From positions 1 through 41,685 of IMG/VR virus record IMGVR_UViG_3300013233_000122: DNA of 41,685 bases; one strand, given 5' to 3'. The DNA comes from a virus. Position numbers and translations under genes: made by a program. Shown one piece after another: positions 1 through 41,685 of the stretch. Under the pieces are notes generated by a model. It ran no database searches and was not told the DNA's origin. It worked only from the letters and a program-made list of their open reading frames with translations. Positions within the stretch are counted from its first letter, which is position 1, and each line of letters begins with the position of its first letter.

Positions 1-699
1 GAAAGTGTTGCAGTACGTGATAAAGCAACATCTCTTGAAATGGCGATTGAGGCTTTTAAACAGTATGTGTCATCATTGGCTCAAAAGCTTCCACAGTCTG
101 CCTTTGAGATGGCTACATATATGCGGGTAGAACCTTCTGATGCAGAAATCTCTGTAGATGTTGAAGTATCTGTAGATAAAGGTGATGACCCTTTACCAGC
201 AGTTAGTGATGCTGATAAAGAAGTATCTGTTGAAAAGTCTGAAGAGGCTGTGCAAACGATTGCACAAGATTCTGAAGTTAAAAAATCAGAAGAGCCTGTA
301 GAAAAAGTTTCAATGAAAAAACATCAAGGAACTCTTGAAGGCTTGGAAGATGAAGCCCCAGAAGTAGTTGCTGTTGAGAAGGCTGAAGAGTCTCCTGAAA
401 AAGTTACTGAAGAAATTTCAGTAGAGAAGTCTGTAGAAGAGCTTGATAGTACTGCATTAGCCTTACAAAAGATGGCTGAAGCTGTAGAATCATTAGTATC
501 TAAGGTTGATTCATTAGATAAGAACCAACAAACTTTGCAAGACCAAGTAACAAAGGCTGAATCATTAACAGAATCCGTAATGAAATCAGTTCAAGATACT
601 GTTATTGTAGGGTCTGATGATTCAGACGAAGTAGTAAAGAAGGCTGAACAACCTAGTGATTTATACGCTGGAACAGCTTTAGATATTTTAGATATATAA
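1..699 (+). CDS. C-terminal part of prohead protease/scaffold-like protein (5' end outside window)
   Basis: The frame is open from base 1, so the first ATG at 40 is probably internal and the real start lies upstream. At least 232 residues are visible. The middle is very acidic and repetitive, with recurring VEKSEE-like units, followed by a coiled-coil stretch (about residues 150-200 of the visible part) and a short tail ending LYAGTALDILDI. A protease domain followed by an acidic coiled-coil region just upstream of the capsid gene is the usual arrangement of XkdF-like prohead proteases that also act as scaffold. No catalytic residues are visible because the N-terminus is missing, so the protease part is inferred from position and tail resemblance only. 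A separate scaffold protein is the alternative. Confidence 0.55.
   Translation, partial: ESVAVRDKATSLEMAIEAFKQYVSSLAQKLPQSAFEMATYMRVEPSDAEISVDVEVSVDKGDDPLPAVSDADKEVSVEKSEEAVQTIAQDSEVKKSEEPVEKVSMKKHQGTLEGLEDEAPEVVAVEKAEESPEKVTEEISVEKSVEELDSTALALQKMAEAVESLVSKVDSLDKNQQTLQDQVTKAESLTESVMKSVQDTVIVGSDDSDEVVKKAEQPSDLYAGTALDILDI
249..266. repeat. Near-palindromic 18-bp element (one mismatch to the operator-like repeat)
   Basis: The sequence differs by one base from TGTGCAAACGTTTGCACA, which is perfect at 6016-6033 and 33196-33213. Here it lies inside the first gene and encodes VQTIAQ. It could be a weak copy of the same binding site or chance. Confidence 0.4.
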
Positions 700-713
700 T
701 TAGGAGAGTATAA

Positions 714-1700
714 ATGAATAACTCACAACTATTACAAAAAGCTGATTTGGCTGTTTCAGATTTGACAGCAAACGGTGGTTTACTAAACCCAGAGCAGTCT
801 AATGCGTTCATCCGTAAATTGATTGTTCAACCAACATTGTTGAATGCTACACGTACTGTAGTAATGAACAGTCCTCAAAAAGAAATCAACAAGATTGGTT
901 TCGGTAAACGTATTTTGCGTGCAGGCGGTGCAGGTGTTGCATTGACTAACCCAGCTATCCAAGGTGCTTTTGACCCAGTTGCTGAAGCAGCAGCTCGTGC
1001 AGCTCCAACTACTGAGAAGATTCAACTTAACACTAAAGAAGTGTTGGCTGAAATCCGTCTACCTTATGATGTTATCGAAGACAATATCGAACGTGGTACT
1101 GTTGGTGTTCAAGGCGATAGCGGAGCTACTGGTACTCAAGGTGGTATTAAAGACCTAATCATGGAAATGATTGCAGAACGTGCAGCATTGGATTTAGAAG
1201 AATTGGCACTTTTGGGTGACACTACTTCTGCTGACCCTTTCCTAGCATTGACTAATGGCTTCTTAGCATTGTCTAACCAGAACGTAGTAGATGCTGGTGC
1301 AGTTGCAATCCACAAAGGTATTTTCAAAGCTGGTGTTAAAACTATGCCTGACCAATACCTACGTAACCGTTCAGCTTTGCGTAACTACGTTTCTATTGAT
1401 AACGAGACAGAATTTCGTGATTCACTAGCTAACCGCGAAACATCTTTGGGTGATGCTAACTTGCAAGGCAATAACCGTTTGTATGCTTTCGGTACTGGTA
1501 TTGAGCCAGTTGCTTTGATGCCTGCTTCTCAAGGTTTGTTGTGCGACCCACAAAACTTGATTTTCGGTATTCAACGTAAAGTTTCTATCGAAGTCGCAAA
1601 AGATATTGCACGCCGCGAATATCAAGTAGTACTTAGTGCTCGTGTTGACTTCCAAGTAGAAGAAGTTGCAGCTGTAGTAAAATACTCTAACATTGGCTAA
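714..1700 (+). CDS. Major capsid protein
   Basis: A 328-residue protein with a strong ribosome binding site (AGGAG, 9 bases before ATG). It follows the protease/scaffold-like gene and precedes small capsid-associated and connector genes, as expected for the HK97-fold major capsid protein. Supporting features are an N-terminal helical segment, a Gly-rich insertion near residues 133-143 (GDSGATGTQGG), an acidic helix MEMIAERAALDLEELALLGD typical of the capsid spine-helix area, and a C-terminal beta strand DFQVEEVAAVVKYSNIG. Codon choice is restricted (Arg mostly CGT, few AGG/AGA/CTA), unlike most neighbours, which fits very high expression. A strong terminator follows directly. Confidence 0.85.
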   Translation: MNNSQLLQKADLAVSDLTANGGLLNPEQSNAFIRKLIVQPTLLNATRTVVMNSPQKEINKIGFGKRILRAGGAGVALTNPAIQGAFDPVAEAAARAAPTTEKIQLNTKEVLAEIRLPYDVIEDNIERGTVGVQGDSGATGTQGGIKDLIMEMIAERAALDLEELALLGDTTSADPFLALTNGFLALSNQNVVDAGAVAIHKGIFKAGVKTMPDQYLRNRSALRNYVSIDNETEFRDSLANRETSLGDANLQGNNRLYAFGTGIEPVALMPASQGLLCDPQNLIFGIQRKVSIEVAKDIARREYQVVLSARVDFQVEEVAAVVKYSNIG

Positions 1701-1725
1701 GTCCTTGTAACTACAGAGTTTAATT

Positions 1726-1757
1726 AAGCCCCTTCATTAACTTGAGGGGGCTTTTTT
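1726..1757 (+). terminator. Rho-independent terminator after the capsid gene
   Basis: AAGCCCCTTCA pairs with TTGAGGGGGCTT around a short loop and runs straight into six T residues. The stem is about 11 bp, mostly GC. It ends, or strongly attenuates, the head transcript. Confidence 0.85.
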
Positions 1758-1768
1758 AATACCAACTA

Positions 1769-1796
1769 TTGACAGCATACCGTGGACTTCTAATGT
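1769..1796 (+). promoter_or_regulatory. Sigma70-type promoter behind the capsid terminator
   Basis: TTGACA at 1769-1774 and TAATGT at 1791-1796 with a 16-bp spacer. It begins 12 bases after the terminator T-run and would restart transcription into the endonuclease and the connector genes. Transcription would begin near 1803, only a few bases before the ATG at 1806. Confidence 0.6.
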
Positions 1797-1805
1797 TCAC
1801 TTTAT

Positions 1806-1862
1806 ATGGCATACACTACTGAAACTATTATAGACCTTTTCAAGAAAACTCATGGAGTTTAG
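1806..1862 (+). pseudogene. Detached N-terminal fragment of the homing endonuclease
   Basis: An 18-codon frame starting at ATG 1806 reads TETIIDLFKKTHG and stops at 1862. In DUF723-like zinc-ribbon modules of phage homing endonucleases, a helix of this type ending in HG is followed by YDYS, then about 25 residues, then a C..HG.F.Q.P..H.SG.GCP.C ribbon. The ribbon resumes here in another frame right after this HG (at 1852). The arrangement looks like a deletion of about 25 codons plus a frame change between the two HG positions. The deletion itself is inferred, not seen. Confidence 0.5.
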
Positions 1863-2757
1863 GCAAATACCTGCTGAGCATAAGTCTGGAACAGGTTGCC
1901 CTAGATGTGCGAAGGTGGGAGCCTCTGACCAAGATGTGGAGCTGCGGGGCTACGTTGAATCTTTAGGGTTTTCAGTGCAGGCAAATACCAGAGCCATTAT
2001 CCCCCCTAAAGAGATTGATATTTATATCCCTGAGAAACATATTGGCATTGAGTTTGATGGGGTGTGGTGTCCCAGCTCTAGGTATAAAGATAAACATTAC
2101 CACATGGATAAGTGGCGGGCAGCTAAAGCTAAAGGTGTTCGCCTAATCTTTATACGGGATTCAGATTGGAAGAGCAGTAGACCTATTGTTGAGAGTATTG
2201 TAGCCCATGCTTTAGGAAAAACCTCCACTAAATTTTTCGCTAGAAAGGGTATTATTAGAGAATTGTCTCACCAAACTTGGAAGGATTTCGCTGATGCTAA
2301 CCATCTACAGGGTGCATGTAAGACTTCAAAAAGGTACGGTTTATTTATAGGCGGTACGCTTACTTGTGCTATGGGTGTTCTTGAGAGAAGTAATTGTAAT
2401 GAGATGGTCAGGTTCGTTGTTAGATTGGGAACTCATACTATTGGGGGGCTTTCAAAGCTCCTAAAAAACTATAATAAACCTTTGATAACTTACTGCGAGA
2501 ATCGCCTATTTTCTGGGGAGGGGTACATATCCGCAGGCTTCACTAAAAAGGATTGCAGCCCACCAGACCTGTCGTATACAAAGAACTCTGGGGTAGCCAA
2601 CCGTAGGGGTTTCCAAAAAAAGTCATTAGCTAAAAAGTATCCAGAAGCCTTTAAGAAGGAGGGTGCTGAGAAGGAGATTTTTAGAAGGGTTGGGTGGTTA
2701 CAGTTAGGGTATTGTGGGACTACCAAGTATACATGGACTCCTTGCAACAATTTGTAG
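1852..2757 (+). CDS. Vsr-like (EDxHD-type) homing endonuclease, N-terminally shortened
   Basis: 301 residues. Residues 1-19 are the end of a zinc ribbon (H10, GCPRC at 15-19). Residues 28-110 are a Vsr/PD-(D/E)xK-like nuclease core: EIDIYIP with D56, IGIEFDGVW with E67, KHYHMDKW with H82/H84, then the VRLIFIRDSDW strand. The remainder probably contacts DNA. Free-standing nucleases of this class cut phage DNA and spread by homing. The gene interrupts the capsid-to-connector interval and uses more AGG/AGA codons than the capsid gene. In the same frame a stop at 1831 blocks any earlier start. The first zinc ligands of the ribbon are missing, so activity may be impaired. No strong ribosome binding site precedes ATG 1852. 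Confidence 0.75.
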   Translation: MEFRQIPAEHKSGTGCPRCAKVGASDQDVELRGYVESLGFSVQANTRAIIPPKEIDIYIPEKHIGIEFDGVWCPSSRYKDKHYHMDKWRAAKAKGVRLIFIRDSDWKSSRPIVESIVAHALGKTSTKFFARKGIIRELSHQTWKDFADANHLQGACKTSKRYGLFIGGTLTCAMGVLERSNCNEMVRFVVRLGTHTIGGLSKLLKNYNKPLITYCENRLFSGEGYISAGFTKKDCSPPDLSYTKNSGVANRRGFQKKSLAKKYPEAFKKEGAEKEIFRRVGWLQLGYCGTTKYTWTPCNNL

Positions 2758-2812
2758 GTGGACTTACTGTTGCCTTCACATATATGCGAATCTTTTTGCA
2801 AGGAGAATTAAA

Positions 2813-3097
2813 ATGGTAATGAAAGTCGTAACCCCACATACTGACCGTGGTAATGCTATCAATGAATTACAAGGTCTAACTACTGCTGTAGCCGCTGGTG
2901 CAGGTGCTGTAACTAATATCGCTGTAGCTGGTATTAAATTGACAGATACTTTGCAGAGTGTTGTTATGTTCACCGCAGGCGTACCGTCTGTAGTAACTGA
3001 CGCTAGTATTACATCTGCTGGTAACATCCAATGTGCTGCTACTGTGACTACAGGTAATACTCTAGTTATTAACTACTACGTTAAACCTGCTATTTAA
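2813..3097 (+). CDS. Small capsid-associated protein, possibly decoration or head fibre
   Basis: 94 residues, Ala/Thr/Val-rich and probably all beta. ATG 2813 is chosen because AGGAG at 2801-2805 is correctly spaced; the frame extends upstream into the endonuclease without a ribosome site. Two similar halves can be seen (VTNIAVAGIKLTDTLQSVV and ITSAGNIQ...TGNTLVINYY). Before the endonuclease inserted, it would have been the gene right after the capsid gene, a common place for decoration proteins. Codon usage is of the highly expressed type. The family is not recognised, so the role rests on position. Confidence 0.55.
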   Translation: MVMKVVTPHTDRGNAINELQGLTTAVAAGAGAVTNIAVAGIKLTDTLQSVVMFTAGVPSVVTDASITSAGNIQCAATVTTGNTLVINYYVKPAI

Positions 3098-3106
3098 TAA
3101 TTATAT

Positions 3107-3126
3107 GAGGGCTTTAATTAGCCCTC
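3107..3126 (+). terminator. Intergenic hairpin without a T-run
   Basis: GAGGGCT pairs with AGCCCTC around TTAATT. No poly-T follows, so it may protect or attenuate the mRNA rather than terminate it. Confidence 0.45.
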
Positions 3127-3143
3127 CCACATAGGAGAGATTT

Positions 3144-3395
3144 ATGAAAGTCGTAGTATTATCAGGCGTTGCACGCCTAAGTAAGGATGATGTTCTTTAT
3201 ATTTTGGGTGAAGAATGTTCGGTATCAGATATTGTTGCTGAAGAATTATTAGAATTTAAGCTTAATGGTTCTAAAGTATTCTCACTCAAGGATAAACCTG
3301 ATGCTGTGGAAGAAAAAGAGCCAGAAGTAAAAAAAGAAGTAGTAAAAAAAGAAGCACCTAAGAATTTAGGTCGTGGACGTAAAGCTAAAGTTTAA
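3144..3395 (+). CDS. Small protein with a charged tail, unknown function
   Basis: 83 residues. Residues 1-55 look like a small folded domain (MKVVVLSGVARLSKDDVLYILGE), and the rest is a Lys/Glu tail ending NLGRGRKAKV. Good ribosome site AGGAGAG. It sits between the capsid-associated gene and the connector gene. It resembles in style the 51-residue protein at 4991-5146 and the 69-residue one at 27971-28180, which also end in basic tails. No family is recognised. Confidence 0.65.
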   Translation: MKVVVLSGVARLSKDDVLYILGEECSVSDIVAEELLEFKLNGSKVFSLKDKPDAVEEKEPEVKKEVVKKEAPKNLGRGRKAKV

Positions 3396-3407
3396 TAGGG
3401 GTTTGAA

Positions 3408-4043
3408 ATGGCAGCAAAGTTATTGGATACCGCCCAGCTTCTAGTAAGGACTGGGCAACGAGATATTACAGAGATTGTAGATGTCTTGGATGCCATGTCT
3501 TATGCTGCCACCTTATATCTTGAAGGGGAGTTGCACACCGCCTTTGACCTAACTGTAGGTCTTGAGGACATCTTTGATGTCACTAATGATGGTGGGTATT
3601 CTCCCCAAAAGGTTTTAGCTTTATCTAATGGGTTTGTAGACCTGAATACCGTAGTTGTTCATGCAGCCCCAGACCTATTATCCCTAAGAGATAATCCAGC
3701 CCTAATAGATACTAGAGATTATATCTTAAAGGCAGATGGTCAGGTATTATTATACCCACAAATATATGGGGCAACCCAAGCTAGGGGTAACCAACCTTTA
3801 GCATTTTATAGAGTTACGTATACCGCAGGGTTTGCCCAAACTACAGGTCTTTATGACCAAACGGTAGTTCCTGACTGGTTAAAAGAGTTGGTAACTCAAT
3901 ATGTTATTTACCGTATGAATACTCAAGCACCTTTTAGAAAAACTCAGAAGACTGAAGTTAAGGCAGGAGAACCTGTACTACTGAAGGCTATGCTAAATAA
4001 TCATAGTAGGATGTTCCCCCATGCTATTAAGCCTATATTCTAA
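3408..4043 (+). CDS. Head-tail connector (head completion) protein
   Basis: 211 residues. The order capsid, small proteins, this gene, a tail-completion protein and the tail tube is that of gp6-like adaptor proteins joining portal to tail. The C-terminal half contains FYRVTYTAGFAQ and DWLKELVTQYVIYRMNTQAPF, resembling the helical connector fold (YTAGY, then a long helix ending in an exposed tail). It overlaps the next start by TAATG, so translation is probably coupled. Function is from position and weak motif similarity. Confidence 0.6.
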   Translation: MAAKLLDTAQLLVRTGQRDITEIVDVLDAMSYAATLYLEGELHTAFDLTVGLEDIFDVTNDGGYSPQKVLALSNGFVDLNTVVVHAAPDLLSLRDNPALIDTRDYILKADGQVLLYPQIYGATQARGNQPLAFYRVTYTAGFAQTTGLYDQTVVPDWLKELVTQYVIYRMNTQAPFRKTQKTEVKAGEPVLLKAMLNNHSRMFPHAIKPIF

Positions 4044-4513
4044 TGGCTAAAAATAATCTTAAACCTTTAAGCCCTGCTAGGATTAAGAAATTCTTACAGG
4101 CTAGAACTGCTAAGATTATAAATAGTACCTCTGTGCGAGAGATTGCTGGAGAGGCTGCGGATGTTTTACTAAAACGTATACAGACTAGGTTTAAAGAACA
4201 AACATCCCCAGATGGTACTAAATGGCAAGAGTCTAGGGCTTCCATAGCTCGTAGAAAAAAGGGTAGTGGTAAGAATACAACCCTGTATGACTCTGGAGAC
4301 CTGTACAGAAGTATTAAGACTAGAGTTACCCAACGTGGTGGTGTGAGTGTTGCAGCCTCTGCCCCATATGCTTCAGTGCATCAGCATGGTGGCGTGGTTA
4401 TTTATAAGGGTCATAACCTGTTAATACCTGCCAGACCTTTTATGAATGTTACAAAACAAGATAGTGCCGCCGTCTTGAACGTGTTACGCTCTAGGCTTAA
4501 TAGGAGATATTGA
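4043..4513 (+). CDS. Tail completion protein, phage virion morphogenesis (gpS/Mu gpG-like) family
   Basis: 156 residues. It carries the family pattern clearly: RFKEQTSPDGTKW (about residues 52-64), ARRKKGSG, LYDSGDLYRSIKTRV, APYASVHQHGG, and LLIPARPFMNV near the C-terminus. Members sit at the head-tail interface and are needed to finish tails or join them to heads. The start overlaps the previous stop (TAATG). Confidence 0.8.
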   Translation: MAKNNLKPLSPARIKKFLQARTAKIINSTSVREIAGEAADVLLKRIQTRFKEQTSPDGTKWQESRASIARRKKGSGKNTTLYDSGDLYRSIKTRVTQRGGVSVAASAPYASVHQHGGVVIYKGHNLLIPARPFMNVTKQDSAAVLNVLRSRLNRRY

Positions 4514-4515
4514 GA

Positions 4516-4953
4516 ATGGCTGTTACTGTTACACAAGTTATTGATGATGTTGTTGCTAAATTACAGGGGGTTCAATCCTTAAACCCTGATGCTATTTTCT
4601 ATGTTTATACTGATAAAGAGTTTTTGGATAAAATAGACCATTACCAATACCCTATGGTAGGTGTTTGGTATGAGGGTATGTTTCAAAGCCCTAATGATAA
4701 ATCTAGTTTTTCTATGTCAGCTGACCTTATAGTTAACATCTTTGTAGTTGGGGCACCCTCAGAGTTTTCAACGATTGTTGAGGATAAGAACTCTATAACC
4801 CAAGTATTGGATGATATTAGAACATCTATAAAGCTTTCAAAATCACCTACAGGGCATAACTGGAAGTTTTTGTCAGAGGCTCCATACCCTATAGATGCGG
4901 ATAACAACTTTGTGTATATACAAAGATGGCAGACCCCAATTATTTTAGTCTAG
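4516..4953 (+). CDS. Probable tail terminator protein
   Basis: 145 residues. ATG 4516 is preferred over TTG 4510 because AGGAG at 4502-4506 lies 9 bases from it. The mixed alpha/beta protein, placed between the tail completion gene and the tail tube, fits the tail terminator (gpU-like or Gp37-like), which caps the tube when it reaches full length. No signature motif is recognised. Confidence 0.5.
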   Translation: MAVTVTQVIDDVVAKLQGVQSLNPDAIFYVYTDKEFLDKIDHYQYPMVGVWYEGMFQSPNDKSSFSMSADLIVNIFVVGAPSEFSTIVEDKNSITQVLDDIRTSIKLSKSPTGHNWKFLSEAPYPIDADNNFVYIQRWQTPIILV

Positions 4954-4990
4954 TCTAGCCATAAAAATTAAGTGAGGTTAAGGTACGAAA

Positions 4991-5146
4991 ATGGATATTA
5001 AATTGCTTATAGATATAGAGTTAGATGGTACTAAATGTGCCAAAGGCAAAACTGTAACAGTTACTGATAGCGCAGGTCAGCGCATGATTGATGCGGGCAA
5101 TGCTGAAAAGTGTTCTCCTAAATCAGGAAGTAAAAGTAGAAAATAA
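4991..5146 (+). CDS. Small hypothetical protein, 51 residues
   Basis: ATG 4991 to TAA 5146, filling the gap between the terminator-like gene and the tail tube. The sequence begins MDIKLLIDIELDGTKCAKG and ends in a Ser/Lys tail (KSGSKSRK). Upstream GTGAGGTTAAGG supplies a weak ribosome site. The beta-strand-like start and the basic end resemble the small protein at 3144-3395. Unknown role; probably a minor structural or assembly protein. Confidence 0.6.
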   Translation: MDIKLLIDIELDGTKCAKGKTVTVTDSAGQRMIDAGNAEKCSPKSGSKSRK

Positions 5147-5167
5147 TAAATATATAGGAGAATAACT

Positions 5168-5935
5168 ATGCCAGCTCAAAATGGTGTTGTATCAAATTAT
5201 TACTCTGGTCAAGGTATCGTACTTATGGCTAGTCGGGATGCTTCAGGCAACCCTACAGGATTTACAAATGTTGGTAACTGCTCAGCATTAACCATCGCAT
5301 TGAATACTAATACTGTAGAACATCGTGAATCATCTACAGGTGCCCGTGGTATTGACTTGCGTTTAACTACACAGGTTTCAGCTACAGTTAATGTTACAAT
5401 GGAAAGTTTTAACACTGAAAACCTAAGTCTTGGTTTGTACGGTACATCTGCTGCTAATGCAGGTGCTACAGTTGTTGGTGAAACTTTGACTGCACCTTTA
5501 GTATTGGGTCAAACTATTGCATTGGCTAATATCGGTGTTAGTGCTTTGACTTTAACCGATAGCACTGGTGTTACTACTTACGCAGTAGGTACTGACTATG
5601 CTATAAACCCAGAATCAGGCTCTATTGTAGTCTTGGCTGGTGGTACTATTGTAGCAGGTCAAGCATTGCTGTGTGACTACACTTATGCTGCATATTCTCA
5701 GGTTGATGCGTTTACTGTATCTCAACCAGAGCGTTGGTTGCGTTTTGAAGGTCTTAATACTGCTGACGGCAACAAAGCTGTTACAGTTGATGTATTCCGT
5801 ATGGCTACTGACCCTCTTGCTGAATTGGCATTGATTGGTGATACCATTGGACAGGTTGCCTTAACAGGTAGTGCATTGTCTGATAGTACTAAAGTAACTG
5901 GTTCTAAGTTCTTCCGTCAACGTATCCTAGCTTAA
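5168..5935 (+). CDS. Major tail tube protein
   Basis: 255 residues, Thr/Val/Ala-rich and all beta. It follows the tail completion/terminator genes and precedes the tail chaperone and tape measure, the canonical tail tube position. The N-terminal part GQGIVLMASRDASGNPTGFTNVGNCSALTIALNTN is of the tube-protein type (a ligand-like strand, then a GNxxxLxI strand). Codons are of the restricted, highly expressed type, as in the capsid gene, matching a protein needed in hundreds of copies. Ribosome site AGGAGAA. No sheath gene follows, so the tail is non-contractile. Confidence 0.8.
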   Translation: MPAQNGVVSNYYSGQGIVLMASRDASGNPTGFTNVGNCSALTIALNTNTVEHRESSTGARGIDLRLTTQVSATVNVTMESFNTENLSLGLYGTSAANAGATVVGETLTAPLVLGQTIALANIGVSALTLTDSTGVTTYAVGTDYAINPESGSIVVLAGGTIVAGQALLCDYTYAAYSQVDAFTVSQPERWLRFEGLNTADGNKAVTVDVFRMATDPLAELALIGDTIGQVALTGSALSDSTKVTGSKFFRQRILA

Positions 5936-5954
5936 TAGGTATCTTGATTTAAAG

Positions 5955-5981
5955 AAGCCTCCCTTTTTGGGGGGCTTTTTT
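5955..5981 (+). terminator. Rho-independent terminator after the tail tube gene
   Basis: AAGCCTCCC pairs with GGGGGGCTT around TTTTT and is followed by a T-run. It is the second terminator placed right after an abundantly made structural gene. Confidence 0.85.
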
Positions 5982-5982
5982 G

Positions 5983-6010
5983 TTGCAATGTACTAAGGCA
6001 TACTTATGAT
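5983..6010 (+). promoter_or_regulatory. Sigma70-type promoter for the tail chaperone/tape measure block
   Basis: TTGCAA at 5983-5988 and TATGAT at 6005-6010, spacer 16 bp, starting two bases after the terminator T-run. Predicted start of transcription is near 6017, inside the palindrome at 6016-6033. Confidence 0.55.
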
Positions 6011-6015
6011 TGCCT

Positions 6016-6033
6016 TGTGCAAACGTTTGCACA
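6016..6033. promoter_or_regulatory. Perfect 18-bp palindrome, operator candidate at the transcription start
   Basis: TGTGCAAACGTTTGCACA. The core with central CG has the form of LacI/GalR-family operators (PurR consensus ACGCAAACGTTTGCGT). It would cover +1 of the promoter at 5983-6010, a position where a bound protein represses. A T-run follows at 6035-6041, so a hairpin-terminator role is a weaker alternative. Confidence 0.6.
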
Positions 6034-6053
6034 GATTTTTTTGAGAGGTTTCT

Positions 6054-6437
6054 ATGTCATTATCAGCCCTAACTATTGCCAGTAAGGATATTCCTGTAGG
6101 AGATGTGTCTATTAAGGTACATGCTTTAACCATAAAAGATTTATCTGCATTGGTTCAATCTCACGGGGAGGTTATTGGTAACCTTTTTCAGGGGGAGTTT
6201 GATATTATAACTCTTCTGCAAGAGGCACCAGAAGTAGCTGCAACTATTACTGCCCTAGCCACTAAAGAAGTTGGGGACAACCTTGAAGAGATAGCTCTAG
6301 CTATGCCTATGGGTGCTCAAATAATGGCACTAGAAGCCATTTGGGAAATGACGGTGACTGACCCAAAGGAACTAATGGCGGTGATAAAAAGATTACTGTC
6401 ATTGATGGAAGTGGACTCAGAAAAACCCCAGAAGTAA
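6054..6437 (+). CDS. Tail assembly chaperone, short form (gpG-like)
   Basis: 127 residues, mostly helical, just before the tape measure gene, where lambda gpG-type chaperones lie. The protein coats the tape measure protein during tail assembly and is absent from finished virions. The region DLSALVQSHGEVIGNLFQGEFDIITLLQEAPEVAATIIALATKE-like helix pattern is typical of this group (only the pattern is meant; see residues 30-75). The reading frame ends at 6437, but a second open frame continues in -1 to 6670 (see next entry). Confidence 0.75.
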   Translation: MSLSALTIASKDIPVGDVSIKVHALTIKDLSALVQSHGEVIGNLFQGEFDIITLLQEAPEVAATITALATKEVGDNLEEIALAMPMGAQIMALEAIWEMTVTDPKELMAVIKRLLSLMEVDSEKPQK

Positions 6438-6670
6438 AACCTCCCGTAAAAACCCCTCCTTTTGAGGAGTATTTATTCAGCTCTGTTGAGGAGTTGGTAG
6501 CAAGTGGACACTTATTATCGGAAGTGATGGAGTACACTGTGCCAATGGTTAATGCCTTTGTTGTAGCTTCTAGGGCACGAGCAAAAACAATACAGCTAAA
6601 TAATATGCTTCTTACACGGCTTGCACACCATGGCGACACCAAGGATATTGATAAAGCTTTGAAGGGGTAA
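6422..6670 (+). CDS. -1 frameshift extension of the tail assembly chaperone (gpT-like part)
   Basis: The -1 frame relative to 6054-6437 is open from 6362 to the TAA at 6668-6670. It reads on from a Pro/Lys linker into a helical domain (FEEYLFSSVEELVASGHLL, then SRARAKTIQLNNMLLTRLA). This frame has no good independent start codon or ribosome site near its beginning. Tail chaperones of long-tailed phages are classically made in a short form and a -1 fused form. Candidate slip points are A-AAA-CCC at 6422-6428 and the A-run at 6386-6390; neither is a textbook heptamer. The fused protein would be about 205 residues. The stop lies just before the tape measure ATG. Confidence 0.7.
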   Translation, partial: KTPEVKPPVKTPPFEEYLFSSVEELVASGHLLSEVMEYTVPMVNAFVVASRARAKTIQLNNMLLTRLAHHGDTKDIDKALKG

Positions 6671-6673
6671 TGT

Positions 6674-9600
6674 ATGTCAGATAAATTAGAAATACCTTTA
6701 GGTTTAAACTCTAGTATTGAGAAAGATTTAAAACCTATAACTTCTGCATTTATCAACCTTGGAAAAGTTGCCAGTATTAGAGTTGAGCAGATACATAGCA
6801 GCTTAAAGAAGCTTAATACCCCCCTAGCTACCAGTACTACTAACCTTAACAAAATGGCTACTGCCCTAAAAGGCATTAACGCCAGAGAATTGTCTAATGC
6901 TAATAAATCTTTTGATGCCTTCAACACACGAGCATCCAAGGCTGCCAAAAGTGTAGCCTTAGTTAAGAAGGGTATTAGTGGCATAACCGCAGGCAGTCAA
7001 GTAGGTGCTTTAAGCCTATCCTTAGATAGGATAAGAAAAAGGTCAGGGGAGTTGAAGGAGAATATCCTACTACTCAATAAGGCTATAAAAACTCTTGGTA
7101 GAGGGCATAATCTTACAGCTCTAGGTAATACTCTAGGCAAGCTGGATAAGAAAGTTAAAAAGATTACAGGGTCTGTGAAAACTTTTCAGGATGCCTCTAA
7201 AGAAAGTGCCACATCCTTACAGAAATTATCTGAAACCGATTTGGGCAATGTGGCATCTACCATACAGACTCTAGGTAAAGGTTTGGGCACTGCTACTAAG
7301 GGTGCTAATAAGTTAAAGACAGGTCTTTCTAGGGTAACTGTTAGTGGTGGGAAAGCCACAACATCCCTACGCAGGATGAACAAAGTCCTACGGGCTAATA
7401 AGGATGCCGCAAAAGGTTTTGATAAGCAGGTACAGCACGCCAATACCTCTATTAAAAAGCTATCCTCTAATGAGAGACTGAATAAGATTGAGCGGCAGTT
7501 TAAGAAGGGTTCAAATGAGGCTTTAGGGTTTAAGGAGTCCGTTGACCAGATAGGATTCTCTTTATTCAAAACTCAGCAATCTTTAACTATTATTGCTAGT
7601 TTGACGGGTGTTACATTTGCTATTGCCAAGGCTAGGGACTTTGGTAAAGCCATGTCTGAAGTGTCCACTCTTATTGACCACAGCACCTCATCCCTTGAGC
7701 AGTATAATTCCATGGTATTTGATTTGGCTGACCAGTTTAGTCAAGACCCTGCGGAAGGTGCTAAAGCCTTATACCAAGCCATATCTTTAGGAGCCACTTC
7801 AGCATCCAAAGCCCAGTCTTTATTAACAGCATCTTTTGAGGCTGCACAGGCGGGGGCTTCTAGTGTTGAAACAACTACGACCTTATTAGCATCCACTATC
7901 AATGCCTTTGGTCTAAGTATGGCAGATGCCTCTGATTTGAGTGACTCATTCTTTGCCACTGTTAAAGGTGGCGGTACTACTCTTGAGCAATTAGCTAATA
8001 ACTTTGCAGACGTTTCTGCCATGGCTGCATCTGTTAGCATTAAGGTTCCAGAACTTAATGCTGTAATTGCAGATATGACTAATGCAGGGGTGCAAACACC
8101 CAAGGTTATGACTCAGATTAGAGCAACAATCGAGGCGTTACTAAACCCTACGGCTGAGCTTAATGCCATCTTTAAAGAGGTTGGAGGTGCTCAAGCATCT
8201 TTTAAAAATAATGGTCTTGTTGAATCCATGCGCTTGGTTGCAGATGCTGCTGCGGGGGATATTGGTAAGTTAAAGCAATTAGTAGGAACTACTGAGGCTG
8301 TTAATGCTATCTCGGTAGTTATGCGTAATAATATGGTAGGGGTTAATAAAACCCTAGATGACCAAGCTAATAGGTTTGGGGCTGCGGCAGAGGCTGCTCA
8401 GAACTATAATGATACCCCAAGCTCTAAACTTGAGAAGGCGTTTAACTCTATTGGAAACACTATGACGAAGTTGGGCACAGCCCTGACCGAAATCGTACAA
8501 CCAGCCGTGACTGCTATATCTATAGCCCTAGAAGCCTTTGTACAAATACTTACAGGTGTTCCACTACTCTTAGAGACTTTAGTTACTGCCCTTGGGGTAG
8601 TAGCAGCATTCTTAATAGGAACATTTATTAAAGAAGTACTTCGTGCAGCTAGTTCCGTAAAGACTTTGGCTCTTAGCATCACTGAGGCTAATGCAGCAGG
8701 GTCTTTAGGAGGGTTTAAGAAATTTACAACTTCTGCTTCTAGTGCAGGTGGTGTAATGGCAGCTTTTGGAGGTGGGATAGCTAAATTATTACCACTTATA
8801 GGAAAGGTTACTATAGTAGTATCAGCATTGGTTTTAGCCTATGAGGGGTTAAAATTACTTGATGAGTATTTTGGTGTTTCCGATAAAATAGCTGGGTACT
8901 TTGAAAAACAGAAGAAGATGGCTGCATTAGCTAATGATGAGTTAGTACGCTTTACTGATAATACCACCAAGTTTGGTAAGACCTATAAATCAGTAATGGG
9001 TGAGAATACTAAAATGCAGAAGGACTTTACTGAGGTTCTTAAATCCAAGGATAATGAAAAGTTTTTAGAGTTTATGAGGAAGTACAAAACTGAGATTATA
9101 TCCTTTCATAAAGAGGAGCGTGCTGCCCAAGAAGCTCTTGTTGCATCTCAACGAGCTAGTGAGCAAGAGCTTAATAAGCTGATTGATTTAGTAGGTATTG
9201 GAGCTGTTGCCTACCAAGAGTTTACTAAAGAGTTGGAAACTGTTGCAAATCAGGAAATATCCAGAACCTTCAACAATAATACTAAAGCTATTAGAGCGTT
9301 TGTAACTGAGCTTGATTCAGGTCTTAGGAAAGCCCAAGGCTCTGCTAGTTTATTCACTACAAAGACCGTGGCTTCTTTCGCTGCATCAGCAGCAGAGGTT
9401 GTTTCAGCATCAGGCGTGGCATATAAGAGGTTAAGAAATCTGGCTAACACTGCTAGTAAAGACTCCTCAAAAGCTCGCTCAGAAGGCTTGTCCTCATTAG
9501 CTTCAATTATAGGCACCTACAATAAAGCTGCTGAAAGGTTTAACTCTAAATTCCAAGAAGCTACCACTAAATATAAGGCACTTCTAAAAGAGCGTAAAAG

Positions 9601-10843
9601 CATTGTAAAAGATTCTGAAGATTTACAAAAGTCTTTGGACAGTACCTTTAGTCCTAAGTTAAGTGGGGCAGCTGAAGCCAGAAAAACTAGGGGTGAGGAG
9701 CTTGCAGCTGTTCGTAATATTGGGTCAGTAGAGCGGGAGCTTTTAGATATTCGTAAGCAGATAGCTGCAACAGATGACCCAAGAGCTAAACAAGACCTTA
9801 TTGATAAGGGTAAAGAGGTTCTTAAGACTACCAACGAAACTTGGAAAGTTCTTAAAGATAAAGACCCTACCTTCACTAATAGGTTCTCAAGCTCAGCTAG
9901 GAATATGCACCGTATACTTACGGACTCTAATAAGTTTTTTGCAAATACTTCTAAAGGTATAAATACTCAAAATACTGAGGCTGCCCTATCGGAGATAGAG
10001 ACTGCAAAACAAGCCTTGGCATCATTGAGGGCTAGTGCTGATGAAGTTATTAACTTTAAGGTTAAACTAGCAGCCAATAATACTAAGGAATCTATTACAA
10101 AAATTCTTGATGAGGCAGCTAGTCTTATAAAGGATTATAAGCCCTTGGTTGCTAACATAGTATTCCAAAACGCGGATGCTACTAAAGGGCTATCTTCTGA
10201 GGTTACGTCTTTTGCTAAGGGGGTTACTGAGGCGGCTAAGAAGGATGTACCTATAAACCTTACTTTTGGCGACCAAGAAGGTAATAAGAAATTATTAGCA
10301 GACACCATTACAGGGTTTATTAACATCGCCACTGAGAAGCCTGTAATAGTTAAGTTAGATATAGATACCATAGACTTTAATAAAGAAATAGAAAAGCAGG
10401 TAGATGCGCTTAACAACCTTGCTATAAAGGCTGGCACTATTCGTTTAGGCTCGAAGTCTGGGGCAGCTCGTGGTGGGGCGGTTAATAGGGCTAATGGTGG
10501 TTTAATATCAGGTGAGGGGTCTAGCACCAGTGATTCTATACCAGCTATGCTATCTAATGGGGAGTTTGTAGTTAGAGCCTCCGCAGTGCAGAAGTATGGC
10601 TCTAGCCTATTTAATAATCTAAATGGTCTTACAGCCCCACTACCAGCTGTAAGTATGGTTGAGCCTTTACCAGTTCAAAGGTTCGCCACAGGGGGGCTAG
10701 TAAGACCCGCACAAGCACCTTCTAATGATACGGTTAACTTGAATTTAAACCTTGGTGGACGTACCTTCGCTGTGCAGGGTGCTAGAGAGCAGGTTACTGG
10801 ATTAGTAGATGCCCTTAATACCATATCACAGGGGGCATTATGA
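6674..10843 (+). CDS. Tail tape measure protein
   Basis: 1389 residues, the longest gene in the window. N-terminal 280 residues are Lys/Ser/Leu-rich heptad-like repeats. Residues about 320-560 carry the TP901-1-type tape measure core (FGKAMSEVSTLIDHSTSSL..., DPAEGAKALYQAISLGA, TMSADLSDSFF-like segment, GVQTPKVMTQIRATIEALLNP). Hydrophobic segments lie near residues 610-660 and 690-735 and may enter the host membrane during DNA ejection. The C-terminus has Gly/Ala-rich sequence with GGLISGEGSSTSDSIPAMLSNGEFVV, a motif common at the end of such proteins. At roughly 0.15 nm per residue a tail near 200 nm is expected (inference). The start is ATG 6674, four bases after the chaperone extension stop. 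Confidence 0.92.
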   Translation: MSDKLEIPLGLNSSIEKDLKPITSAFINLGKVASIRVEQIHSSLKKLNTPLATSTTNLNKMATALKGINARELSNANKSFDAFNTRASKAAKSVALVKKGISGITAGSQVGALSLSLDRIRKRSGELKENILLLNKAIKTLGRGHNLTALGNTLGKLDKKVKKITGSVKTFQDASKESATSLQKLSETDLGNVASTIQTLGKGLGTATKGANKLKTGLSRVTVSGGKATTSLRRMNKVLRANKDAAKGFDKQVQHANTSIKKLSSNERLNKIERQFKKGSNEALGFKESVDQIGFSLFKTQQSLTIIASLTGVTFAIAKARDFGKAMSEVSTLIDHSTSSLEQYNSMVFDLADQFSQDPAEGAKALYQAISLGATSASKAQSLLTASFEAAQAGASSVETTTTLLASTINAFGLSMADASDLSDSFFATVKGGGTTLEQLANNFADVSAMAASVSIKVPELNAVIADMTNAGVQTPKVMTQIRATIEALLNPTAELNAIFKEVGGAQASFKNNGLVESMRLVADAAAGDIGKLKQLVGTTEAVNAISVVMRNNMVGVNKTLDDQANRFGAAAEAAQNYNDTPSSKLEKAFNSIGNTMTKLGTALTEIVQPAVTAISIALEAFVQILTGVPLLLETLVTALGVVAAFLIGTFIKEVLRAASSVKTLALSITEANAAGSLGGFKKFTTSASSAGGVMAAFGGGIAKLLPLIGKVTIVVSALVLAYEGLKLLDEYFGVSDKIAGYFEKQKKMAALANDELVRFTDNTTKFGKTYKSVMGENTKMQKDFTEVLKSKDNEKFLEFMRKYKTEIISFHKEERAAQEALVASQRASEQELNKLIDLVGIGAVAYQEFTKELETVANQEISRTFNNNTKAIRAFVTELDSGLRKAQGSASLFTTKTVASFAASAAEVVSASGVAYKRLRNLANTASKDSSKARSEGLSSLASIIGTYNKAAERFNSKFQEATTKYKALLKERKSIVKDSEDLQKSLDSTFSPKLSGAAEARKTRGEELAAVRNIGSVERELLDIRKQIAATDDPRAKQDLIDKGKEVLKTTNETWKVLKDKDPTFTNRFSSSARNMHRILTDSNKFFANTSKGINTQNTEAALSEIETAKQALASLRASADEVINFKVKLAANNTKESITKILDEAASLIKDYKPLVANIVFQNADATKGLSSEVTSFAKGVTEAAKKDVPINLTFGDQEGNKKLLADTITGFINIATEKPVIVKLDIDTIDFNKEIEKQVDALNNLAIKAGTIRLGSKSGAARGGAVNRANGGLISGEGSSTSDSIPAMLSNGEFVVRASAVQKYGSSLFNNLNGLTAPLPAVSMVEPLPVQRFATGGLVRPAQAPSNDTVNLNLNLGGRTFAVQGAREQVTGLVDALNTISQGAL

Positions 10844-11220
10844 TACAGTTAGGAGCCACTGTCTTATCACCCCATATGCTGTGGGAGGATGAGTACAAAT
10901 CTTCCACAATAGCCCAAACTAAAAAGACTACTTTAGGCGGGGTGAATGTGTTTTTTAATACGGCTCTTACCGCAGGTATCTATATAACCTTACAGGCGGG
11001 TAGAGATAGTGGTTGGCTAAGTAAGACTATGGTAGATGAAGTATCTGTAATGGCAAAAGCTGTGGGGGCTACCTATACTTTGGTAACCCACACGGGAACC
11101 TATACAGTAGCGTTTAGGCATTTTGATTCACCAGCATTTATAGCCAACCCAATTTTAAGAAAAAATATACCAGAACCAACAGATTATTTTACAGCAACTA
11201 TTAAGTTAATTACCGTTTAG
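10840..11220 (+). CDS. Minor tail protein downstream of the tape measure
   Basis: 126 residues, ATGA overlap with the tape measure. Beta-rich, with SSTIAQTKKTTLGGVNVFFN and RHFDSPAFIANPILRKNIPEPTDYFTATIKLITV. Position suggests a distal-tail type or adaptor protein that connects tube and tip, but the family is not recognised with certainty. Confidence 0.5.
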   Translation: MIQLGATVLSPHMLWEDEYKSSTIAQTKKTTLGGVNVFFNTALTAGIYITLQAGRDSGWLSKTMVDEVSVMAKAVGATYTLVTHTGTYTVAFRHFDSPAFIANPILRKNIPEPTDYFTATIKLITV

Positions 11221-11230
11221 GAGAGAAGTT

Positions 11231-12229
11231 ATGGCAATCGTAGCAAGTGAGTTAGTGATGTACAAAGCAGCATCAATGAATGATACCAGTAGCAATGGTG
11301 GTAGGTTATCTACTGCTGTGGTGGTAAGTGGGGCAAAGAATAATGCCTTTCTTGACGTTAATCAGGCTGACCGAGTGGCAGGTGTCACTAATTTTAGAAA
11401 GGTTTTTTATAAGGTTGATAACTTTGCTAACCTTGCATTACAAAACCCAACGCTATTTGTTGAGAAAATAACCAATGGTGATGACGCATTATATATTCAT
11501 GCAGGAACAGCTACTGATACTCAAGCGTCCTTAACAGGTACGGAACGGTTGTATGGTGCAGGCACTCTTGCAGCAGCAGTTACTGCTGGTGCAAACGTTT
11601 GCACAGTTACAGTAGAAGACCCTGCGGTAGTAATCTTTGCAGATGGAGACCTTGTAAGGGTATCAACCCAACCTGATATTAACACAGGAGGGGTTACTGA
11701 GATTATGACTATTGCCGTTGGTGGTGTTGGTGCAGCTACAGGTAATGATATTGTCCTGACGTTCACCGCCCCTTTTGCAAACTCTTACGTTATAGGTAAT
11801 AAGGTTGCTAGTTTAATGCCTATAGCCAATATCGCCACATCCTTTACAACCCCTGCTGTCACTTCCACAGCTGGAACATTGGATACCGTAGCTAACCCTA
11901 TAACATTATCTAATGTTGCAACTATTGATGAGACTTGGACTATCACATTTACAAGTGCGACTGCTTTCTCCGTTTTGGGTGCAGTTACTGGTATTGTTGG
12001 GGCAGGTAACACTACCTCTAACACCTTACCTAATAATCCTGATTATGGTCAGCCGTACTTCACGCTACCATTTGCAGCATTTGGTGGGGCGTGGCTATCT
12101 GGAGATACTATTGTATTCAATACCTCTTCAGCAACAACTCCTGTGTGGTTGAAAAAGGTTGTGCCAGCTGGTGCGGCATCTTTAACTGCTAACACTTCTA
12201 CTATTGTGCTAGAGGGCGAGAGTGCCTAA
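11231..12229 (+). CDS. Virion structural protein of the tail tip region
   Basis: 332 residues. The N-terminus (LVMYKAASMNDTSSNGGR..., then QADRVAGVTNFRKVFYKVDN) resembles a protein found in the tail modules of YuA- and B3-type phages, recalled from family knowledge and not searched. The rest is Thr/Val/Gly-rich beta sequence. AGGAGAG ribosome site. Contains a perfect copy of the 16-bp palindrome at 11589-11604. Likely a minor tail or baseplate-like component; exact role unknown. Confidence 0.55.
   Translation: MAIVASELVMYKAASMNDTSSNGGRLSTAVVVSGAKNNAFLDVNQADRVAGVTNFRKVFYKVDNFANLALQNPTLFVEKITNGDDALYIHAGTATDTQASLTGTERLYGAGTLAAAVTAGANVCTVTVEDPAVVIFADGDLVRVSTQPDINTGGVTEIMTIAVGGVGAATGNDIVLTFTAPFANSYVIGNKVASLMPIANIATSFTTPAVTSTAGTLDTVANPITLSNVATIDETWTITFTSATAFSVLGAVTGIVGAGNTTSNTLPNNPDYGQPYFTLPFAAFGGAWLSGDTIVFNTSSATTPVWLKKVVPAGAASLTANTSTIVLEGESA
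11589..11604. repeat. Perfect 16-bp copy of the operator-like palindrome inside a gene
   Basis: GTGCAAACGTTTGCAC in the 11231-12229 gene, coding GANVCT. It is identical to the core at 6017-6032 and 33197-33212. No promoter is evident around it, so the site may serve DNA looping, roadblock control or another protein-binding role. Confidence 0.55.
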
Positions 12230-13373
12230 GTATGTTCAAGGGTCAGTAACCCCTGCCTTTTCCAACTCGGCAAATACTAATAGGATATCCTTAACCACCC
12301 ACAATACTACACCACCTAATCTGGACTCTGATTATTACCGAGAGTATACAAATCAGACAGATGTGGTGACTGTGGTTAGTGGGGGTTACCCAGTGCCTTT
12401 AAGCAGTAATACCGCAGAAGAAATATCTGAGGTATTGGTTTTTTCTGGAGATAGGTCAGCGTCATTATCAAAAACCCCAACTGGGGAGGTTACCCTAACG
12501 GTTTTGGGGGCATTTTATGACCTAGCCTTTAACCCAAAAACTCCTAATATGCAGGTAGATAAGGATACCCTAGTAGTCCAGCTTAGTGAGCCTATGTATG
12601 GGGCTGTCACAGTAACCTACACCGCCAGCTACACCCTTAAGGAAATAGCTCATAATAGCACTGGGGATGCCGTAGTATTCGCAGTATCACCATCTTCTGG
12701 GCTAACTGCAACGTTAACCTTGCCACGGCGTTTAGCAGGGTCTGGGGTAGAACCTATAAGACCAGAAGTGGTTATTGATATTCTATTTACTGGGTGGGGG
12801 TTTCTATCAGGTAGTTCTGTACCTTTAGCATACTCCAATATTAGGGCATATACCCAGTTCCCCCCAACCCTTACAACTAAGGCGCATAGTGTAGCCCTAC
12901 AACCCTTTAGTGGTACTTCTACAGTTACCGAGACTTTGAGTTACACCTCATCTTATATTGTTACAGTCCCAAAACCTGCTACAGGTATTATATTTTCAGG
13001 GGACTCCCTATTAGTTGGGGGAAAAATAACTACCCCTAGAGGTGCGGAGTCTGGAGCCTCTTATTATTTAGACCATGGTAAAACAACTATAGATGTAGGT
13101 AGGTGGGTAGGTACTGATGGTACACATGAATATGATACCACTATACAGGTTTCACCAGAGGATTTTATTCTATATTATGGGGGGCTATCATACGCCCTGC
13201 CTGTAACCGCTACATTACTACTAACCTTTGAAACCACCTATTACGATTTTCAGATACAATTTGATATGTTACAGAAGCCTTTAAGGTCAACTGGAGTTGG
13301 GGTATACGATAGTTTTTCTGGGAAAGCTGGTACGGTTATACTAAACCCCCCTAGTAATAAGGAGGCATCATAA
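12222..13373 (+). CDS. Beta-rich tail protein
   Basis: 383 residues beginning with GTG at 12222, overlapping the previous stop by 8 bases; no other start codon fits near the beginning. GAGGGCGAGA upstream can act as a ribosome site. The sequence is Thr/Ser/Val/Tyr-rich throughout with no helices evident, as in tail tip and baseplate-wall proteins. It belongs to a set of coupled genes running from 10840 to 17776. No recognised family. Confidence 0.6.
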   Translation: MPKYVQGSVTPAFSNSANTNRISLTTHNTTPPNLDSDYYREYTNQTDVVTVVSGGYPVPLSSNTAEEISEVLVFSGDRSASLSKTPTGEVTLTVLGAFYDLAFNPKTPNMQVDKDTLVVQLSEPMYGAVTVTYTASYTLKEIAHNSTGDAVVFAVSPSSGLTATLTLPRRLAGSGVEPIRPEVVIDILFTGWGFLSGSSVPLAYSNIRAYTQFPPTLTTKAHSVALQPFSGTSTVTETLSYTSSYIVTVPKPATGIIFSGDSLLVGGKITTPRGAESGASYYLDHGKTTIDVGRWVGTDGTHEYDTTIQVSPEDFILYYGGLSYALPVTATLLLTFETTYYDFQIQFDMLQKPLRSTGVGVYDSFSGKAGTVILNPPSNKEAS

Positions 13374-13654
13374 TGGGAAATCCTACGAGAACCTATACTG
13401 AGATTAGTAGAACCGTTGGGATTGTTACGGTTGCTGAGTCTGGGGTGTATGCTCAAGGTACTTCCCCAGCCAATGAAGCCAGTCTAGATATAGAGTATGT
13501 GCAGAGTGCAACTCTGGTAGATACTTCTGGGTCTACCATAGTATTTAATTTTGCACCTGCGCCTGTTGCTATTACAACTACAAATACCCTTACAGAATCC
13601 TCAGAACCTGCAAATACTTTAAGAATACTGGCTGCATCAAGAGCTGAATACTAA
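13373..13654 (+). CDS. Small tail-module protein
   Basis: 93 residues, TAATG overlaps on both sides, so its translation is coupled to both neighbours. Beta-rich (RTVGIVTVAESGVYAQGT, SGSTIVFNFAPAPVAITTTN). Probably a minor structural protein; function not recognised. Confidence 0.6.
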   Translation: MGNPTRTYTEISRTVGIVTVAESGVYAQGTSPANEASLDIEYVQSATLVDTSGSTIVFNFAPAPVAITTTNTLTESSEPANTLRILAASRAEY

Positions 13655-15183
13655 TGGCACAGTTAGGCGACTTAACACTATTAAGCCCTTTTTCTAGGAT
13701 ACATACATATAATTTATTAAAGCTATACAAAACACCTGATGGGGCATCAAATAGTACGGGCTACCTTGAAGTAATTGAAACCCCTATACCCACTAAAAGA
13801 CGAGACCCTTACAACTCTGGGGAGTATTATGGGGAGTATGTTCTTCACGATAGCTCAACTACGGATGTGTGGACAATAGGTAATAAATATGGTCTTAACG
13901 GGGGTGCCCCTACCAAAGTATCACTATCTTCTGTGGTGGGGGCATCATTACAGCCAACCATAACCCTAACCTTAAACTACCCTGATGATTTTTTTGTGGG
14001 AACTATACTTAGCGGTGTAACCATAAACGCATTTTCATACGTTGGGGCAATACACCTAACCTCTGGGGGTGTGGGACTTATATACTGGTATCAGATAAAT
14101 GATGGAATTACTACCACTACTGAAGTGGCATTATTAAGTGTAATAAATTCTACAGGGTCTTTAGTTTTTTCAAAGACGGTACTTCCAGCTTTATCAACAA
14201 ACCTTAATGATACAGGGTATATTGCTAACCACACCACTGGGGGGGAGTACCGTGATTACACTCTTGGAGATGGGGTTGTAATAACCCAGATAGGGACAAC
14301 ACCACCTCTAGTAGATGGTGCCACTATTTCTTATAATGTTGACTATTCTACTACAGGCACTATTTACATGGATGGGGATATAGTTAGTACCTCAGAAATA
14401 TATGGGACACACACCATATCAACAAGCACCTACTCCGCAGCCACGGGCACTTGGGGTGCCTTGGTTCCACCCCCACCCACTTTAACAGAGTCTTGGAATA
14501 ACAGTGTTCCAGATATAAAAATATTCATGGCGGGATGCTCTTGGTGGGAGGCTGTGAGTACTACCACTGGAGTTAAGGCTCTAGGGTATAGTGGTGGAGC
14601 ATACCCAAACAGGTCTAATCTAGGAGCTACTAATACTGAGCCTTACCAAGATTTGGTAAACCCTCATAGTGGTAGTATTTTATCATACGGGTATCAGTAT
14701 CAATCAGATACATGGTGGGATAATCAAATATACCCAGACTTGGGTTACCTAAAAAGAACAAGGCTACTACCCATTGAGGATAGTGCTCCAGTATATGACC
14801 CAGCAACAACCTATACCAAGGGTGCTTCTCTAATAACGGCTGGGGTTGTATATGTGTATGTATCAGAAACTCCTGCTAAGGATGCTGGGGCACCACCAGC
14901 CTTGGGGTGGGTATCTAGAAGAGACTGGGTTTATCATTTTTTTGCAGGGTTTCATGGTACCTTTAATAATACAGGTGCAGCTATCCCTGAAAATCCTGTG
15001 CCCGCAGTGGTAGCCTATTTGAATTATGCAAAAGGCACTGCTTGGACAGAGGTTCCAAATACTACTTGGGCTGTAGGTACTGGCGGTAATGAGCCTAGTG
15101 CTGAAATATATGGTCTATACTCAAAGGTTGGGTGGTCTGATACCCCGTCTGGAAGTAGTATCATTGATGACCCTAACGGGTAG
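13654..15183 (+). CDS. Large beta-rich tail protein with a possible carbohydrate-binding segment
   Basis: 509 residues. Mostly Thr/Ser/Gly/Tyr beta sequence. Near residues 385-415 the segment YDPATTYTKGASLITAGVVYVYVSETP...GW follows the AxxYxxGxxVxxxGxxYxxxxxxxxxxPxxxxxW pattern of small carbohydrate-binding modules (CBM5/12-like). The gene is coupled to 13373-13654. A role at the tail tip is likely; the sugar-binding idea is from pattern only. Confidence 0.6.
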   Translation: MAQLGDLTLLSPFSRIHTYNLLKLYKTPDGASNSTGYLEVIETPIPTKRRDPYNSGEYYGEYVLHDSSTTDVWTIGNKYGLNGGAPTKVSLSSVVGASLQPTITLTLNYPDDFFVGTILSGVTINAFSYVGAIHLTSGGVGLIYWYQINDGITTTTEVALLSVINSTGSLVFSKTVLPALSTNLNDTGYIANHTTGGEYRDYTLGDGVVITQIGTTPPLVDGATISYNVDYSTTGTIYMDGDIVSTSEIYGTHTISTSTYSAATGTWGALVPPPPTLTESWNNSVPDIKIFMAGCSWWEAVSTTTGVKALGYSGGAYPNRSNLGATNTEPYQDLVNPHSGSILSYGYQYQSDTWWDNQIYPDLGYLKRTRLLPIEDSAPVYDPATTYTKGASLITAGVVYVYVSETPAKDAGAPPALGWVSRRDWVYHFFAGFHGTFNNTGAAIPENPVPAVVAYLNYAKGTAWTEVPNTTWAVGTGGNEPSAEIYGLYSKVGWSDTPSGSSIIDDPNG

Positions 15184-15199
15184 TTGTAGGGTTTAGCTC

Positions 15200-16726
15200 A
15201 TGCCTAATACTAGTAGTATAAATACCGTTGCTATAAATGCCTCTGCAAGTGCTAAAGTTAGGCAAGGGGTATCTATCACCTCCAATATTTTAGTAAGGGG
15301 TGAAATTACCTTAAGGAACTCTGAAAAGATAGCGGTAGGGTTAACCTTTAATAATACTGTTACCACCCCCGTACATAGTTCTGGAGAAGTATTGTCCACG
15401 GATATTAACGGGTTATATAAAGTTAAGGCATATACTGATATTATAAACACTATACCTGTAGCCGTTGGGGTCACCTTAACCTCACAATCTACAACTATCA
15501 TCACCTCTGGGGTTAGTATAGATACCACCATATTAGTACCCGTATCTTCTACAACTACTATAAATATGGATACTACTAACCCTGTAGCAGGTGCAACGAT
15601 ACTTTCCAGCAGTATCTTAACTATGAACCCTGTGTCTTCAGCCGTATCTCTCGCTTGGGTTAGCAGTAATGCGGTATCTACTAATGTTACAGATAGTATC
15701 CTCATATCCTACCAAGGTCGTGTTATACCTATACTATCTGCTAATATCAGTGCTGATGAGGATAGTGCTGGGTGGTCAGGCGTAGCTTCTATAGCCTTAA
15801 ATAGTGATTATGCACAGATACCTTTAAATGCTTCAATCACTTTAAATCTTTATGGGGAATTATACAGCCTATTAGTTGATTCTAAGAGCACCTCTAGAAG
15901 TATTGGTGGAGAAACCTACAGCTTAACCTTTGTAAGCCCTGTATCCGCTTATGCCTATCCACGGTCACCAAAAGTTACACTATCTTGGGATACCCCTATA
16001 ACTGCGAAGTCCTTAGCAACTTCTGTATATGCGGGGGCTATACAATGGGATGTTCTAGATTGGATAATACCAGCACACAGATTATCTATATCCCAAGGGG
16101 ATGGTGTCAGTATTATAAGAACTCTGGCTACAGCTGTTGGTGGGGTATTAGATGCCCTCCCAGACGGAACCTTGGTGGTTAGACCTAAATACCCTGTAGC
16201 CCCTAATAAATATGCTGTAACTGTTCCAGATAATATTTATACAGACCTTTTTGATAACCTGTCTATACGAGAGTCATACAGTACTCAGGCAGTGTTTAAT
16301 GAATACACTATTTCTGACACTAAAGACTCATATAGAGATACCGCTGTATTCGTGCCTGACCAAAACGATTCAACTACAGGCGAAATACGCGTAAGACTCT
16401 CTCCTACAAGAAGTAACTACCTTGTATGGTCAACAAAAAATAACGTACAGCTATGGTTTGATAAACCAACGTTTGAAACATTGACAGAGACTGTTCAATT
16501 TATTGGGGGGGTCGCTAATGTCTCCAAACCTATATCAACGCTTGTATCAACCACGTGGTCAGATGCCAATTTAGGGGGTGTGACTTTCGTAGTAGGCAGT
16601 TCTAGTTTGTTCGCAAGTGGTGGTGGCGAGTCTTTAGTCACCGTAGTATATACTTCAGATTACCTCTCCTACCGTATAAGCGGAGTCTTTGGAGAGTCAG
16701 CCCAAGTTTTAGTAGGAGTTACCTAA
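15200..16726 (+). CDS. Tail hub-like protein (central tail tip protein)
   Basis: 508 residues. The first 170 residues are Ser/Thr/Val repeats (a beta shaft-like region). From about residue 175 the sequence turns into ISYQGRVIPILSANISADEDSAGW..., with ALPDGTLVVRPKYPVAPNKY near residues 327-346, a segment typical of hub proteins in YuA/B3-type tail modules. The hub closes the tube and carries the tip fibres. Weak ribosome site (TAGGGT). The TAATG overlap joins it to the next gene. Confidence 0.6.
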   Translation: MPNTSSINTVAINASASAKVRQGVSITSNILVRGEITLRNSEKIAVGLTFNNTVTTPVHSSGEVLSTDINGLYKVKAYTDIINTIPVAVGVTLTSQSTTIITSGVSIDTTILVPVSSTTTINMDTTNPVAGATILSSSILTMNPVSSAVSLAWVSSNAVSTNVTDSILISYQGRVIPILSANISADEDSAGWSGVASIALNSDYAQIPLNASITLNLYGELYSLLVDSKSTSRSIGGETYSLTFVSPVSAYAYPRSPKVTLSWDTPITAKSLATSVYAGAIQWDVLDWIIPAHRLSISQGDGVSIIRTLATAVGGVLDALPDGTLVVRPKYPVAPNKYAVTVPDNIYTDLFDNLSIRESYSTQAVFNEYTISDTKDSYRDTAVFVPDQNDSTTGEIRVRLSPTRSNYLVWSTKNNVQLWFDKPTFETLTETVQFIGGVANVSKPISTLVSTTWSDANLGGVTFVVGSSSLFASGGGESLVTVVYTSDYLSYRISGVFGESAQVLVGVT

Positions 16727-17253
16727 TGGCAGCAGTTACTACAAGTCTAGTTGTTAATTTTGGGGGTGGGGCTAAAGGCATCCTACTAGCAGAATTGGAC
16801 AATAGACCTACTGGATACAATAATGGTATTACAGCCTTTATACCCACAGATACTGCCTATTTTTTGGTATATGCAACCAGTAATGTGGCTCATAACCCTA
16901 TAACCTTTGGCTCATCCTACGGGTTCCCTGTAAAGGTTGGGTCTGGTTCCGAAGTTATAACTGAATTGGTTACATTTACAGGAACTAATACAGCCTCCTC
17001 CTCTAAACCTATTAAGAGTGGGTTTTCTTCCGTATGGTTAGGTAAAACTATGGGTAGTGTTTCTGTATTTGATGAGAACTCTATTGTGGTAACACCCCCC
17101 GCAAATGCTGGCATATTGGCAGGGGCTTTACAGATTACTTACACCACCACCTTTGATGTGTATTCAATAGCCTCACCAGCCACAATGGCAGGATTAACAG
17201 ACTTTGTGATAGTAGTAGTTATTAACGGCACCTCTAGCGTACTTCCTTTATGA
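16726..17253 (+). CDS. Tail-module protein, 175 residues
   Basis: Coupled by TAATG to the hub-like gene and by ATGA to the next. Beta-rich throughout with SLVVNFGGGAKGILLAELD at the start. Likely a minor tail tip protein; family not recognised. Confidence 0.55.
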   Translation: MAAVTTSLVVNFGGGAKGILLAELDNRPTGYNNGITAFIPTDTAYFLVYATSNVAHNPITFGSSYGFPVKVGSGSEVITELVTFTGTNTASSSKPIKSGFSSVWLGKTMGSVSVFDENSIVVTPPANAGILAGALQITYTTTFDVYSIASPATMAGLTDFVIVVVINGTSSVLPL

Positions 17254-17546
17254 TACAAGTTACTGTTATACGTAACGGGGGTGGACTGGTTGGCACCCCA
17301 GTAGTTGATAAGTTAATATCTACCACCTCTGTAGCCTTGGCTAGAGGGGAAACTATTCTAGGGGATAATGCTCATGTTAAACAACGTGTAGTGATAGAAG
17401 CTGTTTTTAGGTCAGGGTTACGATTAGGGTCTATTGTAGAGGTTCAAGATGCTACCCAAACTAATATTTGGAGAGGTAAGGTTGTGGGTATAAATCATAG
17501 TGCTACTAGCGGCACTATAACGACCCTCCTTACGGTAGACAGATGA
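17250..17546 (+). CDS. Small tail-tip protein of the YuA/B3-like module
   Basis: 98 residues. The C-terminal half FRSGLRLGSIVEVQDATQTNIWRGKVVGINH, a beta-barrel-like stretch, recalls short proteins that follow the hub in YuA/B3-like tail modules (family recollection). ATGA overlaps on both sides. Confidence 0.55.
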   Translation: MIQVTVIRNGGGLVGTPVVDKLISTTSVALARGETILGDNAHVKQRVVIEAVFRSGLRLGSIVEVQDATQTNIWRGKVVGINHSATSGTITTLLTVDR

Positions 17547-17776
17547 GCGAGTTATTATCTCAGCTAAGGGCTGCTATAAAAACCTCTGAGCCAGAGTCCA
17601 TTGGTATTGTAAAAGAGGTTATTGATGGGGTGGTATATATTACAACCCCAAGAGGTGTCGTTGAAGCACCTGTACCTAATTTCTCAGTATTAGTTGGAAG
17701 TTCTGTCACTATAAAATCTGGTAATATTATTGGAGTATCTATACTGGGTACTTTAGGAATAAAATATGAATTATAA
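17543..17776 (+). CDS. Small OB-like tail-module protein
   Basis: 77 residues. Short N-terminal helix, then beta sequence ESIGIVKEVIDGVVYITTPRGVVEAPV and a VLVGSSVTIKSGNIIGV strand pair, which suggest an OB-like barrel, possibly a piercing-tip or spike-base component. ATGA overlap with the preceding gene. Ends the coupled tail-tip block. Confidence 0.5.
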   Translation: MSELLSQLRAAIKTSEPESIGIVKEVIDGVVYITTPRGVVEAPVPNFSVLVGSSVTIKSGNIIGVSILGTLGIKYEL

Positions 17777-17800
17777 TTACAAGGGTATGTAGGAGTTACC

Positions 17801-19075
17801 ATGTCATACAATTTTACAAACAATGGCAGTGCCTTACTAACTGTGGGGGTACTAGCGGTAGACACTGCTATAACTGTAGATACGGTAGCCACTCTTCCCG
17901 CCGTATTTCCATATATACTAACTATAACGGATGGCACTCTTGTAGAGATTGTAACCGTAACGTCCGTGGCTACAAATACTCTAACAATAACTCGGGGGTC
18001 TGAGGGTACTACTGCACTAGCTTGGGCTATTGGGACACTGGTATCCCACAGACTTACAGCATTACCTTTAAATAATTTTGTATCTTACAATGCAACATCT
18101 CTTAGAGGCTTTGCCATAGGGGATTTATCAGTTCTTGGTACTAGGGGTGAGGTGGTATTAGGGCAATCTGCAAAGTCTGCATCAGGTGGTAGGTATAATG
18201 TTTGTGTAGGACATAGCTCCTCAGTTACTGGCGGTGGTAGGTATATGGTATCTGTGGGGGATTCAGCCTCTACAGATTATGGCAGTGTTGCCGTGGGTTA
18301 TAGTTCCTCTGGTCTAGGGTATGGTGTATCTATTGGATATAACGCCGCCACTCAATCAGGGTCTGTAGCGGTGGGCGATTCCGCTAAGGCTACGGGGACT
18401 AAAGGTATTGCCGTGGGAACAAGTTCCAGTGCGGGTAGCGGCATTGGTAATGTTTCCATAGGTAGTAGTGCTAGATTGGCAGGGGCTAATGCCAATACTG
18501 GTGCAAAAAGTATTATGATAGGGTACAGAGCCAATGCTGGGGATTCGTATAATGTAGCTCTTGGTACCTTAACCAAAGCTTATGGCAATCAGAGCGTAGC
18601 CTTGGGGGCTAACAAGGTTAATAATCTTGCGTATAGTACTATGATTTCTAACCCTATCACTATTAGTAAAGATATTGGCAGCACCACCCCTGCAAGGGAC
18701 TTTTCTGGGGTAGAGACTGTGATTATGACCAATGAGCTACCCCTAACGGCTATCGGGTCTCAGACCGTGGCTTTGCCTGTTGGAGGCATTATGCTTATCA
18801 GTAGTGCAGGTATTTTCTGTAGTGCAGCTACAGGGGTTATAACCACCCAACCAACTATAGAATTATCTACCTCTCTAGACAACATCACCTACACGCCTTT
18901 ACAGGCAGCAGCTATAACCACAACATTGACAGGTTCTCGTACTTTTGAGACATTAGCTATACCTACCCCTACTACGGGAACATTATATTTACGTATGACA
19001 GTAACAGTGGCTGGAGTATCTACATTGGTGTATAACGCTAGGGCATTTTTTAAAGGAATATTCATTGAGGAGTAA
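17801..19075 (+). CDS. Tail fibre with YadA-like trimeric adhesin head repeats
   Basis: 424 residues. Residues 1-95 form a beta-rich attachment domain with two DTAITV/TITRGSEGTTA-type units. Residues about 105-275 contain roughly 14-residue repeats with the SVAVGxxSxAxGxx signature (SVAVGYSSSGLG, SVAVGDSAKATG, NVALGTLTKAYG, SVALGANKVNN), as in the left-handed beta-roll of trimeric autotransporter head domains. Residues 300-424 are another beta-rich domain. Such fibres trimerise and bind host surface structures. Good AGGAG ribosome site. Confidence 0.75.
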   Translation: MSYNFTNNGSALLTVGVLAVDTAITVDTVATLPAVFPYILTITDGTLVEIVTVTSVATNTLTITRGSEGTTALAWAIGTLVSHRLTALPLNNFVSYNATSLRGFAIGDLSVLGTRGEVVLGQSAKSASGGRYNVCVGHSSSVTGGGRYMVSVGDSASTDYGSVAVGYSSSGLGYGVSIGYNAATQSGSVAVGDSAKATGTKGIAVGTSSSAGSGIGNVSIGSSARLAGANANTGAKSIMIGYRANAGDSYNVALGTLTKAYGNQSVALGANKVNNLAYSTMISNPITISKDIGSTTPARDFSGVETVIMTNELPLTAIGSQTVALPVGGIMLISSAGIFCSAATGVITTQPTIELSTSLDNITYTPLQAAAITTTLTGSRTFETLAIPTPTTGTLYLRMTVTVAGVSTLVYNARAFFKGIFIEE

Positions 19076-19079
19076 TACT

Positions 19080-19334
19080 ATGGCATTGTTATACACTAAG
19101 AAAGGGCAAGACCCTATGCACATTAAGATAGTGAAAGTACGTCACGATAATACCGAGAAGGAAGTAGTATTCGTTGTTGAGCGGTCATCCGTAAGTAAAA
19201 CTGACCCACTAACAGTACTAGACTACCTAGATAGGGTTAGAATATCCGTACCAGCAGTAAGTATTGTAGGCTCATCTTTAGAGTATGGGTACAGCCTATT
19301 AAAGAAAGACTATAAAGGCTCCATTGACGTATGA
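19080..19334 (+). CDS. Small protein next to the fibre gene
   Basis: 84 residues from ATG 19080, chosen because GAGGAG at 19067-19072 is well spaced; an in-frame TTG at 19065 is less likely. Compact alpha/beta sequence (MHIKIVKVRHDNTEKEVVFVVERSS). It overlaps the sulfotransferase start by ATGA. Unknown; could be a fibre chaperone or a partner of the sulfotransferase. Confidence 0.6.
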   Translation: MALLYTKKGQDPMHIKIVKVRHDNTEKEVVFVVERSSVSKTDPLTVLDYLDRVRISVPAVSIVGSSLEYGYSLLKKDYKGSIDV

Positions 19335-20155
19335 CGGTACACTATATATCAGGATTACCAAGAAGCCTATCCACAGTAGTTACAGCGGTTCTAAACCAAC
19401 ACCCTGATTGTAAGTGCAGTGCTACCAGCCCCTTATTATCACTAGTGGAGTCTATGCGAGTAGCTAGAAATACTTCTGATTTCAAGGCTATGTCTAAGAC
19501 TGATTTAGATAGCCGTATGATTTCATCTATTAGGGGGGTTATAGACTCTTGGCATGCGCCCAGTGGTAAGCCCCATACTTTTGATAAATGTAGAGGATGG
19601 TTGGGAAGGTATGACCTGCTTAAAACATTATACCCAAGACCTAAGATGATATTAACTATACGAGATTTGAGGGGCATTATATCTAGTATGGAAAAGCAGC
19701 ATAGAAAGAATCCCACCACTATTGGTATGTTCCAGTCTCTACAGGAAAAAGGGGGCTTGACTATACAAGGGAGGGTAGACCAGTTTCTATCAGCACTCCC
19801 AGTTGGAACTGCTTTAGAATCATTATTTGAACTAATGCAGAGAGACCAGTTAGGGGATATTCTTATATTAAGGGCAGAGGATGTAGCCTTAAACCCAGCT
19901 GCTCAATTTGCTAGAGTATCTGAGTATCTAGGGTTGGAGACATTTGACTTTAACTTTGAAGATATAGGTATGCCTACATGGGAGAATGACACTATCCATG
20001 AGCCTTATGGTGACCATGAAGTTCATAAAATATTACACCCATTAGTACAAGATTGGGAAACTATATTAACCCCTGATGTATCTAACTCCATTATTGATAG
20101 AACAAAGTGGTACTACTCAACATTCTACAGGGACTTAGATTTAGATTTGAAGTAA
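19331..20155 (+). CDS. Sulfotransferase-family protein
   Basis: 274 residues. The PAPS-binding 5'-phosphosulfate loop SGLPRSLSTVV is at residues 7-17 and a 3'-phosphate motif ILTIRDLRGIISSM at residues 107-120; LRAEDVALNPAAQFARVSEYLGL in the C-terminal half matches the usual sulfotransferase end region. The enzyme class moves a sulfuryl group from PAPS to hydroxyl or amino groups of glycans, lipids or proteins. It lies among receptor-facing genes, so a target on the host envelope or on a virion protein is plausible but not shown. Coupled to the small gene before it by ATGA. Codon use is like that of its neighbours, so no sign of very recent import. Confidence 0.8.
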   Translation: MTVHYISGLPRSLSTVVTAVLNQHPDCKCSATSPLLSLVESMRVARNTSDFKAMSKTDLDSRMISSIRGVIDSWHAPSGKPHTFDKCRGWLGRYDLLKTLYPRPKMILTIRDLRGIISSMEKQHRKNPTTIGMFQSLQEKGGLTIQGRVDQFLSALPVGTALESLFELMQRDQLGDILILRAEDVALNPAAQFARVSEYLGLETFDFNFEDIGMPTWENDTIHEPYGDHEVHKILHPLVQDWETILTPDVSNSIIDRTKWYYSTFYRDLDLDLK

Positions 20156-20208
20156 GAGGTAGGCACTTGTAGGTTTTCAGAAATTACCTATTTTGCAGGA
20201 GTACCACC

Positions 20209-20538
20209 ATGTCTATAAAATGTGACGATTTGCAGGCGTTAATGGACGTTATACGACAAGAGCACGAGAAGTCTAGAAGAGAAACCTTGAGTGCCGTTAA
20301 AGTTATGATTGCCGAGCATGAATTAGCAGAAGCAGATAAGTTAAAAGATATGCTTACTAAAGCGTTATCAGAGTCTATTACAGAAAGTCACGAAGAAGAA
20401 CATAAATTTATAAAAACATGGATGGGTAGAATGGACTCAATGGGTGACGGGTTCTTTAATTCTATAGGTAAGGCTTTAGCTACTTTGGTATTTTTGGGAT
20501 TCGCAGCAGCAGCCTTAGCTTCTATGGGTAAAGCATGA
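20209..20538 (+). CDS. Small membrane-anchored protein, possibly holin-like
   Basis: 109 residues. Charged coiled-coil-like N-terminal 75 residues, then one hydrophobic segment near 88-106 (IGKALATLVFLGFAAAALASMG). AGGAG ribosome site. It overlaps the following three-helix membrane protein by ATGA, so the two probably act together. The lysis cassette proper is 10 kb further on, so a holin role here is uncertain. Confidence 0.6.
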   Translation: MSIKCDDLQALMDVIRQEHEKSRRETLSAVKVMIAEHELAEADKLKDMLTKALSESITESHEEEHKFIKTWMGRMDSMGDGFFNSIGKALATLVFLGFAAAALASMGKA

Positions 20539-20960
20539 ACTGGTTCTCAGGTGATACCTTAATGGTCTACACAGACCTGCTAGTAATGGCAGTATTGTGT
20601 AGTATTCTTTATAAGGTATACCTTTTCGCAAAAAAATTAAAAGACCACTTAAAGACTATGGAAGGCTCTACGAATAGGGTTCGTGAGAGGATTCATCTAT
20701 ATTCACATATTTGGATTGTGGCATCAGGGTTCTTATCATCAGGTATAGCCATGGTTTTGGAAGGGTTACATATTTATTACCAAGATATTATGCACAATGA
20801 AGCAGCTGTTTGGCACTTAGAGATACTTACTAACATTAGTTTTGTTTTAGTGTTTCTAGCCTATAGGCAGATGGTTAATCATTTTATTTCAGAAGAAACT
20901 CACGGCTCAGATATTTGTTACTATGGCGTGAGAGAGAAGAATAAGGATAGGAGAGACTAA
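20535..20960 (+). CDS. Membrane protein with three or four predicted helices
   Basis: 141 residues. Hydrophobic segments at about 10-30, 58-78 and 93-112, with basic linkers. Coupled to both neighbours (ATGA, TAATG). It might be a superinfection, holin-like or envelope protein; the sequence does not decide. Confidence 0.6.
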   Translation: MNWFSGDTLMVYTDLLVMAVLCSILYKVYLFAKKLKDHLKTMEGSTNRVRERIHLYSHIWIVASGFLSSGIAMVLEGLHIYYQDIMHNEAAVWHLEILTNISFVLVFLAYRQMVNHFISEETHGSDICYYGVREKNKDRRD

Positions 20961-21289
20961 TGCCTTTAGTTAATTTACAACAAGTGGAGCTTAATAAGGC
21001 TCATTTAATCTATGATTCAGTAGGAGCTATTTCTGGGGTAGATGCAAATACCTCGGTAGAATATGCTGCCCCTGATATGATGTTTATTGAGGGTTTAGCC
21101 GCTGGCACAACTATCTCAGTACAAGTTCGCCCAACGGCTACAGCATCATGGTATGAAATGCAGTTAGTGGATGGGGCTACTACAGCGGATGCTATTGTAT
21201 ACATGAATAAGAAATTTAACTTTACTAGAACTGTTAGGGTTGGTGCATCCCCTGTTAAGGTATTTGTACAGGACGCTTATCATGGCTGA
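20960..21289 (+). CDS. Small beta-rich virion protein
   Basis: 109 residues, a single beta domain (YEMQLVDGATTADAIVYMNKKFNFTRTVRVGASPVKVFVQDAYHG). The following fibre gene starts inside its last codons. Probably a fibre base or decoration protein. Confidence 0.55.
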   Translation: MPLVNLQQVELNKAHLIYDSVGAISGVDANTSVEYAAPDMMFIEGLAAGTTISVQVRPTATASWYEMQLVDGATTADAIVYMNKKFNFTRTVRVGASPVKVFVQDAYHG

Positions 21290-22586
21290 GATAGTTAATA
21301 TATTCGCAGGTGGTAAGGGTCTAACTGCCGCCGATAGAACACAGATTATTGCAGATGCTGTTTCTGCCTCTGGAGGAACCTTAACAGCGGGTTCTGCTGG
21401 AACAGAGCCTACTACTGGATTAGTCGCGTTTACCACCCAGTTTTATGATACCACAAACCTAGTGAAGAAGATTTGGGATGGGGCATCATGGGTGGTTATT
21501 GGTGATGGTACTATATCCGCAGCACAGATTGCAGATATTACTGCTAACACCTCCCATGCTGGCTCTGCACATGCTCCTGCCAATGCAGAACCTAATCTAC
21601 CTCTAAGTGGTAGCACTACTTCTAAGACAGCCTTGGTTCCAAATACTGGGCAAACATTCTATGATACTGATTTAGGTAAAAGCCAGTATTTTGATGGCAC
21701 TAACTGGGTTGATGCTATCTACTCTGCACCATCATTAGGAGGCTCAGTAGGTATCCCCCCTTCTACTAAATACCGTGTATATATAGATGCAAGAGGTGCT
21801 AATACTCTACAGATTCTATTGTATAAAATAGCCTTCTATAGTGATTCATCCTACCTAACTGAGATAACAGGTAAGACAGGGGTTAGTTCAAAAGCTCAAA
21901 AATCTACAGGAAGTACTACCTATACTGAGAATACCTCCTTTTCTAATGATTGGTATAATTCAACTATCTCTGCCGTAGTAGGGAATGAACTGTATATTGA
22001 TTTAACCTTACCATCTGCACAAGCTGTCCTGTCATGGAGAGTGTTAGCAAGTACCGCCTCCACCTCTGGAACTTACTTACCCTCGGCATACCGATTAGCG
22101 GTGTCTAATGATGGGGGAGTGTCTTACTCAGTTATAGATACGCACACGGGTCTGACGAATAGTGGTGCAGCGGGAGCATCCTACAGCTTCGTAACACCTG
22201 CCCCAGATTACCCAGCTAATCCACTTATTGGGCAGTTATTTTATAATGAGTCTATTAGTGAACAGATGAGGTACTCCTCAAGTGGTTGGGTTTCTGCAAC
22301 TATCAACCAAGCATGGAGTCCAGTATCGTCTGCATATACCGCAACATCTTGGGATATGTTGATGGTAGACACCTCCGCAGCCGCCGTAACCGTAACCTTA
22401 CCCGCAGCTCCAGCCGCTGGGGATGAGATAAAGTTGATGGATGCAGCAGGCTCGTGGGCTACCAACAACCTAAGTATTGCGCCCAACGGGAATACCTTAT
22501 TAGGCGTTACCACTACTCATATTGTGGCAGTTAGTGACCAAACCATGGTACTTGTTTATACAGGAACTGATTGGAGAATCCTATAA
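21282..22586 (+). CDS. Tail fibre with a discoidin-like carbohydrate-binding domain
   Basis: 434 residues from ATG 21282, which overlaps the previous stop by 8 bases. N-terminal helix, then two short modules of the type FYDTTNLVKKIWDGASWVVIGD and FYDTDLGKSQYFDGTNWVDA. Residues about 155-305 form a beta-sandwich-like domain (KYRVYIDARGANTLQI, then LSWRVLASTAST, PSAYRLAVSNDGGVSYSVID) similar in pattern to F5/8-type or discoidin domains that bind sugars. The C-terminal 90 residues contain YTATSWDMLMVDTSAAAVTVTL, a strand-rich tip found in other fibres. A terminator follows at once. Confidence 0.65.
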   Translation: MAEIVNIFAGGKGLTAADRTQIIADAVSASGGTLTAGSAGTEPTTGLVAFTTQFYDTTNLVKKIWDGASWVVIGDGTISAAQIADITANTSHAGSAHAPANAEPNLPLSGSTTSKTALVPNTGQTFYDTDLGKSQYFDGTNWVDAIYSAPSLGGSVGIPPSTKYRVYIDARGANTLQILLYKIAFYSDSSYLTEITGKTGVSSKAQKSTGSTTYTENTSFSNDWYNSTISAVVGNELYIDLTLPSAQAVLSWRVLASTASTSGTYLPSAYRLAVSNDGGVSYSVIDTHTGLTNSGAAGASYSFVTPAPDYPANPLIGQLFYNESISEQMRYSSSGWVSATINQAWSPVSSAYTATSWDMLMVDTSAAAVTVTLPAAPAAGDEIKLMDAAGSWATNNLSIAPNGNTLLGVTTTHIVAVSDQTMVLVYTGTDWRIL

Positions 22587-22592
22587 ATAGAT

Positions 22593-22628
22593 AGAAGGGG
22601 TTATGGAAACATGCCCCTTTCTTCTTTA
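22593..22628 (+). terminator. Rho-independent terminator after the discoidin-like fibre
   Basis: AGAAGGGG pairs with CCCCTTTCT around an inner ATG/CAT stem and GAAA loop; T-rich DNA (CTTCTTT) follows. The -10-like TATAGT of the next gene begins at its end. Confidence 0.75.
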
Positions 22629-22643
22629 TAGTGCTGACCTATG
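22626..22643 (+). promoter_or_regulatory. Start-proximal TTATAGTGCTGA element (first copy)
   Basis: TTATAGTGCTGA followed by CCT and the ATG at 22641. The same 12 bases precede ATG 29631 at the same distance. TATAGT at 22627-22632 would make a -10 box placing transcription start at or next to the ATG. No Shine-Dalgarno sequence is present. Confidence 0.45.
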
Positions 22644-22970
22644 TTTCTAATTAGTAAGATAACTGTAGCCCCTAATACTTCTTTAACGGGGTATACTCTT
22701 CCAGATATTGTAGGTAGTCCTGCAAAGTTTTTGATAAGCGTGAGTTCTATAGATGGTATACATAGGGCTTTTGAGATACTAACCATAAAGACAGGGGTGG
22801 ATATATTCCACTCAGTATATGGGGTAGTTGGGGACTATGTAAACATGTCTGTAGATGTGATAACAGGAACTTCAGGTATTGAGGTAGTTATTATGAACAA
22901 CCATACTAGCGACATAGACGTAACTCTCACCCCGCTAGTTGGAGGTCAGAGTATCACTGCGTTTATCTAA
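22641..22970 (+). CDS. Small beta-rich protein, possible fibre module
   Basis: 109 residues (LISKITVAPNTSLTGYTLPD..., then VTLTPLVGGQSITAFI). Follows a terminator and has no ribosome binding site, only the TTATAGTGCTGA element. Function unknown; located among fibre genes. Confidence 0.6.
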   Translation: MFLISKITVAPNTSLTGYTLPDIVGSPAKFLISVSSIDGIHRAFEILTIKTGVDIFHSVYGVVGDYVNMSVDVITGTSGIEVVIMNNHTSDIDVTLTPLVGGQSITAFI

Positions 22971-22994
22971 CCCTTAAAATATGGAGATAAACAA

Positions 22995-24605
22995 ATGGCT
23001 TTACAATTATTTGAAGTCCTCGGCGGATTTTCTGACGGGAACATTAACTACCTATCAGGTACAGGCGTGGCTGGTGGCGATGCCTCTTACCAAGATGCTG
23101 CACCTGTAGGCTCTCGTTATACTGATGTTGCTACTAACACTGTATACACAAAACATACTGCTGGCGCAGGAACAACTAACTGGGAAGCTCTAGCTAAAGT
23201 TAGTGACCTTGCTGGTCTTTCTGCTACACAAACATGGCGCGAACCAGTTAAGGTTCTTGACACTGTAGACACTACTACTGCTGCTGTTGTTACAGCAATG
23301 AACGTTGCTGATACTTTAGATGGTATCACTGTTGTAGCTGGTGACCGTGTATTGCTTGCAGGAATCTCTGGTGGTTTGGGTCCGAATGTATATATCGTTG
23401 GTGGTTCTACTGGTGCATGGACTCTTACAGAAGATGTTAACCTAGAAACTGATGGCGACACTGTATCTGTACTACAAGGTACTCATACTAATGAAGTATG
23501 GATGTTCAACACTGCTTCTGGTGGTTGGGGTCTTATCGGTCAACAAACTGCTTCAGGTGAAGAAGGTTTCATCCGTGCGTTTATTGGTAAAGCTGCTGCT
23601 GGTGGCGAACTACCTGCCTATACCTCTTCTAACTATGTCACCCAAGGTTCATCTTTAGAATCTGCTATCGGTGCTTTGGATGCCCAGTCTGCATTGAATG
23701 CTGCTGCTGCGTCTGGCGCGTCTTCATCTGCTGCTGCTGTTCAAGCTGAATTAGATGCCACTCAAGCTGGTGCTGGTTTAGGTGTTGGGGGTGCTTATAC
23801 GGCTCCTGCTGGCTCTAACTATCTAGCAGCATCTACAAGCATCTTAAGTGCTGTAGATTTGTTGGATGCTACTTTAGGTAACACTAACTCTAATGTTACA
23901 GCTGAAATTGCTAACCGTATTGCTGCTGATGCTGCGATTCAGGCTGAGCTTGATGCTGTAGAAACTGGCGTTGGCTTGAATGCTGATGGTACGTTTGCTG
24001 TATTCACTGTATCTAACTACATGAACAGTGCTCTTAGTATTGTTGGTTCTTTGTCTGCACTTGATGCACAAATTGCTATCAACGCTGCTGACATTGCTAC
24101 TGAAGTTTCTGCACGTATTGCTGCTATCTCTCAAGAAGTTATTGACCGTAACGCTGCAATCGCTGTTGTTGATGCTAAAGTAGGTACTGCATCTTTCACT
24201 GGCGGTATCTCTGCTGCTGCTGATTTGACTGCTGCTGTAAACTTGTTGGAAAGCAATATTGCTGCTGACCGTGGACGTGCATCTGTTGTAGGTATCACTA
24301 ACGGTATCGTAGATAGTGTTACTGTTGATAGCGTAGAAGCAATCAAGTGGATGATTTCTATTCAAGATGCTGCTACTGGTGTTGATAAAGAGAGCTATGA
24401 AGTTTATGCCTCTCATAACGGTACTGCTACTGCTGACGCTACATCTGCTGACCATACTAAATATGCTAAAGTTAAATCTGGTAACGGTGTTGCTGGTTTG
24501 GCTTTTGATGTTGTATTGTCAGGTGCTGGTGCGGCTCAGAATATGCAGTTGTCTGTTGCGGCTACAGGCTCTATCAATGTTAAGGTAACTCGTTTCAACG
24601 TATAA
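22995..24605 (+). CDS. Abundant coiled-coil tail fibre protein
   Basis: 536 residues. Residues 1-55 form an attachment region (LQLFEVLGGF..., GVAGGDASYQDAAPVGSRYTDVATNTVYTKHTAG). Residues 85-190 form a beta domain. Residues 195-400 contain about three imperfect copies of an alanine-rich trimeric coiled-coil unit with SNY...S...A...LDA and QAELDAxxxGxGL landmarks. The C-terminal 100 residues are a beta domain ending VTRFNV. Codons are strongly restricted (GCT, CGT, GGT), as in the capsid and tail tube genes and unlike other fibre genes, so it is probably made in large amounts. Its N- and C-terminal domains recur in the next gene. Confidence 0.75.
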   Translation: MALQLFEVLGGFSDGNINYLSGTGVAGGDASYQDAAPVGSRYTDVATNTVYTKHTAGAGTTNWEALAKVSDLAGLSATQTWREPVKVLDTVDTTTAAVVTAMNVADTLDGITVVAGDRVLLAGISGGLGPNVYIVGGSTGAWTLTEDVNLETDGDTVSVLQGTHTNEVWMFNTASGGWGLIGQQTASGEEGFIRAFIGKAAAGGELPAYTSSNYVTQGSSLESAIGALDAQSALNAAAASGASSSAAAVQAELDATQAGAGLGVGGAYTAPAGSNYLAASTSILSAVDLLDATLGNTNSNVTAEIANRIAADAAIQAELDAVETGVGLNADGTFAVFTVSNYMNSALSIVGSLSALDAQIAINAADIATEVSARIAAISQEVIDRNAAIAVVDAKVGTASFTGGISAAADLTAAVNLLESNIAADRGRASVVGITNGIVDSVTVDSVEAIKWMISIQDAATGVDKESYEVYASHNGTATADATSADHTKYAKVKSGNGVAGLAFDVVLSGAGAAQNMQLSVAATGSINVKVTRFNV

Positions 24606-24621
24606 AATACGTAGTACGAGG

Positions 24622-24641
24622 GTGGGGGGTAAAACCCCCAC
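24622..24641 (+). terminator. GC-rich hairpin after the coiled-coil fibre
   Basis: GTGGGGG pairs with CCCCCAC around a short T/A loop, followed by TTATCTT. Terminator-like but with a poor T-run. Confidence 0.5.
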
Positions 24642-24665
24642 TTATCTTAATAACAAGGAGCTATT

Positions 24666-25172
24666 ATGGCATTGAGTAATTTTGGAATAGGACAAGGCTT
24701 AGATGTAGATGAGTCGTTTTCCATTATTCATGGTGTCGGCGTTGCTGGGTCTTTTGGCGGGCAACCTGACATTGTTAATCAGGGGTCATTATATAATGAT
24801 GACTCTACAGGTATTCTTTACAGGAAACATGCCGCAGGAACGGGAACAGGCGTTTGGTCTATTGTCGGTACTGAGAAAGCTCCTGTAGAAGTACTTGGAG
24901 TAACGGGGTCTACTCTTGTAGACAGTATTCCCACTAAAAAGGCTAAATCTATGGTTTGGTCTGTGGACTTAGAGAACGACATCGTTAATACCGATAGGAC
25001 ATTTTTCGAGGTTCGTGCAGGGCATGATGGTACATCTACAGTAGATGCAGTATCCGTAACTTTTAATGTTACAGGTCTTATGAGGATTGGGGCTGGAGCT
25101 GGTGTGTTTAATGCCAGTGTAGTACTTAGCGGTGCAGGTGCCAGTCAGACTATGGATTTATACATAGGATAA
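24666..25172 (+). CDS. Mini-paralogue of the coiled-coil fibre
   Basis: 168 residues. The first 60 residues (GVGVAGSFGGQPD, GSLYNDDSTGILYRKHAAGTG) match the start of the 22995 fibre, and residues about 95-168 (MVWSVDLENDIVNTDRTFFEVRAGHDGT, VVLSGAGASQTMDLYIG) match its C-terminal domain. The coiled-coil middle is missing. It may share the attachment point or end of the larger fibre. Ribosome site AAGGAG. Confidence 0.7.
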   Translation: MALSNFGIGQGLDVDESFSIIHGVGVAGSFGGQPDIVNQGSLYNDDSTGILYRKHAAGTGTGVWSIVGTEKAPVEVLGVTGSTLVDSIPTKKAKSMVWSVDLENDIVNTDRTFFEVRAGHDGTSTVDAVSVTFNVTGLMRIGAGAGVFNASVVLSGAGASQTMDLYIG

Positions 25173-25193
25173 TGGAAATAGTAAAAGTAAAGA

Positions 25194-25213
25194 GGGGGCA
25201 GTAAAATGCCCCT
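25194..25213 (+). promoter_or_regulatory. Hairpin enclosing the ribosome site and first ATG of the LamG-like gene
   Basis: GGGGCA at 25195-25200 pairs with TGCCCC at 25207-25212 around GTAAAA. The U and G of the ATG at 25206 and the purine-rich ribosome site are in the stem. It could restrict initiation at this ATG. Confidence 0.45.
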
Positions 25214-25988
25214 TCAACTATTTGGAGTAAGTATGGGTTTTAATATCACTACAGACAGGCGGCTAACTAACGCAGAAGCTTTAGTACCAACACCACCACC
25301 ACCACTAGACACCCCAACAGTTATAGGCAATTTAGCCGTTTGGTATGATGCTGCAAAAGGTGTCACATCGGATGCTCAGAAAAAAGTGTCGGTATGGGCT
25401 GACCAAAGTGGTAATGGTAACAATGCCACCCAAACTACCGCAACAATTCAACCTACTTATGAATCTGACGTGAGCGGGGCTTACGTGAGAGTTGGTGGAG
25501 GTATCCCATATACCTTAGATATGGCTACTGTGGCTATGGGAGCAAACTCCTCAGTGTGGGTTATGCTTAAAGGAACAGCAGACCCTTTAGTAAGGGCACC
25601 TACCTATATGCCACCTATATTGTACGGTGTTAATACGGGGGCAGCAGGAGCTTTGCAAATAGGTAACGGTACAGATTATTTCTATTCTTATATGGCAGGT
25701 GGGGTAGCAAGCACTACTATGATAACCCCAGCTGACTCCATGACTATTGTACAGTTAGAGCAGAATGCTCCTGTGTCAGACACTATTATAACTAATAACT
25801 CAGGGTCTTGGACAATTACTGGTAATAACTTTGGCTCTTATCACATGGACAGCTTTATTGGGGCTGCATATAAGGTTACAAGCTTCGTAGATATATACGA
25901 AGTGGTGGTATTTAATGTAACCCTATCAGCCCAACAAAAGGTAGATATGCACGCATACTTCACTAATAAATACAGCTTGGGGTTTTGA
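25206..25988 (+). CDS. LamG-like lectin-domain protein, copy 1
   Basis: 260 residues from ATG 25206, or 251 from ATG 25233. The first start gives LQLFGVSMGF, like the N-terminus of the 22995 fibre. The second has a well placed GGAG (25224-25227) and gives MGFNITT, matching the starts of copies 2 and 3. Core landmarks: LAVWYDAAKGVTSD...KVSVWADQSGNGNNATQ (about residues 46-77) and the last strand-helix pair FVDIYEVVVFNVTLSAQQKVDMHAYF. This is the concanavalin-A-like (LamG_3-type) pattern, usually glycan-binding. A Pro-rich linker (TPPPPLDTP) precedes the domain. Confidence 0.7.
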   Translation: MPLQLFGVSMGFNITTDRRLTNAEALVPTPPPPLDTPTVIGNLAVWYDAAKGVTSDAQKKVSVWADQSGNGNNATQTTATIQPTYESDVSGAYVRVGGGIPYTLDMATVAMGANSSVWVMLKGTADPLVRAPTYMPPILYGVNTGAAGALQIGNGTDYFYSYMAGGVASTTMITPADSMTIVQLEQNAPVSDTIITNNSGSWTITGNNFGSYHMDSFIGAAYKVTSFVDIYEVVVFNVTLSAQQKVDMHAYFTNKYSLGF

Positions 25989-25989
25989 C

Positions 25990-26850
25990 ATGGCATTTAA
26001 TATGGTAGTAAAGAGGGCGGTGAGTAAGACCAAGGCGGCTCCAGCAGCACCCATTCCGCTAGTTAATCTGGCAGACCTACTTGGGGGTAGAGCCATACTA
26101 GCTCATTATGATGCTTCTAAAGGTATTACCTCAGATGTTGATGGAAAAGTATCCGTTATAGCAGACCAAAGTGCCTATGCTAGACACTTATCTCAATACT
26201 CTGCCGCATACCAACCAAGGTTAATACAGGATGTTGATGGGTATGATGCGATAGAATTACAGTACCCCTGCTTTATGAATGGTGGATTATTTTCATTAAC
26301 TAACAATACAGTAATAGCGATACTTAGGGCTAATCCCATTGCCGCAAACTCTACGGCACACCCAATGTTAGACCACATGATTAGGGAGAACTTAGCCACC
26401 AGTAATGACTTCGGGTATGGGTCTGTTGCTGGAACTATAACATCTAAATACTATAGGAATAATGCTGTAGGGGGGCTTGTGGATACCGCTGGTTCTGTAA
26501 CGAGCTACCCTAACAACCCTAATGTAGTGCCCAATATTTCTAAGCATTATATCACCACTAATAGTATATCTGGAACTACGGTATCAGGGGGGGTTGTGGG
26601 TTCTAAAGGCAGTTCTATAACCTCTTCTCAAGTATACAGACCTCAGTACGCCAATAATGGGTTTATATCCTCGTCTACCTCCTTTAGAGGTATAGGGGCT
26701 ACTACTAGGAATTATGTAAATGATGTTAGAACCCCTAATAACTCCGCAGGTTATATATACCTTCGAGAGTTGATTATAATAGGTGGGTCTTTAACATCCA
26801 CTGAGATACTCACACTGTCAGACCACTTAAAATCAAAATATAAAGCATAA
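25990..26850 (+). CDS. LamG-like lectin-domain protein, copy 2
   Basis: 286 residues, beginning two bases after copy 1 ends. N-terminus FNMVVKRAVSKTKA matches copy 3. The lectin pattern is ILAHYDASKGITSDVDGKVSVIADQS and IYLRELIIIGGSLTSTEILTLSDHL. The middle of the domain is diverged from copy 1, as expected when loops that touch ligand vary. Confidence 0.7.
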   Translation: MAFNMVVKRAVSKTKAAPAAPIPLVNLADLLGGRAILAHYDASKGITSDVDGKVSVIADQSAYARHLSQYSAAYQPRLIQDVDGYDAIELQYPCFMNGGLFSLTNNTVIAILRANPIAANSTAHPMLDHMIRENLATSNDFGYGSVAGTITSKYYRNNAVGGLVDTAGSVTSYPNNPNVVPNISKHYITTNSISGTTVSGGVVGSKGSSITSSQVYRPQYANNGFISSSTSFRGIGATTRNYVNDVRTPNNSAGYIYLRELIIIGGSLTSTEILTLSDHLKSKYKA

Positions 26851-26862
26851 GGAGAATAGATT

Positions 26863-27117
26863 ATGGCTATTCAATACTTCGTAACAACAAGCACATCAGA
26901 AGCTACAGCTCTACTAAAGAGGTTGGACACTGCCTTTGGTTACCCTAATGGTAATGCTCAGCAGTACGGTACGGTTATCCAACCTTATGATACTACAGAG
27001 CTAAGAGTGGCAGTAGTATTAGAAGATAGGTGTATGGTAGAACTAAGCACTTCTGAGAAGTCCAAAGTTATGGCTACCCTACCCGCAAAATTTCATGCCC
27101 CTCTACCTGCGGCTTAA
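26863..27117 (+). CDS. Small protein between LamG-like copies 2 and 3
   Basis: 84 residues, AAGGAG ribosome site. Alpha/beta (SEATALLKRLDTAFGYPNGNAQQYGT, then LRVAVVLEDRCMVELSTSEKS). Could be a chaperone or adaptor for the lectin proteins. No family recognised. Confidence 0.6.
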   Translation: MAIQYFVTTSTSEATALLKRLDTAFGYPNGNAQQYGTVIQPYDTTELRVAVVLEDRCMVELSTSEKSKVMATLPAKFHAPLPAA

Positions 27118-27120
27118 GTT

Positions 27121-27957
27121 ATGTCATTTAATGTAGTAGTCAAACGAGTGGTTAGTGCGGCAGAGGCTTTGGCATATAGCCCTACAGTAGCAACAGACAT
27201 AGTAGCTGCTAGTGGCACAGGAGCATTACTGCACTTAGACGCTTCCGTTGGGGTAACTGCGGATGTTAATGGTAAAGTTTCTGTATGGGCTGATAATTCC
27301 CCCCAAAGCAATAACTTTAGCCAGACCATCTCTACCAATCAGCCAGTACTAACCACTAATACCACAGGTTTATCATGTATAGACTTTGGGTACACCTTAC
27401 CATCAGTGTTGGAGGGGTCGAAGACCTCAAACTCTTTGGGTAAAACTGTGGTGGTTGTATACGACTCAACTATCATGTCATTGAATAGTGCTAGTGTGTA
27501 TGACTCGCACCAATTAGGTACAGGAAGGGCGGATGGTACTACCACAACAACGCAGAATATAAACCCTTGGATTGGGTGGGATATGGGCACTGGAGTGGCT
27601 ACAGTTAATGAGTATTTCTATGGGGCTGGAGGAACACAAACCACCCTAACACCAAACTTTGTTCCTGAGTCTTTAAACAGTACTACCCTTACCTGCCAGA
27701 GGGTAGATATAAGTAGCACTACAGGACTTATAGAGGTGTATAAGTCAGGAGCCGTGCTTTCTGGTACCTATACAACTCCAGCAGCCGCTTATGGTAGTAC
27801 AGACCCCCGTAGTATTACCTATCTAGGAAGAAACGCTGGGGCTGTATCAGATAATCAAGTAAGAATATATGAGCTGGCTATATACGATAAGACTTTGAGT
27901 GCATCAGAAATGTCTGGCGTTGTGGCATATATAAATAGTAAGTACGGTTCATTATAA
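27121..27957 (+). CDS. LamG-like lectin-domain protein, copy 3
   Basis: 278 residues. N-terminus FNVVVKRVVSAAEALA; domain landmarks LLHLDASVGVTADVNGKVSVWADNS and VRIYELAIYDKTLSASEMSGVVAYI. Three tandem genes with a shared short N-terminal tag and a diverged glycan-binding domain suggest alternative or combined receptor-binding tips. Confidence 0.7.
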   Translation: MSFNVVVKRVVSAAEALAYSPTVATDIVAASGTGALLHLDASVGVTADVNGKVSVWADNSPQSNNFSQTISTNQPVLTTNTTGLSCIDFGYTLPSVLEGSKTSNSLGKTVVVVYDSTIMSLNSASVYDSHQLGTGRADGTTTTTQNINPWIGWDMGTGVATVNEYFYGAGGTQTTLTPNFVPESLNSTTLTCQRVDISSTTGLIEVYKSGAVLSGTYTTPAAAYGSTDPRSITYLGRNAGAVSDNQVRIYELAIYDKTLSASEMSGVVAYINSKYGSL

Positions 27958-27970
27958 AAAGGAGAAGTAA

Positions 27971-28180
27971 ATGGCTTTAACAGTGAAAGGTTCAAACATA
28001 TATGATGGGGATATTCTAGTGGCTAGATGTTTAACTAGCGTATCAGCAGACCATGAAGTTACTAAGGAAATGGCAGAGGCTTTGGCTAAAAGGTTGGTAG
28101 GTGATGCAATGAAGGTCTCAGAGACTAAAGAAAAAGTTGCTCCCAAAAAAGTAGTCAGAAAAAAGAGGGCGGGTAAATAA
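27971..28180 (+). CDS. Small protein with a basic tail
   Basis: 69 residues. Residues 1-48 are a small alpha/beta unit, followed by a Lys-rich tail (KKVVRKKRAGK). It overlaps the next start (TAATG). The layout resembles the small protein at 3144-3395. Role unknown. Confidence 0.6.
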   Translation: MALTVKGSNIYDGDILVARCLTSVSADHEVTKEMAEALAKRLVGDAMKVSETKEKVAPKKVVRKKRAGK

Positions 28181-29079
28181 TGCCTATAATTAACATAAAA
28201 GATGCCCATGATTTATCTGATGGTATAACCTTTGATGATACCTTGGGTATCTTTTATGGTGCCACTACTCCCGACCTAGCAGATACATTGAACGTTCCAG
28301 ATGGTTCAATGTACTTACAGATTTCTGGGAGTATTTGGCATAAGGCTAATGGTTTATGGTCGGTACTGGGGTCTGGGGGAGGTTCTGGGTCAGGGCACAC
28401 GCACCCCAACCTAACTACCCTAAATTCTATTACGGAAGTATTTACACCCGCCTTAAAAGCCTTATATGATTCTTACCAAACCACTAAAGCTGATACTTCA
28501 CACACTCACGTTGTTGGGGATATTACAGATTTTTATGCGGTATTGAATACTGCTATATCTGGAAAGTCTGACATAGGGCACTTACATACTGTGTCCGACC
28601 TATCAGATTTTTATACGGTACTGAGTAATGCGTTAAGTACGGTGTCCCCAATTAACCATACCCATTTGGAGCATACTTATTTGTATGATAAGAGACCTAA
28701 AGGCTCAGATGGTACAGATTTAGAGAAAGAGTCTTGGAATCCAAGAACCATCCTAGAGGCTGTATCTCCTACAAATATTATAACACTACAAGGGGATGAT
28801 TTTGTAGTTTCTAAGGCAGGTTTATACTCTATAAACTGTGTAGCTAAAGGCAGTGGTTGCCTCCGCCTTATGAATGAGATTACGGATACGGAAGCCCTTG
28901 GGGGTATATGTTCTGATGAGGACTCAGAAGTTTCTTATCTGGTGGGGCATTTTTACTGTAATGCTGGAGATATTATAGAGATTCAGCATTGGGTTGAAGA
29001 TGATATTGAGTTAGAATCAACTGAGACCAGTGATTATGAGTATTACCTACAGGCAGAGGTTATTTATCATGGCAGTTGA
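28180..29079 (+). CDS. Tail fibre with HxH motifs and a TNF/C1q-like tip
   Basis: 299 residues. HTH at 73-75, HTH at 108-110, HLH at 134-136 and HTH at 160-162, separated by helical DITDFY/DLSDFY repeats; a Gly/Ser hinge comes just before. In phage T4 gp37, HxH motifs from three chains coordinate iron along the fibre tip, and the same arrangement is plausible here (inference). The last 110 residues (ITLQGDDFVVSKAGLYSINCVAKGSG...) look like a compact jelly-roll domain. The start overlaps the preceding stop. Confidence 0.65.
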   Translation: MPIINIKDAHDLSDGITFDDTLGIFYGATTPDLADTLNVPDGSMYLQISGSIWHKANGLWSVLGSGGGSGSGHTHPNLTTLNSITEVFTPALKALYDSYQTTKADTSHTHVVGDITDFYAVLNTAISGKSDIGHLHTVSDLSDFYTVLSNALSTVSPINHTHLEHTYLYDKRPKGSDGTDLEKESWNPRTILEAVSPTNIITLQGDDFVVSKAGLYSINCVAKGSGCLRLMNEITDTEALGGICSDEDSEVSYLVGHFYCNAGDIIEIQHWVEDDIELESTETSDYEYYLQAEVIYHGS

Positions 29080-29593
29080 TTATGCTAAAGTATTAAAAAC
29101 TATGCACCCAACCATATTATGGAAGGGGTCTGGTGCAACTTATGATAGGATAACGTGGCTAGGAACAGCTGTACCACAATCAACCCTAGATTCTGAAATG
29201 CCTATAGTTGAGTTTATGGTAGAGGCTAATAAAGCAAAGACTAGGTTGATACGAGGATACACCCTACTAACACAGAAGGGGTTCATGTCTACGGCGTTAG
29301 GCTCTCCCCACTGGTATCCTGCTGCAATGGAAAATCAGGTTGATTTAATAGGGGCAGTGACTACCGCTCGTCTAGATAGTGCTATTGATTTCCCGTTCCC
29401 TTGTGCTGACTTATCCACAACCCCCCCTACCGAGGGTATTGTACGCCATACTGATATGCAGATTAACCAAGTTATGCTGGATGGTGCCTCGTATAAGGTT
29501 ACCTTATTTAAGGCACTGGAGTCTCAGCTACACTCTATACAGAATAAAACAACTATAGTTGAGCTAAAATCTATGGTTTTTACAGCCCCATAG
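29069..29593 (+). CDS. Tail-fibre-associated protein (DUF4376-like)
   Basis: 174 residues from ATG 29069, inside the end of the fibre gene. The part KTRLIRGYTLLTQKGFMSTALGSPHWYPAAMENQVDLIGAVTTARL, then TDMQINQVM...KVTLFKALESQLHSI is the DUF4376-like arrangement often found at the end of tail-fibre or fibre-assembly genes. Possible fibre assembly chaperone. Confidence 0.6.
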   Translation: MAVDYAKVLKTMHPTILWKGSGATYDRITWLGTAVPQSTLDSEMPIVEFMVEANKAKTRLIRGYTLLTQKGFMSTALGSPHWYPAAMENQVDLIGAVTTARLDSAIDFPFPCADLSTTPPTEGIVRHTDMQINQVMLDGASYKVTLFKALESQLHSIQNKTTIVELKSMVFTAP

Positions 29594-29615
29594 TTCATTT
29601 TATTAAAAGGTGTGG

Positions 29616-29633
29616 TTATAGTGCTGAACTATG
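29616..29633 (+). promoter_or_regulatory. Start-proximal TTATAGTGCTGA element (second copy)
   Basis: TTATAGTGCTGA then ACT and the ATG at 29631, same spacing as at 22626-22643. TATAGT at 29617-29622 is a -10-like box. AAAAGG lies 23 bases from the ATG, too far to be a ribosome site. Confidence 0.45.
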
Positions 29634-30101
29634 AATGTAGTTAAAGTTGGTAAGACTTTTTATTTGAAGGTGGATGCTGGCACTATAACAGGTGTTTCGG
29701 CATCTTTTACCTACACTATACTGGATGTTGTTTCTGGTGTTGAAACGGTAGGTGCCGCCACCTTCTCAGAGCCTATTTCAGGGTTTTATACTGCCCCCAT
29801 CTCCCTAGCTACTGTTGGGGAGTACGTTATAACTATACAGAACGGTTCTGTATTTTATGGCAGGCTGACTGTGAGTGTGCAATCGTTTGCAGAGGATATT
29901 GATAGTGTAAATTCATCTATCCAGACCATGGCTACAGATATAGCGTTTATTAAGGCTATTGAAGGCGGAAGGTGGAAGATTATCAATAATCAAATGGTAT
30001 TTTATACTTCTGATAATACTACTGAGGTGGCTAGATTCAACCTTACTGATGCGGCTGGAACACCTACTGAAACAAATGTTATGGAACGTACTAGGGTATG
30101 A
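29631..30101 (+). CDS. Ig-like tail protein
   Basis: 156 residues. Residues 1-90 form an Ig-like beta domain (KTFYLKVDAGTITGVSASFTYTILD..., YVITIQNGSVFYGRLTVSV), followed by a helix and a C-terminal WKIINNQMVFYTSDNTTEVARFNLTD segment common at the ends of phage baseplate/fibre adaptor proteins. ATGA overlap with the next short gene. Confidence 0.6.
   Translation: MNVVKVGKTFYLKVDAGTITGVSASFTYTILDVVSGVETVGAATFSEPISGFYTAPISLATVGEYVITIQNGSVFYGRLTVSVQSFAEDIDSVNSSIQTMATDIAFIKAIEGGRWKIINNQMVFYTSDNTTEVARFNLTDAAGTPTETNVMERTRV
29877..29892. repeat. Degenerate copy of the 16-bp palindrome (14 of 16)
   Basis: GTGCAATCGTTTGCAG inside the Ig-like gene. Two mismatches to the perfect element; may be chance. 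Confidence 0.2.
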
Positions 30102-30244
30102 TTACTAGAGGGTTTATAACCAGTACAATACTTACTAGAGGGTTCAATGGGGGAATTTTACATCAAACCCTTATATACCTTATGTATAAGGGGACTTCTT
30201 TGATAACTGTTACTAAGAAGATGGTTAGTACGATATGGCAGTAA
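30098..30244 (+). CDS. Short 48-residue phage protein
   Basis: ATG 30098 to TAA 30244. It overlaps the previous stop (ATGA) and the next start (30235) and fills the only gap in this operon. It starts MITRGFITSTILTRGFNG; paired TRGF/TRGYG units near the N-terminus are known from very small proteins in phage tail modules. One weak hydrophobic stretch near 20-30. Function unknown. Confidence 0.6.
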   Translation: MITRGFITSTILTRGFNGGILHQTLIYLMYKGTSLITVTKKMVSTIWQ

Positions 30245-30423
30245 CCAACACTGAATTATTTAGAGCAGATTCTTTAGTAAAGGATAAGGAAGTCTTAGAG
30301 TCCCTCCCTGTCACTAAAATACTATCTGTAAGCAGTATCAATCAACGTGCGAAAGGCACATCAAACCCTGTATCAGAACTATTAAGTGACTCTATTATAA
30401 ACTTAGAGGAGGTTACTCGGTAA
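30235..30423 (+). CDS. Small hypothetical protein, 62 residues
   Basis: Ser/Val/Leu-rich (ESLPVTKILSVSSINQRAKGTSNPVSELL). TAATG overlap with the next gene. No family recognised; part of the coupled set 29631-30719. Confidence 0.55.
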   Translation: MAVTNTELFRADSLVKDKEVLESLPVTKILSVSSINQRAKGTSNPVSELLSDSIINLEEVTR

Positions 30424-30719
30424 TGTCAGCTCAGAATCAAATCTATGTTAATGATAGCGGCACCATAATGTCTTTGGAGACTGGGTTAACCACTGCCTTG
30501 TTAAGTACTGCTACTGTATCCAATATTGATGTGCAGTTACCTGATAAGACAGAGGTTACTTGGGTAGGTAACGTTAATGGGACTACTGTAGAATACATTG
30601 CCCAATCTTCAGACCTTGCACAAGCAGGGCAATACAAATTACAAGTTTATTTAGAGATGCCAACATGGTCAGGTCATGGAAGTACCGTATCTATGAAGGT
30701 TCTGGCTAGGTTTAAGTAA
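30423..30719 (+). CDS. Small Ig-like (BppU-like) tail protein
   Basis: 98 residues. IYVNDSGTIMSLETGLTT..., IDVQLPDKTEVTWVGNV, YIAQSSDLAQAGQYKLQVYLEMP form the strand order of the N-terminal domain of baseplate upper proteins, where it attaches receptor-binding parts. Last gene before the lysis block. Confidence 0.6.
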   Translation: MSAQNQIYVNDSGTIMSLETGLTTALLSTATVSNIDVQLPDKTEVTWVGNVNGTTVEYIAQSSDLAQAGQYKLQVYLEMPTWSGHGSTVSMKVLARFK

Positions 30720-30720
30720 G

Positions 30721-31185
30721 ATGGCTACTTATGTTATAGTCTTTGAAGCTGACACCTCCTTTATCAGTAAGAGTATATCTAAAGTATTAAAGTCTCCCTA
30801 TAGCCATGCAGCTATTCTTATCAATGGGGTATTATTTGATGCTTCCGAGAAGCGTGGAAGTGTTGGGAAAGACCACACCCTATCTAGAACCTACCGAGGT
30901 AGGACTATTGTAGTGTATCAAGTTCAAGACTCTTCAAAATTTATGGAGGGGTGGGCACAAGGACAGGTGGGAAGGTCTTATGACTATCTGGGTGTTCTTG
31001 GGTGGTTTTTACGTTTAGGCTCTATAAAAAAGGTTTATTGTTTTGAATGGGTATTAGAATATTTACACTCATCTATGGGGTTTTTTAGTAATCGTTATCC
31101 AAAACATATAACAGCTGAGTATATAATTAAAAGAATACCTTCTAAGAGTGTTTATAAAGGTGTTGCGGAGAGTTTTGATGGGTAA
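30721..31185 (+). CDS. Permuted papain-fold (NlpC/P60 or YiiX-like) protein
   Basis: 154 residues. H29 in SPYSHAAIL and C107 in KKVYCFEWV, with YDYLGVLG between them. The His-before-Cys order is the circularly permuted NlpC/P60 arrangement. Relatives cut peptide or acyl-amide bonds in cell wall or lipids. It overlaps the amidase gene by 8 bases, so it may be a second lytic or an entry enzyme. The Glu after Cys (normally part of CxE) is present. Confidence 0.6.
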   Translation: MATYVIVFEADTSFISKSISKVLKSPYSHAAILINGVLFDASEKRGSVGKDHTLSRTYRGRTIVVYQVQDSSKFMEGWAQGQVGRSYDYLGVLGWFLRLGSIKKVYCFEWVLEYLHSSMGFFSNRYPKHITAEYIIKRIPSKSVYKGVAESFDG

Positions 31186-31795
31186 TTCTATTGTTATATG
31201 TGCGGGTCACCACCAAGACCGCCAAGGTGCTATAAATAAAAAACATAATACTACAGAGTATAGAGAGGCTGTAGTTATCCAAGAATTTATGGTGGATATT
31301 CTAAAAAGCCTTGGAGTTAAGGTTTATATTTTTAATGGTAAACTCTCCGATAAGGTTGAGTACATTAACTCTATTAAGCCGAGCCTAGCTCTAGATTTAC
31401 ATTTCAATGCTGACGCTGACCATTTAGACCCAGAGGATTTGGATGATGATAGAGGGTTTGGTTGTATGGTTATGTATTGTCCACAAAAAAATAATTACGG
31501 GGTTCCAGAAACTCATTCGTATTCTCGTAAGTCTCAGGCTCAAAGAATGTCGGATGGTTTATCTAAATGGTTGAAGACCAAGAACCTTGGGGCTAGGCAG
31601 GGGTGGTATTGGGGTAGTAACCCTCCAAGCAAGAAAGACTACTTTTTACGTAAAACCTCTTGCCCTGCTTTTATACCAGAATTTGGGTATATTGATAATA
31701 ACAGGTTCTGTGAAACATGGTTAATAAGTAATAGGCACGCCGAGTTAGCAGAAGCTCTATCGAAAGAAGTAATTATTTTTTTACGGGGAGTTTGA
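31178..31795 (+). CDS. Endolysin, N-acetylmuramoyl-L-alanine amidase (Amidase_3)
   Basis: 205 residues from ATG 31178. Zinc/catalytic landmarks: ICAGHHQDRQGA (H11/H12), TEYREA (E27/E30), ALDLHFNAD (H75) and PAFIPEFGYIDN (E168). It cleaves the bond between MurNAc and L-Ala of peptidoglycan. There is no signal peptide or wall-binding domain, so release needs a holin. Neighbouring membrane proteins support a lysis cassette. Confidence 0.85.
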   Translation: MGNSIVICAGHHQDRQGAINKKHNTTEYREAVVIQEFMVDILKSLGVKVYIFNGKLSDKVEYINSIKPSLALDLHFNADADHLDPEDLDDDRGFGCMVMYCPQKNNYGVPETHSYSRKSQAQRMSDGLSKWLKTKNLGARQGWYWGSNPPSKKDYFLRKTSCPAFIPEFGYIDNNRFCETWLISNRHAELAEALSKEVIIFLRGV

Positions 31796-31796
31796 T

Positions 31797-32069
31797 ATGC
31801 CAGAAAAGACCATACTAAAAGAGGGTGAGACCTTATCAGATATAGAGTTAGAGAATAGGAAGTGGGCAAATCGCCGTAGAATGTCCTACGCTTCTATGGC
31901 AGGTCTCATGGTTATGATGCTCTTAATTCTTATTGATAATCCTTTGGTATCTATTGCCCGTATAACCGCAGGTGAGGGCATTATTGGGTGGGTAGCCATA
32001 GGTTTTACCTCTATAGTAATAGCCTATTTTGGATTCAACACCCTCCAATCTACCATGAAAAAGGGGTAA
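31797..32069 (+). CDS. Holin candidate
   Basis: 90 residues. Two hydrophobic helices at about 31-47 and 62-79, charged N-terminus and Lys C-terminus (STMKKG). The small size, two-helix topology and place right after the amidase fit a class II holin. The charged N-terminal 28 residues are longer than usual. Confidence 0.6.
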   Translation: MPEKTILKEGETLSDIELENRKWANRRRMSYASMAGLMVMMLLILIDNPLVSIARITAGEGIIGWVAIGFTSIVIAYFGFNTLQSTMKKG

Positions 32070-32072
32070 CAC

Positions 32073-32405
32073 ATGCCTGACCCGACAGTATTAGAAGAGG
32101 AAGTTAATTACGTAAGTGTATTGTCTAAACTTATTGTGAGTATAGGCTCCGTAGTTGCTATGGTAGCTGGAGCAGTTTTTTGGATGCAGAGTACTTTTGC
32201 AGAGGCTTCTGATATGTTGGAAGTTAGGGCATCCATTGTACAGATGCAGATAGATTCTGCTAAGAAAGAGCTTAGAGGCTTGCGTAGGGATTATAGAAGA
32301 GCCTCTAAACATGAGAGGGTATTCATCTCTGACGATATTGATGAAGTATCAGATGAGCTTGGAGCCTATAAAGATATGAAAAACGGATTACTAAATGAAC
32401 GTTAA
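32073..32405 (+). CDS. Membrane-anchored coiled-coil protein of the lysis cassette
   Basis: 110 residues. One hydrophobic helix at about 20-42, then a charged coiled coil (residues 50-105). This is the layout of an inner-membrane spanin (Rz-like), although such proteins usually have the helix nearer the N-terminus. It overlaps the next gene by 11 bases. Confidence 0.5.
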   Translation: MPDPTVLEEEVNYVSVLSKLIVSIGSVVAMVAGAVFWMQSTFAEASDMLEVRASIVQMQIDSAKKELRGLRRDYRRASKHERVFISDDIDEVSDELGAYKDMKNGLLNER

Positions 32406-32751
32406 GTATTACTTGGAGGAGGCTAAATCCTTCTTATTAAGAAATAAGCTACTAGTGGTTGGTGTTATATCTGGAATCTTTGCAGTACTAATAGCCTCAA
32501 AGAAGCTTTCAAGTTTCTCAAAAAAGGCTTCAGAAGACCATAAAGCCATGGCAGATAATGAGCAAGTTATAGCGGCTCGCGCTAGGTATGCCGCAGTACA
32601 AACCATCTCTAAAGCTAATATCCTGAATACCCTGTCTGTCGCCCAAGCTGATAAAGCTATAAACAAGCAACAACGGGCGGCAAAATTACACTTACGAAAA
32701 GAGCCTGACCTTAATATGGAAGAGGTTATAAAAAGGTTGAATGAAGAATGA
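32395..32751 (+). CDS. Second single-helix lysis-cassette membrane protein
   Basis: 118 residues. A hydrophobic helix at about 18-35 (LLVVGVISGIFAVLIAS) followed by an Ala/Lys-rich helical domain. Also Rz-like in layout or a pinholin/antiholin candidate. ATGA overlap with the lipoprotein gene. Confidence 0.5.
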   Translation: MNVKYYLEEAKSFLLRNKLLVVGVISGIFAVLIASKKLSSFSKKASEDHKAMADNEQVIAARARYAAVQTISKANILNTLSVAQADKAINKQQRAAKLHLRKEPDLNMEEVIKRLNEE

Positions 32752-33191
32752 TGCTAAAACTTTTGGTTTTGTGTCTTACTATACCACTAATGAGTGGGTG
32801 TGCTAATAGTAATCTAAGAGGTGAGCTGAAGAGTATAAACTCTCAGCCATATATCGCGGATTCTATAGAAGTACATACTTACGAGCCTATCGAATTGGCT
32901 CCTTTAACTGTAGTAGACTCCAACCCATCATCGCTGTTGCGGAGACATGAACAGCACAAGCTTGATAGGCAAACAATTAAAGACCTAGACCAAGCCTTGT
33001 CCTTAAAGTCCAAGCAACTAAAGCTGCTACGCACTGCGATGAAAAACATAGAGGTAGCTGATAGGGCTACGCAAAGGTCTAATGTCTACCTAAAAAAGGC
33101 ACTGGAAGAGGAACAAAGGGCTTCAACATTTAATACTATAAAGCATACACTATTTGAAGTAATCCTTAGTACCCTATTTTTATTAAAATAA
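32748..33191 (+). CDS. Lipoprotein, o-spanin or u-spanin candidate
   Basis: 147 residues. A signal peptide with lipobox LMSG-C18, then a helical periplasmic region (residues 55-125), and a hydrophobic C-terminus (TLFEVILSTLFLL). An outer-membrane lipoprotein end plus a C-terminal membrane helix is the topology of phage T1 u-spanin, which spans the periplasm alone and fuses the two membranes. If the last segment is not a membrane helix it would be an o-spanin partner of the two preceding proteins. Last gene of the late block. Confidence 0.6.
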   Translation: MMLKLLVLCLTIPLMSGCANSNLRGELKSINSQPYIADSIEVHTYEPIELAPLTVVDSNPSSLLRRHEQHKLDRQTIKDLDQALSLKSKQLKLLRTAMKNIEVADRATQRSNVYLKKALEEEQRASTFNTIKHTLFEVILSTLFLLK

Positions 33192-33195
33192 ACCC

Positions 33196-33213
33196 TGTGC
33201 AAACGTTTGCACA
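33196..33213. promoter_or_regulatory. Perfect 18-bp palindrome upstream of the replication promoter
   Basis: TGTGCAAACGTTTGCACA, identical to 6016-6033. It ends 9 bases before the -35 box of the promoter at 33223, a place suited to an activator or a cooperatively acting repressor. Confidence 0.65.
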
Positions 33214-33222
33214 ACTAATAAC

Positions 33223-33250
33223 TTGACAAACTGTATATAGTGAGTAATCT
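33223..33250 (+). promoter_or_regulatory. Promoter of the replication block
   Basis: TTGACAAACTG with TTGACA at 33223-33228 and TAATCT at 33245-33250, spacer 16 bp. The same 11 bases and spacing occur at 37887 and 40379. Ahead of the AAA+ ATPase gene. Confidence 0.7.
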
Positions 33251-33271
33251 TCGCAGTAACACGGAGGTTAC

Positions 33272-34465
33272 ATGATTTATAAAGCAATTAGAGCTAGAAT
33301 CCCATTAGTTTCAGTAAAAACCCCAGACACCATACATCTTCGTATAGTTTTACAGTTCTATATAAACAAAGTTCTTGAAGAAGAAGGTGTTAAAAAAAGA
33401 GACAGCCCAACTATTGGAGTATTTAATGAGAAAGAACCTACAAAGTATACGTTCTCATTTGCTCATTGGGATGGTTTAAAGACTGTAAGTTTACACAGTA
33501 TTTATGAGAGCCTTAGAGAAGAGAGCTGTACGGTGTTTATTATCAACAGCGATGATTACCTTAAAATAGCTTTCGAGGTTGGGGAGCTACTACCTTGTAT
33601 CGACCATATCACCCAATTATTTGGGGAGCATGTTATGGCAGAGTACTTACCTCAGATAATTCCCATGGCACAAGGACTTACCATCAAAGAGATATTAGAC
33701 ATTTCTAACATAGCTATGGCGGAGTATAAGTGCATAACCCCAACAAGCTTTGCATCAGTAAAGAATAGCTGTATCCCTCCCGTTCTTGGTCTTAACTATG
33801 TTAACCCAGAAATCCCCTGCTACACCCCTAATCCAGAACTAAAAGCTTGGTTAGAGGATGAGGGTCAGTGTATTCATGTAGAGGATTCTTTATCGGATTT
33901 AGCACCACGAGGGTTACTGTTTGAAGGCGTTGCAGGTACGGGTAAGAGTCTAGGGGCTAAATATGTAGCCAATGAGCTTAATGTACCCTTGTACAACCTA
34001 TGTGTAGGGGAGCTTCTAGGTAAGTATGTGGGTGAGTCAGAAACACGTCTTAGAGAGGCTCTGATGAGGTTGGACTCTTATGCACCAGCCGTAGTTCTTA
34101 TAGATGAGGTAGAAAAGCTTTTTGAGGATGATGCAGGCTCAAACACTACCAGAAGCCTTTTAGCATTATTATTGTGGTGGTTGCAGGAGCATAGTAGTCG
34201 AGTACTAACTATTATGACTACAAATAATTCCTTAATCCTACCCAAGGAATTGTATAGGTCAGGGCGCATAGATAGGAGCATCATTTTTGAACCACTAAAT
34301 TATCAAGAAGCTAATGCGTTATTAGAGACTTACAGAAGCTCATTCGATTTACCAAGATATTACAAGTATGATATTTATAAAGATGGCGATAGCGTCACCG
34401 CCGCTGATGTAATATCAACAGGAAAAAGGTTGATGAGATTAGACTATTTAACAGATAGAGATTGA
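33272..34465 (+). CDS. AAA+ ATPase
   Basis: 397 residues. Residues 1-180 are an unrecognised N-terminal domain. Residues 205-345 are a classic AAA module: Walker A GVAGTGKS (219-226), pore-loop-like GKYVGES (250-256), Walker B VVLIDE (274-279), sensor-1 TTNN (316-319), and arginine-finger region YRSGRIDR (328-335). It resembles the clade of Vps4/FtsH-like remodellers rather than DnaC loaders. First gene of the replication transcript, so remodelling of a replication or host complex is plausible. GGAGG ribosome site. Confidence 0.75.
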   Translation: MIYKAIRARIPLVSVKTPDTIHLRIVLQFYINKVLEEEGVKKRDSPTIGVFNEKEPTKYTFSFAHWDGLKTVSLHSIYESLREESCTVFIINSDDYLKIAFEVGELLPCIDHITQLFGEHVMAEYLPQIIPMAQGLTIKEILDISNIAMAEYKCITPTSFASVKNSCIPPVLGLNYVNPEIPCYTPNPELKAWLEDEGQCIHVEDSLSDLAPRGLLFEGVAGTGKSLGAKYVANELNVPLYNLCVGELLGKYVGESETRLREALMRLDSYAPAVVLIDEVEKLFEDDAGSNTTRSLLALLLWWLQEHSSRVLTIMTTNNSLILPKELYRSGRIDRSIIFEPLNYQEANALLETYRSSFDLPRYYKYDIYKDGDSVTAADVISTGKRLMRLDYLTDRD

Positions 34466-34474
34466 GGAGAATAG

Positions 34475-36070
34475 ATGACAACATTTGTAATGATGCAACC
34501 AACCGTGGCACAAGAATACGGACTATTAAAAGCAATAATTCTACAACATGTACATTTAGGAGTTCAAACAGGATTTGCTAAAGAAAATAAAATGTGGAAG
34601 CCCTCAACACTCAGTAAGTTTTCTCAGGAACTGGGAGGAGTGTCGAGAGCCACCATTCAGAGGCATATTAAAACCCTTGTAGATATTGGAGCCTTGCGAG
34701 AAACGCCAAATAACCGAGGCAAAGCCTACCGTGTAGACTACAAAAGTCTAGGTCTACAAGAGCATATCGGAACCTTAATTAAGGAGGCAGAAGCCCATAT
34801 AAAGGTATGGCTCAAAGATATTAGAGAGTTTGGTTTAACCAAGGCAGTAGTTCTTGGGGCAATAAAAGGTACTTTGAAAAGGGTCGGCAACCTTATTAAG
34901 GGAGAATGCTGGGCATACAAGACAGGTGTTGAATTAGAGAAGGAGCTACAAACCTTAAGTAAAAACACTATCAGCAGGTCAACCACCTTATTAGTAAGAA
35001 AAGGGGTGTTAAAATCATCCTCAAACTTCAATAGAAGCTCCTCCGATAGAACACTCTGGTACACCGTAAATACCAAATATGAGTACAACCACAAAAAACC
35101 CACTGTTATCAAAATGGGTAAAGGGGTGTATCAAAATGGGGCAAGCACTGTTATCAAAATGGGGCACTCTAACCCTATATATAAAGACCTAGATATAAGA
35201 CCTAGATATAAGTGTGATGGCTTCGCATCACTGCCTCCCCTAGTCATTTCTTTCCTAGAGAAAAAAGAAAAAAGAAAAAAGAAAATAGGGTATACTCTTA
35301 CTAAGGTATATAGGACTACGTATCCTACGGAGGTAATACCTAATAACCTCTACGAGGTAACAACAACTATAAATGGAGTTAAAGAAATGAATGCTACTGC
35401 TTTACTAAAAACATCAGGTAGGAAAGATAAAAAGAATTATACTGGGACTGTTAGGGATATTATGTCTAAGGGTCTAGTGAAGGTTAAACCCTCTACACCT
35501 ATCCTACGTAAGAATACCGTTATGGGTTTTACAAGATTCTTCCATGAGGCTATGAGTACTTACGATGAGTCATACAAGCCTATGAGCTTTACTGGTAAAG
35601 AGCGTGGTATGGTTAAACACCTTCTAGCCAAGTGTTCTGATGATTTACAGGCTTTAGAGTATGTGATGTTAAACTGGAGAGACTTCTTTCACTATCTTGA
35701 GGATAATAACCTATCCTTCAATACCCCTAGATTGCCCCTCCTGCCCTTTTTACTGTCTAAGGTAGGCTATGTACCCACTGTGTACCAAAAACACCTTGAG
35801 TTTGTGCAAACGTGTGCAGAGGATGAGGTTAAAGCCTCTGAAGCCTCTAAGCGTAGTGAGGCTGCTCGTGAAGCTAGAATGTTGGCAGAAAAAGCTAGAT
35901 TAGAAGAGGAAGCCTCTTGTGACACCATGACTATGAAGGAAGCCTCTAAAGAGTTCCCAGCAGAATACCCTAATATGGTGGCGTACTTCACCACTACGGA
36001 TATTGCTGAGAAGGCTAGACTGTCTAAGGTAATGCTTGAAGGAGGTCTTGATGTTACAAAAGTTGTCTAA
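34475..36070 (+). CDS. Replication initiator-like protein with two winged-helix units
   Basis: 531 residues. Two similar helix-turn-helix/winged-helix units at about 14-75 (STLSKFSQELGGVSRATIQRHIKTLVDIGAL) and 120-195 (GVELEKELQTLSKNTISRSTTLLVRKGVL), a low-complexity middle (residues 205-275), and a helical C-terminal half ending in an Ala/Glu/Lys coiled coil. The layout (DNA binding, variable middle containing repeats in the DNA, then a partner-binding end) and the following loader-like and helicase genes are those of lambda O-type initiators. The gene itself carries the iteron cluster at 35107-35285. Confidence 0.65.
   Translation: MTTFVMMQPTVAQEYGLLKAIILQHVHLGVQTGFAKENKMWKPSTLSKFSQELGGVSRATIQRHIKTLVDIGALRETPNNRGKAYRVDYKSLGLQEHIGTLIKEAEAHIKVWLKDIREFGLTKAVVLGAIKGTLKRVGNLIKGECWAYKTGVELEKELQTLSKNTISRSTTLLVRKGVLKSSSNFNRSSSDRTLWYTVNTKYEYNHKKPTVIKMGKGVYQNGASTVIKMGHSNPIYKDLDIRPRYKCDGFASLPPLVISFLEKKEKRKKKIGYTLTKVYRTTYPTEVIPNNLYEVTTTINGVKEMNATALLKTSGRKDKKNYTGTVRDIMSKGLVKVKPSTPILRKNTVMGFTRFFHEAMSTYDESYKPMSFTGKERGMVKHLLAKCSDDLQALEYVMLNWRDFFHYLEDNNLSFNTPRLPLLPFLLSKVGYVPTVYQKHLEFVQTCAEDEVKASEASKRSEAAREARMLAEKARLEEEASCDTMTMKEASKEFPAEYPNMVAYFTTTDIAEKARLSKVMLEGGLDVTKVV
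35107..35285. other. Putative replication origin: iterons, 13-bp tandem repeat and purine tract
   Basis: Three copies of TATCAAAATGGG at 35107-35118, 35129-35140 and 35152-35163 (spacing 22 and 23 bp, about two helical turns). Then two tandem copies of AGACCTAGATATA at 35185-35210. Then a 29-base all-purine tract at 35257-35285 with a 7-bp period (GAAAAAA). Phage lambda has the same order, iterons then an A-rich tract, inside gene O. The element lies in the region that encodes the low-complexity middle of the protein. Confidence 0.65.
35804..35819. repeat. Degenerate copy of the 16-bp palindrome (14 of 16)
   Basis: GTGCAAACGTGTGCAG near the end of the initiator gene, coding VQTCAE. Two mismatches; a weak site or chance. 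Confidence 0.25.
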
Positions 36071-36632
36071 TATTGATTATTACGCTTCAGGGGTTCTTAC
36101 CAAGGAAAAGCATAGTAGGCTGGTATCCAACATTAGTAATGTTGCTGATGATGCTAATATCCCCACCACCATGATTGCTAAGCCTGCCTCCGAGTTTTGT
36201 GGGGAGGAGGAACTTAACTGGATTAGGGCTTATAAGCATTTAGAGGACTCTGAGGATGCTGGACTATGTTACGTAGGTAATGGGGGGGACATAGGGGTTC
36301 GTATGTTCGCCGTAGCAGGAGCTTTCCTGCGAAACTATATCAGAGCAAGGGTGTTCACCTTACAGGACGTTATAGAGTCATACAAAGGCTCAAAACCGTT
36401 AGAGGCTAGTGTCCTTCTAATACCTAACTTCTTCCTCAGAACTACTTCTGGTGGGAAGATACCTGAGTGGCAGCTTGGATTGGTTCTAGGCATGCTCTAC
36501 CAAAGGTACTCCTATGGTAATAAAACTGTTATATATGTTGAGGACTTAGAGCAACTTGGGGGAGCTTACGGGAACCCTATGAAAGAGCATATTGAGCGGC
36601 ATTTTAAGATTATTAAAGGGGGCAAGCTTTGA
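36051..36632 (+). CDS. Degenerate helicase-loader-like protein
   Basis: 193 residues from ATG 36051, preceded by AAGGAGGT, a nearly perfect ribosome site inside the initiator gene. The sequence follows a DnaC/IstB-like ATPase plan: GLCYVGNGGDIGVRMFAVAGAFLR (about 73-96) where Walker A would be, RARVFTLQDVIESY, ASVLLIPNFF (about 118-127) where Walker B would be, LGMLYQRYSYGNKTVIYVEDLEQL for sensor 1. The Walker A lysine and the Walker B acids are missing. It sits between initiator and helicase, the expected place of a loader. Assignment is by pattern and context. Confidence 0.5.
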   Translation: MLQKLSNIDYYASGVLTKEKHSRLVSNISNVADDANIPTTMIAKPASEFCGEEELNWIRAYKHLEDSEDAGLCYVGNGGDIGVRMFAVAGAFLRNYIRARVFTLQDVIESYKGSKPLEASVLLIPNFFLRTTSGGKIPEWQLGLVLGMLYQRYSYGNKTVIYVEDLEQLGGAYGNPMKEHIERHFKIIKGGKL

Positions 36633-37882
36633 GCAGCGCAGGGGTTTCATTATTACATAGCATTATTGTTGATAAAGATAGCAAAGCTTTTTTACATTTA
36701 GGATTAACTAAAGATGACTTTGGTATTAACGAATCAGACCTTTTCACCTTTCTTCAAGAGCATTTACAAGGTTATGGGCAATTACCAGCCATAGAAACAG
36801 TAGAGACACAGTTTGGTATGGAGATTTCTAAACCGTGTGAACCATTAGCCTATTACCATGATATTGTGAGGAAGAAATCCTTACAAAGAAACCTCAAGAA
36901 GTCCTTACTAGATACCAGTAGCACTTTGCAGGACATGAACCCCGATAAGGCTTTAAAGGATTTAACTAAGACCGTTTTAGAGCTTACCTTAAAAACTAAT
37001 GGTAAGAAGGTCTTAGACTTTAGGGAATCTAAAGATATTATTTTAGAGCTTCACCAGACAGCGGCAACCAGTCCAGAGTTTGCTGGGCTTAGGTTTGGTT
37101 GGGATTTTCTTGATGCCTCTACAGGTGGTATTAGAGGTGGGGACATGTTGTCCATTGTTGGGCGACCTTGTATGGGTAAGACGTTCCTACTTTTATTCAC
37201 TGCCTTAAATGCTTGGGCTAATTCTAAAGTAGCGGTTATGTTTGTATCTATGGAGATGAAGCCTGAGCTGATATTCCAACGGTTAGCTGCCATGTTTACA
37301 GGACTAAACCTTACCAAACTTATGAATGCAGAATTATCTACACCAGACTTTGGTAAGTTAATGGGTATGTTATCAGGTATTGATAGTGAGGATATGCCAC
37401 CATTTTATGTTATTGATGGTAACTTATCAGCCAGCGTTAATGATATATACATTTTGGCAAGGCAGCTAAAACCTGAAGCCTTGTTTATTGATGGTGCGTA
37501 TCTCGTACGACATGCAGATACTCGACTAAATAAATATGCCCGCATTGAGGCTAACTGCGAACTATTTAAAACTCAGTTAGCAGGTGACTTGGATATACCT
37601 GTATGCTTATCATATCAATTTAATCGGGATGCTACTAAGGTTAAAAAGGATGAATCAGCAAGCTTAGAACACATTGCTGGGTCAGATGCTATTGGTCAGC
37701 TATCTAGCGTTGTTTTGGGGCTAATGCAGGAGGATAATATTGAAACCCTGTTCACCAGAGAAGTGTCTGTTTTGAAAGGTCGTAATGGGGAGATTGGTTC
37801 TTTTAGGATTAACTGGGATTTTAATAAAATGGACTTCTCGCAGGTTAAGGATTTCGACTACACAGACTTAGATGTAGTTTAG
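36629..37882 (+). CDS. DnaB-like replicative DNA helicase
   Basis: 417 residues, TTG start at 36629 overlapping the previous stop (TTGA), with GGGGG upstream; the next in-frame ATG is far inside. N-terminal helical domain (1-110), then the RecA-like core: FGWDFLDASTGGIRGGDMLSIVGRPCMGKT with Walker A at 178-185, VAVMFVSMEMKPELIFQRLAA, PEALFIDGAYLV (Walker B), and CLSYQFNRDA (H4-like). It unwinds DNA ahead of the fork. No primase gene is visible in the window. Confidence 0.85.
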   Translation: MSSAGVSLLHSIIVDKDSKAFLHLGLTKDDFGINESDLFTFLQEHLQGYGQLPAIETVETQFGMEISKPCEPLAYYHDIVRKKSLQRNLKKSLLDTSSTLQDMNPDKALKDLTKTVLELTLKTNGKKVLDFRESKDIILELHQTAATSPEFAGLRFGWDFLDASTGGIRGGDMLSIVGRPCMGKTFLLLFTALNAWANSKVAVMFVSMEMKPELIFQRLAAMFTGLNLTKLMNAELSTPDFGKLMGMLSGIDSEDMPPFYVIDGNLSASVNDIYILARQLKPEALFIDGAYLVRHADTRLNKYARIEANCELFKTQLAGDLDIPVCLSYQFNRDATKVKKDESASLEHIAGSDAIGQLSSVVLGLMQEDNIETLFTREVSVLKGRNGEIGSFRINWDFNKMDFSQVKDFDYTDLDVV

Positions 37883-37886
37883 TGTC

Positions 37887-37914
37887 TTGACAAACTGATT
37901 TAAGGCATTATAGT
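37887..37914 (+). promoter_or_regulatory. Promoter of the metabolic block
   Basis: TTGACA 37887-37892 (within TTGACAAACTG) and TATAGT 37909-37914, spacer 16 bp. The best match to consensus of the three related promoters. Drives the genes from 37970 to at least 40329. Confidence 0.75.
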
Positions 37915-37925
37915 TCCCACTTATA

Positions 37926-37946
37926 GGGGGGTTTTTATAGCCCCCC
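37926..37946 (+). promoter_or_regulatory. G6/C6 hairpin at the 5' end of the transcript
   Basis: Six G residues pair with six C residues around a 9-base AT loop, about 5 bases after the predicted start. No T-run follows, so it is more likely an mRNA-stabilising or regulatory hairpin than a terminator. Confidence 0.55.
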
Positions 37947-37969
37947 AAATAACTAAAAAGGAGTTTAGT

Positions 37970-38245
37970 ATGAGTTGTTTCTACGGGTTTGAGGATTATG
38001 ACCCTTGGGGTAAACATCCCTACCTACGACATGTTACAAGAGACTTTGCTTACCTAGTGTTATCTTATTTACCAAAAACTGTAAGTAATAGCTGTAGATT
38101 CTCAACACCCGTATTGCAGACACTAGCCAAGGGCGAAGTCTATAAGTCAGAATTTTGTGATAACTTAGAATATTTTGGGTATAACCCTGAACATTTGTTT
38201 AAATGGGTTAAACTTATGGAGGCTAAAAATGAGTACACTACCTAA
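37970..38245 (+). CDS. Hypothetical early protein, 91 residues
   Basis: AAGGAG ribosome site. Aromatic-rich (CFYGFEDYDPWGKHPYLRH), three Cys residues, single alpha-helical region. First gene after the promoter, so it is made early and may act on the host. The next gene starts inside it. No family recognised. Confidence 0.6.
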   Translation: MSCFYGFEDYDPWGKHPYLRHVTRDFAYLVLSYLPKTVSNSCRFSTPVLQTLAKGEVYKSEFCDNLEYFGYNPEHLFKWVKLMEAKNEYTT

Positions 38246-38459
38246 TTTTAGATATAGGTCAGTAGATTTAGCTTGCAAGGTGTGCCACCACAATGTGAAA
38301 GTCTTAGTAGACCAGTGGTATCAAACTACTGAGGATGTAACCCCAGATTATTGTGAAAAATGTTTGGATGAGGATTCCCGCAGTGAGCAACTACTAAAAA
38401 TATCTAGTCAATATACTAAATTTAGGGGCTATCGTGCCTATAAGAGGGTAACAACATGA
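38229..38459 (+). CDS. Small zinc-ribbon protein
   Basis: 76 residues from ATG 38229, with GGAGG at 38217-38221. Two Cys pairs, CKVC (residues 16-19) and CEKC (about 42-45), 22 residues apart, form a zinc-ribbon pattern. Could bind nucleic acid or a host protein. ATGA overlap with the carrier protein gene. Confidence 0.6.
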   Translation: MSTLPNFRYRSVDLACKVCHHNVKVLVDQWYQTTEDVTPDYCEKCLDEDSRSEQLLKISSQYTKFRGYRAYKRVTT

Positions 38460-38926
38460 GCAAGGCTATCGAAGATAAGATATTAGAAATTCTACGAACC
38501 AATTTAAACTTAGGCACGGACACAATACTTCCTAAAGATTTATTAGTAGAGGATTTATCGGCAGATTCTTTAGACCTAGTAGAATTAGTGATGGCAGCAG
38601 AAGAAGAGTTTGGGGTAGTCATACCAGATAGTGATGTAGAGAATATTGTTAGGGTTAAAGAGTGCATTGACTACATTACTACTAAGGTAGACGAGAGTAC
38701 GCCAAAGATTGGTACTCATTTTGGTGAGGGCATTACCTATAAAAAAGTCCATCGGACTACTACTACATTTATAGAAGAGCCTAAAGACCAGACCGTAAGA
38801 TACCTAGAGTATATTGCATATCTTGAGAAAGAATTATGTGAGCACTATATCGGTAATAGCATTGAGCATATCCAAAAACAAACAACTAAATTATTAAGAA
38901 AGCGTGAGGAATTATTAGATGAATAA
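38456..38926 (+). CDS. Acyl carrier protein with a C-terminal extension
   Basis: 156 residues. Residues 1-80 are a typical carrier protein: LVEDLSADSLDLVELVMAAEEEFGVVIPD, with Ser38 in the DSLD motif as the site for 4'-phosphopantetheine. Residues 81-156 are an extra region with HRTTTTFIEEPKDQ and a C-terminal coiled coil (YLEYIAYLEKELCEHY). Normal bacterial ACP is about 78 residues. No fatty-acid enzyme is present nearby, so the protein may use host enzymes or act on a host acyl pathway. ATGA overlap upstream. Confidence 0.8.
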   Translation: MSKAIEDKILEILRTNLNLGTDTILPKDLLVEDLSADSLDLVELVMAAEEEFGVVIPDSDVENIVRVKECIDYITTKVDESTPKIGTHFGEGITYKKVHRTTTTFIEEPKDQTVRYLEYIAYLEKELCEHYIGNSIEHIQKQTTKLLRKREELLDE

Positions 38927-39155
38927 ATTTAAAGATATTGTACACAAACTACCAGCAACGAGTATGACGTTAGCCTTGTTAGTAACTGTACCCCTACTAG
39001 CCTATTTAGAATTACCGCTATTTGGAATACTTCATAAAGACTTATTATTGTCATACATTTTATATGGTATTATTTCAATGGTGGGGATAGGACTATTAAC
39101 GGCATTTAGCATCCTTGTAGTAACTATCTACAAAGAACTAAAGAGTACGCTATGA
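38919..39155 (+). CDS. Small membrane protein with two helices
   Basis: 78 residues. Hydrophobic helices at about 15-36 and 43-70 with basic ends. It overlaps the carrier protein gene by 8 bases and the thymidylate synthase gene by ATGA. Unknown; might anchor carrier-protein-related activity to the membrane (speculative). Confidence 0.6.
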   Translation: MNKFKDIVHKLPATSMTLALLVTVPLLAYLELPLFGILHKDLLLSYILYGIISMVGIGLLTAFSILVVTIYKELKSTL

Positions 39156-40114
39156 AACAGTACCTAGATATTATAAAAGAAGTTTTAGAAGATGGTGTAG
39201 AGCGAGAAAATCGCACAAACCAAAAAGATAGGTTTATACCTTCTGCCACTATTAAAGTTGATTTGCGTAAAGGGTTCCCTGCACTAACCACTAAACAATT
39301 ATTCTACAAACAATCCATTGGTGAAATCTTAGGATTTATTCGTGGGTACGATAATGCTGCTGATTTTAGGGAATTAGGGTGCAACATTTGGAATAGTGAT
39401 GCCAATGAAAATAAAACTTGGTTGGCTAGTCCTTATCGTAAAGGCGAAGATGACTTAGGTAAGATTTATGGCTCGACTTGGCGTAAACGTACTGTATTAA
39501 AACGCGCCAATAATGATGATATTCAGAAACACTTAGAAGGTGCGGGGTATAAATGGGACGGTTATTGTCAATCAGTTAATGCTAACATAGTGTCTAAAGA
39601 CATTGACCAACTTTACGAGGTTGTTGATACAATCATTAACAATCCAAATAATCGTAGAATCATTATGCACGCTTGGTTTCCAGAACTATTTGATGAGTGT
39701 GCCCTAGCCCCATGTCATGTGATGTACCGCTTCCTTCCTGATGAAAAGAATCGGATACTCCACATGACAATGTTTCAGAGAAGTTGTGATTTATTCCTCG
39801 GAGTGCCTTTCAACCTTGCAGGAAGTTCTTTATTACTAGCTTTGATTGCCAAAGCTACTGGATATACAGCGGGCACGTTCACTCATCAGATGGCTGATGT
39901 ACATTTGTATGATAATGCTATAACCCAAGCTAAGATTCAGATTGAGCGCGAACCTATGCTGTTACCAACGCTAAAAATCAATAAGTCAGGGTTTTGTACG
40001 AATACAGAGGATGCTATTAAATGGTTAGAGGGTTTAGAACCGCATGATATTGTATTATCTGAGTATAATCACCACCCAAAATTGGAGCGTGTTACAATGG
40101 CTCAAGAACTATGA
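39152..40114 (+). CDS. thyA: Thymidylate synthase
   Basis: 320 residues. Catalytic Cys188 in LAPCHV, phosphate-binding QRSCDLFLGVPFN (209-221) with Asn221, DVHLYDN for dUMP ribose contacts, and Lys/Arg near the start (R22). Asn221 corresponds to the residue that selects dUMP in true thymidylate synthases (Asp in dCMP hydroxymethylases). It makes dTMP from dUMP and methylenetetrahydrofolate for phage DNA synthesis. The insertion at about 110-155 is longer than in the E. coli enzyme (264 residues), similar to several phage forms. Confidence 0.9.
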   Translation: MKQYLDIIKEVLEDGVERENRTNQKDRFIPSATIKVDLRKGFPALTTKQLFYKQSIGEILGFIRGYDNAADFRELGCNIWNSDANENKTWLASPYRKGEDDLGKIYGSTWRKRTVLKRANNDDIQKHLEGAGYKWDGYCQSVNANIVSKDIDQLYEVVDTIINNPNNRRIIMHAWFPELFDECALAPCHVMYRFLPDEKNRILHMTMFQRSCDLFLGVPFNLAGSSLLLALIAKATGYTAGTFTHQMADVHLYDNAITQAKIQIEREPMLLPTLKINKSGFCTNTEDAIKWLEGLEPHDIVLSEYNHHPKLERVTMAQEL

Positions 40115-40329
40115 AACTATGCAAACACTGCAAACATTATGCACTAATTGACGGGGTAGTAAGCCTATGTTCAAGACCACAAGTTTCTGTAACCACTATA
40201 GACCCTGTAACAGGGCATAAAACTACGGAATCCCCTTACTGCTCAGTTGAACGGTTACAAAACAATATATTATCAAGACTATTCACTAACCAGTGCCTAA
40301 CTGTGGGAAGGTATTTTGAAAGAAGGTAG
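40111..40329 (+). CDS. Cys-rich small protein, probable zinc-binding
   Basis: 72 residues, ATGA overlap with thymidylate synthase. CKHCKHY (4-10), then CSRPQ and YCSVERL supply four to five metal ligands in an arrangement seen in short phage zinc-finger proteins of unknown role. Ends 100 bases before the next promoter-led gene. Confidence 0.6.
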   Translation: MKLCKHCKHYALIDGVVSLCSRPQVSVTTIDPVTGHKTTESPYCSVERLQNNILSRLFTNQCLTVGRYFERR

Positions 40330-40378
40330 GGTTTTACTATATATTTTAAGACCCACACATAAAAGGTGTCTAATGCTC

Positions 40379-40406
40379 TTGACAAACTGTATTACCGTAG
40401 TAGGAT
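40379..40406 (+). promoter_or_regulatory. Third TTGACAAACTG promoter
   Basis: TTGACA 40379-40384 and TAGGAT 40401-40406, spacer 16 bp. It opens the gene group from 40431. The remaining DNA from 40330 to 40430 is AT-rich with no gene. Confidence 0.7.
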
Positions 40407-40430
40407 TCCCCAACACTATGAGGAGGAGGC

Positions 40431-40652
40431 ATGACTAAGGATTCATCAGTAGAACACCCAGACCACTACAATCAGCACCCAAGTGGTATTGAATGTATTA
40501 CCGTAGTACGACACTGCTCATTTAATGTTGGAAACGCTATTAAGTACCTATGGAGGGCTGATTTTAAGCATGACTCTCCTATAGAGGATTTAAGAAAAGC
40601 TGAATTTTATATAAGAGATGAGATAGCAAGGATAAAACAGGGGAAAGTATAA
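40431..40652 (+). CDS. DUF3310-family protein
   Basis: 73 residues. VEHPDHYNQHPSGIECITVVRHCSFNVGNAIKYLWRADFKH...EDLRKAEFYIRDEI is the complete DUF3310 pattern (PDHY, IECI, GNAIKYLWR, DLxKAxxYI), a family widespread in phages and sometimes labelled nucleotide kinase without firm proof. Strong GAGGAGGAGG ribosome site. Confidence 0.85.
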   Translation: MTKDSSVEHPDHYNQHPSGIECITVVRHCSFNVGNAIKYLWRADFKHDSPIEDLRKAEFYIRDEIARIKQGKV

Positions 40653-40966
40653 TGTGCGAACTAGATTTGGTAGATAAAACCTTGAAGGTTGTTGAGGCAA
40701 TGTTTGAAGATGTTCCAACCATTATTTCTAAAGGCATGAAGCACTCTCATAGCAATATCGTGACAGTTTTACGTGATGGTAAGGATGAGTATAGCCCATC
40801 AGAACATCGCAGGGATTGCTTTGATATGATGTTACATTTTGATTTATATGTAAAAAAGACTGAGGACGGGATGTATATGGCAGGAAAACATGGCTCTGAT
40901 TTCCAAGTAACTGCGACTAGACCCACAGTGGCTCTAGTACTAGCAGCATTTAATGAGGTTTCATAA
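40652..40966 (+). CDS. Hypothetical protein, 104 residues
   Basis: Coupled by TAATG to the DUF3310 gene. Alpha/beta, with FEDVPTIISKGMKHSHSNIVTVLRDG and a final beta-helix segment TATRPTVALVLAAFNEVS. No family recognised. Confidence 0.6.
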   Translation: MCELDLVDKTLKVVEAMFEDVPTIISKGMKHSHSNIVTVLRDGKDEYSPSEHRRDCFDMMLHFDLYVKKTEDGMYMAGKHGSDFQVTATRPTVALVLAAFNEVS

Positions 40967-41247
40967 TGAGCCAATCACTTACTAGAAGGGTTATGGAATT
41001 ACAGTGGGCGGAATCTGAAAAGGCAGGGTCTGTACCTAATATTGGATTACTAGAAGACCTTTTAGAAGCTATATCTAATAGGGATATTTTAATAAAAACC
41101 CAGAGGGTCGAACTAGATAAAGTAAGAGTGCCTCCACATCAATTATCGGCTACAGACCTCTTAGATAAGATTAAGCACCTTCAGGATAGTATGATTATCT
41201 TCGAGAGGGAGTTTAGGGAGAAGGTTAATAAGGGGGAAGTGCTATGA
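40966..41247 (+). CDS. Hypothetical helical protein, 93 residues
   Basis: TAATG overlap. Two long helices (VMELQWAESEKAGS..LLEDLLEAISNRD and LLDKIKHLQDSMIIFEREFREKV) that could form a coiled coil. ATGA overlap with the next gene. Confidence 0.6.
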   Translation: MSQSLTRRVMELQWAESEKAGSVPNIGLLEDLLEAISNRDILIKTQRVELDKVRVPPHQLSATDLLDKIKHLQDSMIIFEREFREKVNKGEVL

Positions 41248-41402
41248 TAGAAGTAAGAATGCCTTTACATTTATTTTCAGAGTTTAATAAAGAGGATGTT
41301 AAAGAGTACTTAGAAGACCGAGGGCTAGACACCTCAAAATGCTTCAAGTTTTCTAAAGATTTTCAAACACAAGAGTATGTGTATATACAGGAGGACACAT
41401 AA
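41244..41402 (+). CDS. Small hypothetical protein, 52 residues
   Basis: ATG 41244 to TAA 41402. Overlaps the previous stop (ATGA); GGGGGAAG ribosome site. Charged alpha/beta sequence (MPLHLFSEFNKEDVKEYLEDRG). Confidence 0.6.
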   Translation: MIEVRMPLHLFSEFNKEDVKEYLEDRGLDTSKCFKFSKDFQTQEYVYIQEDT

Positions 41403-41407
41403 AACCT

Positions 41408-41575
41408 ATGCCTAAAAAGAATAAAAGAGAGTTGGCTAGAGATTTAGCCATTAAAGAGTGTGCTGCTTTGTGGGAACTATCGGAGGGGCAAGCCAAAGAT
41501 AAGTTTAACCACCAAGACAAGAAGTGGCAAAAGAAGCAAGTTAATAAGGCTCTACGAGAGCATTTCAGTAAATAA
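41408..41575 (+). CDS. Small basic hypothetical protein, 55 residues
   Basis: ATG 41408 to TAA 41575, five bases after the previous gene; CAGGAGGACAC serves as ribosome site. Lys-rich helical protein (KKNKRELARDLAIKEC, then HQDKKWQKKQVNKALREHF), possibly DNA- or RNA-binding. Confidence 0.55.
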   Translation: MPKKNKRELARDLAIKECAALWELSEGQAKDKFNHQDKKWQKKQVNKALREHFSK

Positions 41576-41599
41576 ATTATTATTACACGGAGGTATTAC

Positions 41600-41685
41600 A
41601 TGAGCACAACATTATTAAATAAAACAAAATCAACCACAGGTGTTAAAGCCTTACAAACAACACAGGATAGCCTAGACACTTGTGC
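41600..41685 (+). CDS. Start of a further gene, cut by the window edge
   Basis: ATG 41600 after CGGAGGT. 28 codons visible, Thr/Lys-rich, frame still open at the edge. The ribosome-site region (ACGGAGGTATTACATGA) is close to that of the AAA+ ATPase gene. No function can be assigned. Confidence 0.6.
   Translation, partial: MSTTLLNKTKSTTGVKALQTTQDSLDTC

Follow-up and report, generated by a model that had tools for sequence, protein, structure and literature searches.

An iteron-type candidate replication origin embedded in the initiator gene of a tailed phage and its relatives

Introduction

The closest precedents for the locus described here are the O/ori region of phage lambda and the origins of RepA_N plasmids such as pSK41. 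In lambda, gene O contains iterons at start-to-start distances of 20, 24 and 23 bp, and an A-rich tract comes after them (PMC7466680, PMC5043065). In pSK41, four boxes in the central part of the rep gene are bound by the N-terminal domain (NTD) of Rep itself, the linker encoded there is dispensable, and the C-terminal domain (CTD) of RepA_N proteins is helical and DnaD-like (PMC5703833). At RepA_N-type origins semi-palindromic repeats converge on a poly-A tract (PMC7145576). In the staphylococcal pPR9-type hybrid Rep, whose HTH_36 NTD is phage-derived, this domain and the origin have been swapped together as a module (PMC5703833), and Rep_3 iteron plasmids carry direct repeats that are asymmetric and about 22 bp long, to which the initiator binds as a monomer (PMC5043065).

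The stretch of DNA analysed here (the window), a linear virus record of 41,685 bases, belongs to a tailed phage; it contains a long tape-measure gene and, at 33-38 kb, a replication module (Table 1). The initial annotation had placed an iteron-type origin candidate inside the initiator gene of this module. We computed the repeats and their DNA-level nature, the profile-based identity of the gene, its synteny and domain layout, and the architecture that is kept in relatives despite iteron turnover. The profiles, the gene order and the arrays found at the same place in relatives support the candidate, and we consider it highly probable that the repeats form the theta-type replication origin of the phage, embedded within its own initiator gene. 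The layout is the known intragenic iteron origin type, as in phage lambda.

Table 1. Coordinates of the initiator gene, its encoded domains, its DNA repeats and the adjacent replication genes in the window.
Feature	Position	Strand	Basis or remark
AAA-ATPase gene, preceding initiator in relatives too	33272-34465	+	Pfam AAA 2.1e-25; synteny
Replication initiator gene, 531 codons, contains candidate origin	34475-36070	+	ORF, profiles
Winged-helix unit 1, residues 6-75	34490-34699	+	WH profile 12.6 bits; AlphaFold model
Winged-helix unit 2, residues 119-202	34829-35080	+	WH profile 32.0 bits; pLDDT about 90-96
Disordered linker, residues 208-340, all DNA repeats within	35096-35494	+	pLDDT about 30-45
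Iteron 1, TATCAAAATGGG	35107-35118	+	exact copy
Iteron 2, TATCAAAATGGG	35129-35140	+	exact copy; reading frame differs from iterons 1 and 3
Iteron 3, TATCAAAATGGG	35152-35163	+	exact copy
13-bp tandem repeat, 72% AT	35170-35212	+	strand-opening element (likely)
A-rich purine tract, AGAAAAA x3.9	35259-35285	+	opening-region extension (possible)
Conserved C-terminal helical domain, residues 345-430	35507-35764	+	pLDDT about 90-97
198-aa ORF between initiator and helicase	36036-36632	+	position conserved in relatives
DnaB-type replicative helicase	36629-37882	+	Pfam DnaB_C 6.3e-30; PHROG 19 4.7e-54

Results and discussion

The initiator and its replication module

By profile, position and predicted structure, the gene at 34475-36070 is the replication initiator of the phage. 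Its product matched PHROG profiles of initiators and DnaD-like loaders (phrog_6493, 7.5e-18; phrog_11233, 9.6e-15; phrog_428, 2.4e-11), and a family profile made of 30 shorter relatives recognised it at E=1.7e-33. Among the members of this family, 22 of 25 matched phrog_428 and 20 of 25 matched phrog_6493. Close relatives of the protein were found in no viral contigs, and phages gave only local matches of about 28-37%; because the initiator search yielded no close ones, related loci were gathered through patterns of the adjacent helicase and AAA-ATPase.

The N-terminus had been read initially as two winged-helix units, and three lines of evidence agree on this reading: a winged-helix profile built from relatives with a single such unit, the alignment of both window units with the single unit of the relative L002 (whose helicase is 55% identical to that of the window), and the predicted structure. 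According to the AlphaFold models, which rest on shallow alignments of 25-27 sequences, the DNA repeats coincide with a predicted disordered linker, and the single-winged-helix protein of L002 follows the same plan, with its linker at residues 129-204. Since the segment that separates the coding regions of the two domains encodes only a flexible linker, it can evolve as an origin at no cost to the protein. The helical CTD of the window protein, which aligns to the C-termini of the L002 and L012 proteins, is likely a contact for a partner or for the helicase.

The order AAA-ATPase, initiator, ORF of about 200 aa and DnaB-type helicase is conserved across relatives. The group sharing it includes L002, Rhodobacter phage RcZahn, Rhizobium phages RHph_TM16 and Y1_11, Vibrio phages and many IMG/VR contigs. 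In many of these phages the AAA-ATPase gene was found 5' of the initiator, and in nearly all of them an ORF of similar size separates the initiator from the helicase. The 198-aa product of the window, which gave no match in a Pfam search, is presumed to be the helicase loader, and the ORF may represent a family of helicase loaders not described before.

Two further observations concern the genes in and around this module. The DnaB-type helicases of L012 (3456-5696) and L042 (3423-5693) carry an in-frame LAGLIDADG insert, which in L012 splits the Walker A motif as GK|T, starts with Ala and ends with THN before Thr; judged from these sequences, both inserts are probably inteins, that of L012 of the Ala-1 type. 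In the window, the product of the gene at 38456-38926 combines an acyl-carrier (phosphopantetheine attachment) domain at its N-terminus (Pfam 1e-8; phrog_5934, 3.4e-14) with a C-terminal extension.

Repeats within the initiator gene

The three copies of TATCAAAATGGG reported in the initial annotation as spaced by 22-23 bp proved exact to the base, with starts at 35107, 35129 and 35152 and hence spacings of 22 and then 23 bp, and no other exact copy occurs on either strand of the window. Of the longer sequence CACTGTTATCAAAATGGG there are two complete copies, at 35101 and 35146. The 13-bp tandem repeats and the 7-bp-periodic purine tract described along with them are likewise present (35174-35212 and 35259-35285): AAGACCTAGATAT occurs twice at 35184-35209, and Tandem Repeats Finder (TRF) extends this array to 2.9 copies at 35174-35212. 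The iteron array (score 90) and the 13-mer array (score 62) are the top two tandem repeats that TRF finds in the window.

Since a disordered linker is indeed encoded here, and such linkers tolerate repeats, the array might be seen as a by-product of a low-complexity, repeat-rich protein segment with no function at the DNA level. Translation of the copies speaks against it: iterons 1 and 3 encode V-I-K-M-G while iteron 2 encodes Y-Q-N-G, and the copies of the 13-mer likewise shift their reading frame. Because the copies fall in different frames, the repeat is a feature of the DNA and not of the protein. When synonymous codons were shuffled with the protein kept fixed, a 12-mer occurring three times within 80 bp arose in only 1 of 2000 shuffles, and the best TRF score of 300 shuffles was 71 against the observed 90. 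The failure of synonymous shuffles to reproduce the array, together with the slipping frames, places the constraint at the DNA level and leads us to reject an explanation by protein repeats. In the related phages, moreover, 29 of 49 iteron spacings are not multiples of three, and the same position is occupied by arrays of 22-24 bp that are unrelated in sequence and often palindromic. A mere linker by-product is thus very improbable.

Direct repeats near replication genes may also serve partition, and a parS-like partition or incompatibility site, or a packaging site, could by chance lie within an initiator gene. The site is not flanked by any partition or terminase gene, though, and its neighbours are replication genes conserved in relatives, which leaves this possibility the most remote of those considered.

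Arrays in related phages

Our comparison of the loci sharing the module revealed a tandem array of 20-26 bp units within the initiator gene in 29 of 54 (23 of 43 in the first batch), the set having been picked by helicase or ATPase patterns and including some close relatives, so that it is not a random sample. Outside the initiator only 6 arrays were found in 582 kb, an enrichment of about 46-fold per base in the initiator. No array was called in the other 25 loci at the TRF score of 60 or more that was required, a threshold that degraded arrays escape. Several array-less phages (L004, L006, L009 and L043) retain the 12-13-bp element.

Spacings of 22-24 bp account for 45 of the 49 measured in relatives, as the comparison of repeat spacing suggested by the initial annotation brought out, and the iteron sequences are unrelated from phage to phage, many of them being inverted repeats. 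L002 carries TCCCAAAGTGCCAAAATGGCACTA three times, 24 and 23 bp apart and in two reading frames; RcZahn carries CGGTGCAGATATGCACCA three times at 23/23 spacing, followed by three 12-mers; and Vibrio phage LV6 has four copies of a 21-bp unit. The initial annotation had named, as the outcome that would speak against an origin, relatives that conserve the protein and lose the DNA repeats; what the relatives retain is the place and the spacing of the array, each with its own sequence. The phage group thus has a fixed origin-initiator layout in which each member has its own recognition sequence.

An AT-rich stretch adjoins the iterons. In the window it is the 72% AT 13-bp repeat at 35170-35212, predicted to be the likely strand-opening element, and in 22 of 23 loci the 60 nt located 3' of the array exceed the gene in AT content. 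A periodicity of 12 bp follows the array (z=10.0; z=10.8 with 29 loci), and we regard this common 12-bp repeat as a candidate for the element at which the strands open. A literature search that covered older papers on phage replication modules thinly brought up no description of such a repeat in the initiator genes of phages.

These data also bear on an operator or autoregulatory site, through which the initiator would act as repressor of its own operon or of the replication genes downstream, while the origin would lie elsewhere. Winged-helix proteins are commonly repressors, and the nearest Pfam matches of the window protein are generic HTH regulator families. The array nevertheless sits about 0.63 kb into the coding sequence and not at a promoter, many of the phages have after it the AT-rich, 12-13-bp-periodic stretch expected of an opening element, and the window has no second array comparable to it. 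We therefore regard an operator as improbable, and an origin remains our preferred reading.

Some related loci showed two further patterns. The initiator genes of two Vibrio phages, L007 (10215-10256) and L009 (10231-10256), contain TA-rich repeats of 11-13 bp (CTTATAAGTAT and TACTAAGTATTAA), and 20-26 bp iterons were not detected in them; they would present an opening element with no visible binding-site repeats. In Stenotrophomonas phage Summit (L005), a 23-bp tandem repeat of 2.1 copies at 4338-4385, about 1.6 kb 5' of the helicase, sits within a gene annotated as 'putative membrane protein', which may be an unrecognised Delepquintavirus initiator containing the origin.

Comparison with lambda and plasmid origins

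The likeness to lambda O/ori, claimed initially as one of principle, holds at the level of architecture. In both loci the iterons lie centrally in the initiator gene and an A/T- and purine-rich tract comes next (AAAAGAAAAAAGAAAAG after the annotated iterons of gene O in lambda); both also have N-terminal DNA binding and, directly after the initiator gene, a loader gene, these two being presumed in the window. The four iterons of lambda are inverted repeats bound by O dimers, whereas the window has three with the non-palindromic core TATCAAAATGGG; the window differs further in its tandem winged helices and in its own phage DnaB-type helicase. The gene family had been called not recognisable as lambda O, and neither sequence nor profile comparison showed a significant similarity between the two. 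Pfam Phage_rep_O gave no match to the window initiator, and homology to lambda O was not found (BLASTP E 0.14; hhalign probability 0.6%), the O-like matches in PHROG being only distant.

RepA_N plasmids resemble the locus no less closely than lambda does. Their initiators (pSK41 Rep, pTZ2162 RepA and Vibrio PLE RepA) share with the window protein a winged-helix NTD and a linker encoded by the origin, and the L002 iteron, GTGCC-AAAA-TGGCAC, resembles the semi-palindromic repeats and poly-A tract of RepA_N-type origins. The RepA_N NTD 4PQL was the top fold match in both structure searches, at a weak E of about 1e-2, and the RepA_N NTD structures 4PT7, 5KBJ and 4PQL were matched at E of about 7e-4 with profile A2, matches which did not recur with profile A5. 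Pfam RepA_N (PF06970) gave no match. The window protein differs by its two winged helices; its CTD is predicted to be compact and helical, the matches to DnaD-like loader PHROGs lie mainly over the winged helix, and fold searches gave no structural match for the CTD.

The pPR9-type Rep resembles the window protein in that HTH_36 is among the top Pfam matches of the latter, below the cut-off; HTH_36 is also the commonest Pfam match among relatives (5 of 25, best 1.8e-13). It differs in belonging to a plasmid, and the window protein itself stays under the HTH_36 cut-off. The window resembles Rep_3 iteron plasmids in its direct repeats, which are asymmetric and measure about 22 bp. In pSK639, by contrast, the iterons lie outside the rep gene, and the window protein has no Pfam match to a Rep_3 domain at E<=1.

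Proposed initiation mechanism

From the anatomy of the locus and from precedent, we infer iteron binding, strand opening, helicase loading and actual use of the origin as follows. The N-terminal winged helices of the initiator would bind the three iterons, which lie on one face of the DNA because they are about two helical turns apart. The bound initiator would wrap or bend the DNA, and the resulting stress would open the neighbouring AT-rich 13-mer together with the A-rich region. Next, the helical CTD and the 198-aa product, which would act as loader, would bring in the DnaB-type helicase encoded by the adjacent gene.

The GC-skew analysis proposed in the initial annotation turned out to be uninformative, neither for nor against an origin here: there is no sign change at the site in the window and no convincing one in RcZahn, TM16 or the L002 contig. 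Matches to the tested DnaA-box consensus number four in the window, which is the level of chance, and none is near the site. For an origin of lambda type, the lack of a DnaA box near the site is neutral.

Tandem winged helices and asymmetric iterons

The window combines a duplicated winged helix with an asymmetric iteron core, whereas in most relatives with a single winged helix the iterons are inverted repeats. This points to the hypothesis of an entire iteron being read by a single chain. The association of tandem winged helices with non-palindromic iterons gave p=0.016 by one score and p=0.20 by another, with four long-N cases, and a further search for relatives with tandem units brought little gain; the combination may represent a variant way of reading iterons, for which the statistics are weak. 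The Rep_3 initiator is itself a two-winged-helix monomer. We put forward only tentatively, and as rather unlikely, a covalent 'built-in dimer' that would read both halves of the iteron, joined with a purine-rich 12-13-bp opening signal common to the phage group. If the built-in dimer were true, a dimer-palindrome origin of the lambda or RepA_N kind would have been turned into one that is read in the manner of an iteron plasmid.

Conclusions

The phage group carrying this intragenic origin is undescribed in this respect: no mention of an origin was found in the literature for these siphophages, and the terms 'origin of replication' and 'iteron' are both absent from the RcZahn paper. Our analysis provides a concrete, testable candidate origin for a large group of siphophages of 75-100 kb that includes Rhodobacter phage RcZahn, Rhizobium phages RHph_TM16 and Y1_11, Vibrio phage LV6 and others. 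The common 12-bp repeat is a candidate opening element that can be tested by one assay across many phages. As the layout is fixed while the recognition sequence turns over, the group offers dozens of natural pairs of initiator and iteron from which the DNA specificity of winged helices may be learned.
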